From contig JAKAEZ010000008.1 in NCBI GenBank assembly GCA_021819825.1, positions 1 to 64,000 on the forward strand: a stretch of DNA of 64,000 nt. The letters are read 5' to 3'. Positions 1-64,000 of this stretch are shown here, piece by piece. The translations under genes were made by a program, and so were the position numbers. This DNA comes from Planctomycetota bacterium (GTDB taxonomy: Bacteria; Planctomycetota; Phycisphaerae; WQYP01). The notes beneath the pieces were generated by a model, which ran no database searches, was not told where the DNA came from, and saw only the letters and a list, made by a program, of their open reading frames with translations. How positions within the stretch are numbered: the stretch's first letter is position 1; every line of letters begins with the position of its first letter.

Positions 1-99
1 AACCGCCCGCTATTTGAAACGATCAAGACGCTCCTCATGAACGCCTGGGCCGGTAAAAATCCCGGCTTGCTTACCGATGTTCTGATCGACTCCTCCTGA
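1..99 (+). CDS. C-terminal end of an unrecognised protein (cut by window edge)
   Basis: Frame 1 is open from the first base to a TGA at 97-99. It encodes about 32 residues that begin NRPLFETIKTLL and end VLIDSS. The peptide looks like an ordinary soluble C-terminus, but there is too little to assign a family. It could also be chance reading, because the start lies outside the window. Confidence 0.4.
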   Translation, partial: NRPLFETIKTLLMNAWAGKNPGLLTDVLIDSS

Positions 100-250
100 A
101 CTTGCCTGCCGGAGCCGCAGAGCGGTAAACAGTTACCATGGCAAGGAAGTGCAACGGGGACGCCAATAGTTAATTTAATGGTGGGGGAATCAGCGTCTTG
201 GCCAGTTACGCAATGTTGTAGTCTACCGGCGAGTTTGCTGGTATTTTGTC

Positions 251-442
251 GTTCGGTATCACTACTGTCCGGTTAAGACCGATGGGCGACGTGATATATG
301 CGATATTTCAAGGAATTTTGAGGATTTCTCCAGTGGACAAGTTTCAAATCGTGTACCATGCCCCAGATGCACAAAACCCTTATGCCGCCGGATTAAAATG
401 GCCTTTTCCTGTGTTGTTAACCGGACAGTAGTGGTTCGGTAT
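251..442. mobile_element. MITE-like insertion with 17-bp terminal inverted repeats and 9-bp target duplication
   Basis: The 174-bp core is 260-433. Its left end (260-276) reads CACTACTGTCCGGTTAA and its right end (417-433) is the exact reverse complement, 17 of 17 bases. The core is flanked by a perfect 9-bp direct repeat, GTTCGGTAT, at 251-259 and 434-442. This is the structure of a transposed element plus target-site duplication. It is too short for a transposase, but an open frame from ATG 282 runs 49 codons to a stop inside the right end and may be an N-terminal remnant. The ends and duplication length suggest an IS4-like parent; that assignment is inference. No second copy was noticed in this window. 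Confidence 0.85.
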
Positions 443-445
443 AAT
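417..445 (+). promoter_or_regulatory. Possible promoter formed across the MITE right end
   Basis: A perfect TATAAT lies at 440-445, overlapping the target duplication. A -35-like TTAACC (4 of 6 consensus matches) sits in the right inverted repeat at 417-422, with a 17-bp spacer. It points towards the small ORF at 484. The insertion may therefore have supplied half of a promoter. Confidence 0.35.
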
Positions 446-483
446 TAAAACGTGCTATTCGGATAAGGGTAAGGAATTGTTTC

Positions 484-729
484 TTGGTCGCGATGAGCGA
501 AACAACCTCGGCAACCAAACTGAACGGCAAAGACCGCCGCAGCGGCGTATCCGTGCAATCCCACAACTCGATCCCCGGCACGGTGTTGAGGCAGGAGCCG
601 CCGAAGTTTGTGTTCCCGGTGTGCGTTCCGGATATCGCTCCATGGGTGACTTGGGCCAGGGCGTGGCTCCTGTACGTAATGCAGCGCGGGTATTTCCCGA
701 TCCTCAGCGCAGCGACTCGCGGGCACTAG
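484..729 (+). CDS. Small hypothetical protein
   Basis: This 81-codon frame starts at TTG 484, with AAGGAA eight bases upstream, or at an internal ATG (493). The product is hydrophilic at first (SETTSATKLNGKDRR) and has one weakly hydrophobic stretch near its end (WARAWLLYVM). No family is recognised. It lies just downstream of the MITE-like insertion, and competing frames overlap it. It could be a real small protein or non-coding accessory DNA. Confidence 0.3.
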   Translation: MVAMSETTSATKLNGKDRRSGVSVQSHNSIPGTVLRQEPPKFVFPVCVPDIAPWVTWARAWLLYVMQRGYFPILSAATRGH

Positions 730-776
730 CATGGCCGGCGCAACGGTGCTGATTTAATGATGGCGGTAATGTGTTA

Positions 777-1580
777 ATGTGGAAGCGATCTTTATGGATT
801 GTTGTCGCGCTTGCGGCGGTCGCCGCGGCAGCCGTGGCTGCGGTCAAGGTGCGGCGCGCCTACCAGCGTGAAAAATTCTACCGGCAGGCTTACCTCAGCG
901 CCAATGCGGTGCTCTACGGCCCGGGTTTGTGGTTTCCCTTCGGCCGTACGATTCCCGGGAAACTGTGTCACATGTCGGGAGGCGGGCAGGGGTGGTTGAG
1001 CCTCCGATTACTTGAAGAACTTCGTCTCGACACCTACTTGGACAATGCTCCCCGTCTTGCTGGTGCCGTTGCATGGAAATCATTCGTGCCGGGTATGGGG
1101 ACAACCATTGACGTATCTTGGATCGGCAAGCTAACCTATCCGGCGGTGTTGAAAGTCTCTCGGCCCGGCGGGCAGGGCTCGATTAAACTGCCAATATACG
1201 CAGAGTACGTTTTGCCGTTGTTCCCCGGCGGGGACTCCTTAGTCTACTCCGTTGCGCTTAGCGCGAGGAGTCCGCACGCGCGGGGATTCTTTAACTTCAC
1301 CAAGCCAAGCCAAACGCCCGACCTGACCGTCCAAATTCTCGAGGGCGACGGGCGGCATTCAAACAGGGCCCCGGTCGCATGGGAGGATGTGCAAGGCCGC
1401 TACAGGATTTCCGGGGACTCGGAAATATTCCCGCGCGGCTCGCCGCCCCCGGTGCGCGCGATATACACACGCCACAACGGTCTGCCTGTGGCGGACAGCA
1501 CCTTGACGGGACCGCGGTTTTTGCAGCACCCTCCGGGTCCGGTACCGGCCGGCTTGGGGCTTGGCGTGCGAGAGCGGTGA
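777..1580 (+). CDS. Membrane-anchored hypothetical protein
   Basis: The protein is about 267 residues from ATG 777 (GTG 771 is an alternative). Residues 5-25 form an Ala/Val-rich transmembrane helix or uncleaved signal anchor (SLWIVVALAAVAAAAVAAV), followed by a basic stretch (VRRAYQREKF) typical of a stop-transfer junction. The rest is a globular region with no motif that I recognise. The last 50 or so residues are rich in Pro, Arg and Gly and may be read past the original end of the gene. No neighbour suggests a function. The setting, next to a mobile element and repeats, suggests accessory DNA. Confidence 0.55.
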   Translation: MWKRSLWIVVALAAVAAAAVAAVKVRRAYQREKFYRQAYLSANAVLYGPGLWFPFGRTIPGKLCHMSGGGQGWLSLRLLEELRLDTYLDNAPRLAGAVAWKSFVPGMGTTIDVSWIGKLTYPAVLKVSRPGGQGSIKLPIYAEYVLPLFPGGDSLVYSVALSARSPHARGFFNFTKPSQTPDLTVQILEGDGRHSNRAPVAWEDVQGRYRISGDSEIFPRGSPPPVRAIYTRHNGLPVADSTLTGPRFLQHPPGPVPAGLGLGVRER

Positions 1581-1995
1581 GCTGTCCAGCGGTACAAAAC
1601 GTTCCCCCGCCCGGCACGGAGAATCTCCAGTTCCGGCCGCAGCAGTCCGGACTCCGTAACTTCATGGTCCCGCTGAATCATCAATCAATCGGGGAATCTG
1701 GGGAATCTGAGAAATCTGTGGATTCGTACAACCACCAAGGATCAATGATCACGAATCAAGAATATGGATTCTCCGATGACATCTGGCGGGTTTGGCCGCA
1801 TGGCAACTTGAGGAGAGGGATCCGATCATACGGCGGCGGTAATACGGATGATTGCATCGGCACAGCGCCCGAACAGCGCCCGAAAGCTGGGGGCAAAAAC
1901 GTGCCTTTTGGTGCCATTGCGTGCCACAAGGGATTAAGCAGTGGGACAGAGAGAATCACCGCACTGGGTGCGAAAAACGTGCTTAAATCAGCCAT
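1581..1995. other. Gene-free stretch with short tandem repeats
   Basis: No convincing gene is seen; frames here are short and lack start signals. The stretch holds a degenerate 9-bp tandem repeat (GGGGAATCT twice, then GAGAAATCT and GTGGATTCG) at 1691-1726. It also holds an exact tandem 11-bp duplication of ACAGCGCCCGA at 1862-1883. The tRNA-Arg gene follows. Confidence 0.6.
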
Positions 1996-2069
1996 TGCGC
2001 CCGACAGGGATCGAACCTGTGACCTGCGGTTTAGGAAACCACCGCTCTATCCAACTGAGCTACGGGCGC
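1996..2069 (-). tRNA. tRNA-Arg (anticodon CCU)
   Basis: Read on the minus strand, the sequence folds as a complete cloverleaf. The acceptor GCGCCCG pairs with CGGGCGC, the D arm is GCUC/GAGC, and the anticodon stem GUGGU/ACCGC carries a loop with CCU. The T arm has GGUUCGAUCC. The length is 74 nt with an A discriminator, and CCA is not encoded. It lies 41 bp beyond the stop of the AsmA-like gene on the same strand and may be cotranscribed with it. Confidence 0.95.
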
Positions 2070-2110
2070 CGGAATGTCCGGGTTGGCTGAAATTATAACC
2101 ATTTATCTGG

Positions 2111-5100
2111 TTATTGCCCAAACCCGGTAAAGGGCCAGGTCAGGAAGCGTAAGGGGACAGGCGCTATCACCGGCTTGGCGAGCGTGCCGGAAACGCGCAG
2201 CTCCAGGAGTTGCGCGCGGGCAAGTCCGAAAAGAACGCCCAGCAGGGGCACACGCGTGCCATGCGGGGATTGCGTGATGAATCGAAGGTCCAGATCGGTG
2301 GTGTGTAGATTCAAAGAGCCTTCGCCCACAAGATTAACGCCCGGACTGCTTAAGGAAATCGGTTGAAATCGCACGATATTGTTGTTGATGAAATAGCGCA
2401 CGTGGGCGTGTTGGAAATCGGAACTGATGGGCAGACGCAGGGTCACAATCTGCATGAGGCCCATGGCCATGGGTACGTCATAAATACGGGCGCGGCTAAT
2501 CACGAGTTGTCCGTTGCCCTTCCGGATCGTTTTATTTCCCAATATCGTACTAAGATTCAGGGACGCGTCGACAATTCCAGTACTGGTTTGAATGCCTTTG
2601 GCACTACCGACGCCGGCGGGGGCGACTAACAGTTGTGCTAGTTGTGAGCCATGCAACTGGCAGGCGACATCATAAGATGCCGCGCTACCCGTATGGATAT
2701 GAATTTGCCCCGTCAGCTTGCCGCCGGCGACAATTCCCTTGATTTGATCAATGGTGATCTGATGTGTGGAGGAATTGGCGGTAATTTCGCCGGTCAGTGG
2801 ATCGGCAATTCTGCCCTCCCAGTTCAAGCGACTCACGTCAAACTGCCCGTCGAGCATGGGCAAAGAATTGCCGGGGATCAGGTCCAGTGCGATGGTAACG
2901 GTCGCCTGTTTGGCTTTGAGTTTAATATTGCCGGCTGTCGCGAGATTATTGAGCACCAGTGAGCCGGTAATATGCCATCGATAGGCTTTGCCGACCTTGA
3001 TTCGCTGCAACTCGGGTAGCTCAAGAATCCAGCTTGCCCGCGGTTTAAGTCCGTCGATAAATCGACCGGTGGACCCTGGAATTAAAGCCATCCAGGGTTT
3101 GGACAAGTGCGGCCCCCCGGCAGTTACGGAAAGTGCCAAAGAGTCTGATCCGATATGATAAACGCCGGAAAGCTTCAGGTGCTGCGCCCCCGCGCCGGCT
3201 TGAATGTTTTTCATGTGAATACTTCCAGCGGTCACATCCACATCACCGGTAACCTCCGATAGTGGTGTCGGCAAAAAGGCGGGGTTCACGGTCATGCCAT
3301 CCGGTTGCACCTGCACATGATATTGCTGATCCCGCATCGCGGTGACCCCGGTAAGCGGGTTCTTAAGAGCATTAACCGAATAGGTAAATGTTCCGTTACT
3401 GGAACCGCGAATTTTCCATTTGTTCCAAAAATCCGCCATGGCTTCGGGCACGCCGGCCGGAGCCGGGGCGGCAATCCGAACATTTTTCCAGCCGCCATTC
3501 AGGCTCACGCGCACCGGCCCGGTATGTGGTTCAGCGATGGCTCCCATCAACGTGAGCGTACCCTTGCCATCGGATCCGGTTCGCCCGGTAACACTGTTAA
3601 TGATTAACCCGCCGGAACTGATGTGCGCTAAAGCCGTGACGCCGCGCACCGGCCATGGCAGTTGCGTCGGCGTCATGACACCCTGATTGACCGTCAGATT
3701 CCCCCGCACCGATGGATTTCCACCGCTGCCGCGGGTGATCATGGCATCAAGGTCAGCATTGCCGGATTGGACATGCAGTAATTTAATCCATTTGGCCCAT
3801 GATTCCGGAAGGCTGCCGATTAAGGTGGAATTAATCGGCACATTGACCGCCCGCAGGTGGACCATCGGCTTAAGCTTGGCAAGGTTACGCGGTGAATATG
3901 TCACTTTGCCGGTAAATATAATATTTCCGGTCTTGCCCACCGGGGCTTCGAGCTTGATGATTTTCGTTTCGTGATCCGTAAATATCAGCGAGCCGTGGAC
4001 ATGCTTCAGCGGATACGGCAAATCGCGGTATGCGCCGGAAACATCCTTCGGAAAAATATGCAGCACAATCCGCGGGTCACCACGGGTACCGGCGGCGTGC
4101 GTTACATCGCAGACAAATCCGCCCACCCCCACCGGGTTAAACCGGTTCCAGATAGGCCGAATATTCGCCGGCAGGCTCGCCGCAAGTCTGCGATCAAAAT
4201 ACGCGTGCGGCGAACTGATGACCAGATGAATCGGGCCATCATTTTCATTGATGGCCACGCTGCCGTTAAGCGACACGGGGAATGCCTCGGCGCTGGCCTG
4301 AACATTAACAAAGCTGATGTGATGACTTGTAAAACGGATCAATCCATGAACATGGTCCATCGGGTATGGAAAATTGATATATCTCGCATGAACATTCTTG
4401 CATTCAATTTCCCCGCGTACGACCGGCGGCGCATGTAATTGGCTGCGGTCCACATGGACCGTGATGTTGAGCAACCCGCTGGGACGCAACCGGTGAAAGA
4501 TGGCCTGGGCCAGTGAAAAATCACGCGTTGAAAAAATCTTCGGGTAAGGCAAAGGAATATTGACATGAGAAAGCTTAACAGTCGCATGAAAGGGAGCACC
4601 GGATTCAAAGCCGTCAAAGTGAGCGCTGGGAACCTGGAATTTCCAACCCAGCACAACACCGCGCAAATGGTCAATGGTCAAAGCGGTGCCGCTGACCGCC
4701 ACGGATCCCTTGAGATTATTCAATGGAATAATTTGCGGGCCCAATCGACGGCTTGGCGCAACGGTCACAAGCGATACGCCGTCAAGCATCGCATGAACAT
4801 GCACGCCGCTGCCGGGACTGACCCGAAAAACAATATGGCTTAAGCTCCCCCGCAAATGCAGCTTACGCCAAAGTTGCTGCACCGCCGCGGGCAATGTTTG
4901 GCGAAAGCTCGGTGTAAATTGAATCTTGTTGATCCGGGCGGAAAATTCACGTGTGCTGATATTGTAAAGCCCGGTGAGAACAATGCCCGGATGTCGATCA
5001 AAGCTTTGTTGCTCCATATCCAATTGATAGGTCGAATGAGATTCAGGACTTGGCCCCATTTCAGCGTTGATCAGACTCTGACCGAGTATCTTATACGTTC

Positions 5101-5704
5101 CATGGCGAATTTCCGCCCAGCGTACAACCGCATCCTGCAAATTGATGGAGGGTAACCGCATGGGACGATTGCTCTGATTCGCCCGCTTCGGTGCCGATGG
5201 CCCGGTTGCGGAATGGGCAAATCCCTCATAGTTCCATTGTCGGACGGTCATATCATCCACCAAATTTAACATGGGGCGAACCGCCGTAATTTGTGAAGCG
5301 TGCAGTCGCCCGCTAAGCAGTCCCAGCCAGTTAAAGCTCACAGCCACCTGATCCGCGGAAAATAAGGTGGTCGATGGCATTTTTCCCGGATTGGTCCGCA
5401 ACCGTACGCCGCCCAGGCGTAGCGTTCCATTCCAGGAAAGTTGGGCGGTTTGCACGGTTACACGCGCCCCCAGCACATGCGAGAGCAACAGCCCGGACAT
5501 CGCGCTTAAACGTTTGGGATTGGTCAGATACCACACCGCACCGATGATGCACGTAAGCAGTAATAATATGGATATGGAAATTAAACGGCGCATCCGCCCG
5601 ACGAACATGGCATGGGGCGACCGATGCACGCGGCCGATGGAGGCGGTTTTCCACCATTTGGCGGGACTGGCACGGGGAAATTCAGCCATGAAAAAACACC
5701 ACAT
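2111..5704 (-). CDS. Large AsmA-like protein (YhdP/AsmA superfamily)
   Basis: The 1197-residue protein has one N-terminal transmembrane helix near residues 40-62 (LISISILLLLTCIIGAVWYL) and then a very long, beta-rich region. Its C-terminus matches the AsmA-like C-terminal region (MGLMQIVTLRLPISSDF, then repeated VNLVGEGSLNLHTTDLDLRF-type strands). Family members are anchored in the inner membrane, span the periplasm, and several help move phospholipid to the outer membrane. The start is uncertain: ATG 5704 lies 8 bp after the upstream stop, ATG 5689 is close, and in-frame ATGs at 5608 and 5593 sit nearer the helix. It is the last protein gene of a minus-strand run behind tilS and a glycosyltransferase. 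Confidence 0.8.
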   Translation of the reverse strand: MWCFFMAEFPRASPAKWWKTASIGRVHRSPHAMFVGRMRRLISISILLLLTCIIGAVWYLTNPKRLSAMSGLLLSHVLGARVTVQTAQLSWNGTLRLGGVRLRTNPGKMPSTTLFSADQVAVSFNWLGLLSGRLHASQITAVRPMLNLVDDMTVRQWNYEGFAHSATGPSAPKRANQSNRPMRLPSINLQDAVVRWAEIRHGTYKILGQSLINAEMGPSPESHSTYQLDMEQQSFDRHPGIVLTGLYNISTREFSARINKIQFTPSFRQTLPAAVQQLWRKLHLRGSLSHIVFRVSPGSGVHVHAMLDGVSLVTVAPSRRLGPQIIPLNNLKGSVAVSGTALTIDHLRGVVLGWKFQVPSAHFDGFESGAPFHATVKLSHVNIPLPYPKIFSTRDFSLAQAIFHRLRPSGLLNITVHVDRSQLHAPPVVRGEIECKNVHARYINFPYPMDHVHGLIRFTSHHISFVNVQASAEAFPVSLNGSVAINENDGPIHLVISSPHAYFDRRLAASLPANIRPIWNRFNPVGVGGFVCDVTHAAGTRGDPRIVLHIFPKDVSGAYRDLPYPLKHVHGSLIFTDHETKIIKLEAPVGKTGNIIFTGKVTYSPRNLAKLKPMVHLRAVNVPINSTLIGSLPESWAKWIKLLHVQSGNADLDAMITRGSGGNPSVRGNLTVNQGVMTPTQLPWPVRGVTALAHISSGGLIINSVTGRTGSDGKGTLTLMGAIAEPHTGPVRVSLNGGWKNVRIAAPAPAGVPEAMADFWNKWKIRGSSNGTFTYSVNALKNPLTGVTAMRDQQYHVQVQPDGMTVNPAFLPTPLSEVTGDVDVTAGSIHMKNIQAGAGAQHLKLSGVYHIGSDSLALSVTAGGPHLSKPWMALIPGSTGRFIDGLKPRASWILELPELQRIKVGKAYRWHITGSLVLNNLATAGNIKLKAKQATVTIALDLIPGNSLPMLDGQFDVSRLNWEGRIADPLTGEITANSSTHQITIDQIKGIVAGGKLTGQIHIHTGSAASYDVACQLHGSQLAQLLVAPAGVGSAKGIQTSTGIVDASLNLSTILGNKTIRKGNGQLVISRARIYDVPMAMGLMQIVTLRLPISSDFQHAHVRYFINNNIVRFQPISLSSPGVNLVGEGSLNLHTTDLDLRFITQSPHGTRVPLLGVLFGLARAQLLELRVSGTLAKPVIAPVPLRFLTWPFTGFGQ

Positions 5705-5711
5705 CCATGAT

Positions 5712-6959
5712 TCACGCGATGCGTGCGGGATCTTGCTTTCGCCGTATCGCGGGGGCCATACCCATGGCCGTAAAAACCACTACCAGCGGCATAACCGGAA
5801 CGCGGTACCGAACCGACCCGAGAAACACCGCATGCATTAATGTAAAGTATACGATTGGAACCATCAGGACTCCAAATAAAGGCGTCCCGATGGGGTATCG
5901 GAATAAGCCGATTATCGCAAGAATAAATAGCGGTGTATACCAAAGCGTCAGGACTATATTCAGCCAGACGCCGGTATATCCACGAGCGTGCAGCCACGGA
6001 GACCATGTGCGGGCGATTTTAACAAATGCTAGGCGTACTACACGCGATGGATGGTTGAAAATATCCGTAAAGGCTCGATGAGTCCAGGCCAAGTCGCGCT
6101 GACTTTCGTTAAGCCGCTGAATCGAAGGCGGTATGATCAGGTCCGATTGTCGCGGTCCACCGGTAGCGCCGGAATAAACCGATTCGTACAGACTGATCCC
6201 CTGCATGGTGGTAAACCGGAAAAAATCCTGATGAAAAAGTCGATCATTGCGTATCCACCATGGCAAAAGACATACGCCCACCAGCAGTATTGTCAAAATA
6301 CTTCCTATGACAGAGATTTTCCGATCCACCCCCCGCGACGCAACCAAAACACCCCAGAGCAGCAGCGGGAACAGGCACAGTGAAACCTCAGCACGAATAT
6401 ATACACCGATTGCCCATAAAACGGCGAAACTGATCCAAAGGCCCCACTGGTTTCGGTGCCGCATAATTTTTAAAAACAAATAAAGGCTTACCATAAACAC
6501 AAACGTAAACAGCGGTTCGGTCAGCAATGAAGCGGAAAATCCGATTCCCAATGGATCCACAGCCGCCAAGGCCCCGGCAAGCAAACCCGTGGCCGGAGAA
6601 ACATATCGGCCAAACAGAGCCGAAAAACTCGTAGTTAATGCGCTGAAAACTGCCTGCGCCAGCAGGATCGGCAAATGGTGGAACCCAAATAATGCATAAA
6701 ACCCGGCCATGAAAACGGGATACCCCGGCATTCGTCGCGCAAATTGCCCGTGAACTTCATAGCGGTGACCGGTGGCGATCGCCTTAGCCAACGCGGAATA
6801 ATCCGCCGAATCCGGGAGATAATACGGATGCACAATGGCGGTGACCACACGCAGGATTAACGCAACAAGAAATATCCACAAAACCGCACGGCGGAAATGT
6901 ACGGCATTTTCAGCCCACGAATCAAGGCGGTTCCAAATCCGAACGTAGCGAGTCAGCAT
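5712..6959 (-). CDS. Polytopic membrane glycosyltransferase, GT39/ArnT-like
   Basis: The 415-residue protein has about ten hydrophobic helices. After the first helix comes an acidic loop (YYLPDSADYSALAKAI) matching the metal-binding Asp/Glu loop of GT39 and related GT-C enzymes, followed by RRMPGYPVFMAGFYALFG, a common family feature. Such enzymes transfer a sugar from a polyprenyl-phosphate carrier to a lipid or protein outside the cytoplasmic membrane. The acceptor cannot be read from the sequence. The start ATG overlaps the tilS stop (ATGCTGA), implying translational coupling. The AsmA-like gene begins 8 bp after its stop, so a role in envelope assembly is a reasonable inference. Confidence 0.75.
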   Translation of the reverse strand: MLTRYVRIWNRLDSWAENAVHFRRAVLWIFLVALILRVVTAIVHPYYLPDSADYSALAKAIATGHRYEVHGQFARRMPGYPVFMAGFYALFGFHHLPILLAQAVFSALTTSFSALFGRYVSPATGLLAGALAAVDPLGIGFSASLLTEPLFTFVFMVSLYLFLKIMRHRNQWGLWISFAVLWAIGVYIRAEVSLCLFPLLLWGVLVASRGVDRKISVIGSILTILLVGVCLLPWWIRNDRLFHQDFFRFTTMQGISLYESVYSGATGGPRQSDLIIPPSIQRLNESQRDLAWTHRAFTDIFNHPSRVVRLAFVKIARTWSPWLHARGYTGVWLNIVLTLWYTPLFILAIIGLFRYPIGTPLFGVLMVPIVYFTLMHAVFLGSVRYRVPVMPLVVVFTAMGMAPAIRRKQDPARIA

Positions 6960-8002
6960 TTGATCGGCCTCCGGATTTTCTCACCGCTTTCGCGGGCGCG
7001 AAATATGTTAATGCGACCCCTGATCACCTTCAGCCTTATCGCCCGGGCAAACTGAATTTCCCCGGCCAGAGATCCCGATTGAAGTTTATCCACTACTTCC
7101 AGTAATGTCGTGGTGTTTATGCCATCTTCATCTCCGCCGGCATCCACAATTGCCATACGCAACGCCAGCGCGGCCGGTGCCGCATGCGATTGGGCTATGG
7201 AATTGGCTGAAACGCTTACCGTATAACGCCCCCGCCGATAATGCCCCGCCCGCAGCAACTCCCGTGCGTGAAGCTTAAGAAAATCCCCCGCCGCCCTATC
7301 ATGGCGGGCATTGCGCTGCAATAACTCACGAATTCGCGGCTGATAGGTTTCCAGCGTCGGCAATAACTCATGCCGGATTCGATTGCGCAAATAGTGTGTC
7401 TCCTGATTACTTGCATCCTCCCGCCACGGCTGCTTGATCTCCATAAGCCATTTCTTTAATTCCCCACCGGGCCAGGGCAACATTGGACGCACCAACGCGA
7501 TGTCTCCGCGCCATTCTTTTTCATTCATGCCCGCCAGCCCCGTCACGCCGGCCCCCCGCAGCAACCGCATAAGAATCGTTTCCGCCTGATCATCGGCATG
7601 ATGAGCCAGAACCACCGCATCACAGTGGCCGGCCGCGGCCATGGCCAACAACGCTTTATACCGCCCCTGCCGCGCGGCGTTTTCACTGACGACGCGCTTG
7701 GCCCCGGCATTTTTAAGATTAAGTTTTTTTCCGCGGAAGGGCACGCCCAGCGATTTGGCCAGATTGCGGACAAAGGCTTCATCGCGCCGGGATTCAATTC
7801 CGCGAAGTTGATGGTTCACATGCCCCACGATCAATTTCCAGTGCCAATAATCCGATTCGTTAATCGCGTGCAAAAGCTTTAATAAGGCCACGCTGTCCGC
7901 CCCGCCGGAACACGCCACCAGCAGACGCATCCGTGGCACAAGCAACCTCCGACGGTGCAGATATTGATCGAGCTGTTGAACAAGGCCGGCCGGTGCGGGC
8001 AT
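6953..8002 (-). CDS. tilS: tRNA(Ile)-lysidine synthase
   Basis: TilS uses ATP and lysine to convert C34 of the CAU-anticodon tRNA-Ile to lysidine, so that it reads AUA. The N-terminal PP-loop is clear (VACSGGADSVALLKLL). It is followed by the HVNHQLRG and AHHADDQAETILMRLLRG motifs of the family. The C-terminal part is short, giving about 349 residues. I chose ATG 8002 (MPAPAGLVQQ) because the frame upstream to 8065 shows no family sequence and runs into the divergent gene region. The gene overlaps the downstream glycosyltransferase by 7 bp. Confidence 0.93.
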   Translation of the reverse strand: MPAPAGLVQQLDQYLHRRRLLVPRMRLLVACSGGADSVALLKLLHAINESDYWHWKLIVGHVNHQLRGIESRRDEAFVRNLAKSLGVPFRGKKLNLKNAGAKRVVSENAARQGRYKALLAMAAAGHCDAVVLAHHADDQAETILMRLLRGAGVTGLAGMNEKEWRGDIALVRPMLPWPGGELKKWLMEIKQPWREDASNQETHYLRNRIRHELLPTLETYQPRIRELLQRNARHDRAAGDFLKLHARELLRAGHYRRGRYTVSVSANSIAQSHAAPAALALRMAIVDAGGDEDGINTTTLLEVVDKLQSGSLAGEIQFARAIRLKVIRGRINIFRARESGEKIRRPIKC

Positions 8003-8177
8003 AATACGTCCTATGAAATACCAACGGTATCTTAACGGCATGGCGTTGTTGCGGCTATCCATCATTGTCAGCTATCAATTCGGACCATGGCAGCAGACCA
8101 GCACGTTTTGCAGCCGCGGTTTTAGTGGCGGCGTCCAGCAACGCCCCGCGGAATATGATGCCGCACCGCGAAGGCCA

Positions 8178-8903
8178 ATGGCTATTGCAGGAATCGTCTT
8201 AACTCTGGCGACGATTCTATTTCTTTTAACTGTGCCAAGCGCCTCCGGCCAAAGCCTTGGCAGCATTCTTTCCAAAGCCCGGAATGCCAAAGCTCCCGGC
8301 AGCGGACAATTCAAACCCAACGAGAATGTGCACCCGTTTGGCGCGTCCAACAGCACGACATCTCTGGCGGTGCGGGAAGGAATCGTCACATTAAGCAATG
8401 GCAAGGTACTTTCCGGGCAGGTATGGACGACGCTGAAAACACCTTTTCGCGTCTGGCTTGCCGATATCCAGCAATATCGTGATATTGACATACGTCTAAT
8501 TAAAACGGTTCAGGTCCACGTGCTCAAGGCCGAAGAAATCCGAGATTGGCGATACCAGCAGGAGGGCAGCGATATTAAGAATTATTCCGGAAAAACCCGG
8601 CCGCGCATCAGCTTTGCCTATCGCTTTACCACGCTGCGTGGCAAGCCCGTCACCGGCACCCTTGATGCCCCCCTGTTCGTGCGTGTCGGCGGGCACACTT
8701 TCAACCTGATTCTGTATAAGCGCGTGGAAGGCAAGCTGGGGGAGAAACTTTCATCCGTCGTCTATGTAAAATCCATGACGCTTAAAGTAACACCCGCCCT
8801 TGTACGCTATGCCGCCGGACTGACGCGCAAGCTGCCATTGCTTCACTGGCGCAAATTGCTGGCTGGACTGGGGGCGGCACCAAGTTCCGGTGCCCGGCAT
8901 TAA
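8178..8903 (+). CDS. Secreted hypothetical protein
   Basis: From ATG 8178 the protein is about 241 residues and starts with a Sec-type signal peptide (IVLTLATILFLLTVPSASGQS). The frame is open back to 8013, but that extension is not signal-like. The mature protein has a segment (REGIVTLSNGKVLSGQVWTTLKTPFRVWL) that resembles small beta-strand-rich planctomycete proteins, with no catalytic motif. It diverges from tilS. Its stop overlaps the stop of ald in a convergent TTAA, so the two transcripts meet there. Function is unknown. Confidence 0.7.
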   Translation: MAIAGIVLTLATILFLLTVPSASGQSLGSILSKARNAKAPGSGQFKPNENVHPFGASNSTTSLAVREGIVTLSNGKVLSGQVWTTLKTPFRVWLADIQQYRDIDIRLIKTVQVHVLKAEEIRDWRYQQEGSDIKNYSGKTRPRISFAYRFTTLRGKPVTGTLDAPLFVRVGGHTFNLILYKRVEGKLGEKLSSVVYVKSMTLKVTPALVRYAAGLTRKLPLLHWRKLLAGLGAAPSSGARH

Positions 8904-9985
8904 CGCTTTAGAGCTTTTTCCACGGCGGCGTTGGTGATCTTGCCGGCGTGGATATTCAGGCCGTCCAACAGGCCGGGATCATTCCCGGCCGCTTTTTCCC
9001 AACCGTATTGCGCAATGGCGGCGACATACGGAAATGTCGCGTTGCACAAAGCGAAGGTGCTGGTGCGGCCCACCGCGCCGGGCATATTGGTTACGCAATA
9101 ATGCACTACGCCATCAACGATATAAGTAGGTTCGTGATGCGTCGTGGGCCGGCTGGCTTCCGTGCAACCGCCCTGATCAATCGCCACATCCACCAGCACG
9201 CTTCCATTTTTCATGCGCTTGAGATCTTCGCGTGAAACTAAATGCGGTGCGCGGTCACCCGGAATCAAAACCGCCCCCACCACCAGATCGGCATGGACCA
9301 GCGCTTCACGGACGGTTTGGGCATCGGAGTAGACGGTTGTCACATTGGCGGGTGACACATCACTTAAATAGCGCAGGCGATCAAGGTTAATATCCATCAG
9401 CGTGACCCGGGCACCGAGGCCGGCGGCTACTTTGGCGGCATTCTGCCCGACGATTCCCGCGCCCAGGATTACCACATTGGCTGGGGCCACCCCCGGAACA
9501 CCGCCTAAAAGAATCCCCCGCCCCATCATGGGTTTCTCCAGGTATTTGGCACCTTCCTGAATGGACATTTTTCCCGCTATTTCACTCATGGGCGTCAGGC
9601 ACGGCAGAAGTCCCCGCTTATCACGAATGGTTTCGTAGGCGATGGCGGTTATGCCGCGGGACATACACTCCATGGCCAACTGGGGCGCTGCGGCAAAATG
9701 AAAATAGGTCAACACCGTTTGACCCGATAGCATCAACGGGTATTCTGCGGGCTGGGGTTCTTTGACCTTTACAATTAATTCCGCCTGCCGCCAAACATTT
9801 TCCGCCGCCGGAACAATTTCACCGCCCGCCTCACGATACTGCGAATCTTCAATCCCACTGCCCATGCCGGCCTGCGCCTGCACGACCACCCGATGGCCGT
9901 GGCGCGTCAGGAATTCCACCTCGGCGGGTATCATGGCCACGCGGTATTCATCGCTTTTAACTTCTTTTGGCACACCGATGAGCAT
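8900..9985 (-). CDS. ald: Alanine dehydrogenase
   Basis: Ald catalyses NAD-dependent reversible deamination of L-alanine to pyruvate and ammonia. The 361-residue protein starts with the diagnostic MLIGVPKEVKSDEYRVAMIP. It carries the substrate-site KVKEPQ lysine and YFHFAAAPQ histidine. A Rossmann nucleotide-binding loop follows (VVILGAGIVGQNAAKVAAGLGA). The C-terminal part (PGAVGRTSTFALCNATFPY) is also typical. Length fits the family. It is probably monocistronic, convergent with the secreted hypothetical gene. Confidence 0.96.
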   Translation of the reverse strand: MLIGVPKEVKSDEYRVAMIPAEVEFLTRHGHRVVVQAQAGMGSGIEDSQYREAGGEIVPAAENVWRQAELIVKVKEPQPAEYPLMLSGQTVLTYFHFAAAPQLAMECMSRGITAIAYETIRDKRGLLPCLTPMSEIAGKMSIQEGAKYLEKPMMGRGILLGGVPGVAPANVVILGAGIVGQNAAKVAAGLGARVTLMDINLDRLRYLSDVSPANVTTVYSDAQTVREALVHADLVVGAVLIPGDRAPHLVSREDLKRMKNGSVLVDVAIDQGGCTEASRPTTHHEPTYIVDGVVHYCVTNMPGAVGRTSTFALCNATFPYVAAIAQYGWEKAAGNDPGLLDGLNIHAGKITNAAVEKALKR

Positions 9986-10008
9986 GTGAATTCTCCTGTA
10001 GTTGCCGC

Positions 10009-10584
10009 TTAACGGCGGTTGGCCAGTGTCGCGGCGAAAAAACGTCGCTTGGTGCGCAGGGTCAGTGTCAGCGTTCTTTCCGCTGAGCGAAGGGCGGTAA
10101 AATCACCTGTTATCCGTGATGGCCCGATCGCGTCGATAAAATTTCCGCTGGCACCGGACAAGCGTAAATCCCCTTGTACCAAAGAGGCGTGCATTTCTCG
10201 GTCATGCGGGCTGTTATGCAAGCGGACAAAGCCGGCCCCCTGGTACATGCCGCAGCCGTGGGGTGTAAAGATCACATAGCGTATGGTGGTATTAATGGCC
10301 GTGCGGACAATGGGCGTCACGCCCGGCACCGGGGTCCAGAAGACCCGGAGAATCATAACCTGCCGCACCGTGCCGCCATGAGGAGTTTTGGTGGTAGCAA
10401 AAAGAATAAAATGGTAGACCTGATCACGACTGAAGCGGAAATATCCGCTGGTAAAATTTGGGCGGAGGGTGGCACCCGTGCGGGAGCTAATAGGTTTAAT
10501 GCGCATAGGCCCGAATGATTTGCATCCGGCCAATGTCATGGCGGCGATTAAAAGAGCCAGCGTTATAATGTTTCGTTGCTTCAT
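10009..10584 (-). CDS. Hypothetical lipoprotein
   Basis: Starting at ATG 10584, the 191-residue product opens MKQRNIITLALLIAAMTLAGC. This is a lipoprotein signal peptide with lipobox LAGC, so the mature protein should be lipid-anchored. The frame continues upstream to 10626, but that part precedes the signal. The remainder is beta-rich, with no recognised domain. It lies just upstream of ald on the same strand with a 23-bp gap, so the two may be cotranscribed. Confidence 0.7.
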   Translation of the reverse strand: MKQRNIITLALLIAAMTLAGCKSFGPMRIKPISSRTGATLRPNFTSGYFRFSRDQVYHFILFATTKTPHGGTVRQVMILRVFWTPVPGVTPIVRTAINTTIRYVIFTPHGCGMYQGAGFVRLHNSPHDREMHASLVQGDLRLSGASGNFIDAIGPSRITGDFTALRSAERTLTLTLRTKRRFFAATLANRR

Positions 10585-10648
10585 GCCGATAGCATAATCG
10601 CCTTTGTCTTCACGGGAAACTGCCAATCGCGTTCCAAATTCTCATGGC

Positions 10649-10711
10649 CCCTGCCTGCCGCAAATTTCAACTGCGCGGATTTTCTGAAATGCCTGCGGAG
10701 GCCAGGCAGAA
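10649..10711. repeat. Imperfect palindrome between lipoprotein and protease genes
   Basis: CTGCCTGCCGCAAATTTCA faces TGAAATGCCTGCGG...CCAGGCAG, giving a long imperfect stem just after the rseP-like stop. No T-run follows on the minus strand. It may be a factor-dependent end, an mRNA-stabilising hairpin or a dispersed repeat. Confidence 0.4.
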
Positions 10712-12820
10712 TCAATGGCCAAAAAAGCTTGGCAGGTCATTAAAAATTGTCACATATAAAAAGATGCCCGCAATCAGTGTGATGCCCACTAGCTGAATAG
10801 CGGTTTGAACCTTCACGGACAACGGCCGTCCGCGGATTTTTTCAATTAACAGCATCACAAATAAACCGCCATCCAATACGGGAAGGGGCAGGAAATTAAT
10901 CACCGCCAGATTCACGGAAATTAATCCCAGAAAATATAGCAGCATCGTATTGCCCATGCTTTCCGATTCATAGAGGATTGGCACGATCCCCACCACGCCA
11001 TGCAATTCATGCGCCGGAACCGTGCCGGAACCTAATCCGCGCAACGTGGAATACGTGCGCAACACCCAATGCCAGGTGTGATTTAAACCCATGGCCACGG
11101 CACCGTAGACGCTGTGGCTTTTTTGCACCCGCATGGCCGGCAGCAGGGCCAACCCGATGCGGTAATGATATTGCCGCAGAAAATTCATCAATCGGCCGCG
11201 CAATGGCAACGTCACGGGCTTGGATTTTCCGGCAAATGCCATCTGAACCGTTTGGCCCTTAAATTTTTTGGCGGCACTAAACAGATCATACCAGTTATTT
11301 ATACGCTGCAGTTGGGTTGCCACCGTTCCCACCGGTCCAATGTCCAATAAGGTTGAGCCGGGCCGGATTCCCAGCGCCGCCATTGGGCGCGACACGCTGC
11401 CTATTACGGGAGAAGCAAAATCCAATCCCATGGCCACACCAAGAAATCCTTTGCCGGATTGACTTTCCGGTGTACAATTTAAGGTTATCCGCTTTTTGCC
11501 GCGCAAGACTTCAACGGCTATGTTTTGTCCCGCGTTTTCTTCAATACTCTTGCGGAACGAATCAATATCGGGATTGGTCAGCGTGCCGATTCGCAATATG
11601 ACATCGCCGGCGTGCAGACCCGCTTTGGCTCCGGCGCTTCCCGGTTCAACGGCTTCTAAAATGATACGCGGATACATTCCCAAAATCGGCGGCATGGAAG
11701 TCACCCAGCTGCGCGGAAATAGCGTAGCATTACCGGTACTGTGATATATCTTTCCGTGTTTGGACCGCAGCGTAAAGTGCATTTTCCGGCCATTGGAAGC
11801 CTGAATAACCTTATACAACTGCCCCCAATCATGTACCGCAACGCCGTCACACGCCACAATGCGGCAGCCCGGCCGGAATGCCGCCTGATTAGGATCCAGC
11901 TTGACCAGCTTTTGGAAATTTGATTTTGACATGGGCGGAATATTCAACGACGGGGCGGAAGCCACGCCGATGCTAAGCAAACCACCCCCAGGAGGAATGA
12001 CCGCCTTTAGGGAAACATCACGAATCTGTCGGCTGCCGGCGGGATGATATTGGAGGCTAATCGGCTGCCCGCGGCTGCCCAAAGCCGCCGCCATTTGTAA
12101 ATCGGGAAATTCCAGAAACCCGCGCGGTTTTTGATGGTTAATGGAAATAATTTCGTCACCGACGTGCAACCCCGCTTTTTGTGCCGGGCTGTTGTATGCC
12201 ACCGAGCCAATAATCGCCGGCTGCACTTCCAGGCCCAGCCGAAAGACGATGGCAAATACAACAATGGCAAAAAGAATATTCATCGTCACGCCGGCGGAAA
12301 TAATAACCATGCGCTGCCAGATGGGCTTTTTACCAAACGAGGCGGGGTCTTCACTGACCTTGGCGGGATCCATATCATCCTGCCCCAACATGCGCACATA
12401 TCCGCCGAAGGGCAGCCAAGCCAGGCGATAATCCGTTTCTCCCAGCACCGGCCTTTTTACCAAGTCCGCGGTGTCAACGGAAGCGGGTTCGGCATTTGCT
12501 TTGGCCGGGCCGATCTCCACTTCTCCAAAGGAGAATCCCGCACCTTTTCGCCAGCCGCATAAGCGCGGGCCGATACCCACAGCAAAAACATCACAGCGAA
12601 CGCCAAACGCCTTGGCCGCGAGAAAATGTCCCAGTTCATGAAAGAAAATGACCGAGCCAAAGCCAATCAGCACCAGAAGAGATTTCCACACGCTTCCGGC
12701 CGCTGTCGCCAAAGAATATGCCAGAACCAGCGGCAGACCGATTGAAAACAGCATCACACGGCCGCGCTTAAGGTTTCGTTGCAATCTGCGAGTTGTCAGT
12801 TCAATGTGTCGGGTTGTCAT
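10712..12820 (-). CDS. rseP: RseP-like site-2 zinc metalloprotease with PDZ domains
   Basis: This is an intramembrane M50 protease that typically cuts anti-sigma factors or signal-peptide remnants. The zinc site FFHELGHFLAAKAFGV lies in the first catalytic helix. FGGYVRMLG follows, and the third zinc ligand region is NFLPLPVLDGG near the C-terminus. Two PDZ-like modules lie between (SPAQKAGLHVGDEIISIN and GSAGAKAGLHAGDVILRIG). At 702 residues it is longer than E. coli RseP (about 450) because of an enlarged central region. The start codon overlaps the dxr stop by 4 bp, a conserved gene order in many bacteria. Confidence 0.92.
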   Translation of the reverse strand: MTTRHIELTTRRLQRNLKRGRVMLFSIGLPLVLAYSLATAAGSVWKSLLVLIGFGSVIFFHELGHFLAAKAFGVRCDVFAVGIGPRLCGWRKGAGFSFGEVEIGPAKANAEPASVDTADLVKRPVLGETDYRLAWLPFGGYVRMLGQDDMDPAKVSEDPASFGKKPIWQRMVIISAGVTMNILFAIVVFAIVFRLGLEVQPAIIGSVAYNSPAQKAGLHVGDEIISINHQKPRGFLEFPDLQMAAALGSRGQPISLQYHPAGSRQIRDVSLKAVIPPGGGLLSIGVASAPSLNIPPMSKSNFQKLVKLDPNQAAFRPGCRIVACDGVAVHDWGQLYKVIQASNGRKMHFTLRSKHGKIYHSTGNATLFPRSWVTSMPPILGMYPRIILEAVEPGSAGAKAGLHAGDVILRIGTLTNPDIDSFRKSIEENAGQNIAVEVLRGKKRITLNCTPESQSGKGFLGVAMGLDFASPVIGSVSRPMAALGIRPGSTLLDIGPVGTVATQLQRINNWYDLFSAAKKFKGQTVQMAFAGKSKPVTLPLRGRLMNFLRQYHYRIGLALLPAMRVQKSHSVYGAVAMGLNHTWHWVLRTYSTLRGLGSGTVPAHELHGVVGIVPILYESESMGNTMLLYFLGLISVNLAVINFLPLPVLDGGLFVMLLIEKIRGRPLSVKVQTAIQLVGITLIAGIFLYVTIFNDLPSFFGH

Positions 12821-14022
12821 AGAGTCGCCTCCGCACGCGCCCAGGCATCGGCCGCCAATAAATCGGCAAGCTGTGGCCGGGCCACAAAACCGTGAGTCAG
12901 ATGTTTCTTCAATATGCTGGATGTTATTTCAATAATTTTACCGAACTGAATTTTGCCATCCCGGAACAGAGCATTGGCCGTTTCATTGGCGGCGTTGGCC
13001 ACCGCCCCGCTGGTTCCTCCCCGGCGAATCACTTCATAGCCGATTTCTAATGCCGGAAATCGGCCGGCCGGCTGTTCAAAGGTCATTTCTTTAATTTTGC
13101 TCCAATCCAAGCGGGAACTGCACCCCTGATGACGTTGGGGGTGAGTAAGGGCATATTGAATGGCTGTTCGCATATCGGGTGTTCCAAGTTGTGCGATGAT
13201 ACTGCCATCCACAAATTCAATCATACTGTGAATAATCGACTGCGGATGAATCAGCACATCAATACTTTCCGCGGGAAGATTAAAAAGCCAGTGAGCTTCA
13301 ACAATTTCCAGCGCTTTATTCATCATTGTGGCGGAATCAATGGTTATCTTCGGCCCCATGCTCCAATTAGGATGATTTAACGCCTCATCGACCGTGGCGG
13401 TCTGCATCTTTTCAGCGGGCCAACTGCGGAATGGACCACCGCTGGCCGTAAGAATAATGCGGTCAATCTCCCGCGATTCGCCGGAACGAAGAGATTGAAA
13501 TATGGCGGAATGTTCAGAATCCACCGGTAGTATTGTAGCCCCGTATTTCTCCGCCAGCGGCATAACCAGGCAGCCGGCCACCACTAGAGCCTCTTTATTC
13601 GATAGAGCAATCCATTTGCCGGCCTCGGCCGCCGCCAGTACCGGCGCTAAACCAGCGGCCCCTACCACTGAAGCCGCCACCACGGCCACATCATCCCGCC
13701 GAGCTAATTCCGCTACCGCCGAATCGCCGGTGAGTACTTGAATATCGGTATGGGCCAAAGCCGCTTTAAGTTCAGCTAAATCGCCCGCTGATGTCGGCTG
13801 GGTTAAAATCACAACTTTCGGCTTAAACTCCAACGCCTGCTGCGCGAGCTTTCGCCAATTAGATGCAGCGGCAAGTCCGATAACTTCAAATGGCTGGCCC
13901 TGCTTGGCCAAATGAGCCATGACATTAAGAGTATTGGTACCAATTGAGCCAGTGCTGCCCAGCACGGCAATGCCGCGGGGATGCTGCTGCAATGCTGCCG
14001 CGGTCGAGGATTTTACGTTCAT
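12817..14022 (-). CDS. dxr: 1-deoxy-D-xylulose 5-phosphate reductoisomerase
   Basis: Dxr converts DXP to 2-C-methyl-D-erythritol 4-phosphate with NADPH, the committed step of MEP isoprenoid synthesis. The NADPH loop is AVLGSTGSIGTNTLNVM. The metal and substrate region includes ALSNKEALVVAG, VDSEHSAIFQ and TASGGPFR. NHPNWSMGPKITIDSATMMNK is also typical. The open frame extends to 14193, but ATG 14022 has AAGGAA upstream and gives the normal length of about 401 residues. The gene overlaps the rseP-like gene by 4 bp. Confidence 0.96.
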   Translation of the reverse strand: MNVKSSTAAALQQHPRGIAVLGSTGSIGTNTLNVMAHLAKQGQPFEVIGLAAASNWRKLAQQALEFKPKVVILTQPTSAGDLAELKAALAHTDIQVLTGDSAVAELARRDDVAVVAASVVGAAGLAPVLAAAEAGKWIALSNKEALVVAGCLVMPLAEKYGATILPVDSEHSAIFQSLRSGESREIDRIILTASGGPFRSWPAEKMQTATVDEALNHPNWSMGPKITIDSATMMNKALEIVEAHWLFNLPAESIDVLIHPQSIIHSMIEFVDGSIIAQLGTPDMRTAIQYALTHPQRHQGCSSRLDWSKIKEMTFEQPAGRFPALEIGYEVIRRGGTSGAVANAANETANALFRDGKIQFGKIIEITSSILKKHLTHGFVARPQLADLLAADAWARAEATL

Positions 14023-14247
14023 CAAAGGCAATTCCTTCACGAGGCGGAAATCCGCCAATATCCTGATGATAAATTTAATAACGCCATTTGCCAAGGCCGC
14101 AGCTTTTCCGGCAGATTTTCCGCAACAGATTTTCCCAAGGCCGCTTTGTAATTTTCGCATGGCGCATTGCGGCTTGCCCATCGGTCGGCCCATGCGGGCT
14201 TATAACATTTCCTGACCGGCCTTGTCGACGCTTCCCACGCCTTGCCG

Positions 14248-15258
14248 TCACGCCTGGGCACATTGGGCGCACAGTGTCTGGATTTGATCATCGAAATGAA
14301 CCGTGAAGCTGTCGGCGGCGCACTTTGAACAGGCCAGCGGTTCAAGTGCTTTGGTTATCGCGTTCCAGTAGATGCCGATTCGCTTTTCCGCGTTCCGACG
14401 CTGGACGTTGAGTTCCACTCTCAGAGCCGGGGCCTCAAGCCTGACCAGCGCTATCGGGCGCAGCACGGGCCGCAGCGTATAGCGATCGCGCAATTCATCA
14501 ATCTTTCGCTCGAGTTCCAATTCAACCGCACGGGTACGGGCATCTAACTTTTCCAGGTCTGCTGCCCCGCGGATTTTATGATCCGCCGCGTCATCCACCA
14601 ATGCATGGTAATAACTTTTGAGTCGCTTCAGGTCCCGATCCATCCGCTCTTCCAGACGCTGGACAAACGCCTGCGAGCGCCTGGCGGCCACAGCGGCCGC
14701 TTGTGCCATAACACGCGTCATCTCCGGGGTGGTCGCATCGGGACGCGAGGGATGTGCGTCATAATTACTTAAGGGATCAGGCAACTCCAGCATGGCACCC
14801 GTGCGGCTGTTTCTTGCGAAGTTGATTACGTCCTCCCATTTTTCGTCCGATTCAATGGCCGCGGCAAAATGCCAAAACTGGTACTCCACGCGATCCGCCG
14901 AAGCACCGATGACTTTTACCCGCGCGTTGGGAAAACCGAAGGCCCGCGCGACCGGTTCATCCATCGCGGATTTTTTCAGGTACAGGGTATCAATTTTCAG
15001 GTAAATGGCTGAAGCATCCTTGGGAAACAGGCGCTCTATACGCTGCAAAAACATCGAGGCAAGATTAATCGTCAGGCCTGAATGGACGGATTCCCCGGTG
15101 ATTTCCGTATTTTCCGGGCATTCCAGAAGCTGCGCGGTATGGGAAGGCAGTACGGCAAACCCGCTTTTAAGATATGCCGGCCATTCAACAAGTCCGCCGT
15201 TGCGCTCCAGCAAAGACACGGCAAATGTTTTCAGACGCTGATCAATGGCCTGGCTCAC
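14248..15258 (-). CDS. Coiled-coil/zinc-ribbon-like partner of the SNF2 helicase
   Basis: No family is recognised in these 336 residues. The N-terminal half looks globular. Residues 190-265 are highly charged and helical (RRSQAFVQRLEERMDRDLKRLKSYYH and further), as in a coiled coil. The C-terminus carries CSKC and CAQC pairs, about 20 residues apart, resembling a zinc ribbon. It starts at GTG within a GTGA overlap with the helicase stop, preceded by a strong GGGGAGGA site. The tight coupling suggests the two proteins form a complex. It could replace the C-terminal half seen in one-chain RapA-like proteins; that is inference. Confidence 0.75.
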   Translation of the reverse strand: MSQAIDQRLKTFAVSLLERNGGLVEWPAYLKSGFAVLPSHTAQLLECPENTEITGESVHSGLTINLASMFLQRIERLFPKDASAIYLKIDTLYLKKSAMDEPVARAFGFPNARVKVIGASADRVEYQFWHFAAAIESDEKWEDVINFARNSRTGAMLELPDPLSNYDAHPSRPDATTPEMTRVMAQAAAVAARRSQAFVQRLEERMDRDLKRLKSYYHALVDDAADHKIRGAADLEKLDARTRAVELELERKIDELRDRYTLRPVLRPIALVRLEAPALRVELNVQRRNAEKRIGIYWNAITKALEPLACSKCAADSFTVHFDDQIQTLCAQCAQA

Positions 15259-17210
15259 GCAAAATCCTCCCCGAAGAGCGCCTCATCAAGTTCCTTGGTT
15301 TTGAGATATTCACCCTGGGCCTGCACCAAAGTGTTCCCCAGATCATCAAACGCTGTATCCAGCTCGGCTGGGCCGGCGGATTTGATCCATAGATTCAGCA
15401 CCAGTGATTCAAAATCCTCCCCATTTTCCGTGTTTCCGAGAATGGAACCGATTTCTCCGACCACCAGTTCAAACATCCGCAATTTGTCGTTGAGCACGGC
15501 CAGGATTTTTTCCTCCAGCGAACCGCGCGTACACAAATTGAAAACAACAACGTCGCGCGTCTGTCCGATGCGGTGCACGCGTCCGATACGCTGCTCAATA
15601 CGCATGGGATTCCAAGGCAGATCAAAGTTAATCAGCGCGTTGCAGAACTGCAGATTGAAGCCCTCCCCTCCGGAATCAGAGCACAGCATGACCGGCACGT
15701 CATGCCGGAATTGATCAATGGCCATTTCCTTTTCCAACTGGCTTTGGCTGCCGGTGAAAAGCACAAAGCGTATCCCGTTCCGCTCCAGCAATCCGGCCAG
15801 ACGATCAAGCGTAGCGCGGAAATTCGCGAACACCAGGGTTTTATCCGCCTGGTTTTTTTTCAGCAGTTCAAGCAGTTTGATTTCCTTGGCTGATTGGGTC
15901 AGATCCCTCGCCAGTTGCAACAATGGCCCAACCCGCGGATCCTGCACGCCCAGACGCTCCAACGCCGGACGCAAGGCCAATGGATGGCTGCCGGCGGCCA
16001 TGAGAACGGCGTTGATTTGCAATCGGTTCATCAGAGGAAGATCGTCTGGAGGATACCGCCATAGTTCTTCCAGGGACGCCCATTTGCCCGCCCCGGACCC
16101 GGGCGAAATACTGTCTACACTATCTTGCGCGGCGGTGCTTTGTACCACGCCTTCGGAAATGCTCGCCAGGACGGCTGATTCTTCAATGGCCTGTCCGGCG
16201 TAGCCCGGAGTATTGTCATCCTCCCGGCCAGATTGGGCATGCAGCGGCTGACAGCGCCAGCGCAAATAAGAATCCAAATGGCGGTAGAGTTGCGCCTCTT
16301 CCGCGCCGGCCTCGATCGCGAAGGTCTGAGCATAGCGGCGCGGCAACTGAATATTCACGAGACTGCGGGTGTTGCGGACCATTACCTGCGAGAGCAATTC
16401 CCGCAGAACCCGGCGGTTGCGCGGATCCCGCGGATTACCGCGGGTGACAAAATTCTTTTTGAAATCGGATTCGGTTTTCAGATGCCCCGGCTCCAAAAGT
16501 GTCAGCAGGTTGTACAGTTCAATGAGATTATTCTGCACCGGAGTGGCGGTAAGCAGAAAAATATGCCGACGCTTTAACGCATTGACCAGTTGCCAGTTGC
16601 GCGTGGTGCGATTTTTACAGTGATGGGCTTCATCCACGATCACCAGATCCCAGGGATCAGCCGAGCAAAGATCAAAATGCCGCCGGCTTTTCGCCAGGGA
16701 AATCGACGCAATAACCCGCTGACGTTGCGTCCAATGATCGCGATTCCAGCCGGAAGCGGCCAGGTCAAATTCCAGATCAAATTTGCCGGACAACTCATCC
16801 CGCCACTGTCCCGTCAGTGGCGAAGGCACAAGAATAAGAACGCGTTTAATCATTCCCCGGAGCACATATTCCCGCAGGAGCAGTGCGGCCTCAATGGTTT
16901 TTCCCAGCCCCACTTCATCCGCCAGCAGCACGCGGCCATGAAAATATCGCAACACCTTGCGGACGGTTTCAATCTGATGCGGCAGTTGATCCACCGCGTG
17001 GAGCCCTTCCAGACACAGCAATTCATCAAAGCCGCGAAGCAGTTTAAGTTTTTCCAGTTCCAAGCGTAAACGAATGAACTCGGGATCAGAAGTGTAGGTT
17101 GCGGTAAACGCGGCTAAGTCAGGCAGCGCCACCGGAATACCGCCATCAGATTTCAGGGCTTTGCTTTTCTTCGCCGATTCCCTTGGTGCAAAGGCCTGTT
17201 GCCAAAACAT
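15255..17210 (-). CDS. SNF2-family DEAH helicase/translocase
   Basis: The protein is about 651 residues with all SNF2 landmarks. These are motif I DEVGLGKTIEAALLL, motif II DEAH (VIVDEAHHCKN), motif III LLTATPVQN, motif V SGGEGFNLQFCN and motif VI RIEQRIGRVHRIGQ. SNF2 proteins translocate on double-stranded DNA; bacterial relatives such as RapA recycle RNA polymerase, and others act in phage-defence systems. It has no RapA C-terminal domain. I prefer ATG 17210 (MFWQQAF), preceded by GGAG, to the TTG at 17228. Its stop overlaps the start of the partner gene at 14248-15258. Confidence 0.88.
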   Translation of the reverse strand: MFWQQAFAPRESAKKSKALKSDGGIPVALPDLAAFTATYTSDPEFIRLRLELEKLKLLRGFDELLCLEGLHAVDQLPHQIETVRKVLRYFHGRVLLADEVGLGKTIEAALLLREYVLRGMIKRVLILVPSPLTGQWRDELSGKFDLEFDLAASGWNRDHWTQRQRVIASISLAKSRRHFDLCSADPWDLVIVDEAHHCKNRTTRNWQLVNALKRRHIFLLTATPVQNNLIELYNLLTLLEPGHLKTESDFKKNFVTRGNPRDPRNRRVLRELLSQVMVRNTRSLVNIQLPRRYAQTFAIEAGAEEAQLYRHLDSYLRWRCQPLHAQSGREDDNTPGYAGQAIEESAVLASISEGVVQSTAAQDSVDSISPGSGAGKWASLEELWRYPPDDLPLMNRLQINAVLMAAGSHPLALRPALERLGVQDPRVGPLLQLARDLTQSAKEIKLLELLKKNQADKTLVFANFRATLDRLAGLLERNGIRFVLFTGSQSQLEKEMAIDQFRHDVPVMLCSDSGGEGFNLQFCNALINFDLPWNPMRIEQRIGRVHRIGQTRDVVVFNLCTRGSLEEKILAVLNDKLRMFELVVGEIGSILGNTENGEDFESLVLNLWIKSAGPAELDTAFDDLGNTLVQAQGEYLKTKELDEALFGEDFA

Positions 17211-17240
17211 GCGAAGCTCCGTCTTCAACGACTTACCGGA

Positions 17241-17703
17241 CAGTCTATGGATGTCAAGCTTAACCTATCCTCGGTCCGATTGAAATTAACCAGATGCATG
17301 ATACGAGATGCATGATCGCGAGATCTTGATGACGGGGCGTCGTGGCGGATTGCCATCGAAAGCTATGGGGCTAAAGCCCAAGTTGGAACACTCCCCAGTG
17401 CCATGTTCCGGCCATAATTACGGGTTGACGGAGGGCCAAGGGGTTGTGGGCGCGAAGCGAGGAGGATTGCGTATGGATGCATACGTTGACGACGAGCGAC
17501 AAAGCCCGCGGCCTCTTGGCCCCCGCCCGAAGGGTTGGCCTTAAACCGGCCATCTGCGGCGTCGCGTCGGCTCAAGGGGTTTACGAACCCGGTTATCGCC
17601 ACCGACTCCTTGCATCTGGCCGGTTTAAGGCCAATCAACCCGTAATTATGGCCGGAACAGGGCACTAGGTTAGGCGGCGGGCTCATCGCCAGCCATGGGA
17701 AAC
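17241..17703. other. Intergenic region holding a palindromic repeat element
   Basis: Frames here are short and look like by-products of the inverted repeats listed separately. The SNF2 promoter should lie at its left end. A small hairpin, TGGGGCTAAAGCCCA, is at about 17366-17380. Confidence 0.6.
17397..17666. repeat. Nested inverted-repeat element, about 270 bp
   Basis: The outer arms are 17397-17428 and 17635-17666, 32 bp each with one mismatch (core TTCCGGCCATAATTACGG). Inner arms lie at about 17535-17552 (TTGGCCTTAAACCGGCCA) and 17617-17634, its exact reverse complement. A hairpin CGTATG-GATG-CATACG lies inside. No clear target duplication flanks the outer arms and no transposase is present. 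It resembles a REP/MITE-type dispersed element. Confidence 0.8.
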
Positions 17704-18822
17704 TTATGCGCGGAACGGCGGCGCTTTGGGCAGTGTCAGTGGGATGCCGGCGGCCTGTCGGCACAGGGCGATCAGTCGCTGCACCGCGTCGCTCATACTG
17801 TAATGTCGTTGTAAATGGGTGGCGGCACGTTGGGCCATTTCGCGTCCGGCCCCGGGATGCGCCAGCATTTCCGCTAACGCGGATGAAAGCATCTCGGGTC
17901 GGCTGCGGTTAAATACACGACATGTCTGTCCATCGATGCAGAACTCGTCATTTTCACCCGGATTGGCAACCACCGGAATTCTCCGCGCCATTGCCCGCAG
18001 CGTGGTGTAATTGCACCGCGTAGCGGCTGTGAGTTGGATATACACATCCGCCTGAGTGAGCAATGGATCAATATCGTAGCGATAGGGAATAAAGCTGATG
18101 CGATCAAGCAAACCTAAATCATTGGAGAGTTTCCACGCGTTGTGCGCCTCTTTTCCGGCATCACAGAGAAAGAGGAGAAAATCAGCTTTTTCATCCATCA
18201 GTCGCCGGCAGGCGTCAAGCAGGTCGGCGAACAACTGATAATCCGAAATTAAATCCAGACAAACCATAAATGCGGGCCGGTCTGTCGCACCATGTTGCCG
18301 CGGAATTGGATCGTGCACTAAAACACCCGGGTGAATTAAAGATACATCGGAGCGTTCTGTGCCATAGTGATCCTTGGCATACTGTGAGACCACCACCAAC
18401 TGTGCCGCATCAATCATCTTCCCGGCAGTGGGTCGCAAATCTGAAGAATCCCAAATCCACCGCACCACGGGAAATTCCTGGGCCAGGCGTAATTGCAGTG
18501 AATTGTGCGAAGCGCGCGGCGCGAACTGCACCACCACATCGACCAGCTTTTTTTTTAACTGGTTAATGACCTCCATAGGCGGCCGACGGATGGAATCCAA
18601 CCAAAGCGGCCCGGACGGATTGGGAATTAATGAAATCGGTGCGCCAAGATCAGGCAGAAAACTTAAATCAGCACCGGCGGGCGCGATGATGGAAATGAGG
18701 CACCCCTCGGCCTTTGCGGCCACGGCCAGTGAATAAATAAACCCCGCCTCCTGCGGAAGTTGGCGCGAATCCAGCCACAGGGCCAGATGCAAGGGAGTTA
18801 ATTCATGGGTCGGATCAAGCAT
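17704..18822 (-). CDS. Glycosyltransferase, GT4-like (group 1)
   Basis: Residues run from a weak N-terminal Rossmann fold (LHLALWLDSRQLPQEAGFIYSLA) to a typical GT-B C-terminal half. That half has VVVSQYAKDHY, SLIHPGVLVHDPIP, DRISFIPYRYDIDPLLTQADVYIQLT and RRIPVVANPGENDEFCID. This layout matches GT4-family retaining transferases that use nucleotide sugars. The donor and acceptor are not predictable. The open frame begins at 18981, but that would overlap the amt terminator. ATG 18822 (about 372 residues) or ATG 18891 is more likely. It lies downstream of amt but should be transcribed separately. Confidence 0.78.
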   Translation of the reverse strand: MLDPTHELTPLHLALWLDSRQLPQEAGFIYSLAVAAKAEGCLISIIAPAGADLSFLPDLGAPISLIPNPSGPLWLDSIRRPPMEVINQLKKKLVDVVVQFAPRASHNSLQLRLAQEFPVVRWIWDSSDLRPTAGKMIDAAQLVVVSQYAKDHYGTERSDVSLIHPGVLVHDPIPRQHGATDRPAFMVCLDLISDYQLFADLLDACRRLMDEKADFLLFLCDAGKEAHNAWKLSNDLGLLDRISFIPYRYDIDPLLTQADVYIQLTAATRCNYTTLRAMARRIPVVANPGENDEFCIDGQTCRVFNRSRPEMLSSALAEMLAHPGAGREMAQRAATHLQRHYSMSDAVQRLIALCRQAAGIPLTLPKAPPFRA

Positions 18823-18911
18823 GACACCGGCAGATTCTACCGTATTTAGCGGCGGACGGGGATATGGGGATGAAAAAGCGGGAACCTGCATGGAACCATG
18901 TCCAGGCCGTC

Positions 18912-18951
18912 TAAAAAAAAAGGGCGGTCGAGGTAAATACCTTGACCGCCC
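18912..18951 (-). terminator. Rho-independent terminator of amt
   Basis: On the minus strand, GGGCGGTCAAGG and CCTCGACCGCCC form a stem with a short loop. A run of nine T follows directly. It lies about 33 bp beyond the amt stop. Confidence 0.92.
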
Positions 18952-18983
18952 AAAATTATGGGTTTTCTGAAGTTCGTTCAAGC

Positions 18984-20507
18984 TTATGCCGGAACTAATT
19001 CATCAGCATCATCTTCTTCAGCCAAACCGTAGGCCTCTTCACCGTGAACCGCATGATCTCCAATTCGCAGCATTTCATCCGACATGCGAAGCGGAATAAA
19101 CAGCTTGATCAGGTAGCAGATAGCCGCGGTAACGACAACATTAAGTACGATGATGAAAAGAGCGCCTTCAGCCTGCAACCCAAGCTGCTGCAAGCCACCG
19201 CCGTAAAATAACCCGCCATTGGTGTTCACGCAGGCAAAAGCACTTTCGCCTTGCGTCGTGGCCACCAAGCCCACTAACAGCCCACCGGTCAACCCGGCAA
19301 AGCCGTGGGTATGGATTACTCCCAGGCAGTCATCAACTTTCTTAAATACGCTCATCTTCTGGCTAAGGACATTCATGGTGAACCAGGGGATGGTTCCAGC
19401 GCACAATCCAACCAGCAATGCACCGTATCCGTTGCATACACCGGCAGAAGGAGTGATGGCCACCAGGCCGGCGATCATGCCATTGACGGCACCAAGCACA
19501 GAGGGCTTGCCATACTTGGCATAATCACAGAACATCCAGACCAATAGTGCCATGGCCGTGGCAACGTTGGTATTTAGAACAGCTACCGCGGCATCAGCGT
19601 TGGCCGAATAGGGATCGCCACCATTAAAGCCGTTCCATCCCAGCCATACCATCCCGGCACCGGCCAGAACCATGAGAATGTTATTGGGCTTGAAGTTGGT
19701 GCGATCCTGCTTTAATCGCGGCCCAATAATCGCAGCGGCTGTAAAGGCACTGACGCCCGCAGCCAGGTGAATGACGTAACCACCCGAATAATCAATGACT
19801 CCCTTGAGCGCCAGAAAACCCCCGCCCCACAGGGTAAATGCGCCAATGGCATAAGAAAACGTGAGCCACAGCGGAACGAAAAGCATCCAAGCCACAAAGC
19901 TCATTCGACCAAACAGTGAACCCGCGATCAGGATCAGCGTGATGGCGGCAAACACAAATTGGAAGTAAACCATGGCGGACATGGGAAACGCGGCCGTGGC
20001 GAACGGCGAGGCGGCGTTAGCACCCGGAACAATCGCCTGATTCAATTCATCCATAATACTGGCCACCGGGGTTGGATGACCCACAAATGGGAACCACTGC
20101 GGACCAAAGCCCATGTTGTACGCCCATAGCAACCAGGCGATCAGCACGGCTGCAAAAGCATAAAAGACCATGAACGCAGAGTTAATCGCCCATTTTTTCT
20201 TAACGACACCGCCATACAGGATTGCCAGGCCGGGAATGCTTTGCATCCCCACGATAGTGGCCGCAATTAACTGCCAGCAGGTATCGCCATGATTCAACCA
20301 TGTGGGAGTGGCGTAATTAGGTGCCGCAGGCGCAGATGCCGCCGGGGCTGTTGCAGCAGCTGCCGGCGCGACGGCCGGGGCTGGCGCGGGTGCCGGTGCG
20401 ACCACTTGGGCTAAAAGCGGACCGGCATATAGTGATAACATCGCAAGCAGCGATACAATCGACCACCAGCGCAGCCGCTTCTTTGTAAAAAAGTTGCTCA
20501 AATCCAT
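18984..20507 (-). CDS. amt: Ammonium transporter, Amt family
   Basis: This Amt/Mep/Rh channel has an N-terminal signal peptide and a Pro/Ala-rich linker (residues 20-60), then eleven predicted membrane helices. Family landmarks include GLAILYGG near helix 1, LALKGVIDYSGGYVIHLAAGVSAFTAA (carries the conserved Asp and the ammonium-site region), LVWLGWNGFNGG-like and VIHTHGFAGLTGGLL with its pore histidine. The start is ATG 20507 with GAGGTATTTGAGT upstream. No adjacent glnB/glnK was seen. A sigma-54 promoter about 310 bp upstream suggests nitrogen-limitation control, and a strong terminator follows the gene. Confidence 0.95.
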   Translation of the reverse strand: MDLSNFFTKKRLRWWSIVSLLAMLSLYAGPLLAQVVAPAPAPAPAVAPAAAATAPAASAPAAPNYATPTWLNHGDTCWQLIAATIVGMQSIPGLAILYGGVVKKKWAINSAFMVFYAFAAVLIAWLLWAYNMGFGPQWFPFVGHPTPVASIMDELNQAIVPGANAASPFATAAFPMSAMVYFQFVFAAITLILIAGSLFGRMSFVAWMLFVPLWLTFSYAIGAFTLWGGGFLALKGVIDYSGGYVIHLAAGVSAFTAAAIIGPRLKQDRTNFKPNNILMVLAGAGMVWLGWNGFNGGDPYSANADAAVAVLNTNVATAMALLVWMFCDYAKYGKPSVLGAVNGMIAGLVAITPSAGVCNGYGALLVGLCAGTIPWFTMNVLSQKMSVFKKVDDCLGVIHTHGFAGLTGGLLVGLVATTQGESAFACVNTNGGLFYGGGLQQLGLQAEGALFIIVLNVVVTAAICYLIKLFIPLRMSDEMLRIGDHAVHGEEAYGLAEEDDADELVPA

Positions 20508-20815
20508 ACTCAAATACCTCTTTTTTTTCCAACGATCTTGTCAGTCGCAGCTCTCCTTGTTCACCCGGCACACGCGGGCGCAGAACTGTCTTTTGATTAC
20601 TCATAACAGGGTCATGTAACCAGGATCACCTCCTGACGGGCCTAGCCGGCCCGGAATAAAACCAACATTCGGTTATGGCACCGCCACGCCCATACGGCAC
20701 GCCAATTAAACTAATCCTGCCAAAGAACAGGCGCACCAGCCCCCAAGGCTTCATAACAGAATTAAGGGCGTTCATACTTCTGTCCAGTTAGCCGGCGGGG
20801 GCCAACCGATTACTT
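20508..20815 (-). promoter_or_regulatory. Long amt leader with a consensus Shine-Dalgarno and mini-ORF
   Basis: If transcription starts about 12 nt after the -12 element, amt has a leader of about 310 nt. At 20634-20623 the minus strand reads AGGAGGTGATCC, a full complement of the 16S 3' tail. Seven bases later comes ATG ACC CTG TTA TGA (20615-20601). Its stop overlaps a second ATG (20604) that opens a frame running out of phase into amt. This could be a leader-peptide arrangement or a ribosome-standby site. No known riboswitch was recognised. Confidence 0.45.
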
Positions 20816-20822
20816 TGTGGAT

Positions 20823-20844
20823 TAATGCAATTGCTATGCCACAA
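20823..20844 (-). promoter_or_regulatory. Sigma-54 (-24/-12) promoter for amt
   Basis: The minus strand reads TTGTGGCATAGCAATTGCAT. This is a TGGCAT/TTGCAT pair with the invariant GG and GC exactly 10 bp apart, the RpoN signature. It faces amt. Confidence 0.8.
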
Positions 20845-21172
20845 TGGCGTGCGCTTAGCCATGACGAGGCCCAGGCAGGAAAAAAGGCCTGCGGAATTCT
20901 AAATATCGCCACATTCAAGCGCTTAGATGCGTCGTATAAATCGTTCTCAACCGGGGAGGCCTCTATGCGCCAACTCCACCGACCTGCCTGTTTTATGCAC
21001 AGACAGATGCACGCGCGTTGAATCTGTGGGCACGGCTTTTCCGCGGGGGAATTCCATTCAGGCCACGTTTTCGCCCTTGCCGTAAGATTATTGCCGTGCC
21101 AGGGCAATGATTTAGTTCACAAATCGGTTCAGGAGTCTCTTCTGGAAAGAAATAAGGCCATCGAAATTATTG
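20845..21172. promoter_or_regulatory. Shared upstream region between two sigma-54 promoters
   Basis: About 330 bp separate the two divergent RpoN promoters. RpoN-dependent activators usually bind 80-200 bp upstream, so activator sites for both genes would be expected here. A repeat, TGCACAGACAGATGCAC, near 20997-21013 is one candidate. Open frames crossing this region look random. Confidence 0.4.
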
Positions 21173-21190
21173 TGGCACAGCATTTGCATT
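21173..21190 (+). promoter_or_regulatory. Sigma-54 (-24/-12) promoter for the small membrane protein
   Basis: TGGCACAGCATTTGCATT holds TGGCAC and TTGCA with GG-N10-GC spacing. With flanks, TTGTGGCACAGCATTTGCATTA matches the amt promoter at 20 of 22 positions. The gene begins 90 bp downstream. Confidence 0.85.
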
Positions 21191-21277
21191 ACAATTCATG
21201 TGTGTGGCGGCAACCGTATGTTGCGGCCGAAAATCCGGGCGGGAACGGAGGCTGGCTTACATAAAGGAGTACCAGCG

Positions 21278-21625
21278 ATGCTGCAAATTCCCTTCAAGAT
21301 GGATTGGTCTGAATCTTTTCCAAAGGCAAGAAAAGTCAGAAAAACTCTGGATCCTGAAGCATGGGAGAAATTGGCAAGTCCCAAACTTATCCGGATGCTT
21401 GCCACGGTATTCATTATTCCCGGCTATATTCTGGCGCTACTGATTTTTATCATGGCGTTGTATAACTGGGTTATGGTAGCCCCGCCGCAAATCAGTCCGC
21501 CCTTGATTCACCCTCCCGCCGCGCTAGTACCGGCGGAATCAGGGACCAAATCCGTAGCCTTCGCAGGTAATACGGTCCACGCGACCTTCGCCATGGAAAC
21601 CACCGCAATAGGCCCCGCCAAATAA
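21278..21625 (+). CDS. Single-TM hypothetical protein under a sigma-54 promoter
   Basis: The 115-residue protein starts at ATG 21278, with AAAGGAG eight bases upstream. It has a charged N-terminus (DWSESFPKARKVRKTLDPEAWEKL). One membrane helix follows at about 40-63 (LATVFIIPGYILALLIFIMALYNWVMV), then a Pro/Ala-rich tail. I recognise no family. The near-copy of the amt promoter in front suggests that it is made under the same nitrogen-related conditions. It may be a partner of Amt or an unrelated member of the regulon. Confidence 0.75.
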   Translation: MLQIPFKMDWSESFPKARKVRKTLDPEAWEKLASPKLIRMLATVFIIPGYILALLIFIMALYNWVMVAPPQISPPLIHPPAALVPAESGTKSVAFAGNTVHATFAMETTAIGPAK

Positions 21626-21640
21626 GCTGCGGATTAGCCG

Positions 21641-22750
21641 TTAGGAATCCAGCATGGACTCGAGTTGGCGTTCGCGGGCCAGGTCGCGCAGGGCCAGCAG
21701 AAGATCGGACATTTCCCCGGCGATGATGTTCTCCAGGGGGAAGTTGCGGTTGAGGCGGTGATCGGTCAGGCGATTCTGGGGGAAGTTGTACGTGCGTATG
21801 CGTTCATTGCGGTCACCACTGCCGATCATTTCGCGCCGCGCATCGGAACGTTGAGCGCGACGTTGCTGATCAAAGAATTCAAAAACGCGTGATCGTAAAA
21901 TCCGCCAAGCTTTGTCCCGGTTTTTATGCTGACTGCGTTCTTCCCGCATCCGCACGGTAATGCCGGTGGGCAAATGCGTTAATTGCACGGCGGATTCGAC
22001 TTTATTGACATTCTGGCCGCCCGGCCCCCCCGCTCGCGAAACATCCTCGCGGACATCCGCGGGATTTATTTCAATGGCGGATTGATCCGGTTCCGGCAAT
22101 ACAGCCACCGTGGCGGCGCTGGTGTGAACGCGGCCCTGCGTTTCCGTTTCCGGCACGCGTTGTACACGGTGGCCGCCTGATTCCAAGGCCAGCAGTTCAA
22201 CCACGCCGGAACCACGGACATTGGCGATGAATTCGCGAAAGCCGCCATGTTCGGTGGGGGAAAAATCCAGTACATCAAAGCGCCAGTTGCTTTTTTCACT
22301 GAATCGCCGATACATTTCGGCGAGGTCTCTGGCGAATAAGGCAGCTTCATCTCCGCCGGTGCCTGCGCGGATTTCCAGCATCATGGAATCAGATGTGCCG
22401 CGTTGCCCGGCGAGAAATTCATCCAGCATCTGATCCAGCAAAGGATCGATGCGCTGCTTCAGTTCCAGAAGCTGAGCGGCGGCCAAATTACGAAAGTCCT
22501 GGTCTTCGGCGGCGTCATCAGCGATTTGCTGCGCCTCCACAGCATCGGCATGAAGCTTGAGATACATGCGATAGAGCGTCAGAGCTTTTTCCAGCCGCCC
22601 GTTTTCGCGTGATAATTCCACCAGTCTGGCGGAATTGGTGGTGGTGCCGGCCTCTTCAAGTTCGCGTTGTACCGCCCCCTGCCGCTCGTGCATGCCGTGG
22701 AGCTTTCTGAGCACCAAATCATGGCCCTTCGTGCGCACCGTGTCCGACAT
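21641..22750 (-). CDS. prfA: Peptide chain release factor 1
   Basis: RF1 releases nascent chains at UAA and UAG. The 369-residue protein has the peptidyl-transferase-centre GGQ loop in SRAGGPGGQNVNKVESAVQL. It also has MLEIRAGTGGDEAALFA in domain 1 and the C-terminal RTYNFPQNRLTDHR. Length is normal. The start MSDTVRTK (ATG 22750) has AGGA upstream. It follows rpmE on the same strand, a common arrangement, but a terminator-like hairpin lies between them. Confidence 0.96.
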   Translation of the reverse strand: MSDTVRTKGHDLVLRKLHGMHERQGAVQRELEEAGTTTNSARLVELSRENGRLEKALTLYRMYLKLHADAVEAQQIADDAAEDQDFRNLAAAQLLELKQRIDPLLDQMLDEFLAGQRGTSDSMMLEIRAGTGGDEAALFARDLAEMYRRFSEKSNWRFDVLDFSPTEHGGFREFIANVRGSGVVELLALESGGHRVQRVPETETQGRVHTSAATVAVLPEPDQSAIEINPADVREDVSRAGGPGGQNVNKVESAVQLTHLPTGITVRMREERSQHKNRDKAWRILRSRVFEFFDQQRRAQRSDARREMIGSGDRNERIRTYNFPQNRLTDHRLNRNFPLENIIAGEMSDLLLALRDLARERQLESMLDS

Positions 22751-22805
22751 ATCGCCAATTCCTGAAATCCAAAGGCCTGCAAGGCAAACTGATGAATCCG
22801 CATAA

Positions 22806-22848
22806 ATAAAAACGTCGCGCCCGGCCTTGCGGCGGACACGACGTTTTA
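22806..22848 (-). terminator. Terminator-like hairpin between rpmE and prfA
   Basis: On the minus strand AAAACGTCG pairs with CGACGTTTT around a GC-rich loop, followed by TTTTTATTTAT. It lies about 20 bp after the rpmE stop. It could end or attenuate the transcript before prfA. Confidence 0.65.
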
Positions 22849-22867
22849 AGTTTTTGGCAAGGCCATG

Positions 22868-23098
22868 CTACTTGGTGGATTGCATAGCTTTTTTCACATC
22901 AAAATTCGCGTACTTTTTCTGGAAGCGTTCCACGCGTCCGGCCGTATCAACAAATTTCTGTTTACCCGTGTAGAACGGATGGCAAACGCCGCAAATATCA
23001 ACTTCGATGCGTTTGGATGCTGATCCGGTTTCAAAGGTATTGCCGCAAGCACAATGGGCTTTGACAAAATTGTAATCGGGATGGACTTTTTCTTTCAT
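22868..23098 (-). CDS. rpmE: 50S ribosomal protein L31
   Basis: The 76-residue protein is a zinc-containing L31. It has MKEKVHPDY at the start, the first Cys pair CAC, then [28 protein letters not shown]. These cysteines bind zinc in the C+ type. AAAGGAT lies upstream of ATG 23098, and a TATAAT (minus strand) about 35 bp upstream may be its -10 element. It sits between tRNA-Met and prfA. Confidence 0.96.
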
Positions 23099-23189
23099 GA
23101 TGGATCCTTTCGTATCTGTTCATCTAACCCTATTATAGGGCTGAAATTAATACCAGTCTGGCCGCATTCCGCACGTGCGGCACTGTTAT

Positions 23190-23262
23190 TAGCGGCGTCC
23201 GGACTCGAACCGGAGACCTTGGGCTTATGAATCCCGCGCTCTACCAACTGAGCTACGCCGCC
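23190..23262 (-). tRNA. tRNA-Met (anticodon CAU)
   Basis: The minus strand gives GGCGGCG paired to CGCCGCU (one G-U), UA, a D arm GCUC/GAGC and an anticodon loop UUCAUAA. The T arm is UCCGG/CCGGA with UUCGAGU. It is 73 nt with discriminator A and no encoded CCA. The sequence resembles elongator tRNA-Met, although a CAU tRNA-Ile that is a TilS substrate cannot be strictly excluded. The anticodon stem has an apparent C-A mismatch at its base. Confidence 0.92.
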
Positions 23263-23408
23263 GGATTTTCAAGCCCCGCATTATAGCCCAAACCGCCTGA
23301 TTGTGGCAAATCATCGCCGATTCTTGAAGAATAAGGCCATAGGCCGTACACTTCGTTGTTTGGGCGGAGATATTCGCCGCAGTTATCAGCCGCAAGGAGG
23401 ATAGGACC

Positions 23409-24344
23409 ATGCAATACAATTTACTGGGTAAAACGGATTTACGGGTCTCCCGCCTCAGCTATGGTGCCTCGCCGCTGGGATCGGTTTTTGGACCGGTTCG
23501 GGAAGAAGATGGCATTGCCACGGTTCATGCCGCTTTGGAATGCGGAATCAATCTTATTGATGTATCTCCATTTTATGGCCTGACCAAAGCGGAGACGCTT
23601 TTGGGCAAGGCGCTGAAAACCGTGAAACGTGACCGCTATTATCTCTCCACAAAAGTCGGGCGGTACGGCAATGATACCCGTGATTTTGATTTTTCAGCTA
23701 ACCGCGTAATTGCCAGTGTGGATGAAAGTCTCGGGCGACTGGGGCTGGAATATGTTGATATAATTCAATGCCATGATATTGAATTTGGATCATTGGATCA
23801 GGTTATCCATGAAACCATTCCCGCACTGTTGAAATTACGGGATACTGGAAAGGTTCGATATATCGGTATTACAGGGCTGCCCTTGAAAATATTCCGGGAG
23901 GTTCTGGCGCAAAGTCCTGTGGATGTGATCTTGTCGTATTGCCGGTATTCACTAAATGATTCGTCCCTTTTGCAGTTAATTCCCCTGCTCAAACAGAAAG
24001 GCGTCGGGATCATCAGCGCTTCGCCCTTGTCGATGGGTTTATTAAGTGATCAGGGGCCGCCGACGTGGCATCCGGCACCGCCGGATGTTCAAGCGGCCTG
24101 CGCAAAGGCGGTTAAACATTGCGAAAAACGCGGGAGCAATATTTCCAAACTGGCGTTGCAATATTCCCTGGCCAATGCCGATATCGCCACAACGCTGGTG
24201 GGCACGGCAAAGGAACAAAATATCCGCATGAACGCCCAATGGGCGGATGAATCGCTGGATCAGCAGCTTCTAGCGGAAGTGCTGGAGATTCTTAAACCAA
24301 TTCAAGGAAAGTCCTGGCCCAGTGGCCGCAAAGAAAATAACTAA
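23409..24344 (+). CDS. Aldo/keto reductase, L-galactose dehydrogenase-like
   Basis: The 311-residue TIM-barrel oxidoreductase starts MQYNLLGKTDLRVSRLSYGASPLG, with AGGAGG upstream of ATG 23409. The catalytic set is visible: Asp and Tyr in NLIDVSPFYG, Lys in STKVGRYG and His in IIQCHDIEFG. The C-terminal nucleotide region is VGTAKEQNIRMN. The pattern resembles the L-galactose/L-fucose dehydrogenase branch, which oxidises 6-deoxy or L-sugars with NAD(P). Substrate is inference. A zinc dehydrogenase gene follows 75 bp later and may act in the same pathway. Confidence 0.85.
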   Translation: MQYNLLGKTDLRVSRLSYGASPLGSVFGPVREEDGIATVHAALECGINLIDVSPFYGLTKAETLLGKALKTVKRDRYYLSTKVGRYGNDTRDFDFSANRVIASVDESLGRLGLEYVDIIQCHDIEFGSLDQVIHETIPALLKLRDTGKVRYIGITGLPLKIFREVLAQSPVDVILSYCRYSLNDSSLLQLIPLLKQKGVGIISASPLSMGLLSDQGPPTWHPAPPDVQAACAKAVKHCEKRGSNISKLALQYSLANADIATTLVGTAKEQNIRMNAQWADESLDQQLLAEVLEILKPIQGKSWPSGRKENN

Positions 24345-24419
24345 ACCCAACAGGTAAGGATAATTTTAGGCCGGTGCCGATCCCCATGCCGGGTCGCCCG
24401 GCCAAAGAAGGATTAAACC

Positions 24420-25436
24420 ATGAAATCGCTTTTACTTCGTGAACCTGGAAACTTTGAGCTGATCATGAGCGATGAACCCGGAGCACCGGGGCCTGATGAC
24501 GCCTTGGTGCGCGTGCATCGAGTGGGTGTCTGTGGCACAGATTTACATGCGTTTCGGGGAAAGCAGCCGTTCTTTACGTATCCGAGAATTCTGGGCCATG
24601 AACTGGGAGTTGAGATTCTTGCCATCGGTCCCAATGACAAAGCCTTAAAAATTGGTGACAGATGCTCCGTGGAACCTTATATCAATTGCGGCACATGTAT
24701 TGCGTGTCGGCGCAACAAACCTAATTGCTGTGTGAATCTGAAAGTCATGGGAGTGCATATTGACGGGGGGATGCGCGAACGCATACATGTGCCAATTCGC
24801 AAATTGCATAAAGCAGCCGCGCTGTCTTATGACGATATTGCGTTGGTGGAAACACTGGCAATTGGATGTCATGCCGTTGATCGGGCGCAAGTGGGCAAGG
24901 CCGATACGGTGCTGGTTATCGGAGCCGGCCCGATTGGCTTGTCGGTGATTCAGTTTGCCCAGGCTGCGGGAAGCCATGTGATGGTCATGGACATAAGTGA
25001 ACAGCGACTGGATTTTTGCCGCGCGCAACTGGGCGTAAAAGATTGCCTGCATGCCGGGCATGAGCCGGCCAAGACTCTTATGAAACTGACCGATGGCGAT
25101 ATGGCCACGGTGGTGATAGACGCCACCGGCTATCCGAAATCAATGAGTGGTGGGTTATCCTTCATGGCGCATGGCGGAAAGCTGGTCTATGTGGGACTGT
25201 TTGTGGGTGATTTTTCACTGAATGATCCGGATTTTCATCGGCATGAGACGACCTTGCTTTCCAGCCGCAACGCATTGCCCGATGATTTTCGCAAAATTAT
25301 TAAAATGATTGAATCCGGGCAAATTAACACCACACCTTGGATTACACACCGCTGCAGCGCGGATCAGGTGTTGGAGCAGTTTACCGGTTTTACTTTACCG
25401 GAAACCGGCGTTATCAAAGCCATTATTGAATTTTAA
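24420..25436 (+). CDS. Zinc-dependent medium-chain dehydrogenase
   Basis: The 338-residue protein has the catalytic zinc motif GVCGTDLHAFRG and GHELGVEILAIG. Its structural-zinc cysteines lie in CGTCIACRRNKPNCC. The nucleotide fold is VLVIGAGPIGLSVIQFAQAAG. It groups with polyol, threonine or sugar-acid dehydrogenases; the exact substrate cannot be told. Gene order, behind an L-galactose dehydrogenase-like reductase and 40 bp before fumC, suggests an operon for oxidation of a sugar or polyol. Confidence 0.88.
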   Translation: MKSLLLREPGNFELIMSDEPGAPGPDDALVRVHRVGVCGTDLHAFRGKQPFFTYPRILGHELGVEILAIGPNDKALKIGDRCSVEPYINCGTCIACRRNKPNCCVNLKVMGVHIDGGMRERIHVPIRKLHKAAALSYDDIALVETLAIGCHAVDRAQVGKADTVLVIGAGPIGLSVIQFAQAAGSHVMVMDISEQRLDFCRAQLGVKDCLHAGHEPAKTLMKLTDGDMATVVIDATGYPKSMSGGLSFMAHGGKLVYVGLFVGDFSLNDPDFHRHETTLLSSRNALPDDFRKIIKMIESGQINTTPWITHRCSADQVLEQFTGFTLPETGVIKAIIEF

Positions 25437-25476
25437 AGCTTCTGCGGAAACAGCCGTTGGAACAAGGAGTTTGTAA

Positions 25477-26910
25477 ATGATGTCACAGGAAGTCCCAATC
25501 AAAAAGATGCGCGTTGAAAAAGATTCCATGGGGCCGTTGGAGGTTCCCGCGGATGCGTATTATGGCGTTCAGACGCTGCGCGCGATGCATAATTTTCCCA
25601 TTTCGGGTTCTTCGATGCCGGAGACGTTTATTCGAGCCTTGGCCCTATTGAAGAAAGCGGCGGCGCTGACCAATCAGCATCTGGGATTGCTGGACGCCAA
25701 AATCGCGCAGGCTATAGCCGCTGCGGCCGATGAGATCGCATCGGGAAAATTGGCGGATCAATTTCCGGTTGACGTTTACCAGACGGGTTCGGGTACCAGC
25801 ACGAACATGAACGTCAATGAGGTCATCGCCAGCCGGGCCAATGAATTGTTGGGCGGTAAGCGGGGCGATAAAGCGCCGGTACATCCCAATGATCACGTCA
25901 ATATGGGACAATCCAGCAACGATACCATCCCCACCACACTGCATGTGGCGGCGCTGGTGGAGATCAAACAGGTCCTGCGGCCCGGGCTGGTAGAGCTGGA
26001 AAATGCCCTGTTGCAGCAAAAGGAAGCAACTTGGGGAGTAATTAAAACTGGCCGCACGCACTTGCAGGATGCGACACCCATTCGCATGGGGCAGGAATTT
26101 CTGGGATTCGCCGGGCAAATTCAACGCGCCGGGCGGCGGTTGCAGTCAGCGGAAAATGAATTGTCGGAAGTGGCCCTGGGCGGCACAGCGGTGGGCACGG
26201 GCATTAACGCCCATCCGAAGTTTGCGGAAGACGTGTGCCGGTATTTATCCGAATGGCTGGGCATTCATGTCCATGAAACGACCAACCATTTTCAGGCGCA
26301 GTCCACGCTGGATAGTGTGGCGTTTGCCTCGGGCGTGATGAAAAATGTCGCCATCAGCCTGACCAAAATTGCCAACGATATCCGTTGGATGAGTTGCGGT
26401 CCGCGCGCCGGATTGGGCGAAATAGAAATTCCGTCCGTCCAGCCGGGCAGTTCCATTATGCCGGGAAAAGTGAATCCGGTCATCGCGGAAAGTGTATTGA
26501 TGGTATGCCAGAGGGTCATCGGCAATGACACTACCGTCACAGCGGCGGCGACCAGCGGAAATTTTGAATTAATTGTTGCCATGCCTGTGGCAGGCGCCGC
26601 GCTGCTGGAATCGGTGCGGTTGTTGGGAAAAGCCAGCGCGAATTTGGCCAGTCAATGCATTGCGGGCATTAAACCCACACAACGCGGACCGGATTTGGTG
26701 GAAGCCGGCCTCATGCTGGCGACAGCCTTGGCACCGACAATCGGTTATGAGGCGGCCGCCTCCCTGGCTAAAGAAGCAGCCGCCCGCAACAAAACCATTC
26801 GGGAAGTGGCGTTGGAAAAAACCAAGCTTTCCGCGGCGCAACTTTCTGAACTGCTGGATCCGGCCGCCATGGTAGACCCCAGCGACCGCATGTTGCCGGT
26901 TTCGGGATAA
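25477..26910 (+). CDS. fumC: Fumarate hydratase, class II
   Basis: FumC interconverts fumarate and malate in the TCA cycle without an iron-sulfur cluster. The 477-residue protein has the superfamily signature GSSIMPGKVNP. It also carries TGSGTSTNMNVNEV, the NDHVNMGQSSNDTIPT substrate site and KTGRTHLQDATPI. AAGGAG lies just before the ATG. It is the third gene of a closely spaced run. Aspartase is the main confusable family, but the length and motifs favour fumarase. Confidence 0.93.
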   Translation: MMSQEVPIKKMRVEKDSMGPLEVPADAYYGVQTLRAMHNFPISGSSMPETFIRALALLKKAAALTNQHLGLLDAKIAQAIAAAADEIASGKLADQFPVDVYQTGSGTSTNMNVNEVIASRANELLGGKRGDKAPVHPNDHVNMGQSSNDTIPTTLHVAALVEIKQVLRPGLVELENALLQQKEATWGVIKTGRTHLQDATPIRMGQEFLGFAGQIQRAGRRLQSAENELSEVALGGTAVGTGINAHPKFAEDVCRYLSEWLGIHVHETTNHFQAQSTLDSVAFASGVMKNVAISLTKIANDIRWMSCGPRAGLGEIEIPSVQPGSSIMPGKVNPVIAESVLMVCQRVIGNDTTVTAAATSGNFELIVAMPVAGAALLESVRLLGKASANLASQCIAGIKPTQRGPDLVEAGLMLATALAPTIGYEAAASLAKEAAARNKTIREVALEKTKLSAAQLSELLDPAAMVDPSDRMLPVSG

Positions 26911-26948
26911 GTCAGTGCAGCCAATTTCTGGCGGCAAGTTGCCGGCAA

Positions 26949-28088
26949 TTATATGACAGGCGGGTGCTGGGCTGTTGCCGAGGGTGGCGGATAGGCTTCC
27001 CACGAATCAAAAAGCAAGGTTGCTAAGCCAAGCCATGCGGCCGTTTCCGCCGAGCCGGCGACTTTGATATTCCAGGCATCCATGGTGACGCGTTCGGAAA
27101 GATGGGGCAGCAACATCGCGCGAATTCCACCCATCAGTCGGTGCGCAAAGGCCTCGCCCGCCATGAACCGGCTAGCCAAAACCAGCCGGGACGGGCGCAC
27201 AAAATTAACCGCATTGGAACAGGCCATGATCAGCAGATTAAGCATTTCCGCAAGTTTACCGTCCTGCACATCGGCGGTTTCAACGCGCCGGGAAAATTCT
27301 TCCGCCGTGATCGCCGGGCCAAGAAACGCGCTACTGAATATTCTTTCCATACAGCCGCTTTGGCCGCAATAACACAACGGTGTATTGACGGGAAAGCGGG
27401 TATGTCCCAGTTCGTTGGCACCCATAATGCAGCCATGATTAGGCCGCCCGTTGATGACCATGACCGCCCCCATGCGCCCGTCATCAAATGCGATCAGCAA
27501 CGTGTCCTCCTGTAACTGGGAGCGGTGGGTTACCGCCCAGCGGCCGGCGGCGGCGTGTAAATCATTTCCGATGATCAGGGGAACATCATCAAGTCCCTGC
27601 AAGAGCACCGAGGTATTCAGATGCCTCTGATGCGGGGCCGAGGAACTTAATAAAATGCTTCCGGTAGCATGATCAATCAGGCCGGTAACCGAGGCCGCGG
27701 CCATCAAGGTTCGACGAACGCAATACGTCCTGGCAAGGCGCGTGGCTGCGGATAATAATCGGCTTTCCTGTTCGACCGACTTGGAAATCGGTGCGACGGT
27801 CACATCGCCATGGAGTCCTAATTCCGCAATTTCGACTTGGCCCGGCTCAATGGAAATTCCAAGAATGCGCCGCGATGAAGGATCTAAAATTAAGGGAATT
27901 TGTGGACGCCCGCCGGTAGAAGGTTTTGGATCCAGTTCCTTAACCAGACCGAGTCGCTGTAACTGGGAAATTTCATTGCCCACCGCATTGGGTGTCATAC
28001 CCGTCAAATCATGCAGTTCCGATCGGCTTAACTGCCCGTTAAACCAAAGCGATCTCAGGATGGCCCGTTGTGAAGCATCAATTATCAT
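26949..28088 (-). CDS. ROK-family transcriptional regulator (NagC/XylR type)
   Basis: The 379-residue protein has an N-terminal winged helix (AILRSLWFNGQLSRSELHDLTGMTPNAVGNEISQL) and a ROK sugar-binding domain. The zinc motif is CYCGQSGCMERIF. The phosphate-binding DxGxT motif of ROK kinases is missing (GISIEPG instead), so it should be a regulator. It is convergent with fumC and divergent from the NagB/PIG-L gene across 360 bp. It probably represses the amino-sugar operon, with a sugar phosphate or free amino sugar as inducer. Confidence 0.88.
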   Translation of the reverse strand: MIIDASQRAILRSLWFNGQLSRSELHDLTGMTPNAVGNEISQLQRLGLVKELDPKPSTGGRPQIPLILDPSSRRILGISIEPGQVEIAELGLHGDVTVAPISKSVEQESRLLSAATRLARTYCVRRTLMAAASVTGLIDHATGSILLSSSAPHQRHLNTSVLLQGLDDVPLIIGNDLHAAAGRWAVTHRSQLQEDTLLIAFDDGRMGAVMVINGRPNHGCIMGANELGHTRFPVNTPLCYCGQSGCMERIFSSAFLGPAITAEEFSRRVETADVQDGKLAEMLNLLIMACSNAVNFVRPSRLVLASRFMAGEAFAHRLMGGIRAMLLPHLSERVTMDAWNIKVAGSAETAAWLGLATLLFDSWEAYPPPSATAQHPPVI

Positions 28089-28448
28089 ACCAAGGTTCTA
28101 CAAGCGACAAGCCACAATGTCCAGCGCCTTACAGGCACGCGATTCAGGCACTAACTCCGGCAACTGCACGTGGAGCGGGGCGTGTGCCGAAAGGCTGGAA
28201 CATAAACCCTGACGCGGACCGATAAAAAAGTGGCAAAACTTCCCCACGGGCACTTGACTTTTATATTTTTTGTGATAAAAAGTATTATATGAATGCGTGC
28301 AGGCTTCAGTGCCGACGTTATTTACGTTGCGATTTGGTATAGTGACTATGGGCAGGCTGACAAAAACACGATCACCGCAGCTTCAAGCCCTGCAGGCTGC
28401 GCCAAAACTCGGAGCGATCAAGGGCAATGTACGTAGAGGTATGATTTC
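28089..28448. promoter_or_regulatory. Divergent control region of the amino-sugar operon
   Basis: This stretch separates the ROK gene and the nagB-like gene. It holds a TTGACT -35-like box at 28254-28259 and an AT-rich inverted repeat at 28263-28285, with arms ATAyTTTTT/AAAAAgTAT. A GTGCCGACGTTA at 28309-28320 recurs exactly in front of the prepilin promoter. A TATAGT lies at 28338-28343. The inverted repeat is the best operator candidate for the ROK protein. The exact promoter is not certain. Confidence 0.5.
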
Positions 28449-30443
28449 ATGACACGTTCACTCTGGTCTTCTCCCTCCACCGCCGCGGTGGCCAAGCATA
28501 CCAGGCCCGGGGCGTTGAGCCTTTCCACGCAGTTGCGGGGCAGCGAGCGATTAGCGGTAACAGAATTTCAACACGCGGAAGATGCCAGTCTTGCAGTGGC
28601 TCATGAAATAGCGCAGTTGATCCGATCACGTTCAGCGGCGCATCAAAAATGCGTGCTGGGGTTGGCCACAGGTTCCACACCGCTGGGCGTTTACCGGGAA
28701 CTGGTGCGGCTGCATCAGATGAAATCCCTGAGCTTTCAGAATGTTGTAACCTTTAATCTGGATGAATATTATCCCATCTCCCCGGACGCCAGCCAGAGCT
28801 ATCACCGCTTTATGTGGGAGAATTTATTTTCTCATATTGATATTCGTCCGGAAAATGTGCATATTCCCGATGGCCAGATGCCGCAGGAAGCCTTGGCCGC
28901 TTACTGCCAGTCGTATGAGGCGCAAATTCGCGATTCTGGTGGCTTGGATCTGCAACTGCTGGGCATTGGAAGAACCGGGCATATCGGCTTTAATGAGCCG
29001 GGATCTCCGGCCGACAGCCGAACACGCCTCATCGCGTTGGATCGTGTGACAAGGCTGGATGCCGCCAGTGATTTTTATGGCGAACAATATGTTCCGCGCC
29101 GGGCCATTACCATGGGTGTCGGAACGATCCTGGAATCAAGGCGTATTATCCTCATGGCCTTTGGGGAAAACAAATCCGCCACGGTGGCGCAGGCGGTGGA
29201 AGGCCCCATTTCCGCTAATATTCCCGCCAGCTATTTACAGCAACATCCACAGGTGCAATGCGTGCTGGATTTCGCGGCAGCCGCGGAATTAACACGGGTC
29301 AAATCACCCTGGCTATCCGAGCCGATTCAGTGGAATGAACAAATGACTAAACGGGCGGTTATCTGGCTGGCCCGTAAGCTCAACAAAGCGATATTGAAAT
29401 TGACCGATGAGGATTTTGGAGAGCACGGCCTGCAGGATTTGTTGGCCGGTCAGGGTCCGGCGTATGAAATAAATCTGAAGGTGTTTCGTGATTTGGTGGG
29501 AAAAATCACCGGTTGGCCGGCCGGCAAGCCGGAATCCCTGCTGCGTCCGGGCGATATTCGTCGCCCCGGTGATGCGATATTCCCCAAGAACATTTTGGTA
29601 TTCAGCCCACATCCCGATGATGATGTCATCAGCATGGGCGGGACGATTATCCGCATGGTGGATCAGGGACATAACGTGCACATTGCCTATCAGACCAGCG
29701 GAAATATTGCGGTATTTGATGCCGATGCGCTGCGTTACGCCGATTTTGTCCGGGAGTTTAACCGCGGATTTGGTTTGGATGCGGTATCGGCGGAACGCCT
29801 GGAACGGCAGTTGGAAGAATTTGTCATTGGCAAAAAAGCGGGCGATTCGGATTCACCGCCGCTACGCACCATAAAAACCCTGATTCGACGATGCGAAGCG
29901 CGGGCCGGTGCCCGAGCCTGCGGCATACCTCCGCAACAGCTTCATTTTCTGGATTTACCATTTTATGAAACCGGCCTGATCCGCAAGGACCCGATCAGTC
30001 AGACGGATGTACAGATTATTCTGGAGTTACTCCAGAAATTGCGGCCCCACCAGATTTACGCGGCCGGCGATTTATCGGATCCACACGGCACACACCGTAT
30101 GTGCCTGGAGGCGCTGCTGCAGGCAATTGAGATATTTAACCGGGATTCCGGCACAACACCGCCTGAAGTGTGGCTTTATCGCGGTGCATGGCAGGAGTGG
30201 GAACCCGAATCCATTGACATGGCGATTCCACTAAGTCCCGGTGAATTGGCGCGTAAACGAGATGCAATTTTCAAGCATCAAAGTCAGAAAGACCGCGCGA
30301 TGTTTCCTGGAACTGATCAAAGAGAGTTCTGGCAACGTGCCGAGGATCGCAACCGCGGAACCGCCGATATTTTTAACCGCCTGGGGCTGGCGGAATATGA
30401 AGCCATTGAAGGATTTGTAAAATGGAGTGCGGCCAGCCAATGA
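28449..30443 (+). CDS. nagB: NagB-like glucosamine-6-phosphate deaminase fused to a PIG-L/LmbE deacetylase domain
   Basis: Residues 25-290 are NagB-like: LGLATGSTPLGVYRELV, FNLDEYYP, and GIGRTGHIGFNEPGS. NagB converts glucosamine-6-P to fructose-6-P and ammonia. The position equivalent to E. coli Asp141 is Thr here, while the catalytic-region His and Glu are kept. Residues 380-640 are a PIG-L domain with FSPHPDDDVISMGG and DLSDPHGTHRM metal ligands, a family of N-acetylglucosaminyl deacetylases. Long fused forms with the same RTGH variant are, as I recall, found in Bacteroidetes. The start has AGAGGT upstream. It leads an operon with overlapping genes. Confidence 0.88.
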   Translation: MTRSLWSSPSTAAVAKHTRPGALSLSTQLRGSERLAVTEFQHAEDASLAVAHEIAQLIRSRSAAHQKCVLGLATGSTPLGVYRELVRLHQMKSLSFQNVVTFNLDEYYPISPDASQSYHRFMWENLFSHIDIRPENVHIPDGQMPQEALAAYCQSYEAQIRDSGGLDLQLLGIGRTGHIGFNEPGSPADSRTRLIALDRVTRLDAASDFYGEQYVPRRAITMGVGTILESRRIILMAFGENKSATVAQAVEGPISANIPASYLQQHPQVQCVLDFAAAAELTRVKSPWLSEPIQWNEQMTKRAVIWLARKLNKAILKLTDEDFGEHGLQDLLAGQGPAYEINLKVFRDLVGKITGWPAGKPESLLRPGDIRRPGDAIFPKNILVFSPHPDDDVISMGGTIIRMVDQGHNVHIAYQTSGNIAVFDADALRYADFVREFNRGFGLDAVSAERLERQLEEFVIGKKAGDSDSPPLRTIKTLIRRCEARAGARACGIPPQQLHFLDLPFYETGLIRKDPISQTDVQIILELLQKLRPHQIYAAGDLSDPHGTHRMCLEALLQAIEIFNRDSGTTPPEVWLYRGAWQEWEPESIDMAIPLSPGELARKRDAIFKHQSQKDRAMFPGTDQREFWQRAEDRNRGTADIFNRLGLAEYEAIEGFVKWSAASQ

Positions 30444-31285
30444 TGCATTCCTCTTCAGATAGCTCTGTAGCCAAGCCTCGCAAAGCCGTCATTTTGGCGG
30501 CAGGAATGGGCACGCGCATGCGAAAAACCGACCCACGGGTGTCACTGGTTGCGCAACAGGATGCGGCGGCAAGCTCGGGGCTTAAAGCCATGATCCCATT
30601 CGACCGACCTTTCCTGGATTACGTGCTAACACCTCTGGCGGACGCCGGCATTCGTGAGGTTTGCCTGGTCATCGGCCCGACACACCACGAGATTCGCCGT
30701 TATTATGGCCGTGCGGAATTTTCCCGCCGCTTGCGGATATCATTTGCGATACAGCCTGTGCCGCGCGGCACCGCGGATGCCTTATTGGCGGCCCGCGAAG
30801 TTGTCGGCGACGATCCCTTTCTTGTTCTGAATTCGGATAATTATTATCCCCTGGCGGCACTGCACACCTTGTGTGAACTTTCATCGCCCGGTGTGGTGGG
30901 CTTTCAACGCGATGGAATGCTGCTTGGCTCTAATATTACCGCGGACCGGCTGTGTCATTTTGCCATTATTCAATGCGACAACCACGGTCATCTAAAAGCG
31001 ATTATTGAAAAACCCACCTCCGAGTTTCTGGCAAGCTTGCCTGAACCGGTACTTTTGAGCATGAATTGCTGGCGGTTTGATCAACGCATTTTTGCCGCAT
31101 GCCAAGCCACACCAGTCTCAGCTCGCGGAGAATTAGAACTCCCGGATGCCGTCATGGTCTCCATGCGAAAGCTTGGTGTGACCTATACGGTTGTGCCTTG
31201 CGATCAGGCGGTGCTGGATTTATCACAGCGATCCGATATTCAAGCGGTGGCGGCGCGGGTTGCCGGTCTGGCGGTGCGGCTATGA
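30440..31285 (+). CDS. Sugar nucleotidyltransferase (NDP-sugar pyrophosphorylase-like)
   Basis: The 281-residue protein has the GT-A pyrophosphorylase signature AVILAAGMGTRMR, with a downstream lysine in GLKAMIPFD. It also has FLVLNSDNYYP with the metal-binding Asp, and AIIEKP. It should activate a sugar-1-phosphate with an NTP. ATG 30440 overlaps the preceding TGA in ATGA. The next gene, a GHMP kinase, overlaps in the same way, so the pair may turn a free sugar into sugar-1-P and then NDP-sugar. It lacks the acetyltransferase half of GlmU. The nucleotide and sugar are unknown. Confidence 0.82.
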   Translation: MMHSSSDSSVAKPRKAVILAAGMGTRMRKTDPRVSLVAQQDAAASSGLKAMIPFDRPFLDYVLTPLADAGIREVCLVIGPTHHEIRRYYGRAEFSRRLRISFAIQPVPRGTADALLAAREVVGDDPFLVLNSDNYYPLAALHTLCELSSPGVVGFQRDGMLLGSNITADRLCHFAIIQCDNHGHLKAIIEKPTSEFLASLPEPVLLSMNCWRFDQRIFAACQATPVSARGELELPDAVMVSMRKLGVTYTVVPCDQAVLDLSQRSDIQAVAARVAGLAVRL

Positions 31286-32679
31286 GTCCAATACAGCTTC
31301 CCGTTTCAGTTGATCCGGCCGGCCATTCTCGTCGGGTGCCGGAAAACGAATGGATGCATGTCAATGTGGCAAAACGACGTTTATTTGCCGCTGCGCACGT
31401 GGGGCTTACCGCACAATTAAAGCCACAGTCGCAATTGATTCATCGTTGGTTTGTTCCCGGCCGCCTGGAATTTCTGGGCAAGCACACGGACTACTGTCTG
31501 GGGCGCAGCATCCTTGGAGCCATCGATCGCGGCATTTGCTTTTGTGTTTCGGCGCGATCCGACACGCGTTTACGAATGCTCGATGCGCAGAATGGAAGTA
31601 TTACAGAACTGGATGTCTCAACATCCGCGGGCACAAAACCGCACGGTTGGTCGGTGTATCCAGCCACCGTAGCGCGGCGACTGGCCGGCATGGTGTCGGC
31701 ACCTATGCGAGGCGCGGATGTGGCTTTTATCAGCGATTTGCCGGCTGCCGCCGGATTGAGCAGTTCCAGTTGCCTGATTGTGGGTTTTTATCTGGCGTTG
31801 GCCCAGAGTAATGCGGAATTATTCGCCTCGGAACATATTGGGCTTCCACAAGACCCGGTGGCGCTGGGAGATTTTCTGGGCTGTATTGAAAGCGGGCGGG
31901 CGTGGCGCGATCATGGTGCGGATACTGGCGTAGGAACACGCGGAGGCAGTCAGGACCATACCGCAATATTATGTTCCACCCCGGGAAAATTAACGGCGTT
32001 TGATTTTTATGATTCACGAACCATTGGTTCCGTAGCGTTGCCCGATGACTTAACTTTTGCCATTGCCGTCAGCGGTGTTTCTGCTCATAAAACCGGCAGC
32101 GCCGGTGCGGCATACAACCGGGTAAGCAAACGCGCGGCAACATGTGTGCAGCTGTGGCAGGATTTCACGCACCGACCCGGAGAATGTATGGAGGCCATAT
32201 TCCGTAGTGGGCCGGAAAGTATACAAGCGGCTCGGCAGGCGTTGCGCCAGAGCAAGTCCAAAGAATTTTCCGCTCAATCACTGCTTTCACGTCTGGAACA
32301 GTATGATCGCGAAAGTCATCAACTTATTCCAGCAGCGATGGCGGCGATGCAATGCGAAAACTGGATGGAACTTGGAAATATTGTAGACGAATCTCAGAGA
32401 CTTGCGGAAACCTGTCTGCATAATCAGGTTCCGCAAACGCAACGACTGGCGGCCACAGCCCGCGGGCTGGATGCGGTGGCGGCCTCCGCATTCGGTGCGG
32501 GCTTTGGCGGTGCGGTCTGGGCATTGGTGGAAAAAGCCCGAGTCGGCACGTTCCTGCGGCAGTGGCGAGAGGCCTACCTATCAGAGTTTCCCAGCTTACT
32601 TGGCAATGCGTCATTTTTTCAGACAATCTTAGGATTACCGGCCACCGAGTTGCCGATAATACAACCGTCTGCGACGTGA
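31282..32679 (+). CDS. Galactokinase-like GHMP kinase
   Basis: The protein is about 465 residues from ATG 31282, in a 4-bp overlap with the nucleotidyltransferase stop. Motif 1 is GRLEFLGKHTDYCLG, where galactokinases normally have GEHTDY; the sugar-contacting Glu is Lys here. Motif 2 is LPAAAGLSSSSCL (ATP loop) and motif 3 is GAGFGGAVWALV. GHMP kinases of this type phosphorylate C1 of galactose, GalNAc or related sugars. Given the hexosaminidases and polygalactosaminidase nearby, GalNAc is a plausible substrate; that is inference. The frame is open further upstream, but the overlap start is more convincing. Confidence 0.83.
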   Translation: MSPIQLPVSVDPAGHSRRVPENEWMHVNVAKRRLFAAAHVGLTAQLKPQSQLIHRWFVPGRLEFLGKHTDYCLGRSILGAIDRGICFCVSARSDTRLRMLDAQNGSITELDVSTSAGTKPHGWSVYPATVARRLAGMVSAPMRGADVAFISDLPAAAGLSSSSCLIVGFYLALAQSNAELFASEHIGLPQDPVALGDFLGCIESGRAWRDHGADTGVGTRGGSQDHTAILCSTPGKLTAFDFYDSRTIGSVALPDDLTFAIAVSGVSAHKTGSAGAAYNRVSKRAATCVQLWQDFTHRPGECMEAIFRSGPESIQAARQALRQSKSKEFSAQSLLSRLEQYDRESHQLIPAAMAAMQCENWMELGNIVDESQRLAETCLHNQVPQTQRLAATARGLDAVAASAFGAGFGGAVWALVEKARVGTFLRQWREAYLSEFPSLLGNASFFQTILGLPATELPIIQPSAT

Positions 32680-32726
32680 CAATTCAGCGTCGCCATGGCA
32701 CTATGGTGACAGACAGGAATTCCGGG

Positions 32727-34580
32727 ATGGACGTACAGACGATGCACACAAGCCCCGCCGCTCTGCGCCGCTACAATGTTATGTTGTTGCTGGTGGCGGG
32801 TCTCGGTGGATTGCTTTATGGCGTGGATGTCGGAATCATTGCCGGAGCGTTGCCGTATCTGGAAGCGACTTCAGGCCTCAATGCCGGGCAAATATCCATT
32901 ATTGTCGCCGCCGTTCTACTGGGCAGCGTTATTGCGACACTCTTTGCGGGCCTGCTGGCGGACCTGATGGGCCGCAAGCCATTGATGATTATCAGTGGCG
33001 TGCTGTTCGTGACCAGCATCCCGATGATCGCCTTATCCCATGGTTATACCCCCTTACTGTTGGGCCGGCTCTTGCAGGGAATCAGCGCCGGCTTCATCGG
33101 AGTTGTCGTGCCGCTTTACTTGGCGGAGTGCCTGACCCCGCAGAGCCGTGGCCGCGGGACCGCTATTTTCCAATGGCTCTTAACGCTGGGAATCGCCGTT
33201 TCCGCTGCGATCGCCATGTATTTCTCCATACGCGTGGCCGCGGTCGCCAAACTGCATAACCCGGCGGAATTATTTGCGTTCAAAGATATGGCGTGGCGGA
33301 GTATTTTCTGGACGACACTGCTACCGGGGCTTCTATTTGTTATCGGCAGCTTTTTCTTGGCCGAGTCTCCCCGCTGGCTGTTCAAAAAGGGTCGTCATGC
33401 GGCCGCCCGAGTGGCGTTGCTGAAATCACGGCGTTCAGATCAAGCGGATATTGAATTAGCGGAAATGCAAGCTGTGGCCCAGGCCGAGAAGTCTAAGACC
33501 GCGCAAGCCAACGGCACCCCGACAAAGCGGGAATCTCTTTTGCACCGCCGGTATGTGCTGCCCTTTATTCTTGCCTGTATTATTCTGGCCTGTAATCAGG
33601 CGACAGGCATAAACTCGATCATCGCGTACAACGCGACGATTCTCATTCAGGCAGGCCTATCGGATGTGCAGGCCCACTGGGGTTATCTGATTTTTACCAC
33701 CTTGAATTTTCTTATGACTATTGCCGGTGTTTTACTAGTGGACCGTATTGGCCGCAAGAAACTGCTTTCCATCGGCAGCGCGGGAATCATTGTATCGCTG
33801 GCCTGCACAGCGCTGCTGTTTCAACACGCGCAGCGCCATCGCCGCGATTGCGCAGCCGCCTTAAGTGCCATGATCACGCCGCATCAAAGCTTAACGCTCT
33901 CCTTTAATTCCGCGATGGCTGCGAAACTGCTGCATCGGGCAAATGCCGGAGGCCGCACTGGCTTAGCTCATCCGGTCACCCTGACTGTTATATACTCCTA
34001 TGGAGATTTTAATAGTGCCACCAACGCCGTGCGATCGGACAGTTCGGGAGCCAAGCCGATTCATATTGCCCGCTCTGGAAGCATCCCGGCTAATGGCGTC
34101 ATCGCCTTTTTCTCCAATCCGTTTGCGAGCCTCTCGGCGGCCCGCAAGGCACCGTTGAAAATAGATCATGCCTGGATTACGCCGATTCCCAGTGAATTTA
34201 TGGGTGATTTAACAGCCTTTACCCTGTTGATGTTCATCGCCTTTTACGCCGCCGGCCCGGGAGTTTGTGTATGGCTGGCCTTATCGGAATTAATGCCCAC
34301 ACGGATTCGATCTTCGGGAATGAGCATAGCGCTGTTAATTAATCAGAGCGTTTCGACCATTATCGCGGCGGTATTCCTCCCAACGGTGGGCAAGTATGGC
34401 TACGCGACGGTATTTTTTGTGTTCGCGGGATGTACGGTGATCTATTTCCTGACCGCCACATTCCTGTTGCCGGAAACAAAAAATAAAACCCTCGAAGAAA
34501 TTGCGACCATCTTCAGCGGCACAAGGCCTTCTCTACGGGAGACGACATCGGAACACGTGCGACCAGAGGGACATAAATAA
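32727..34580 (+). CDS. MFS sugar porter with a periplasmic insert
   Basis: The protein is about 617 residues from ATG 32727 (AGGAA upstream; ATG 32703 is an alternative). Sugar-porter marks are GGLLYGVDVGIIAGALPYL, ADLMGRKPL, AESPRWLFKKGR, QATGINSIIAYNATIL and PETKNKTLEEI. It should import a hexose or amino sugar with protons. Between helices 9 and 10 (about residues 368-490) lies an extra hydrophilic, beta-rich segment absent from standard porters. By topology that loop faces the periplasm. The gene lies between the kinase and the hexosaminidases in one operon. Confidence 0.9.
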   Translation: MDVQTMHTSPAALRRYNVMLLLVAGLGGLLYGVDVGIIAGALPYLEATSGLNAGQISIIVAAVLLGSVIATLFAGLLADLMGRKPLMIISGVLFVTSIPMIALSHGYTPLLLGRLLQGISAGFIGVVVPLYLAECLTPQSRGRGTAIFQWLLTLGIAVSAAIAMYFSIRVAAVAKLHNPAELFAFKDMAWRSIFWTTLLPGLLFVIGSFFLAESPRWLFKKGRHAAARVALLKSRRSDQADIELAEMQAVAQAEKSKTAQANGTPTKRESLLHRRYVLPFILACIILACNQATGINSIIAYNATILIQAGLSDVQAHWGYLIFTTLNFLMTIAGVLLVDRIGRKKLLSIGSAGIIVSLACTALLFQHAQRHRRDCAAALSAMITPHQSLTLSFNSAMAAKLLHRANAGGRTGLAHPVTLTVIYSYGDFNSATNAVRSDSSGAKPIHIARSGSIPANGVIAFFSNPFASLSAARKAPLKIDHAWITPIPSEFMGDLTAFTLLMFIAFYAAGPGVCVWLALSELMPTRIRSSGMSIALLINQSVSTIIAAVFLPTVGKYGYATVFFVFAGCTVIYFLTATFLLPETKNKTLEEIATIFSGTRPSLRETTSEHVRPEGHK

Positions 34581-34590
34581 GGAATAAGGT

Positions 34591-36507
34591 ATGCGGACAT
34601 CGTTATTTCGATCAGCGGTAATATTACTGGCTACGGGATTATCCACCACGGCCGTTCGGGCCGTACAGAATCGTACCACGATTCCGGCCAGCACGTTAGG
34701 CCTGATTCCGCTGCCACGAAACGTTACTGCTTATGCCGCCAGATGGAAACTTCCCGCGACGATTCGTGTTTCTGCGAACAACACGGCGGAACATAACGTC
34801 GGGCTTTTTCTGCAACGCTTTCTTAAACCCCGAGGAATTACTGTAACATTTGCCGCAACTGGCCGCGGGTCGATCAGGCTTTCCACCACCGCCAACAATA
34901 GTCAACTTGGTCGTGAAGGCTACCGGTTGAATATTTCCAGCCATGGAGCCGCCCTTAGCGCCAATACGGGCCGTGGCCTGTTTTATGCCCTGCAAACATT
35001 CGAGCAGTTATTTAACCCGGCCAAGCCATCGGATAATGCCATTCATGAAGTTTCAATTTCCGATTGGCCACGCTATCACTGGCGCGGCATATTACTGGAT
35101 TGTTCCCGCCACTTTTTTCCGGTGCCGGTGGTGGAAAAATTTATTCGTGTCGCGGCCCATTACAAGCTCAATGTCTTTCACTGGCATTTAACCGACGACC
35201 AGGGATGGAGAATTCAAATTCCGCAATATCCCCTGCTGACTAAAATCGGAGCTTGGCGGGCCGGTACAGAAATGCATCTGAACCCGCATGATATTGATCA
35301 CAATCGCTATGGCGGCTTTTACACCGATGCGCAAATTCGAAAGATCGTCGCTTATGCCCAACGCCGTTATGTCACGGTTGTACCCGAGATTGATATTCCT
35401 GGTCATTGCACCGCGGCTCTGGCGGCGTATCCGTGGCTGGCTGCGGCCAAGGGGCCATTTCATGTGCGGGAGACATGGGGAATCAGCAACGTGCCTTTAA
35501 GTCCCAGCGCCCGAACTTTCCATTTTTTAGATATTGTCTTCGGCGATTTAGTGGATTTGTTTCCAAGCCGATATATTCATCTGGGTGGTGATGAGGTTTC
35601 AGCCCAGGCCATGAAAGCATGGGAGCACGATCCCGCCGCGGAGAAGATCATGCGGCAACGCCATTGGTCAGCAGCGCAACTGCATGATTATTTTCCCTCA
35701 AGAATGGCGCGTTTTCTCTCTGCGCGGGGGCGGCGGGCCGTGGTTTGGAATGATGTGCCTGCTGCGGGCTTGCCTAAGGGCACCGTTATTGAATGTTGGA
35801 ACAGTTCAAGTATCGTAAATCAGGATGCCCGCTTGGGACACGACGTGATCGTCGCCGACGAATCCAGACTTTATTTTAACTTCTGCGAGGGGGACCCTAA
35901 ATACGTGCCACACGCGACGGGAGCGGTTGATACACTTCGGGAAACCTACAAGTTTAATCCATCATCTTTGCTGCCCGCATCCCTGCGCCATCGGCTGCTG
36001 GGTGCCGAAGGGTGCTTATGGGCGGAGGCTATAGCCACCGCGCACCATTTGTTTTACCAACTCTTGCCAAGGGAAATGGCCCTGGCGGAAATCAGTTGGA
36101 CGCCGTTAAAAGAACAGCATTACTCCAATTTTGTTAAACGCACCGCACGGCAGTATCTCTGGTTGCGGGCCAATGGCTACAACTTTCGGATTCCTCTGCC
36201 ATCGTTTCATTTTGCCGGCACCGACGCAACGTCAACGGCAACCCGCGATCCCCGCCATAACGCACTGCTGATTCAGAGCACACTACCAACGGGTCTGGTG
36301 CGCATCACCGATGCGGTTCCCGGCACGGTCATTTATTACACCCTCAATGGATCCATGCCCAATGCCCACTGCATCCGGTACGCCGGGCCTATTGCGGTAA
36401 AGTTTGCCCCCGGCAAGCCGATGGTGGTTCGTTGTGTGGCGATAGATTCATCCGGACAATCCAGTGCTCCCGCAAAATTAATTATTCAGCTAAAGAGCCA
36501 CCCCTGA
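34591..36507 (+). CDS. Beta-N-acetylhexosaminidase, GH20 (copy 1)
   Basis: GH20 enzymes remove terminal beta-linked GlcNAc or GalNAc by substrate-assisted catalysis. The 638-residue protein has a signal peptide (RSAVILLATGLSTTAVRA), then the N-terminal GH20b domain (LGLIPLPRNVTAY). The barrel has FHWHLTDDQGWRIQI and the catalytic pair Asp334-Glu335 in HLGGDEV. The C-terminus (about 540-635) is a small beta domain (TGLVRITDAVPGTVIYYTLNGSMP), like chitobiase C-terminal modules. It starts 11 bp after the transporter stop. A diverged tandem copy follows. Confidence 0.94.
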   Translation: MRTSLFRSAVILLATGLSTTAVRAVQNRTTIPASTLGLIPLPRNVTAYAARWKLPATIRVSANNTAEHNVGLFLQRFLKPRGITVTFAATGRGSIRLSTTANNSQLGREGYRLNISSHGAALSANTGRGLFYALQTFEQLFNPAKPSDNAIHEVSISDWPRYHWRGILLDCSRHFFPVPVVEKFIRVAAHYKLNVFHWHLTDDQGWRIQIPQYPLLTKIGAWRAGTEMHLNPHDIDHNRYGGFYTDAQIRKIVAYAQRRYVTVVPEIDIPGHCTAALAAYPWLAAAKGPFHVRETWGISNVPLSPSARTFHFLDIVFGDLVDLFPSRYIHLGGDEVSAQAMKAWEHDPAAEKIMRQRHWSAAQLHDYFPSRMARFLSARGRRAVVWNDVPAAGLPKGTVIECWNSSSIVNQDARLGHDVIVADESRLYFNFCEGDPKYVPHATGAVDTLRETYKFNPSSLLPASLRHRLLGAEGCLWAEAIATAHHLFYQLLPREMALAEISWTPLKEQHYSNFVKRTARQYLWLRANGYNFRIPLPSFHFAGTDATSTATRDPRHNALLIQSTLPTGLVRITDAVPGTVIYYTLNGSMPNAHCIRYAGPIAVKFAPGKPMVVRCVAIDSSGQSSAPAKLIIQLKSHP

Positions 36508-36684
36508 TACTTCCATCCGGGCTGGTGTGGCAAAGGAAAAAAAGCCATGATCATAATCGGTACATGTCAAAGGGATCGCTCAAAATACCGGCCGGCGGCT
36601 GCGTTTTTATGCGCGGCGAGCCATGTGCACCAGACGGTATCTCGTATTAAGTTCCAATGCGAACAACGTTTCAAACTTGCGTGC

Positions 36685-38631
36685 ATGACGTATAAGCGGA
36701 ATATATTGGAGAAAGCGGTTAATCCGCACACGTTAGCCCTTGGTGCCTTCGGTGTACTGCTGGCTATGACGCTGACCGGAGGAATCACCCGAGCGGCGGC
36801 ATCAAATGGCGATTTTTCTGTTACCAAACTGGGCCTTATACCGCTGCCCCGGCAGGTCGCCGCCTACAAGACCAAATGGCAAGTTCCGGCTTCGGTTCGC
36901 ATCGTCGCTGTCAATCCCGCGCAACGTCATGTTGCCCACTTTTTGCTACGCTTTCTGAAAAGGCGCGGCATTGCCGCAAAAATCGCTTCTACCGGCCCGG
37001 CGCAGATCACACTTTCCACTGCGGCTGCCGATCCACAACTTGGCCACGAGGGCTACCGGCTTGAGGTCACCCGTCACGGGGCGGCACTTTCCGCCAATAC
37101 CGGCCATGGCCTGTTTTACGCCCTGCAAACTTTTGAACAGTTATTTAATCCCGCCCAACCAACCGATAACGCCATCCATGATGTCGTCATTACCGATTGG
37201 CCGCGATATCGCTGGCGCGGCGTCATGCTGGATTGCGTACGTCATTTTTTTCCGGTGCCTGTGGTGGAAAAATTTATTCGCGTGGCGGCACATTACAAGC
37301 TGAATATCTTTCACTGGCATCTAACCGATGATCAGGGATGGCGTATTGAAATACCGCAATATCCCCAGTTAACCACCATCGGTGCCTGGCGGCCGAATGC
37401 CACGCCTTTCTGCAGTCCGCCCGCCGCCCCCGATGGCCCGCGCTACGGAGGCTTTTATACCGACGCCCAGATCGAGTCGGTTGTGAATTATGCGCGCCGA
37501 CGCGGTATAATCGTTGTCCCCGAAATAGACATTCCCGGTCATGGAAGAGCGGCCATTGCATCTTATTTATGGCTGGCGGACGCTAAAACCATGCCCCCGA
37601 TTAATACCCCTTTAAGCCCAAGTCCACGGACGTTTCATTTTCTCAAAATCGTCTTTGGCGATTTGGTTTCTCTTTTTCCAGGTAAATTCATCCATCTTGG
37701 AGGCGATGAAGTAAATTTACAGGCGTGGCTGCATGATCTGGCGGCGGAACAACTCATGCGGCAGCGACACTGGACGCTAAACCAAGTCCATGATTATTTT
37801 GCCCGCAGATTAGCCCGTTTTTTGGCCTCTAAAGGGCGACGGGCCGTGGTTTGGAATGATGTACCCGCCCAGTATCTGCCGAGGGGCGCGGTGATCGAAT
37901 GTTGGAGCTGGAACAGCTCGAATATTGTTCTTAAGGATGCCCGCCTGGGGCATGATGTGATTGTCGCCTGGAGTAGAAAACTGTATTTCAATCATTCTCA
38001 GGGGGACCTCAAGTATGAACCCCATCCCGTGGGTGGAATTGATACCCTACGGGAAACCTACAATTTTAATCCCTCCTCTTTGCTGCCAAAGACATTGCGG
38101 CAACGGCTTCGTGGCGCGGAGGCCTGCCTCTGGACCGAGGCTATTCCCACTGCACACCATTTGTTTTACCAACTCTTGCCAAGGGAAATGGCCCTGGCGG
38201 AAATCAGTTGGACGCCGTTACAAGAACAGCGTTACTCCAATTTTGTTAAACGCACCGCACGGCAGTACCTCTGGTTGCGGGCCAATCACTATAATTTCCG
38301 CATTCCGCCGCCGTCGTTCCATTTCACCGCCAGCGGCCCTTCGTTCACCGCCACCCGCGATCCCAGCCATAACGCGCTGGACATTCATACTGCTTCTGCC
38401 AGCGGTTTAGTGCGGATCACCGATCCGGTACCCGGCGCAAAGATTTATTACACCCGCAACGGCCTGCTTCCTAATTCTCATTCAACCCCATACACCGGCG
38501 CGATTGCTCTGCCAATAATATCCGGCAAGCCGCTGGTATTGCGCGGTGTTGCCGTTGATCCATCGGGCCGCTCCAGCGCCCCATCCAGATTAGATATCAA
38601 TACAACTGACGCAACCGGGCATGCACCATAG
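36685..38631 (+). CDS. Beta-N-acetylhexosaminidase, GH20 (copy 2)
   Basis: This tandem paralogue is about 648 residues from ATG 36685, where a signal peptide begins (LALGAFGVLLAMTLTGGITRAAA). The open frame extends to 36547, but that part is not signal-like. Landmarks repeat copy 1: LGLIPLPRQVAAY, FHWHLTDDQGWRIEI, catalytic Asp341-Glu342 in HLGGDEV, and a C-terminal chitobiase-like beta domain. The loop after IGAWR differs (NATPFCSPPAAPDGP here), so linkage or sugar preference may differ. One 132-bp stretch is almost identical to copy 1. Confidence 0.93.
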   Translation: MTYKRNILEKAVNPHTLALGAFGVLLAMTLTGGITRAAASNGDFSVTKLGLIPLPRQVAAYKTKWQVPASVRIVAVNPAQRHVAHFLLRFLKRRGIAAKIASTGPAQITLSTAAADPQLGHEGYRLEVTRHGAALSANTGHGLFYALQTFEQLFNPAQPTDNAIHDVVITDWPRYRWRGVMLDCVRHFFPVPVVEKFIRVAAHYKLNIFHWHLTDDQGWRIEIPQYPQLTTIGAWRPNATPFCSPPAAPDGPRYGGFYTDAQIESVVNYARRRGIIVVPEIDIPGHGRAAIASYLWLADAKTMPPINTPLSPSPRTFHFLKIVFGDLVSLFPGKFIHLGGDEVNLQAWLHDLAAEQLMRQRHWTLNQVHDYFARRLARFLASKGRRAVVWNDVPAQYLPRGAVIECWSWNSSNIVLKDARLGHDVIVAWSRKLYFNHSQGDLKYEPHPVGGIDTLRETYNFNPSSLLPKTLRQRLRGAEACLWTEAIPTAHHLFYQLLPREMALAEISWTPLQEQRYSNFVKRTARQYLWLRANHYNFRIPPPSFHFTASGPSFTATRDPSHNALDIHTASASGLVRITDPVPGAKIYYTRNGLLPNSHSTPYTGAIALPIISGKPLVLRGVAVDPSGRSSAPSRLDINTTDATGHAP

Positions 38632-38691
38632 TTATTTTTGGACATTAAAAGGGTTTTATTCAACCCCCAAACCGCTAAAAGGAGTTTATCT

Positions 38692-40716
38692 ATGACACAG
38701 TTTTGGCAAACACGAGTACAGGTTATTGTTCGAGCCGGCTTCCGTGCTCTTATCGCGGCGGTATTTGTCGGGGCACCGCTGGCTGCGGCATCGCCGACGG
38801 CGCTACCGGCGTCAGGAAAATCAGGCCTGTTTACGCTTGGTAATAACAACATTTCATGGCGCGGTCAGCTTATCGGTGAAACACTCAAGAGAATAACTAT
38901 TTCCGATCATATCAGTCGCGGACGTCTCACGCTGACGGCTCCGTATTTTCGCATTACCCTGGGTAGTGGCCAGACGGTTACATCCTCTGACTTTACTTTT
39001 TCCCAGCCGCCAGTGATAAAGCCGCTTGCAATCCATAGCAACGCGCCCAAGCTCGCGGAGCATTTTGCGGGCCGGGAGTTTGTCGCCAATCTTACAGATC
39101 ACGCAGCGCAGCTTGCGGCCCGGGTTTCCGTGCGCCTTCGTCAAAAAGCCTGTTACCTGCGCGAGCGTATTGTACTATCTTCCCTTGGTGGGAAAATAAT
39201 CATCCAACGATTAACGCTTCTGCATCTGGCGATTCCTGGTGCCAGAGAAGTTGGAACGGTGGAGGGTTCTCCGATTGTCGTCGGAAATTTTTTCATGGGC
39301 TATGAAAATCCGATGGCCGATAATTCCGTCGGCCATGGATCGGTGGTAAAGTGTTCCTTCGGGCCTTACGCCATTTTAACACCCGGTAAATCTTTCGTTG
39401 GCAGTTGCGTCATTGGTGTTGTACCGCGAGATCAACTGCGCCGTGGCTTTATGGCCTATTTGAATATGGAACGCTGTCATCCATATCGTCCGTTTCTCCA
39501 CTTCAACTCATGGTACGACATCGGCGATGGTGCTAAATACGACCAAGCGCAATGCGTGCACGCCATCAATGCCATTGGAAAACAATTGGTTGTCAAGCGC
39601 GGGGTACATCTTGCTTCATTCCTCTTTGATGACGGTTGGGACAACAACAAGACACTCTGGGAATTTAACAGTGGTTTTCCCGACGGCTTTACCCCTCTGG
39701 ATAAAGCGGCGGCCCATTATCATGCCGGAGTGGGGGTTTGGCTTTCTCCCTGGGGAGGGTATGGTATTCCCAGACAACAGCGGTTGAAGTATGGAAAGCA
39801 ACAAGGCTTTGAAATAAACCGTTACGGCTTCGATCTGGCGGGGCCGAAATATTACCGCCGTTTCAGTGATATTTGCCTGCAGATGATCCGGAAATATCAT
39901 GTCAACATTTTCAAATTTGATGGCGTTGCGGCCGGTGACGGCAATCCTGTCCTGATGCGTGAAGGTGAAGCAATGTTGCGGTTGGATCGCGACCTGCGCA
40001 AAGCTGAACCTAACTTGTATATCAGCCAAACCACCGGCACCTGGGCTTCGCCTTTCTGGCTTTTATACGCCGATTCAATCTGGCGCGGCGGCATGGATCA
40101 CTCCTACGAAGGTGCCGGCTCGTTATGTCAGCAGTGGATCACCTATCGTGACGCCCAGACCTATCAAAATATCGTGCGGGCGGGACCTTTATATCCCTTA
40201 AATTCTTTAATGCTGCACGGCATTATTTATGGGAGATACAGCCCGCGGCTGGACCGGGAAAGCAACCGTGATTTTGCTGATCAAGTATGGTCATTCTTCG
40301 GCACCGGCACACAGTTGCAGGAACTTTACATTACGCCATCGCTGCTGAACACGTATGACTGGGATGTGCTGGCTCGCGCCGCGAAATGGGCCAATCGGAA
40401 CGCGCAGATTTTAAGCGACACCCATTGGATCGGCGGGAATCCCGCCAAGGGACAAATTTACGGATGGGCCTCCTGGCACGCCAATAAAGGCATACTGGTG
40501 CTGCGCAACCCCACCGCCAAGACGCTTCGAATTGCTTTAGATATTGGAAAAGTATTCCAGCTTCCGGCTGGAGCACAGAGCATCTACCGCCTTGAACCGG
40601 TACGCAAGCATTCAAATATTCGGCAAGCCATTACGGTGCGGGCCGGCACGCCGCACACATTTATTCTCAAAGGGTTCGCAGTGCGTGTATTGCAATCGGG
40701 CCAAAGTATCAACTAA
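38692..40716 (+). CDS. GH36-like alpha-galactosidase/alpha-N-acetylgalactosaminidase, secreted
   Basis: The 674-residue protein starts at ATG 38692, with AAAGGAG upstream and a signal peptide (AGFRALIAAVFVGAPLAAA). The barrel has FNSWYDIGDG, SFLFDDGWDNNKTLW and the likely nucleophile Asp in NIFKFDGVAAGDG. TGTWASPFWLLYADSIWRGG is also visible. This matches GH36/clan GH-D proteins, some of which are labelled enterotoxin in databases from memory of such annotation. It should cleave alpha-linked galactose or GalNAc. It closes the operon started at 28449. The specificity is inferred from the locus. Confidence 0.75.
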   Translation: MTQFWQTRVQVIVRAGFRALIAAVFVGAPLAAASPTALPASGKSGLFTLGNNNISWRGQLIGETLKRITISDHISRGRLTLTAPYFRITLGSGQTVTSSDFTFSQPPVIKPLAIHSNAPKLAEHFAGREFVANLTDHAAQLAARVSVRLRQKACYLRERIVLSSLGGKIIIQRLTLLHLAIPGAREVGTVEGSPIVVGNFFMGYENPMADNSVGHGSVVKCSFGPYAILTPGKSFVGSCVIGVVPRDQLRRGFMAYLNMERCHPYRPFLHFNSWYDIGDGAKYDQAQCVHAINAIGKQLVVKRGVHLASFLFDDGWDNNKTLWEFNSGFPDGFTPLDKAAAHYHAGVGVWLSPWGGYGIPRQQRLKYGKQQGFEINRYGFDLAGPKYYRRFSDICLQMIRKYHVNIFKFDGVAAGDGNPVLMREGEAMLRLDRDLRKAEPNLYISQTTGTWASPFWLLYADSIWRGGMDHSYEGAGSLCQQWITYRDAQTYQNIVRAGPLYPLNSLMLHGIIYGRYSPRLDRESNRDFADQVWSFFGTGTQLQELYITPSLLNTYDWDVLARAAKWANRNAQILSDTHWIGGNPAKGQIYGWASWHANKGILVLRNPTAKTLRIALDIGKVFQLPAGAQSIYRLEPVRKHSNIRQAITVRAGTPHTFILKGFAVRVLQSGQSIN

Positions 40717-40748
40717 GACAACAAATAATAGTGCATTTTTCTGGTCGT

Positions 40749-40819
40749 GTGCCGACGTTAAGAAAGAAAGTGAGTATTTTTCAGGGAGGACTTGACACTC
40801 ACTTTTTATTTGTTATAAT
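40749..40819 (+). promoter_or_regulatory. Consensus sigma-70-type promoter of the prepilin-GH114 operon
   Basis: TTGACA lies at 40792-40797 and TATAAT at 40814-40819 with a 16-bp spacer; both hexamers are perfect. The 12-mer GTGCCGACGTTA lies upstream at 40749-40760 and is shared with the nagB-like control region. ACTTTTTAT inside the spacer also matches one arm of the candidate ROK operator there. Confidence 0.85.
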
Positions 40820-40825
40820 AGTTAA

Positions 40826-41205
40826 GATAAATAGGGTTTCATCGCGGCTGGTTGCAACACGCTGAAACTTCGGGGCGGAAAAACGAGAAGAAACCCAAGG
40901 GTCCTATTTTTTCCGGAAACTTGACAGGTCCGGGAAACAGTTATGGGATTCAAGGGTATGCGGAAAATTCAAAACCAGAACGCGGTTTTGATGAAAATCC
41001 GCATGAATATGACGTAAATTGCCGTTGTCTAAGGCATGCGTCATGTGCTATTGTAAACTTGGCCAAGGCGGAGAAAAGCAAGAAAGGCCAACAGTCGAAG
41101 GGTGCTCCGCGTGGATGCGGAGGTTTAAGTGATGTTTCTTTATTTCCTGCTGCTTTGTGCCGCAGGGCCGCTATCCGCGCGGTTTGGCGGATATGGAGCA
41201 TGACC
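40826..41205 (+). promoter_or_regulatory. Structured leader upstream of the prepilin-like gene
   Basis: About 380 nt lie between the promoter and the first convincing start. A long hairpin is at 40958-41004. ATGCGGA pairs with TCCGCAT, and inside it TCAAAACC pairs with GGTTTTGA around loop AGAACGC. A second small hairpin, TCCGC-GTGGA-TGCGGA, lies near 41105-41121. The prepilin frame is open through most of this leader from 40852, but without a start signal. No known riboswitch class was matched. Confidence 0.5.
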
Positions 41206-42069
41206 ATGCCTTCTTTCGATTTTCGTCGCACGGAACACCTCCGTGACCGCAGTTCGGGCTTTACGCTCATTGAATTGCTGGTTGTTATTTCGATCATTGC
41301 CGTCCTGATTGCCTTCCTGCTACCCGCTCTGGCTGGCGCGTGGGCCCAAGCGAAGTTTATTGATTGTGGATCAAATTTGCGGTCGATTGGCCAAACCATG
41401 GCGATGTATTCACAAGAATACGCGGATCATTATCCGGCCTATTACGATGTGTACGTCGACGCTCATTCTCAGGGCGGCCCGGAAGGGCGTTACTGGTGGA
41501 ATGAAATGCTGGATCTGGGATATTTTGGTTCCGAGTCGGGGTCCAATGTTTCACCCAATGCAACGCCGTCCACGGGCAGCAAGGTTTTAGTTTGCCCTGC
41601 GGACACAACCCCCTATCTACCCGATGGATCAGCTTACCCGCAATTTGCATGCTCATACGGAATTAATTACTGGGTAAGCTTTGTCGACGGTCTCAATGGC
41701 TCAGTAACCGGGATTGATAATTATTACCCCCATCATATTTGGCCCCGAACTGTGGACATCAACAACCCTGGAAGCGTTGTGTTATGCAGCGAAAATGAAT
41801 GGGGCGGTATGATGGATTTTTGGTTCCCCAACTCCACGGTTCCTGTGACCCCAACGAATCCCGGATGGAACGCATGGGCTTGGCAGCGGCATCAGGAAAC
41901 CGGCTCGAATAAAGTTAATGTTGTCTGGTGTGACGGCCATGTTACCGGTGTAACTCAGACGGTCGGGCCTCCATTTCCTACCGTTGGTAAGGTTCTGGGG
42001 GTCGACGAAAATTATATTGTGGGCATTCGGGTTTTTGACTACAACGCGTATGCCGCGAACAACCCATGA
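41206..42069 (+). CDS. Prepilin-type N-methylation-domain protein (type II pseudopilin-like)
   Basis: The 287-residue protein begins at ATG 41206 (GGAG seven bases upstream). It has a class III signal, SSGFTLIELLVVISIIAVLIAFLLPAL. Prepilin peptidase would cut after the Gly and the Phe would be methylated. The C-terminal WCDGHVTGV element is typical of the planctomycete family of such proteins (DUF1559-like, H-x9-DG). The central domain has CPADTTPY. Such proteins are numerous in these bacteria and may form pseudopili or surface structures. Here it precedes a GH114-like enzyme, suggesting a link to polymer binding or export. Confidence 0.9.
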   Translation: MPSFDFRRTEHLRDRSSGFTLIELLVVISIIAVLIAFLLPALAGAWAQAKFIDCGSNLRSIGQTMAMYSQEYADHYPAYYDVYVDAHSQGGPEGRYWWNEMLDLGYFGSESGSNVSPNATPSTGSKVLVCPADTTPYLPDGSAYPQFACSYGINYWVSFVDGLNGSVTGIDNYYPHHIWPRTVDINNPGSVVLCSENEWGGMMDFWFPNSTVPVTPTNPGWNAWAWQRHQETGSNKVNVVWCDGHVTGVTQTVGPPFPTVGKVLGVDENYIVGIRVFDYNAYAANNP

Positions 42070-42125
42070 TATTGGCATATATTTGCGATTGGAATGTTAA
42101 TTAAAACGACTCGTAAGGATCAGGA

Positions 42126-43547
42126 ATGTCCAACAACAAGTTTATATCATCCCTCTACCTGCTGTGCGGAATCACGGTAGCAGCGGCAGCGGTAAACGTG
42201 GCACCCGCATCGACGCTGAAAATTGATGTGGTCCAACGCGGTGCTGACCTTGTAGTCACGACCACCGCAGCGCACCGCTCAACCTTTCACGCCGCCCGCG
42301 TTCAGATACTTATACATCTTTCCAAACACCGCAGTGGATACAGCGGTGCCCCCGGCGGCCCATTCGGCATTCTCGTCGAAGACAACATTGTATACCGCCA
42401 CCGCGGGCCGGCAGCGGCTTGGGGATGGAGTAAAATAGGCATCGCCGGTTCAATGCGCCATGGAAATTCGCTTCAAACCAAGATACATGCGTCATTGCTG
42501 GCAAAATCCGGTACGCCGAGACTTAATGAACAGTTGCGAATATTAGTTCGGCTCTTAACCAGCAAATGGAAATTAATTGCCACGGGGCATACAACCTACA
42601 CGCTTCCGCCGAAAGACCACGCTGCGAAATCCTCATCGCTTGCGTCTGCAATCGGCCACATCTCCTCCTATCCAAAACGTCTTTTGTCTCCCCGAAAACG
42701 CATGGCATCAGCCGAGAGCTATTACTGCTACTACGGCAACGGGGATGTCCGGCGGCTCGCAAAATACGATGCGGTGATTTTACATGTTCCGGAAATGTCT
42801 ACAGCAAATATCCGGCGACTCGATAAGCTGGGCGTTGTGACGTTGGGATACCTGGCCGTCGGCGAAACCTCCCGCCTGATGCACGGCAACGGCACCGGGC
42901 CGGGCGGATACGCCAGTTGGTACTTTGATCATCAGAAGCCTGGAGAACCGGATGAAAATAAGAATTGGCACAGCTACTACGCCAACTGCGGCGATCCTGC
43001 ATGGCGCGCAAGATGCTTGCGCAGCGCAGCCAAACTGCTTAATAAGGATGGCTTTTCAGGACTGTTTCTGGATTGCGTAAACAACTATGAACTCTACCCT
43101 CATACACGGGACCGGGCCGGCACGATCAAATTAATATCAGAACTTCGAGCACATTTTCCGCACGCGGTAATTGTCCTGAATCAAGGGTTCAAAATTCTGC
43201 CCAAGGTCGCGCCGTGGATTGACGGCGTAATGCTGGAGAGTTTTACGCTATCTTGGGAAGCACGGAAGGACGGCGTTAAGAGCTACGCAATTCAAAAGCC
43301 GTCGGCGCTTAATTGGTCATCCGCTCTGGTCCGAAATCGAATTGATCCGATACTCAGGCGGTATCCGCTTAAACTCCTTGCCTTGGATTACGCTTTGCCG
43401 ACGCAGACGCGGCGAATTCAGATGGCTGCCAATCGTGCGGCGACACTGGGGTGCTTGGAGGCGGTCGCTCCTATTGAACTTAATGAAGTTTATAACGAAT
43501 CATTGCAGGGCCACAGGGAGAGCAAATGGCTGCATCCAATTAAATGA
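42126..43547 (+). CDS. Secreted GH114-like endo-alpha-1,4-polygalactosaminidase
   Basis: The 473-residue protein has a signal peptide (LYLLCGITVAAAAVNVAPAS) and a beta-rich N-terminal domain to about residue 185. A barrel similar to GH114 follows. Family-like segments are KYDAVILHVPEM, LGVVTLGYLAVGETS with a conserved Glu, NCGDPAWRARCLRSAAKLL and GFSGLFLDCVNNYELYP with a conserved Asp. GH114 enzymes cut alpha-1,4-polygalactosamine such as fungal galactosaminogalactan. AGGATCAGGA lies upstream of the ATG. It sits between the prepilin-like gene and a PEP-CTERM gene. Activity is inferred from the fold and motifs. Confidence 0.75.
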   Translation: MSNNKFISSLYLLCGITVAAAAVNVAPASTLKIDVVQRGADLVVTTTAAHRSTFHAARVQILIHLSKHRSGYSGAPGGPFGILVEDNIVYRHRGPAAAWGWSKIGIAGSMRHGNSLQTKIHASLLAKSGTPRLNEQLRILVRLLTSKWKLIATGHTTYTLPPKDHAAKSSSLASAIGHISSYPKRLLSPRKRMASAESYYCYYGNGDVRRLAKYDAVILHVPEMSTANIRRLDKLGVVTLGYLAVGETSRLMHGNGTGPGGYASWYFDHQKPGEPDENKNWHSYYANCGDPAWRARCLRSAAKLLNKDGFSGLFLDCVNNYELYPHTRDRAGTIKLISELRAHFPHAVIVLNQGFKILPKVAPWIDGVMLESFTLSWEARKDGVKSYAIQKPSALNWSSALVRNRIDPILRRYPLKLLALDYALPTQTRRIQMAANRAATLGCLEAVAPIELNEVYNESLQGHRESKWLHPIK

Positions 43548-43617
43548 TACTTATGACTGATCGGCTCGCAATGCGCAAGCCGGGGTCTATCGTCTGTTCT
43601 TTTTCAGGAGTTCTTTT

Positions 43618-44349
43618 ATGTATCGTCACATTATCAGTAGTGCGGCGCTGTTCGCCGGGGTACTGGCGGCCAGTGGCGTCGCATCGGCAGGATTCTACAA
43701 AACCATTCCCATGCAAGGTACGTTTCAATCTTGGAGCGGTGTGCCTGTCGTAGCCACCAATGCCGTGGACCCCAATGCGCCGGTGAATATCACACAGGTG
43801 CAAATGGCAAATGATTCCACAAATCTTTACTTTCTTCTTACTTTCAGCAGCGCCATCACACCAGATACCAGTGCCAACAATATGATCTACCTCGCCGTGA
43901 ATAGCACGGACAATTCGGCAGCCTCGGGCTACAACGTCTTTGGATCAAGCCTGATCTATTCCAACACCGGATTTGAAGGCAACTACCCATTTACCCAAAG
44001 CGCCGGAAATTTTAACAGTGGAGGCTCAGTGACAACCACGCTTAATGCCATCCCGTACGCCCCCACCACAGCCACAACGGAACAGGAAATCAGCATCCCC
44101 CTAAGTTCCACCCAGACGGATTCCAGCGCGGGCGGATTCAGCGGCACCCTATTTCCCAGCACAAGCCCGTTTACCGTCGCGTTTTACACGTCCCCATCCT
44201 CCGGTGACGCGTCATTCATTGGACCAATTGCGTACCAGCTTGCAACCGCAAGCGTTCCGGAACCAAGCTCCCTCGCCTTATTGGCAGTAGCTGCCGGCGG
44301 ATTATTCCTAGTAAGCAAAGCACGACGAAACCCAGTTCGCGGCTTGTAA
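43618..44349 (+). CDS. PEP-CTERM surface protein
   Basis: The 243-residue protein has a signal peptide (SSAALFAGVLAASGVASAG) and a Ser/Thr-rich beta domain. It ends in the sorting signal VPEPSSLALLAVAAGGLFL followed by KARRN. The VPEP motif, helix and basic tail are recognised by exosortase, which cleaves and anchors or releases the protein at the surface. No catalytic motif is seen. The domain may be a carbohydrate-binding fold. CAGGAG precedes the ATG. It ends the prepilin-GH114 operon. Confidence 0.92.
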   Translation: MYRHIISSAALFAGVLAASGVASAGFYKTIPMQGTFQSWSGVPVVATNAVDPNAPVNITQVQMANDSTNLYFLLTFSSAITPDTSANNMIYLAVNSTDNSAASGYNVFGSSLIYSNTGFEGNYPFTQSAGNFNSGGSVTTTLNAIPYAPTTATTEQEISIPLSSTQTDSSAGGFSGTLFPSTSPFTVAFYTSPSSGDASFIGPIAYQLATASVPEPSSLALLAVAAGGLFLVSKARRNPVRGL

Positions 44350-44402
44350 AATCAAGACGATTGAGCGCTGGGTTCACTTTACCCAATCTTCAGATTCTTG
44401 CC

Positions 44403-44441
44403 GGGGCCGACGGAATCAAGCAACCGTCGGTCCCGTCTTTC
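44403..44441 (+). terminator. Terminator after the PEP-CTERM gene
   Basis: GGGCCGACGG and CCGTCGGTCCC form a stem with a 10-nt loop, followed by a weak T-rich tail (CGTCTTTCT). It separates the operon from the convergent XylR-type gene. Confidence 0.7.
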
Positions 44442-44459
44442 TGGTGATAACCGAGGCCC

Positions 44460-45653
44460 TCACGACGACCTGCCCTCGCTCCGCATTTTGCGCCGTAACT
44501 CACCCGGTAGCTGTCCGGTCAGGCGTTTGAACGTGGCGGAGAGGTGCTCGGGTCTTTGAATGCTGACCATTTCCGCAATTTTCGCCAGCGGGTAGGTGGT
44601 GTTCATCAGCAGTTCGCCCGCTCGGGCGATACGCACACGCAGGATTTCGTCCTTGGGTGAGCGTCTTAAGGCATCGCGGAAGCGTCGCTCCAGGGTGCTG
44701 CGTGAAATGAGATATGAATTCTGCGCAAGGTGATCCAAAATATCTTCGGTGTTAATGCCCTTGCAGGCATTTTCCTGGATGAATTTTAGCGCCATAGAAA
44801 CGCAGGCGTCCCGCTTGATTGGACCTTCGGTGCTGTATCGAGCGGCAACGGCGGCTGGACTCACCAGTATTTCGTGCCGCGGAGGTGCCTTACCATCCAT
44901 TAAGGTCGAAAGTAAATCCGCCGCCTGATAGCCGATGCGTTGATTCGGTATGGGAACGCTGCTTAATGCCGGTATGCAGAACTCTCTTAATGCCTCATCA
45001 CTGCCGGAACCAATCACCGCTACCTCAGCGGGAACCGGCAAACCGCATCGACGACACGCTTCCAGCACGCGTTTTCCAAGCCAGTCATTTTCGGCAATAA
45101 TTCCTACGGGTTTAGCCAAAGACTGCAACCATTTTTCGAGTTCCACTTCGCTGCCCCTGTACCGGCTTATCGGATCCCCTGTCGAATCAATCCCTTCCTC
45201 AACGCACTGACGCAGTACAGGGATGCTTCTTTGATCATCGGCGGCGCATTGCATAATTGCATCCAAACGCTCCCGTGATTGCTGATCCTCCGCGGAACCA
45301 TAGAAGGCCACCTTCGGCACGCCGCAACTGATCAAATGTGTATACGCCAGAATTCCCACGCGACGTTGATCAACGACCACTCTGGGAATCCGCGGGCAGT
45401 CAAAGCGGCCACAGACATCCACCACCGGCGGTGCGGCATTTTGCAGCGTTTGAATTGCCGCAGCGCTCTGAATGGCTGCCAGAATTCCGTCGTATTGGCA
45501 GTTTGTCGGCAAGGCATTTAGCGCGTGATCAATATCCCTATCATGCAGCGTTATTAACCAGTCGCCATGTGAGCGGACAAATTTTCCCACACCGCCCAGC
45601 AAGGCCATTCCACATGGACTATGGGAATTAAGAAAAATCCCGACTCGGCGCAT
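44460..45653 (-). CDS. XylR-type regulator: sugar-sensor domain plus AraC HTH
   Basis: The first 270 or so residues of this 397-residue protein resemble a LacI/periplasmic-binding-protein sensor (RRVGIFLNSHSPCGMALLGGV, IIAENDWLGKRVLEAC, VAVIGSGSDEALREFC). The C-terminal 100 are an AraC-type double helix-turn-helix (ISRSTLERRFRDALRRSPKDEI and YPLAKIAEMVSIQRPEHLSATFKRLTG). Such fusions activate sugar-use genes. It lies between the PEP-CTERM operon and the GH92 gene. The GH92 gene is upstream on the same strand, and one or both flanking units are likely targets. Confidence 0.9.
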   Translation of the reverse strand: MRRVGIFLNSHSPCGMALLGGVGKFVRSHGDWLITLHDRDIDHALNALPTNCQYDGILAAIQSAAAIQTLQNAAPPVVDVCGRFDCPRIPRVVVDQRRVGILAYTHLISCGVPKVAFYGSAEDQQSRERLDAIMQCAADDQRSIPVLRQCVEEGIDSTGDPISRYRGSEVELEKWLQSLAKPVGIIAENDWLGKRVLEACRRCGLPVPAEVAVIGSGSDEALREFCIPALSSVPIPNQRIGYQAADLLSTLMDGKAPPRHEILVSPAAVAARYSTEGPIKRDACVSMALKFIQENACKGINTEDILDHLAQNSYLISRSTLERRFRDALRRSPKDEILRVRIARAGELLMNTTYPLAKIAEMVSIQRPEHLSATFKRLTGQLPGELRRKMRSEGRSS

Positions 45654-45725
45654 GGATTTAATCCCCGTTGGAAAAACATCAAAGCACGGATCGTCCGCAC
45701 CCGGATGACCTACTATATATTAAAT

Positions 45726-45753
45726 ATTGTATCAAATACTAATTGGCGGTCAA
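45726..45753 (-). promoter_or_regulatory. Promoter of the XylR-type gene
   Basis: The minus strand has TTGACC (45753-45748), a 16-bp spacer and TACAAT (45731-45726). A palindrome GTATTTGATAC overlaps the -10 side of the spacer and could be an autoregulatory site. The start codon is about 70 bp downstream. Confidence 0.7.
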
Positions 45754-45835
45754 GGGACTTCCAGGGATTGTGCAAATCCACTGATTTCTCAGGAACCTCG
45801 ACCGATGTCGTGTTCTTTTGTGGTTCTGCCCGTGT

Positions 45836-48187
45836 TTACCAATGGTCCGGTCCGGTAGACAGCGACGGCGGTTCAGCACCGCGCGCTGCAGCCCAGTTTT
45901 TGTTCGGTGTGGTCCCGGCGGCTACATTCCAAGTGCCGCCCTGAAATACCATTCGCTCCGGCAGCCACGGTTTATTAAGCGGTTTCCCATCCAATGTTGC
46001 CGATTGGATGTACATATTTTTCCCGCCGCCGTTGGGTGTGGTAATTATGAAGGCTTTGCCGGGATAGGGCGATTGCAAGTGGATGGTGATTTTTGCGAAG
46101 CGCGGCGTAGTGATTTCAAAATCCGGCACGCCGGGGTCCACCTGATATAGCCCAATCTGCGTTAACACATACCAAGCCGACATTTCACCGCAATCATCAT
46201 TGCCGGCGCTGCGGACCTTGCTCCAGGCCAGGCCAAACGGAGAATCTGTAAACGATGTCTCGGCGTTTTGCGCCACCCAGTATTGACTGCGCCATGGCAG
46301 GCGGCAATAGTCAAAGAGATACGGTGCTTCCAAGTCCGGCTCATTGGTGGGATCATATTGACCAGTCACAAAAAAGTGTTGAAGCCGCGCCGCAAATGGC
46401 TTATCGCCACCCATCAGCGCGATCAAGCCGTGCACATCCTCCGGGACCAGCCAATTGTACTCCCAAGCCGAGCCTTCACAGTAAAACTGCCAGTTCCATT
46501 CATCGCGGGCTTGCTTATTTAACGGCATCCACGCCCCTTGAGCATTTCGCCCCTGCATGAACATGGTGGCGGGGTTGTACACGGAAGTATATTGCAACGC
46601 ATCGCCAAATAGGATACCGGCCGTTTGGGGTTGATGTAAATCCAACGCCAGGTGCCCCAGCGACGCATACGCAATATCGGTTTCCTCCGCCGATGCCACA
46701 TTGGTATTTACCGGCATAATACTGCCATACCTCTGCCCCGCCAGGCTTTCATAAGGGTGGACGGAACTCAAATCCGCGTGCCCTTTGAGATAATCCGGAA
46801 AGCACTGTTTGGTCATCGCCCGATAGGCGGCATGGATATTGAAGTGGTGCAGCCCCGCCTGCCAAATTTCAGTCAGGCAGTTGGTTAAAGGAAAACCGTT
46901 CATGACACCGGTGGGCCGGTTAGCGAAGGGCCAGCGATCTATAAATCCAAGTTGTTTGGCCATCTCAACCACCGATTGCGCCATGTCCTGCGCCCGTTGC
47001 GGTTCAATGATGGTCAGCAGCGGCATTTCACTGCGGTAGATGTCCCAACCGGACCAATTCGCGTAAATGTGGCGGTGGCCCGCCGGTACCTGATGAATTT
47101 TGTCGTCATAGCCGATGTACCGGCCATCCACATCATCAAACACATTGGGTAACAGCAGGGCATGATAAAGTGCGGTGTAGAAAATCTTTCGGCGATTTAA
47201 CGAACCGCCGTGTACAGTAATGACCGCAAGCGCCTTGTTCCAGCGGGCATGGGCTTGCGCGCGAAGGGTGCTGAAATTAAAATGCGGCATTTCCGCCGCC
47301 AAATTTTTCGCCGCTCCCGCCAGACTGACGAAGGATATGCCAATGCGAAGTTTGACCACTCTGGCGTGGCTGGAGGCAGGATAACTTACAAAAGCTCCGA
47401 TCGGTGGGCCGGGAAGGCGCAGCTTGGGACCCGTGCCTTTGGACGTAATGGCCGCTCCCACATTCCGGGCTTGTACCTGTTCTTGCCCCCCTGGAGTAAT
47501 CGTGGAGCCTTGCCACACACCACTGGTCTTGAACGGCTGACTGAACTTCATAACAAAATAAACCGTGAAAGGTTCATTGGTTTGACAGAACGTCAGACTG
47601 GTAACTGACCCGTTAATGGTGTGGTCGTTGACAACATGAATGCTGGAACCAACCGTGGTGGTTAAAGTGTGGCTGATGGGTACTAAAATATTAGCCTGCT
47701 TACCGGCGGGAAATGTAAATTTTGCCATGCCGCAGTGCGTGCTTGCGGTCAATTGGGCGTTGATACCCCAAGTTTTCATAAACACCCGATAATAACCGGG
47801 CGAGGCCGCCTCCCGCTTGTGACTGAAATTAAAACCATACTGCTTGGGCGGCACCTGTAAGGGGCCGGTAGTGGCGGTGAAAAACACGTCACCATAGCTG
47901 GGACAACCCACACCGCTGAGGTGCGTCATACTAAAACCACTGATATGCTGCTGCTGATAGATGTAATAACTTTGGACGTGCATATCAGGACTTAGTTCCA
48001 CCATGCCGAACGGCACGATAGCTCCCGGTACAATATCACCACCTTGGGCGGTGCCCACAAACGGATTAACCAATGCGGCTAAATCCGCACCGCGGGCTAG
48101 GCCGCCGGCGAGCGGAGCCAGCGGCGAAAGAAGGATCATCATCGCCAAAGCCGCAGAAGAAAACTTACGGGATAACATAAATGACAT
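45836..48187 (-). CDS. Alpha-mannosidase, GH92 family
   Basis: GH92 enzymes are calcium-dependent exo-alpha-mannosidases acting mainly on 1,2, 1,3 or 1,4 links. The 783-residue secreted protein has a signal peptide (SSAALAMMILLSPLAPLAGG) and then the start of the N-terminal domain (VNPFVGTAQGG, PGAIVPFGMVELSPD). The catalytic domain has YANWSGWDIYRSEMPLL, NRPTGVMNGFPLTNC and GNDDCGEMSAWYVL with its acidic residues. The end (PGVPDFEITTPRFAKITIHL) is also typical. Length fits. It may trim mannose from a polymer or glycoprotein target of the locus. Confidence 0.95.
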   Translation of the reverse strand: MSFMLSRKFSSAALAMMILLSPLAPLAGGLARGADLAALVNPFVGTAQGGDIVPGAIVPFGMVELSPDMHVQSYYIYQQQHISGFSMTHLSGVGCPSYGDVFFTATTGPLQVPPKQYGFNFSHKREAASPGYYRVFMKTWGINAQLTASTHCGMAKFTFPAGKQANILVPISHTLTTTVGSSIHVVNDHTINGSVTSLTFCQTNEPFTVYFVMKFSQPFKTSGVWQGSTITPGGQEQVQARNVGAAITSKGTGPKLRLPGPPIGAFVSYPASSHARVVKLRIGISFVSLAGAAKNLAAEMPHFNFSTLRAQAHARWNKALAVITVHGGSLNRRKIFYTALYHALLLPNVFDDVDGRYIGYDDKIHQVPAGHRHIYANWSGWDIYRSEMPLLTIIEPQRAQDMAQSVVEMAKQLGFIDRWPFANRPTGVMNGFPLTNCLTEIWQAGLHHFNIHAAYRAMTKQCFPDYLKGHADLSSVHPYESLAGQRYGSIMPVNTNVASAEETDIAYASLGHLALDLHQPQTAGILFGDALQYTSVYNPATMFMQGRNAQGAWMPLNKQARDEWNWQFYCEGSAWEYNWLVPEDVHGLIALMGGDKPFAARLQHFFVTGQYDPTNEPDLEAPYLFDYCRLPWRSQYWVAQNAETSFTDSPFGLAWSKVRSAGNDDCGEMSAWYVLTQIGLYQVDPGVPDFEITTPRFAKITIHLQSPYPGKAFIITTPNGGGKNMYIQSATLDGKPLNKPWLPERMVFQGGTWNVAAGTTPNKNWAAARGAEPPSLSTGPDHW

Positions 48188-48484
48188 ATAGCACCCCTAT
48201 TTTTCCGTAATAAGTAACACAACAACCACATGGCAGCTTTTGACAAATTCAGAATTCAAGGCCGTTTAATAATTGCACGTATACCAGCCCTACACATCAA
48301 GTAACCGGAACAGTTTACGGCCTTTCGGCGGACTAAGCATACCACGAACCTCGCGGCAAATAAATTTTACCTCCATTCAAAAAAGCAAATTAAACCTTCC
48401 CAAAATCGACATGAAGTTCCGGCATGAAAACCAGGCCTTGCAAGATGCCTGCCTTTCCCGCACGATATAGGCGGTGGGCCGCTG
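48188..48484. other. Gene-free stretch upstream of GH92 and the NUDIX gene
   Basis: About 300 bp hold no credible gene. A TTGACA occurs on the plus strand at about 48239-48244 but has no well-spaced -10 box. The GH92 promoter should lie here on the minus strand; I could not place it. Confidence 0.5.
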
Positions 48485-48532
48485 GTGGTCGGCGGAGGAG
48501 CATTTTGCGATGAATTTCGGAAAGACATTGCC

Positions 48533-49087
48533 GTGGATGAACTACCCTACAAAATTGCGACCCTGGTATACATTTTTGATGAGCGGGGAAATACGTTGCT
48601 TTTGCATCGTAAAAAGGCACCCAATCAAGGGTTGTACTCCCCCATCGGTGGGAAGTTGGAACGGGGCATCGGAGAATCGCCGTATCAGTGTGCGCTTCGG
48701 GAGGTACAGGAGGAAATAGGCCTGGCGTTGGAATACAGCGATATTCGGCTTTGCGGGCTCGTGGCCGAAAAAGCTTACGAAGGAGCCACGCATTGGCTGA
48801 TGTTTTGTTTTGAAGTTACGCGCGCTATTTCGTTGACAGAACTGGAAATTCCTGAAGGGCGGCTGGAATGGGTTCCCGTTTCCGAAGTTGCCCAGCGCCC
48901 CATTCCGGAATCAGACCGTAAAGCTATCTGGCCATTGATGCTGCAACACAGTTCCCAGATCCTTAAACTTAATGGCACGGTCGCAATACCGGAAGTTTTC
49001 AGCCTGTATCTGGATTGCAGCAGCGCCGGTGACATGCGGGCCGTTCATGAACATCCGGCGGCACCCGCGCACCAATCCGGGGTGTAA
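48533..49087 (+). CDS. NUDIX hydrolase
   Basis: NUDIX enzymes hydrolyse nucleoside diphosphates linked to another group. The box is GGKLERGIGESPYQCALREVQEEIGL in essence, read as two pieces, GGKLERGIGE and REVQEEIGL. It carries two extra residues before the first conserved Glu compared with the GX5E consensus, a variant I believe recurs in one subgroup. A GTG at 48533 with GGAAAG upstream is my preferred start; GTG 48485 is also in frame. The tail (about 45 residues) is not part of the fold. Substrate is unknown, and no neighbour helps. Confidence 0.82.
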   Translation: MDELPYKIATLVYIFDERGNTLLLHRKKAPNQGLYSPIGGKLERGIGESPYQCALREVQEEIGLALEYSDIRLCGLVAEKAYEGATHWLMFCFEVTRAISLTELEIPEGRLEWVPVSEVAQRPIPESDRKAIWPLMLQHSSQILKLNGTVAIPEVFSLYLDCSSAGDMRAVHEHPAAPAHQSGV

Positions 49088-49241
49088 AGCGATCCGACCG
49101 GCACACTAACGACCTGTGTAAGACTTTAAGCATTTGCGCGACCAATCATCCATAGCGAGACAGACCTGCGTACAATTAGTAGGTGTCGCGTGCAGGCTGT
49201 TGATCGCATGAACCGCGGCAAATTTGGCAGGATGGATCATT

Positions 49242-51275
49242 ATGTACAGCAAAATGAACCGTGTGTTAACCGCGTTGATGCTTGTCGGCTTGGTAGCCGT
49301 TGGACTGTTGTTCTATAATTATTTCACATCCAACAATAATCCGGTGCTCGGGGATGCGGCAACGGGAATAAAGGCCCCGGATTTTCCGGCTGATTACACA
49401 TGGATTAACACGCCCGAACCATTAAGCTTTCAACATCAGTTGAAGGGGCAGGTGGTGCTGCTGGATTTTTGGACGTATGGGTGCATTAACTGCATTCACC
49501 TGATTCCAACGGAAGAGCGGCTTTTGCATCATTTTGCTAAAGAGCCTTTTGAGATTATTGGTGTGGAAAGCGCCAAGTTCACCAATGAGGCCGTCGCCTC
49601 CCATGTGCGCGATGCCGTATTACGCTATGGCATAACCAATCCGGTAGTGGTCGATCAAAACATGACCATTTGGAACATGTACGGCGTAAATGCGTGGCCG
49701 ACATTGGTGCTGGTGGATGCGTCCGGCCATGAAGTTGGCTCGGTGGCCGGTGAAGCCGGCTACCATTCTTTGGAGCGGGTTATTGCAAAAACAATCGCGG
49801 CGGATCGTAAGGCCGGCACGCTGGCGGCACATGGGCTGAATCTGCCTGTGCAACACACGCTGGTGTCCGCCAGCGGGCTGCTGTTTCCAGGAAAAATCAT
49901 TGCGGATAAAAAAATTCGCCGCCTGTTTATAGCAGATACCGGGCACAATCGAATTGTCGAAACCTCCTGGCCTGATGCACTGGGCCACTGCAAGCTTGTC
50001 GCAATATACGGTAATGGCCAATCCGGACATGTGGATGGCCCCGCCAAACAAGCGGAGTTTGACGCCCCCCAGGGGATCGCGGTGAATGGCGGAGCGCTTT
50101 ATGTCGCGGATACCATGGGGGAATATATCCGCAAGATTAATTTAAAAACCGGTAACGTCTCAACGGTGCTGGGAAACGGACACGAGGTTTACGATACCAC
50201 CGGCGGCGGCGTGGGAACGCAGCAGGGAATTAATTCTCCATGGGATTTGGCAGCCCGCGGCCACACACTTTACATTGCAATGGCCGGTGAGCATCAGCTC
50301 TGGAGTGAAAATCTGCTCACGCATCGGGCCTCGGCTATAGCGGGTACCGGCGGCGAAGGACTGCAAGACGGCCCAGCCGACCAGGCGATGCTCGCCCAAC
50401 CTTCAGGCCTAGCGCTGGACGGTAATATTCTTTATTTTGCCGACAGTGAAAATAGCGCCGTTCGCGGCTTAAATCTGAAAACCAGGAAAGTGTTTACCGT
50501 CATCGGCCACGGATTGTTTGATTTTGGCGACAAAAATGGCGGGGCGGACACCGCACTGCTGCAACATGATTTAGGCGTGGCAATGCTGGGTGACAATATT
50601 CTTGTGGCCGATACTTACAATGACAAATTGCGGCTAATTAACCCAGTGACTCGGATGGTTTCAACCTATGCCGGCGACGGTAAACCCGGAACCGGTAGAC
50701 CCGGCGGTCCGTTGAAACTTAATGAACCGGGCGGCCTGAACGTCTCCGGACATGATATTTTTATCGCCGATACCAACAACCAGCGCATTGTGGAAATGAA
50801 TACTGTAACCAAAACTTGGCACCAGTTGGTTATCAGCGGCTTAGGGCCGCCGCGGGCACCGGTACAGATAGCGTCACGCGTGAAATCTACTGTCGGCGAA
50901 GCAGCCATGGCCGTGCGGGTAGATCCCGCTAAAACACTTACGCTGCAATTTAATCCAAAGCTGCCTCCCTTAACGCACTTAACTCCGGATATTCCGATTA
51001 GTTTGCGCATCACCAGCGGCTCGCATGTTATCGCGGAAGAATCCGTTAACGCCCACGGCAAGATTCCTGTGGACTTCGCCATCACGCCGGCCACGTTGGC
51101 GATGGCAAAAGCGGCCGGGCTTTTACCTTGGCAGATTAAAATATATTACGCCTACTGCACCGATGGCGCGCAGGGGCTGTGCGTACCGGCAGCGCAAGCG
51201 GCGGTATTAAAAGTTACAATGGCCAATGGCGGGCAATCATTGCTGACATTGCCTGAAAGTACGCCACGGCAATAG
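49242..51275 (+). CDS. Membrane-anchored thioredoxin/NHL-repeat protein (NHLRC2-like)
   Basis: The protein is about 677 residues from ATG 49242. It has an N-terminal membrane helix (VLTALMLVGLVAVGLLFYNYF). A thioredoxin-like domain (30-180) follows with the redox pair CINC in DFWTYGCINCIHLIPTEE and a cis-Pro region NAWPTLVLVD. Several NHL propeller repeats follow (LFIADTGHNRIVE, LYVADTMGEYIRKIN, ILYFADSENSAVRGL, IFIADTNNQRIVEMN). A C-terminal beta domain contains a CTDGAQGLC element. The thioredoxin-NHL order resembles animal NHLRC2 and bacterial relatives. It probably acts as an extracytoplasmic thiol protein; the target is unknown. Confidence 0.86.
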   Translation: MYSKMNRVLTALMLVGLVAVGLLFYNYFTSNNNPVLGDAATGIKAPDFPADYTWINTPEPLSFQHQLKGQVVLLDFWTYGCINCIHLIPTEERLLHHFAKEPFEIIGVESAKFTNEAVASHVRDAVLRYGITNPVVVDQNMTIWNMYGVNAWPTLVLVDASGHEVGSVAGEAGYHSLERVIAKTIAADRKAGTLAAHGLNLPVQHTLVSASGLLFPGKIIADKKIRRLFIADTGHNRIVETSWPDALGHCKLVAIYGNGQSGHVDGPAKQAEFDAPQGIAVNGGALYVADTMGEYIRKINLKTGNVSTVLGNGHEVYDTTGGGVGTQQGINSPWDLAARGHTLYIAMAGEHQLWSENLLTHRASAIAGTGGEGLQDGPADQAMLAQPSGLALDGNILYFADSENSAVRGLNLKTRKVFTVIGHGLFDFGDKNGGADTALLQHDLGVAMLGDNILVADTYNDKLRLINPVTRMVSTYAGDGKPGTGRPGGPLKLNEPGGLNVSGHDIFIADTNNQRIVEMNTVTKTWHQLVISGLGPPRAPVQIASRVKSTVGEAAMAVRVDPAKTLTLQFNPKLPPLTHLTPDIPISLRITSGSHVIAEESVNAHGKIPVDFAITPATLAMAKAAGLLPWQIKIYYAYCTDGAQGLCVPAAQAAVLKVTMANGGQSLLTLPESTPRQ

Positions 51276-51296
51276 AGATAGGCGATAGGAAAGAAC

Positions 51297-51524
51297 ATGA
51301 AGTTTACATGTAATATCGATGCGAAGGGAGCTAGAGTGCGGGGAATCTCCGGCACGATTTTGATGGGGCTGGCGATTCTGTCGGCACTGGCAGTCTGGTT
51401 GACTGGTTGGAACTGGCTTTGGTGGGCCACCGCAGGTTGCGCCTTGGGCGGCGCGGCGCAGCTTTTTGAAGCGGCCAATGGCTGGTGCGTGTTGCGCGCG
51501 ATGGGATACAAAACCAAAATTTAG
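51297..51524 (+). CDS. Small membrane protein, DUF2892-like
   Basis: The 75-residue protein starts MKFTCNIDAKGARVRGISG, with AGGAAAG upstream of the ATG. It has two hydrophobic helices (ILMGLAILSALAVWLTGW and WWATAGCALGGAAQLFEAA) and ends NGWCVLRAMGYKTKI. This matches the DUF2892 pattern found in YgaP-type membrane proteins with a conserved Cys near the end. It begins 22 bp after the thioredoxin/NHL gene, so the two are probably cotranscribed and may share a thiol- or sulfur-related role. Confidence 0.8.
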   Translation: MKFTCNIDAKGARVRGISGTILMGLAILSALAVWLTGWNWLWWATAGCALGGAAQLFEAANGWCVLRAMGYKTKI

Positions 51525-51791
51525 CGCATTTTCCATACGCCCGGGAATCAGGCATTATCGCGGTGCGGCAGGCAGCAAAATCAGGTTATCAGTTGCGGGA
51601 TATTTTGATCGCAGGTTCCACCGTCGGCAGAGTCGGCGGTTTTGTGAATCCTGCCCGCAACACTTCCGACCGCAACTTATAACCGGTAACCTATCGCCCT
51701 ACCCCGTTGCCCCATCCTGTTTTCCCCATCCCACGGCAACTGTCATTAACAATGCTATAATGCCTTGCGAATAATCTTTTGGAAATGCGCT

Positions 51792-53942
51792 ATGGCCGTG
51801 CAGGAATATAAAATCGAAAGTCCCTTTAAGCCCACCGGCGATCAGCCGCAGGCCATTGACAAAATTTCCCAAGCGTTTTCCGCCGGGGAAAAATATCAGG
51901 TTCTCATGGGCGTGACCGGCTCCGGGAAAACTTTTACCATGGCCCATGTCGCTGCGCGGCTCAACCGCCCCGTGCTGGTGATCAGTCATAACAAAACGTT
52001 GGCCGCACAACTCTATGAAGAATTTCGCGAGCTTCTGCCCCACAATGCCGTCAATTATTTTGTCAGCTACTATGACTACTATCAACCCGAGGCCTACATT
52101 CCCCAACGCGATATTTACATTGAAAAAGACGCGGCCCGTAATGATGATCTGGACCGCTTGCGGCTGGCTACCACCAGTGCCCTGATAAGCCGAAGAGATG
52201 TGATGGTGGTAGCCTCCGTCAGTTGCATCTTCGGTCTTGGTTCGCCGGAGCAATATAAAAAGAAGGTGATCTCCCTGCAGCGCGGGGCCGCCATGGGCCG
52301 GGAAGAACTTCTGCGGGCACTGATAGACGTGCAGTATGAACGCAATGACATTGAATTTAAGCGCGGGACATTCCGCGTGCGCGGCGACGTGATTGAAATA
52401 TTTCCGGCGTATGAAATAACCGCATTGCGTGTGGAAATGTTCGGCGATGACATTGAATCGATCTGGCATATTCACCCCGTCAGCGGGGAGCGGCTGACGG
52501 AGGAAACCACCGCGTTTGTCTTTCCCGCCAAACATTATGTCGCTGATGACAGCACGATGGTGCGTGCCGTTCACGATATTCAGCAGGAACTTGAACAGCG
52601 ATGCCGGGAACTGCGGCAGCAGGGAAAACTCCTGGAAGCCCAGCGCCTCTTTGCCCGCACCAAATATGATATGGAAATGATGCTGGAGGCCGGGTTCTGT
52701 CAGGGAATCGAGAATTATTCCCGCCATATTTCCGGTTCAGCGCCGGGATCCAAGCCCTCAACGCTGGTTGATTATTTTCCTAAAGATTACATCCTGATGA
52801 TCGACGAATCGCATGTGACTATTCCGCAGATCAACGCGATGTATTCCGCCGATCGCCACCGCAAAGAAGTGCTGGTAGAACATGGATTCCGTTTACCGTC
52901 GGCCCTGGACAACCGCCCGATGCGCTTTGAAGAATTTGCGGGCATGTGGAACCAGGTGCTGTTTGTATCCGCCACGCCGGCCAAATACGAGTTGGAACTC
53001 ACCGGCGGGGAAGTGGTGGAACAGATTATTCGGCCCACCGGCCTGATTGATCCGGTTATTGAAGTGCGGCCCGCACAGGGACAAGTGGCCGATTTACTGG
53101 AAGAAGCAAAACTTCGTGCCCAACATGGCCAGCGGACGCTGGTGACAACACTGACCAAGCGACTGGCCGAGGATTTATCACACTATCTGGGCCAGGCGGG
53201 ATTGCGCTGTAAATATTTACATAGCGAGATACAAACATTTGATCGTATTGATATCCTTCGGGAATTACGTGAAGGCTCTTTTGACTGCCTGATCGGCGTG
53301 AATCTGCTGCGGGAAGGCTTGGATTTGCCGGAAGTTTCCATGGTGGCGATTATGGATGCGGACAAGCAGGGCTTTTTGCGTAGTGAGACATCACTGATTC
53401 AGATGATCGGACGTTGCGCGCGCAATGTGGACGCCAAGGTATTTTTATATGGCGATAAAATTACTCCCGCCATGCAGCGGGCCATCGATGAAACAGCGCG
53501 GCGCCGCAAGATTCAGGAAGCGTGGAACACCGCCAACGGCATTACGCCGCAGACGGTTCAGAAAGCCATCCGGCATGGCATTGAATTGGAACTTAAGGCC
53601 CGCCGCACTGCGCGGGAAATGCTCTCTGAATCTGAATCGGAATTTGATCAGCAGGAAATGATCCGCATGCTGGAAGAGGAAATGCTTACGGCCGCCAATA
53701 ATCTGGAATTTGAAAAGGCCGCGGATTTGCGTGATCGGATCAAGGAACTGCAGGCTGCCGCACAGCCCCCTTCGGACGCAGCCCCGCAAGATTCTGCCCC
53801 GTTCACCGCCGACAAAGTTGCGGAACACCAACATGCTCTAGCGGCCGCCATTGATGAAGGCATCGCCAATCGCCTGGCCAACCGCGCCACCGCCAAACCC
53901 CAACAGACCAAATTTAAGCGAGGACCTAAACGCCGGCATTAA
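51792..53942 (+). CDS. uvrB: UvrABC system protein B
   Basis: UvrB is the damage-verifying helicase of nucleotide excision repair. From ATG 51792 (MAVQEYKIESPFKPTGDQPQAI, GGAAAT upstream) it is about 716 residues. It has Walker A GVTGSGKTFTMA, the beta-hairpin FVSYYDYYQPEAYIP, DESH-type motif II (IDESHVTIPQ), the helicase end LLREGLDLPEVSMVAI and QMIGRCARN. The C-terminal UVR motif that binds UvrC is at about 630-665 (EEMLTAANNLEFEKAADLRDRIKEL). An LexA box was not seen upstream. Confidence 0.97.
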   Translation: MAVQEYKIESPFKPTGDQPQAIDKISQAFSAGEKYQVLMGVTGSGKTFTMAHVAARLNRPVLVISHNKTLAAQLYEEFRELLPHNAVNYFVSYYDYYQPEAYIPQRDIYIEKDAARNDDLDRLRLATTSALISRRDVMVVASVSCIFGLGSPEQYKKKVISLQRGAAMGREELLRALIDVQYERNDIEFKRGTFRVRGDVIEIFPAYEITALRVEMFGDDIESIWHIHPVSGERLTEETTAFVFPAKHYVADDSTMVRAVHDIQQELEQRCRELRQQGKLLEAQRLFARTKYDMEMMLEAGFCQGIENYSRHISGSAPGSKPSTLVDYFPKDYILMIDESHVTIPQINAMYSADRHRKEVLVEHGFRLPSALDNRPMRFEEFAGMWNQVLFVSATPAKYELELTGGEVVEQIIRPTGLIDPVIEVRPAQGQVADLLEEAKLRAQHGQRTLVTTLTKRLAEDLSHYLGQAGLRCKYLHSEIQTFDRIDILRELREGSFDCLIGVNLLREGLDLPEVSMVAIMDADKQGFLRSETSLIQMIGRCARNVDAKVFLYGDKITPAMQRAIDETARRRKIQEAWNTANGITPQTVQKAIRHGIELELKARRTAREMLSESESEFDQQEMIRMLEEEMLTAANNLEFEKAADLRDRIKELQAAAQPPSDAAPQDSAPFTADKVAEHQHALAAAIDEGIANRLANRATAKPQQTKFKRGPKRRH

Positions 53943-56904
<2,962 letters not shown>

Positions 56905-56919
56905 GTTGGCCGGGCGAGA

Positions 56920-57015
56920 ACGAAGGAGTTAGGAGCTAGGAGTTACAAGCTAGAATATTTTGGAAGCGCTGACGCTTCATAATCTTCTAACTTCTAACTT
57001 CTAACTTCCAGCTCC
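56920..57015. repeat. Heptamer-type low-complexity inverted repeat
   Basis: The left part repeats GGAGTTA/GGAGCTA units (GAAGGAGTTAGGAGCTAGG) and the right part has TTCTAAC three times in tandem, then CCAGCTCCTG. The right part is roughly the reverse complement of the left. It lies between convergent gyrB and the SpoIID-like gene. Confidence 0.65.
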
Positions 57016-57026
57016 TGATCAAATCC

Positions 57027-58268
57027 TTACCATTCCTTGTGAATCCAAGAGTGCGGATAATAGGTTTGCAAAATCGATCTCGCCCGCCAGCCGCGCTGGG
57101 CCAGCGTCTGTGCCCCCCACTGCGATAATCCGATGCCATGGCCAAAACCATGCCCATCCACGAGTTGAATATTATTGCCATCGCGTTGAATCACAAAAAA
57201 ACTGCTCGGTGGTGCCGGCACGGTCCGCATCGGATCCAGCGCCAGAGCCAGCCGGAATTCCTCCGCTCGCATTTTTCCGACATGTCCCGCAACATCCCTA
57301 AGCGTAATAATCATGGGCCGGCGGGTAATTGGATTTCGCTGGGTAATGCGCACTGACACAATAGGCCCGAGTTCCGCGAGATACGGCAGATCATTTTTCT
57401 GGCCCCACCAGGTCACGGCCTGCGTAATTTGTCGCAGGCTGAACGTCATGGTCGGCCAGGTAAATTCCGGGCAGTTCGCATCCAGCGTGCCAAACAGCCG
57501 GTTGACCAGAGGCGGTACGGAAGCATCGCCCCAGGCGTCGGCAGCGCTTTGTGAAGCTCCCCCATTACAAGCTGAATAAAAGGCGCAGAACAAGCCGATT
57601 TCCTGGTTGTCCCGTGTTTCCATAATATCGCCGGTGGTAGCCCGCACGGCATTCCAAGCACGCGGCGTTTCAGCATTTTTCCCGCCGTACACCTGAGAAT
57701 TTTGACCGCCCGTAACATCCCAGGCGTGGGTGCGGCCAAAGGTCTCTATCTGATAAAGCGCATACGTTCGCGCGGCGATGGCCTGCGCCCGATACGTGGC
57801 GGGCAGCCAACTGCGATACAATTCGCGCGAAAGCACGCCCGCCAGATAACTTTCAATAGGCAAACTATTGATGGCGGCGTATTTCCCATCCGACAGATGC
57901 ATAATTTGAACGGTCCCGCGATACAGATGAGCATTAATGTAGGGCGGCGTGACGGATTCCTGCGTAATGCGCACACGAATCCATGGCTCTTGCATCCACG
58001 ACGCTAAATGAATAATGCCCGGATATAATGGCCCGAGAATTTTCGGTTTTGGCAAAATAGTCGGCACAGCGGGAAATGCCGGCGGCATCACGGGAGATAT
58101 CGCAATGGGTGCCGGGGGCGGAGTCAACGAACTGACACTGGGCGGCGGCGGGACTGCGTTATAGGACATTGTCGTTGGCGCGGTCTGGCAACCGCATAAC
58201 ATCAGGCCCGTCAACATGACTGCGATTGAAAGAACAAAACGTGGTAAGCGACGTGCGATACGGATCAT
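57027..58268 (-). CDS. SpoIID/LytB-domain lipoprotein
   Basis: The 413-residue protein starts with a lipoprotein signal (VLSIAVMLTGLMLCGC) and a Pro-rich linker to about residue 75. The SpoIID domain follows: LPIESYLAGVLSRE, YRAQAIAARTYALYQ, and the end GHGFGHGIGLSQWGAQTLAQRG. In spore formers SpoIID is a lytic transglycosylase that acts on peptidoglycan stripped of peptides. LytB-type relatives modify amidase activity. Non-sporulating planctomycetes carry them too, presumably for cell-wall turnover. The surface anchoring and domain are clear; the cellular role is inferred. Confidence 0.88.
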   Translation of the reverse strand: MIRIARRLPRFVLSIAVMLTGLMLCGCQTAPTTMSYNAVPPPPSVSSLTPPPAPIAISPVMPPAFPAVPTILPKPKILGPLYPGIIHLASWMQEPWIRVRITQESVTPPYINAHLYRGTVQIMHLSDGKYAAINSLPIESYLAGVLSRELYRSWLPATYRAQAIAARTYALYQIETFGRTHAWDVTGGQNSQVYGGKNAETPRAWNAVRATTGDIMETRDNQEIGLFCAFYSACNGGASQSAADAWGDASVPPLVNRLFGTLDANCPEFTWPTMTFSLRQITQAVTWWGQKNDLPYLAELGPIVSVRITQRNPITRRPMIITLRDVAGHVGKMRAEEFRLALALDPMRTVPAPPSSFFVIQRDGNNIQLVDGHGFGHGIGLSQWGAQTLAQRGWRARSILQTYYPHSWIHKEW

Positions 58269-58381
58269 CCATGACCCCTTTGCAGTAAGATGCGTTTACG
58301 CTTTGTTATTTTTTCCACAATGCCTTGCATTGCAACCCGCCGAGGCTCGCATTGCCGGATCAAGCTTGCCGGCGGGACGTT

Positions 58382-59311
58382 TTACTCAACGCGGCGTAGA
58401 GCCAGCCCGAACTCCGTGAGCTTCTGCTTAACTTCTTCCAAGCTGGTCTGACCGAAGTTTTTCACACCCATGAGTTCCGCTTCAGTGCGGCTGGCCAGAT
58501 CCCCCAGTGTGTTGATGCCCAAACGTTGCAAAGCCTTGCTGGCGCGAACAGAAAGATCCATTTCCGTTACCAGTTTATTCAATACTGCCTCAGGAACCTT
58601 GGCAGCCACCTGCTTAATAAGTTCCTGTCGCTGCTGCTGCCGGGCTTCATCCACGGCCTGCCCCAGTCGCAGACCTTTCTTGGAAAGCATTTCCCGGATT
58701 TCATCCAGGCTGGTTTCTCCAAAATTTTTGTAGCTGATAAGTTCCGCCTCACTGGTACGCACCAGATCGCCCAGCGTACGGATATTCATTTTCTTCAGGC
58801 AGTTGCGGGCACGCACGGAAAGCTCGAAATCAGTGGTGGGCAATTCCAGAAGCATATTGCGCGGCAGAATGCGTTTATCAGAATCATCCTGCACTTCCAT
58901 ATACATTGAGCTGTCCACGTGTTCATAATACATGCGTCCATGCGGGTTATTGGGCTTTACGGACAGAAGGCGGTGCAGGCACTCTTCCGCTTCGTCATAA
59001 TAACCGGCATCTTCATACAACACGGAAAGATTCAGCAGCACGCCTTCACGGGTTGGTTGATGCTGTGCCAACGATTCATAAATGGACAGCGACAATTCAT
59101 CATCCCCGAGCAGATCAGCATAATAGGCCAGCTTGAATGCGACCTCGTCATTTTCCGGATCAGCCTGATGGGCTTCTTCCAGCTTCTCAGCCGCTTGCAC
59201 GATATTGCCGGCGTGCGCCATCTTCATAGCCTGCTCAAAAAGAGACTTGGCCTTGCCCGCGTCGCGCGGCATGGGTGTAGTTACGATTGGGGCTGCGGTT
59301 GTGGTCGTCAT
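58382..59311 (-). CDS. TPR protein with two RNA polymerase alpha-CTD-like domains
   Basis: Residues 18-135 are TPR repeats (KAKSLFEQAMKMAHAGNIVQAAEKLEEAH and following). Residues 160-218 closely match the bacterial RNA polymerase alpha C-terminal domain: TDFELSVRARNCLKKMNIRTLG, YKNFGETSLDEIREML. The Arg and Asn equivalent to E. coli Arg265 and Asn268, which bind UP-element DNA, are kept. A second copy at about 247-305 (MDLSVRASKALQRLGINTLGDL, VKNFGQTSLEEVKQKL) keeps the Arg but not the Asn. There is no signal peptide, so it should be cytoplasmic. It probably contacts DNA or sigma/activator proteins; the real role is unknown. Confidence 0.88.
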   Translation of the reverse strand: MTTTTAAPIVTTPMPRDAGKAKSLFEQAMKMAHAGNIVQAAEKLEEAHQADPENDEVAFKLAYYADLLGDDELSLSIYESLAQHQPTREGVLLNLSVLYEDAGYYDEAEECLHRLLSVKPNNPHGRMYYEHVDSSMYMEVQDDSDKRILPRNMLLELPTTDFELSVRARNCLKKMNIRTLGDLVRTSEAELISYKNFGETSLDEIREMLSKKGLRLGQAVDEARQQQRQELIKQVAAKVPEAVLNKLVTEMDLSVRASKALQRLGINTLGDLASRTEAELMGVKNFGQTSLEEVKQKLTEFGLALRRVE

Positions 59312-59569
59312 GTGTTAAACCCGATTTCCTCTGTTGTAACAATTCCAGCAACGTCATCAAGGCTCATGAAAGCATATCTTTCATGCCATGATAAACCGTC
59401 AATAGTACCATTATCCCGCATAAATGACAACCACATCGCATGGGCACAAAATCGACGCCAGCCGCGAGAGTTTTTACTCCCGGACGGCTAATGACCCAAC
59501 ACCGCGTTTCTAAACCGCTGACCGTCAATGATGCCGACTTCCGCCGCTTCAGCGAGATTCCGCCAGGCA
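59312..59569. other. Gene-free stretch upstream of the TPR/alpha-CTD gene
   Basis: About 260 bp with no supported gene. The promoter of the TPR/alpha-CTD gene should be at the left end on the minus strand. Short open frames here are weak and overlap the LigD-like gene end. Confidence 0.45.
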
Positions 59570-59992
59570 CTACGTCTGACACGCGGCCCCGAATTTCAAT
59601 TGCCATCGCTGGGACACATCGGCGCAGTCGCTTTTTGTGCGGGTAAGAGTCAAGGGGCCGTTAAGTTCATGCCCTCGCAAAATCCCGCGGATGGCATTTT
59701 CCTCAACGCGTTGAAGGTTCAATATGCCGCCGTCGACGTGCGTAACGTGGCCGCGGTCACCGGGGATTTGGCCCTGAAAGTCCAGATAGATCAGGCGGTG
59801 ATCAGGGATCGCAATGGCGGGAATTGCTTGAAATTGGCGGCTCCAGGCAGCCGGGTCAAGGCGAATTTGCCATGTTGCCAGCAGCGGCCGATCAGGTAAT
59901 TGCAGCAGTAAATCCCAGTGGATGTCAGTTTGACGGACATGCTTTAAAACCGCAAATCTGAAAACTTTTTCGTTGAAGTCTTGCCAAACCAT
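59570..59992 (-). CDS. Stand-alone LigD 3'-phosphoesterase-like domain
   Basis: The 140-residue protein matches the phosphoesterase module of the DNA-repair ligase LigD. It has RFAVLKHVRQTDIHWDLLLQ with likely metal/phosphate ligands His18, His25 and Asp27, then IPDHRLIYLDFQGQIP with His65, and GHVTHVDGG. In LigD this module removes 3' phosphates and ribonucleotides at breaks. The Arg that follows the HxD motif in LigD (HYDFRLE) is Leu here. No ligase or polymerase domain is attached, and no Ku gene is in the window. A nucleic-acid end-processing role is inference. Confidence 0.75.
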   Translation of the reverse strand: MVWQDFNEKVFRFAVLKHVRQTDIHWDLLLQLPDRPLLATWQIRLDPAAWSRQFQAIPAIAIPDHRLIYLDFQGQIPGDRGHVTHVDGGILNLQRVEENAIRGILRGHELNGPLTLTRTKSDCADVSQRWQLKFGAACQT

Positions 59993-60042
59993 GGTTCAAT
60001 GTTACCATCTTCTATGACAGAATACGGCAGGAGAACTATTTT

Positions 60043-60732
60043 ATGGAAATTCGGCGTTCAAAACAGTGGTCACGGATGGGCCTGCTTGTGCTTGCCACAA
60101 GTGCGATGTTACTGGCGGGATGTGAAAGTTCCGCCATGAAATTACGCAATCAGGGTTTATCTCTTTATCATCGGGGCGAATATCAATCGGCCCTGGTGAA
60201 ATTCAATGACGCTTTGAAATACAACCCCGCTGATCCCCGCGCCAATTACTATGCCGGCGCATCGGATTACATGCTGGCCCGTTATCAGGAGGCGGCGTTC
60301 CACTATAAAACCGCCTGGACGGTTGATCCCAATTTCGGTCATGTGAAAAGTGCCCTGGCTGAAGCGCTCATCCGCGCCGGGCGACCCAATGAGGCGATGA
60401 ATTTTCTGGAACGTGATGCGGAACTTACCGGCCGCGTCACTGGACGCTTGCGTGTGGCGCGGTTTTATAAACGTATTGGCGATCTTGATGACGCGCGCGT
60501 TAATTTCGCGAAAGCTGCGGCAATGGCCCCATCGAATCCCGAAGTCCTTATGCAGGTTGCCGGGTTCGATGACAGCGTTGGCCGCAAGCAGGATGCCCGG
60601 GCGCTATACATCCGCATTTATCAACTGGATCCGACCATGCCGGGCCTGGTGGAAAAAATGCAGCATGACGGCGTAACGATTTCCGAGGCGTTGGCCGCCC
60701 CACTGCCGGCGACCCAACCGGCCACCCGGTAA
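60043..60732 (+). CDS. TPR lipoprotein
   Basis: The 229-residue protein has a lipoprotein signal peptide ending LLAGC (MGLLVLATSAMLLAGC). It is followed by about four TPR units (LRNQGLSLYHRGEYQSALVKFNDAL, ANYYAGASDYMLARYQEAAFHYK and so on). Such lipoproteins usually scaffold protein complexes in the periplasm or outer membrane. The tail is Pro/Ala/Thr-rich. It lies 24 bp before the next gene and probably starts an operon of four. The partner is unknown. Confidence 0.85.
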   Translation: MEIRRSKQWSRMGLLVLATSAMLLAGCESSAMKLRNQGLSLYHRGEYQSALVKFNDALKYNPADPRANYYAGASDYMLARYQEAAFHYKTAWTVDPNFGHVKSALAEALIRAGRPNEAMNFLERDAELTGRVTGRLRVARFYKRIGDLDDARVNFAKAAAMAPSNPEVLMQVAGFDDSVGRKQDARALYIRIYQLDPTMPGLVEKMQHDGVTISEALAAPLPATQPATR

Positions 60733-60756
60733 TCCATCAGAGGATGGAACACGCTG

Positions 60757-61335
60757 ATGATTGAATCCGCCGGACGCAAATTTCTGGAATTACTGGAAGC
60801 CCACCGCAATGCGCTGTACACCGTGGCGTGTCGGGGTGGTACGCCGAATGTGGCGGAAACCGCCTTACAGCGCGGAATCCGCAGCGCGTTTCGTGAATAT
60901 GTTCGAAATCAAGCCCCCCGTGGCGATCAGATGCCATGGCTGGTGCAGCACATTAACGCGGAACTTGGCGAGAATTTGGCTTCCGCCGCGGAACCGTCGG
61001 CTGAATTACCTATGCCCGCGGATGTATGGGCGCGCCTTGCCGCCGCGATTCAGATTGAGGCCGCCACGCTTGGCGGGGCCGATGAGCAATCCATGTTGGC
61101 GTATGATCCGCTGCTGGCACCGCGGAAAAAATCCGGCGTGGATGACCCCATTGAAGGCCTAAATTTATCCCCCTGGACACGGTTTGTTATTGCCACAGCC
61201 ATTGTATTGTTTATAGGTATTGTGGCCACGATCATTCTTACCACGCATCATGCAGGTCCAAGCACAATGTCGGCGGCAACTTCCACATCCCCCGCCACCG
61301 CGCCAGCAACGCCCGTATCGGGTACGCACCCATGA
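60757..61335 (+). CDS. Tail-anchored hypothetical protein
   Basis: The 192-residue protein has one membrane helix near residues 147-170 (FVIATAIVLFIGIVATIIL) and a short Ser/Thr/Pro/Ala-rich tail outside. The N-terminal 45 residues (FLELLEAHRNALYTVACRGGTP, then AETALQRGIRSAFREYV) faintly resemble sigma-70 region 2 as found in ECF factors, but there is no region 4. It could be an anti-sigma-like or signalling membrane protein. That comparison is weak. It starts 24 bp after the TPR lipoprotein and overlaps the next gene by 4 bp. Confidence 0.7.
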   Translation: MIESAGRKFLELLEAHRNALYTVACRGGTPNVAETALQRGIRSAFREYVRNQAPRGDQMPWLVQHINAELGENLASAAEPSAELPMPADVWARLAAAIQIEAATLGGADEQSMLAYDPLLAPRKKSGVDDPIEGLNLSPWTRFVIATAIVLFIGIVATIILTTHHAGPSTMSAATSTSPATAPATPVSGTHP

Positions 61336-62072
61336 CACAGCGGCCATCCCTGCAATCCCGTTATCCCATCCGGCTTCATCAGTTAATGGCCGGAACGCAT
61401 CGGCTGGAAATTTTTTCGCCGGCGGACCCTGATTCACTGCTGGATGATCCGACAGTTGAAGCACGCTACAAAAAAGATAATTACTTGCCTTATTGGCCGG
61501 TGATCTGGCCCAGCAGCCTCATGCTGGCGGAGCATATTTTAAACAGTAACGATGCGCCGCCGACCTTTTCACCGCGGCCGGACTCTGTGCCGCCGCGGGC
61601 GATTGAACTAGGCTGTGGGCTGGGCATTGCCGGTATCGCCGCCGCCATGCGAGCCTGGCACGTGACCTTCACCGATTATGATCCCGAGGCCGTTGATTTT
61701 GCAGCTTTCAATGCCAATTGCAACAAGATTCCTCCGCATCTCGCGACGGCCCGCCAAATGGATTGGAGGGAACCGATCGACGAACAATTTGATTGGATCA
61801 TTGCGTCCGATGTGTTGTATGAACGGCGGCTGCATCCCATTCTGCTGGATGCTATTGATCATCTGCTGGCCCCGCAGGGCGTGGTATGGATCAGCGATCC
61901 ACAGCGAAACAGCGCGGCGGATTTTCCCCCCGTTGCGGTGGAACGCGGATTTCGCATTGCCAATTCCGTGCTGCACTGGACGGGGCCTTCAGGCATTAAT
62001 TCTGATGCGGATTTGCTGGTGTTGCGCCGAATCAGCGCATCGAAGGCGTTACCAAAAGTTGTCATTCAATAA
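61332..62072 (+). CDS. SAM-dependent methyltransferase (METTL20/21-like)
   Basis: The 246-residue class I methyltransferase has a SAM-binding motif AIELGCGLGIAGIAAAMRA, then FTDYDPEAVDFAAFNAN with its acidic residue and DWIIASDVLYERRLH. PYWPVIWPSSLMLAEHI before motif I is typical of the lysine-protein methyltransferase_16 family, which includes METTL20/ETFB-type and METTL21 enzymes. The protein substrate is unknown. It starts within the stop of the upstream gene and is followed by rsmE 11 bp later. Confidence 0.85.
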   Translation: MTQRPSLQSRYPIRLHQLMAGTHRLEIFSPADPDSLLDDPTVEARYKKDNYLPYWPVIWPSSLMLAEHILNSNDAPPTFSPRPDSVPPRAIELGCGLGIAGIAAAMRAWHVTFTDYDPEAVDFAAFNANCNKIPPHLATARQMDWREPIDEQFDWIIASDVLYERRLHPILLDAIDHLLAPQGVVWISDPQRNSAADFPPVAVERGFRIANSVLHWTGPSGINSDADLLVLRRISASKALPKVVIQ

Positions 62073-62083
62073 GAGTTGCTGTC

Positions 62084-62845
62084 ATGAGCCTGCCACGCTT
62101 TTATGTTTCACCGCTGATGGATTCCGGTGAATTGCCGGATGATCAGGCCCATCATGCCCGCGATGTGTTGCGCTTGGATCATGGCCAATCGGTGATTCTC
62201 TTTGACGGCTGTGGCCACTATGCTCCGGCAAATATCAGCATTGAAAGAAAACACCTATTTTACAGGCTAACCGGTCCGATCACGGTTGAGGCACCACCTG
62301 CGTACAGCCTGACAATAGCCACAGCCATTCCCAAGGCTGATCGAGCCCATCAACTCCTTGAGCAGATCAGCCAACTGGGTGCCGCCGGCCTGCTCTGGCT
62401 GGATTGCCGTTACAGCGTGGTACATCCCATCGCGGATGCAAAAAAAATGGAGAAGTGGAGTCGCCTGGCGGTTGAATCGGCCAAACAATGCGGACGATCG
62501 CGCGTACTGGCAATCGAAGTTCCGCGAACTCCCCGGCAGCTTCTGGAAAGCGCGGAGGCGGGAACGATAATATGGACACAGGTTGATGCCAAACAAGACT
62601 TAGCGCAACGCCTGGCACTGTGGCAGTCAGAACGAGCCGCAAGGCCCATGGCTCCCGCATACTCCCGGATAACTGTAATGATCGGCCCGGAAGGTGGATG
62701 GAGCGTGGAGGAGGAGGAACTCCTGGGCCGACATACGGCACCGGTAAGTTTGGGAAATAACATCCTGCGAATCGAAACCGCCGCCGCCGCGACAGCCGCA
62801 ATCACGCAGTCCGTCTTGGGCAAAGTGGAAAATCAGAGAAGATAA
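62084..62845 (+). CDS. rsmE: 16S rRNA m3U1498 methyltransferase
   Basis: RsmE methylates N3 of U1498 in 16S rRNA near the decoding site. The 253-residue protein has an N-terminal PUA-like domain (RFYVS, HHARDVLRLDHGQSVILFDG). The SPOUT knot follows with the marks IATAIPKADRAHQLLEQISQLG, SAKQCGRSR, IGPEGGWSVEEEE and SLGNNILRIETAAAAT. Length and motifs are normal. It follows the methyltransferase gene closely and is convergent with a lipoprotein gene 6 bp away. Confidence 0.95.
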   Translation: MSLPRFYVSPLMDSGELPDDQAHHARDVLRLDHGQSVILFDGCGHYAPANISIERKHLFYRLTGPITVEAPPAYSLTIATAIPKADRAHQLLEQISQLGAAGLLWLDCRYSVVHPIADAKKMEKWSRLAVESAKQCGRSRVLAIEVPRTPRQLLESAEAGTIIWTQVDAKQDLAQRLALWQSERAARPMAPAYSRITVMIGPEGGWSVEEEELLGRHTAPVSLGNNILRIETAAAATAAITQSVLGKVENQRR

Positions 62846-62850
62846 AATGT

Positions 62851-63405
62851 TCAGGGCGGCGCGTGGGGAATATCATAAAGACGACCACCGGGAGTAAAGC
62901 GTAGGGTTACCACTCTACCGACGCTCAGGTAATATTCCATAATCTGGTCATTACCAAAATCCAGATCAATGTATCGCGCGAAAGAATGGTGCGGCACTTT
63001 CCCGCCAACAATCTTTAAATAGGCCATCGCCGTGATAAAAACACGGTGCGAAATAAACGACACATCATCGTTGTCAGGCTCGCTGTTGATGTAATGGTCA
63101 GGCTTGTGTTTTCTGTCAGTTGCGGGCGTTGGAATCCGCGTGTCCACATCTATGTTCTGCGACGATGTGGTTTTCCACCCAAAGTGCGGGTAGCGCAATT
63201 TAACCACTCGGGCCTGCACTGCCACCAGCTTCGCGGGGGCTGCGGCCGGCCCATCAAGTACCCGCACGCGTTGACTGTAAGACTCGCGTACCGCGGGCCA
63301 ATAGGAGCAGCCGGCCATGGTTACCGCCGCTCCGGTTGCAAGCACGCATCCCGCCAAAACAGCCAGCCGACGAACTGCCAACCGATGGAATGGGCCACAA
63401 GTCAT
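62851..63405 (-). CDS. Hypothetical lipoprotein
   Basis: The 184-residue protein opens with a signal peptide and lipobox (LAGCVLATGAAVTMAGC). The mature part has no recognised domain. Segments such as DNDDVSFISHRVFITAMAYLKIVGG suggest an alpha/beta fold. It is convergent with rsmE and divergent from miaA, so it is probably transcribed alone. Function is unknown. Confidence 0.72.
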   Translation of the reverse strand: MTCGPFHRLAVRRLAVLAGCVLATGAAVTMAGCSYWPAVRESYSQRVRVLDGPAAAPAKLVAVQARVVKLRYPHFGWKTTSSQNIDVDTRIPTPATDRKHKPDHYINSEPDNDDVSFISHRVFITAMAYLKIVGGKVPHHSFARYIDLDFGNDQIMEYYLSVGRVVTLRFTPGGRLYDIPHAPP

Positions 63406-63506
63406 GTTATTGCTCCCAAGTTTATTTATCAGGCATTATACGACCGTCCGGCGATCCATATTGAATTCTCTGCACGTACTGGCGATTACGGTATTATACT
63501 TCGGGT

Positions 63507-64000
63507 ATGGAAAAGCTTCTTGTCATTGTTGGTTGCACGGCTGCCGGAAAATCGGAGCTTGCTGAAGCGATTGCGACGCGCTGGCATCATTCCGATGCGC
63601 GGCCCGCCACGATTATGGCCGTCGATTCCATGCAGGTTTATCGGGGCATGGATATTGGCACCGCCAAACCCTCACGCACAGCTCAAGCAACCATACCTCA
63701 TACCATGATTGATGTCGCTGATCCATGGGAGTCTTTTTCCGCGGCCCGCTTTGCGGCGATGGCTGAACCCATTATGCGGCAGCACCGCACGGAGAATCGC
63801 CCGCTGATCCTGGTGGCGGGCACCGTGCTTTATTTGCGCGCGATTTTGGAAGGGCTTTTTGAAGGCCCGGCGGCCAATATGGAAATTAGAAAAGCTCTGG
63901 CGGCAGAGGCGGAAAAGTCCGGCTCCGCTGAACTTCATCGGCAATTAACGCAGGTGGATCCGGTGGCCGCGCAACGGATTCACCGCAATGATTTGCGACG
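63507..64000 (+). CDS. miaA: tRNA dimethylallyltransferase, N-terminal part (cut by window edge)
   Basis: MiaA adds a dimethylallyl group to A37 of tRNAs that read UNN codons. The first 164 or so residues are visible: P-loop VGCTAAGKSELAEAIA, VDSMQVYRGMDIGTAKPS and HTMIDVADPWESFSAARFA, and LILVAGTVLYLRAILEGLFEG. The catalytic Asp and Thr regions are present. The gene starts at ATG 63507, about 100 bp from the divergent lipoprotein gene, and runs off the end of the window. Confidence 0.95.
   Translation, partial: MEKLLVIVGCTAAGKSELAEAIATRWHHSDARPATIMAVDSMQVYRGMDIGTAKPSRTAQATIPHTMIDVADPWESFSAARFAAMAEPIMRQHRTENRPLILVAGTVLYLRAILEGLFEGPAANMEIRKALAAEAEKSGSAELHRQLTQVDPVAAQRIHRNDLR

Follow-up and report, generated by a model that had tools for sequence, protein, structure and literature searches.

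The standard partner of ammonium transporters (Amt) is the P-II protein, and nitrogen control has been little studied in Planctomycetota. In enterobacteria, glnK-amtB, which is under sigma-54 and NtrC, has its ammonium transporter behind a sigma-54 promoter, according to the passages cited (PMC4987338). For zraSR/zraP the same passages describe two divergent sigma-54 promoters under joint control, one of which serves an envelope protein. The cited part of a study on Methanosarcina mazei describes sP36, a protein of 61 aa that acts on the ammonium transporter AmtB1 (PMC10714827). Sigma-54 regulons were predicted over 33 classes in aRpoN-DB; the passages cited here name the ammonia permease family COG0004 for Pseudomonadota and do not mention a divergent small protein (PMC12316311). 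Neither sigma-54 control of amt nor a divergent arrangement of sigma-54 promoters is new. Here we describe a planctomycete locus in which amt and a small membrane-protein gene are transcribed divergently, each from a putative sigma-54 promoter of its own.

The window, i.e. the whole stretch of 64,000 nucleotides that was analysed, originates from a Phycisphaerae MAG of 2.49 Mb in 72 contigs, which is 68% complete. The amt gene (18984..20507, minus strand) encodes an ammonium transporter of 507 aa (Pfam PF00909, E 8.9e-84; above the NCBIfam TIGR00836 cut-off). The other gene (21278..21625, plus strand) has AAGGAG 5' of its ATG and encodes a protein of 115 aa with a single predicted helix, whose family is unassigned. 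The sigma-54 (-24/-12) box of amt, TGGCATAGCAATTGCA, is located at 20826..20841 on the minus strand and ends 318 nt 5' of the amt ATG; that of the small gene, TGGCACAGCATTTGCA, is located at 21173..21188 on the plus strand and ends 89 nt 5' of the ATG. Both boxes show GG-N10-GC spacing and the TGGCAY...TTGC core. A sequence-only reading had reported twin sigma-54 promoters in the interval 20823-21190, nearly identical over 22 bp. The twin 22-mers are real, both with GG-N10-GC (20823-20844, minus strand, on the amt side and 21170-21191, plus strand, on the side of the small gene), so that the left end of the interval stands and the right end was one base too short.

The near-identity itself held for the window's genome, where 20/22 positions agree, but not beyond it: across the 13 genomes with both boxes the identity of the pair ranged from 12 to 20/22, with 17/22 in G006 and 13/22 in G007, two close relatives. 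A recent duplication or inversion could have produced two such similar 22-mers, as the 20/22 identity would suggest. This is contradicted by the range of identities across the genomes and by the flanks, which diverge even in close relatives, and we give such an origin virtually no weight. The conserved part of the paired 22-mers is the sigma-54 core, and the near-identity over 22 bp is local to one genome, attributable to the sigma-54 consensus plus chance.

Chance resemblance of the boxes, with housekeeping promoters driving both genes, was the second explanation considered. When the window was scanned for TGGCACRNNNNTTGCW with up to 2 mismatches, 24 matches were found and 25.9 were expected, so weak matches are as common as in shuffled sequence and uninformative here. 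The sole match without mismatch and the sole match with one mismatch in the window were, however, the two boxes. Exact matches to TGGCAYRNNNNTTGCW in the whole genome numbered 10, compared with 1 for the reversed control, and for six genus members together the totals were 76 and 16. One sigma-70-like site was present at 21166-21194 on the minus strand, which would speak for housekeeping promoters, but the count of such sites was at the level of chance (1 found, 1.3 expected).

The conservation of the boxes also speaks against chance. The small protein was found by sequence search in 14 of 61 genomes (the window's own and relatives), and two further loci, in G014 and G020, were located by their position behind a sigma-54 box. 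All 16/16 small-gene loci had a box within 350 nt, exact in 13 and with one mismatch in 3; shuffles gave an expectation of 0.0 for exact boxes and of 0.13 when up to one mismatch was allowed. For amt, 30 of the 46 genomes that gave an amt match contributed one locus each, and within 1100 nt a box with at most one mismatch was found in 26/30 (21 exact; expected 0.02 exact and 0.64 with at most one mismatch). No such box was found within that distance in G012, G013, G022 and G028. The distance from the box to the amt start is 856-1052 nt in genus g4 and in G011, which makes its link to amt less sure there. Given these numbers we regard chance boxes as very improbable. The boxes and their conservation are directly supported, and at the level of sequence the observation of paired sigma-54 promoters was confirmed as correct and well conserved.

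The pairing of the two genes is conserved as well. In 13/16 genomes the small gene and an amt stand in divergent orientation. In the remaining three (G002, G010 and G011) it stands away from amt and has kept its box: in G002 the neighbours are the same but amt is absent from between them, and the small gene retains the box as well as the two conserved blocks described below, and in G010 and G011 the small gene is located elsewhere. The divergent partner in G001, G014 and G021 is another Amt subfamily, 38-39% identical to the Amt of the window. In genus g2 amt retains its box, and the small gene was not found. A profile search of 298 genomes of the class detected the small protein in at least 13, all within this Phycisphaerae family; the figure is a lower bound, since the search missed G014, G020 and G021.

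To see which parts of the interval are conserved, we used an alignment of six genomes of the genus. At least 12 invariant columns per 17 bp were reached at the amt box, at two blocks midway between the boxes, at an inverted repeat within the small gene's 5' UTR and around its RBS; the box of the small gene peaked at 11. The inverted repeat, GCAAC-CGTAT-GTTGC (21210..21224, plus strand), was considered as a conserved RNA hairpin and rejected, the folding z-scores of the UTR, 14/16 of which lay between -2 and +1.2, being unremarkable. The stretches of the middle blocks start at 20984-20985 and 21015-21016, and we designate the blocks as candidate upstream activator sites 1 (TGCCTGTTTTATGCACA, 20985..21001) and 2 (CGTTGAATCTGTGGGCA, 21016..21032), without assigning a strand; both have 12/17 columns invariant in the six genus members. 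About 31 bp, or some three helical turns, separate them, a spacing known from tandem NtrC sites. Judged from their place and conservation, the two blocks are likely to form a shared enhancer of both promoters.

Outside the genus, de novo motif search in 12 upstream regions returned the palindrome TGCCTA-N5-TAGGCA in 8/8 restarts, with a log-likelihood of 57.6 compared with 29.7 +/- 2.7 (best 36.7) in 60 shuffled sets; the regions are not fully independent because several come from the same genera. Among held-out regions, those of G001 (4/1000 shuffles scoring as well) and of the second G002 amt (1/1000) matched, and the matches in G007 (27/1000, its best site lying elsewhere), G005 (36/1000) and G003 (88/1000) were weak. 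The palindrome was not significant at the urtA region of the genome (257/1000 shuffles as good) or in the window (353/1000). Its best position in the window was the conserved block 20985..21001, which is more than 3 bases off the palindrome. Since the score is not significant there, we infer the enhancer of the window from position and conservation and not from the motif. The perfect palindrome was also tried as a finder of the regulon and discarded: it occurred at 5 places in 4/61 genomes, none beside a sigma-54 box, and the reversed control was commoner. The NtrC box of E. coli, TGCACCAnnnTGGTGCA, is a 17-bp dyad according to the cited part of the source, as is the candidate enhancer here (PMC8743547). 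The half-sites differ, being TGCCTA/TAGGCA in the planctomycete motif and TGCACC/GGTGCA in the E. coli box. With up to 3 mismatches the enterobacterial box had no match between amt and the small gene; in the window it had 4 matches (3.8 expected), none less than 1 kb from the boxes.

The sequence-only reading had also placed the small gene in the same RpoN regulon as amt and called this an unusual direct link. A single copy of rpoN was found in the genome (PF04552, E 1.2e-57), together with two full enhancer-binding proteins: one of REC-AAA-Fis architecture on C53 (group A type) and one of GAF-AAA-Fis architecture on C23 (group B type). The C53 protein scored below the cut-off of the NtrC equivalog TIGR01818 (425.7 vs 558.6 bits). 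Next to the GAF-type activator an ORF (L002 391-831) with repeated peptide units resembles a CRISPR array. With rpoN, activators and conserved boxes present, membership of both genes in the RpoN regulon was supported at the level of sequence, and so was the link between them, although a divergent sigma-54 pair is not unusual per se, as the cited passages on zraSR/zraP indicate (PMC4987338).

Membership in the RpoN regulon is not the same as membership in a nitrogen regulon, because other exact boxes of the genome precede groEL, rpoD, a BBP2 porin gene and an isochorismatase-domain gene; further ones precede urtA and, by eye, an AAA ATPase-like gene, and one falls within a long ORF. Several of these box 16-mers recur in the genus. 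The urtA gene (above the TIGR03407 cut-off; box at L103 4135-4150, plus strand) follows ureF/ureG-like genes, which were named by eye. The cited passages of aRpoN-DB already predict that chaperones of the groEL type are under sigma-54 in Planctomycetota, Phycisphaerae included (PMC12316311). The box of rpoD (L101 4908-4923, minus strand) is an exact one whose 16-mer recurs in genus members; sigma-54 control of this housekeeping sigma factor is possible. Another recurring 16-mer (L099 1961-1976, plus strand) is followed by 600 nt without a clear gene and then by citrate synthase, and this stretch may form a long leader or encode a small RNA. What ties the small gene specifically to amt is their divergent pairing, which is kept in four genera, together with the conserved blocks that separate the two boxes.

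The two promoters could both be real and still answer to different enhancer-binding proteins, with RpoN in common and the signal not. The genomes encode up to 10 enhancer-binding proteins each, the remaining RpoN sites of the genome are functionally mixed, and each middle block could serve one promoter. In two genomes of other genera where the small gene stands apart from amt, its upstream regions scored low for the palindrome (G011 7.5 bits, G010 5.3 bits). However, the divergent pairing is kept in most genomes, the blocks sit in the middle of the interval, and just two strong activators were found in the window's (incomplete) genome. We consider separate activators unlikely, if by far the most serious of the three rival explanations.

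The activator is probably to be sought among three recurring orthologous groups, which are candidates only. In 15 genomes group A was found in 13, group B in 12 and group C in 13; the grouping classified 59 of 69 places and left out the 10 weakest (E 1e-36 to 1e-48). The groups missing from some genomes may reflect assembly gaps. Group C is the only one shared by G011, which also has A, and G020, which also has B. Group C was considered as the activator on the basis of its phyletic pattern and not adopted, as G014 lacks it and G000 shows only A and B; the pattern is not decisive. The distance from the small gene to an enhancer-binding protein gene is about 1.4 kb in G010, where that gene belongs to group C, and about 4.5 kb in G011, where it belongs to group A (L105 2288-3625, minus strand; L106 1-322, minus strand).

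We favour, with good though not complete confidence, the explanation that both boxes are genuine sigma-54 promoters under selection, one driving amt and the other the small gene, and that an NtrC-type activator opens them, most likely under nitrogen limitation. In vivo, the leftward promoter would serve amt, and the rightward one would yield a transcript of the small gene alone, whose product would be a small protein of the inner membrane. Both promoters would be opened by an enhancer-binding protein of the NtrC type, whose binding sites are probably the two middle blocks, so that the small protein would be made together with the ammonium transporter. The conservation of the boxes far above shuffles, RpoN, the enhancer-binding proteins and the box kept apart from amt support this explanation, as do the divergent pairing with either Amt subfamily, the conservation of the middle blocks, the palindrome of the other genera and the box of urtA. 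It is weakened by the palindrome, which is not significant in the window and in its perfect form does not lie beside sigma-54 boxes in relatives, by the RpoN sites unrelated to nitrogen, by genus g2, where amt has its box and the small gene was not found, and by the fact that no activator group was present in 15/15 genomes.

The leader of amt contains a hairpin, CCCG-CGTGTGC-CGGG, with a 7-nt loop (20564..20578, minus strand; 71 nt 5' of the ATG). In the form YCCG-YGYGTNN-CGGR it was found at -67 to -83 in 15/17 leaders of this amt group, and its closing pair changed from C-G to U-A in 4/13 aligned leaders, all of one genus. A Shine-Dalgarno-like GGAGGT lies 5' of the hairpin, followed in genera g2 and g4 by tiny ORFs of about 3-5 codons (by eye). 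No Rfam family matched the hairpin. The possibility of a dispersed RNA element was dropped, since pattern counts over 28 genomes were at the level of the control, and we therefore take it as a single-locus element and a candidate cis-acting RNA. A leader ORF (20317-20604, minus strand) extends across the amt start in a frame different from that of amt; the corresponding stretch of G007 is apparently in frame with amt, and the constraint on it may be coding or at the RNA level.

The small gene encodes a real protein, as indicated by dN/dS values of 0.04-0.37 across 15 pairs of genus members. No match was found in Pfam, NCBIfam, PHROGs, PDB or a plasmid collection. One hydrophobic segment was predicted in 14/14 scored sequences, all from relatives, the window's own protein standing outside this list. 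The N-terminal tail has a net positive charge, which suggests a topology with the N-terminus inside and the C-terminus outside. The AlphaFold2 model shows a single long helix at residues 35-66 (mean pLDDT 60; block mean 92 for residues 51-60) and a low-confidence C-terminal tail. Nine columns are invariant among ten sequences (M1, P5, W10, P15, K19, A33, I46, L55 and A60), and the N-terminus is conserved as PFKxEWxxxxPxARKxR.

The recurrent divergence from amt, the sigma-54 promoter of its own and the association with two Amt subfamilies make the small protein a concrete candidate for an additional partner of Amt. No P-II gene adjoins the amt of the window and none was found in G000. Absence of P-II was considered as the reason for the small protein and dismissed, as P-II was found in 22/24 relatives. 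It is conceivable, though we would not count on it, that Amt in this Phycisphaerae family has in the small protein a partner not described before, a subunit or a regulator, co-made from one enhancer. If so, the protein would be made only alongside Amt, because one enhancer would open both promoters, its conserved and presumably cytoplasmic N-terminus might touch Amt or P-II, and the leader hairpin of amt might add a separate control after the start of transcription.

Sigma-54 control of amt is ordinary; the part worth following is the small protein tied to it. New are the small-protein family tied to amt, the conserved leader hairpin and the candidate enhancer motif, the palindrome being a testable motif for planctomycete sigma-54 activators. 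The locus resembles glnK-amtB in its transporter behind a sigma-54 promoter and differs from it in that no P-II gene adjoins amt and a divergent small gene is present instead. With zraSR/zraP it shares the divergent promoters, but the genes are other ones, and ZraP is, in the cited passages, a periplasmic, zinc-binding protein, whereas the protein of the window is a predicted single-helix membrane protein (PMC4987338). As far as the cited part of the M. mazei study goes, sP36 is likened to it by description only, as a small protein linked to an ammonium transporter and to nitrogen status; sP36 is archaeal and cytoplasmic and relocates to the membrane, whereas the protein described here has a predicted helix of its own (PMC10714827).

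Follow-up and report, generated by a model that had tools for sequence, protein, structure and literature searches.

A single-copy core gene of Planctomycetota encodes two RNA polymerase alpha-CTD domains on a TPR scaffold

The locus and its neighbours

The window analysed here is a 64,000-nucleotide stretch of contig JAKAEZ010000008.1 from an incomplete planctomycete assembly (2.5 Mb, 68% complete). On its minus strand, an open reading frame of 309 amino acids fills positions 58382 to 59311 exactly, stop codon included, and encodes a TPR domain followed by two RNA polymerase alpha-CTD domains, referred to below as CTD1 and CTD2. The closest public relatives share 93-98% protein identity and are labelled Planctomycetota or Phycisphaerales. 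The N-terminal sequence of the 309-amino-acid protein shows no evident signal peptide. Many relatives have longer open frames that reach more than 130 residues further upstream, and in two of the three long-frame relatives checked with Pfam, the listed TPR matches extend into the extra upstream part. Within the genus, dN/dS is 0.02-0.11 for the whole gene and 0-0.03 for CTD1; these low ratios, together with conservation across the phylum, rule out a chance open reading frame or a shadow frame. The normal rpoA gene of the genome lies on a different contig and encodes a full alpha subunit including its own CTD. Thus, the TPR/CTD gene specifies an additional protein and is not a damaged rpoA; a role as a stand-in for a lost RpoA CTD is likewise rejected, as RpoA retains that domain.

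The next downstream gene on the same strand, with which the TPR/CTD gene forms a putative operon, encodes a SpoIID-family protein of 413 amino acids with a lipoprotein-like N-terminus (57027 to 58268, minus strand; PF08486, E 2e-19). In Phycisphaerae, spoIID is the next same-strand downstream gene in 56 of the 76 loci with enough sequence, at a median spacing of 55 bases, and ruvA adjoins the TPR/CTD gene in none of the 76. Among 39 loci sampled elsewhere in the phylum, ruvA comes next in 17 and spoIID in one. At five loci (L163, L180, L181, L188, and L194), the TPR/CTD gene is followed by ruvA, ruvB, another gene, and spoIID, sometimes with tgt or yajC; RuvA, RuvB, Tgt, and YajC were named from their recognisable sequences, without a profile search. 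These arrangements probably derive from one old ruvA-ruvB-spoIID-tgt-yajC cluster headed by the TPR/CTD gene, of which Phycisphaerae kept the spoIID end. As the links to spoIID and ruvA would then reflect inherited gene order, they are weak guides to function. A functional tie to SpoIID was therefore set aside, the adjacency in Phycisphaerae being probably a remnant of the older order.

On the other side of the gene, just upstream and on the same strand, lies a frame for a stand-alone LigD_N protein (DNA ligase D 3'-phosphoesterase) of 140 amino acids (59570-59992, minus strand; PF13298, E 3e-9). About 700 bases from the TPR/CTD gene, a divergent frame (60043-60732, plus strand) encodes another TPR protein, its N-terminus being lipoprotein-like.

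Domain identity and predicted structure

The initial annotation described a TPR scaffold carrying two alpha-CTD-like domains, and profile searches bear this out. Pfam RNA_pol_A_CTD (PF03118) matches two stretches of the protein (E 6e-43, 144.9 bits against a cut-off of 23.8), and TPR_19, TPR_2, and TPR_14 exceed their Pfam cut-offs in the N-terminal half. When the genome was searched with PF03118, each CTD singly scored 76-77 bits, close to the 80.4 bits of the genome's true RpoA CTD. Membership in another helix-hairpin-helix family had also been considered in the initial annotation; however, the Pfam family HHH_5 stays under its threshold (24.9 bits against a cut-off of 27) and is much weaker than PF03118, so that the two domains are genuinely related to the RpoA CTD. 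The alpha N-terminal domain, responsible for dimerisation and assembly with beta and beta-prime, is absent, and residues 18-136 are occupied by TPRs instead. The best RpoA equivalog score for the protein is 144.3 against a cut-off of 302.

An AlphaFold model built with 76 homologues has a mean pLDDT of 93 and a pTM of 0.53; individual domains are thus predicted with confidence, but, with a pTM of only 0.53, their mutual arrangement is not. In the model, a TPR superhelix of three repeats is followed by a capping helix, a low-confidence segment (residues 141-147), CTD1, a helix (residues 218-236), and CTD2. The TPR domain, delimited by Pfam TPR matches, the model, and groove entropy, spans residues 18-136 (58904 to 59260, minus strand) and comprises the helix pairs 18-33/37-50, 55-67/71-82, and 89-101/105-118 and the capping helix 123-136. 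The linker (residues 137-155; 58847 to 58903, minus strand), defined by the model and by conservation, includes the low-confidence segment with a conserved acidic motif (M-x-x-D-E-[DE] in the family) and then a helix at residues 144-155. CTD1 (residues 156-218; 58658 to 58846, minus strand) and CTD2 (residues 241-306; 58394 to 58591, minus strand) were both placed by Pfam, genome search, and alignment, and CTD1 also by Foldseek; between them lie the inter-CTD helix and spacer, of variable sequence (residues 219-240; 58592 to 58657, minus strand).

A structure-guided comparison with RpoA had been proposed at the outset. In Foldseek searches, the CTD part of the predicted model folds as solved alpha-CTDs do (0.6-0.9 Å): it superposes on 9zum_D, the Caulobacter alpha-CTD solved on AT-rich DNA, with 0.6 Å over 64 columns (48% identity) and on 9a4w_A, the RPOA chain of an integrative RPOA-RPOC model, with 0.9 Å over 69 columns (52% identity). 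The TPR part matches designed and natural TPRs.

In a 55-row tree, CTD1, CTD2, and the RpoA CTD each form one group (support 96/96, 95/86, and 90/90, respectively); with 67 columns only, finer branching lies beyond the resolution of this tree. The separation into three clades indicates that the duplications are older than the spread of the phylum. A partial or duplicated rpoA that lacks its N-terminus is accordingly rejected, given these three old clades and the missing alpha N-terminal domain.

A phage or plasmid origin was also considered and rejected, since matches in such elements are only CTD-sized and those with annotation are RNA polymerase alpha genes. In the plasmid collection, 21 Streptomyces plasmid records match alpha-CTDs (H6-H20), and most of those listed are annotated as RNA polymerase subunit alpha. 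Other planctomycete frames besides rpoA also carry alpha-CTD domains (G176:C4:337088, G219:C1:4088706, G176:C4:1479137, and G106:C1:825964); their carriers are short frames of 137-155 amino acids or very long open frames of 1423-1472 amino acids.

Conservation across Planctomycetota

To score distribution, a full-length match was defined as one with an E value far below the level reached by the RpoA CTD (about 1e-15). By this measure, the gene is found in 187 of 199 genomes sampled evenly across Planctomycetota and in 111 of the 113 that are at least 90% complete (a raw tally of 113/113 also counts RpoA-only matches). In a nearer sample, 54 of 61 genomes carry the gene, with one full-length copy per carrier, and 20 well-assembled genomes contain as a rule three PF03118 domains, i.e., those of RpoA, CTD1, and CTD2. 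The TPR/CTD gene is thus a single-copy core gene of Planctomycetota, and the statement in the initial annotation that planctomycetes have similar proteins was right. The best 80 matching contigs are all labelled as planctomycete except two (L056 and L072), which are labelled otherwise or unassigned. One of these, L056 (WYBR01000125.1), is labelled Vicinamibacteraceae bacterium isolate PLA1 and holds a planctomycete-type copy at 49% identity; the record is probably mislabelled.

Residues of the CTDs are numbered below as in E. coli RpoA, and the 265, 261, and 287 surfaces of the alpha-CTD are those that contact DNA, sigma, and activators, respectively. Among 120 homologues, R265, N294, and G296 are present in 100% of both CTDs, and S299 and E302 in 96-100%. 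The position of N268 is Asn in 92% of CTD1 sequences and Lys or Arg in 95% of CTD2 sequences; that of C269 is Cys in 95% of CTD1 and Ala in 81% of CTD2. K298 of E. coli is replaced by Thr, as it also is in the sampled planctomycete RpoA. K297 is replaced by Glu in CTD1 (94%) and by Gln or Ala in CTD2, which leaves less positive charge near DNA. CTD1 therefore retains the full 265 determinant except K298, and CTD2 has Lys or Arg at 268 and Ala at 269. In the protein described here, the corresponding residues of CTD1 are R167 (R265), N170 (N268), C171 (C269), N196 (N294), G198 (G296), S201 (S299), and E204 (E302), with D161 (D259) and E163 (E261) in the sigma patch; those of CTD2 are R256 (R265), K259 at the N268 position, N285, G287, S290, and E293. 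The Arg and Asn claimed earlier for the first copy, and the Arg claimed for the second, are thus in place.

The CTD of RpoA from the same 28 matched genomes served as a yardstick. Mean identity between genomes is 69% for CTD1, 60% for the RpoA CTD, and 50% for CTD2, and CTD1 shares 44% identity with the RpoA CTD of the same genome. Mean entropy for CTD1, RpoA, and CTD2 is 0.15, 0.23, and 0.59 bits at the DNA surface, 0.67, 1.97, and 1.93 bits at the sigma surface, and 0.94, 1.59, and 1.09 bits at the activator surface. Constraint on CTD1 is therefore stricter than that on the polymerase's own tail. In particular, the sigma-patch equivalents D259 and E261 are kept more strictly in CTD1 than in RpoA; the activator (287) patch is not specially retained, as it lacks R317 and mostly has Ala in place of V287. 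CTD1 also has fixed residues that are absent from RpoA (R267, K272, M273, Y292, and E297). In one family (f59; loci L180, L181, and L188, genomes G161, G177, and G220), CTD2 has lost the NFG DNA-contact loop and CTD1 is intact; in G144, a genome of the same family, two PF03118 domains were detected, not three. CTD1 thus looks like the indispensable domain.

The TPR half was expected to offer a binding surface, and such a surface is found in TPR2 and TPR3, where the groove (scored at TPR positions 2, 5, 9, 12, and 13) is about as conserved as the repeat core: groove against structural positions average 1.29 against 1.26 bits in TPR2 and 0.91 against 0.74 bits in TPR3. The outer helix-B surface of these two repeats is far more variable (2.3 bits). 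The conserved groove residues are F59, Y63, D66, N94, E100, and D101, of which F59, D66, E100, and D101 are nearly invariant; TPR1 has no groove-conservation pattern of this kind. This pattern suggests that the groove receives a conserved, probably peptide-like ligand.

Candidate function and relation to known systems

The alpha-CTD is a main contact surface among bacterial RNA polymerase, promoter DNA, and regulators. Judged from its residues, CTD1 probably binds DNA, most likely in the minor groove of AT-rich sequences, as the RNA polymerase alpha tail does. Alpha-CTDs in general contact the minor groove of UP elements, at -60 to -40; the -35 element, to which sigma region 4 binds, lies downstream of these (PMC2613000). 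The conservation of D259 and E261 suggests that CTD1 might also lie against sigma region 4 through the equivalent patch. This contact is less sure than DNA binding because E261 may be structural: together with the SVR motif, it adjoins R265, and the conservation of both could be structural. CTD2, held on a short helical arm, could provide a second DNA contact that is weaker or, given Lys or Arg in place of N268, differently specific.

It is about evenly balanced whether the protein acts as a cytoplasmic DNA-binding transcription accessory factor, which would supply alpha-CTDs in trans and bind a partner in its TPR groove; this is the reading we prefer. The conserved groove residues would grip the partner, and the alpha-CTDs would bring that partner, or the polymerase itself, to DNA upstream of promoters. 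A positive (recruiting) effect is presumed over a negative one. The stricter constraint on CTD1 than on the polymerase tail suggests an unrecognised core transcription factor. Against the accessory-factor reading stand the lower charge near DNA (K297), an activator patch that is not specially conserved, and neighbours (spoIID, ruvAB, tgt, and yajC) that are not transcription genes.

These neighbours lend some weight to an alternative that we nevertheless hold to be unlikely, namely that the protein is a nucleoid or DNA-recombination factor with no role in transcription, in which the CTDs would be minor-groove clamps and the TPRs would bring in a repair or chromosome protein, for example of the RuvAB pathway. 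Both CTDs keep the DNA-contact set, and where ruvA directly follows on the same strand (17 of the 39 loci across the phylum), ruvB often comes after it. However, the cluster also contains spoIID, tgt, and yajC, ruvA adjacency is lacking in all 76 Phycisphaerae loci, and the arrangement may be old order only; moreover, the sigma-patch positions of CTD1 are unexpectedly conserved.

The same sigma and DNA positions, with the likeness of CTD1 to the RpoA CTD of its own genome, would also suit a decoy, in which free CTDs would bind to UP-element DNA, sigma region 4, or activators, with the result that less polymerase is recruited to selected promoters. The initial annotation raised a related idea, a mimic of the DNA- and activator-binding part of the polymerase that could compete with transcription factors or act as a bridge to them. 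The DNA half of this idea is supported by the contact set, which is kept; the activator patch is altered (V287A, R317 lost). Universal presence in a single copy, together with strong purifying selection, would argue for a positive core factor more than for a decoy; competition is thus quite improbable, and a constitutive accessory factor fits better. It is more improbable still that the CTD folds do not bind DNA and now serve protein-protein or RNA contacts instead, e.g., in tRNA modification or secretion, for although tgt and yajC are cluster neighbours in some lineages, CTD1 has its own fixed residues, and one family lost the NFG loop of CTD2, a loss of DNA binding should have relaxed the contact residues of CTD1, and R265, N268, N294, G296, S299, and E302 are nearly invariant there, as a set more so than in RpoA.

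A stronger form of the accessory-factor reading, which we regard as unlikely, is that Planctomycetota have one more essential general transcription factor, in which a TPR adaptor carries two detachable alpha-CTDs and which would serve many promoters in trans, together with RNA polymerase and sigma. If so, part of the promoter-upstream recognition in this phylum would fall to a separate core protein and not to the polymerase. A whole phylum retains a second, separate carrier of the alpha-CTD, the first copy of which evolves more slowly than the polymerase's own, and if this carrier is active in transcription, models of promoter recognition drawn from E. coli and B. subtilis are incomplete for Planctomycetota, as they leave out a core component. 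The role is directly testable in culturable planctomycetes such as Planctopirus limnophila, for which genetics and a published essential-gene screen are available (PMC10632474).

A search confined to the open-access literature found no account of the protein's function; its nearest known counterparts each share a part of it. With the RpoA alpha-CTD it has family and fold in common, and CTD1 retains the contact residues; unlike RpoA, it carries tandem CTDs on TPRs, lacks the alpha N-terminal domain, is encoded apart from rpoA, and differs at N268 (Lys or Arg in CTD2) and K297 (Glu in CTD1). The BREX kinase PglW and the RpoC-type PRK14906 (both NCBIfam) are large proteins with an alpha-CTD-like segment, but the TPR/CTD protein has neither a kinase nor an RpoC part and scores 34.6 against a cut-off of 990 and 28.8 against 1437, respectively; no kinase with BREX genes is found at the locus, where the neighbours are spoIID, the TPR lipoprotein, methyltransferases, and a gyrase-B-like gene. 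The transcription regulator AfsR likewise couples TPRs with a DNA-binding region that cooperates with RNA polymerase (PMC10936776); however, activation by AfsR depends on a SARP domain, a nucleotide-binding oligomerization domain is also present, and the abstract of that paper describes no alpha-CTD in AfsR itself. The stand-alone alpha-CTD proteins of PRK07758 (NCBIfam, ~95 amino acids) also hold this domain outside the alpha subunit, but as one short domain with no TPR, and the TPR/CTD protein scores 47.5 there, under the cut-off of 115. Taken singly, the domains are thus typical of known families; their combination matches neither RpoA nor PglW nor PRK07758, and what we regard as new is an alpha-CTD carried outside the polymerase and fixed across a phylum.
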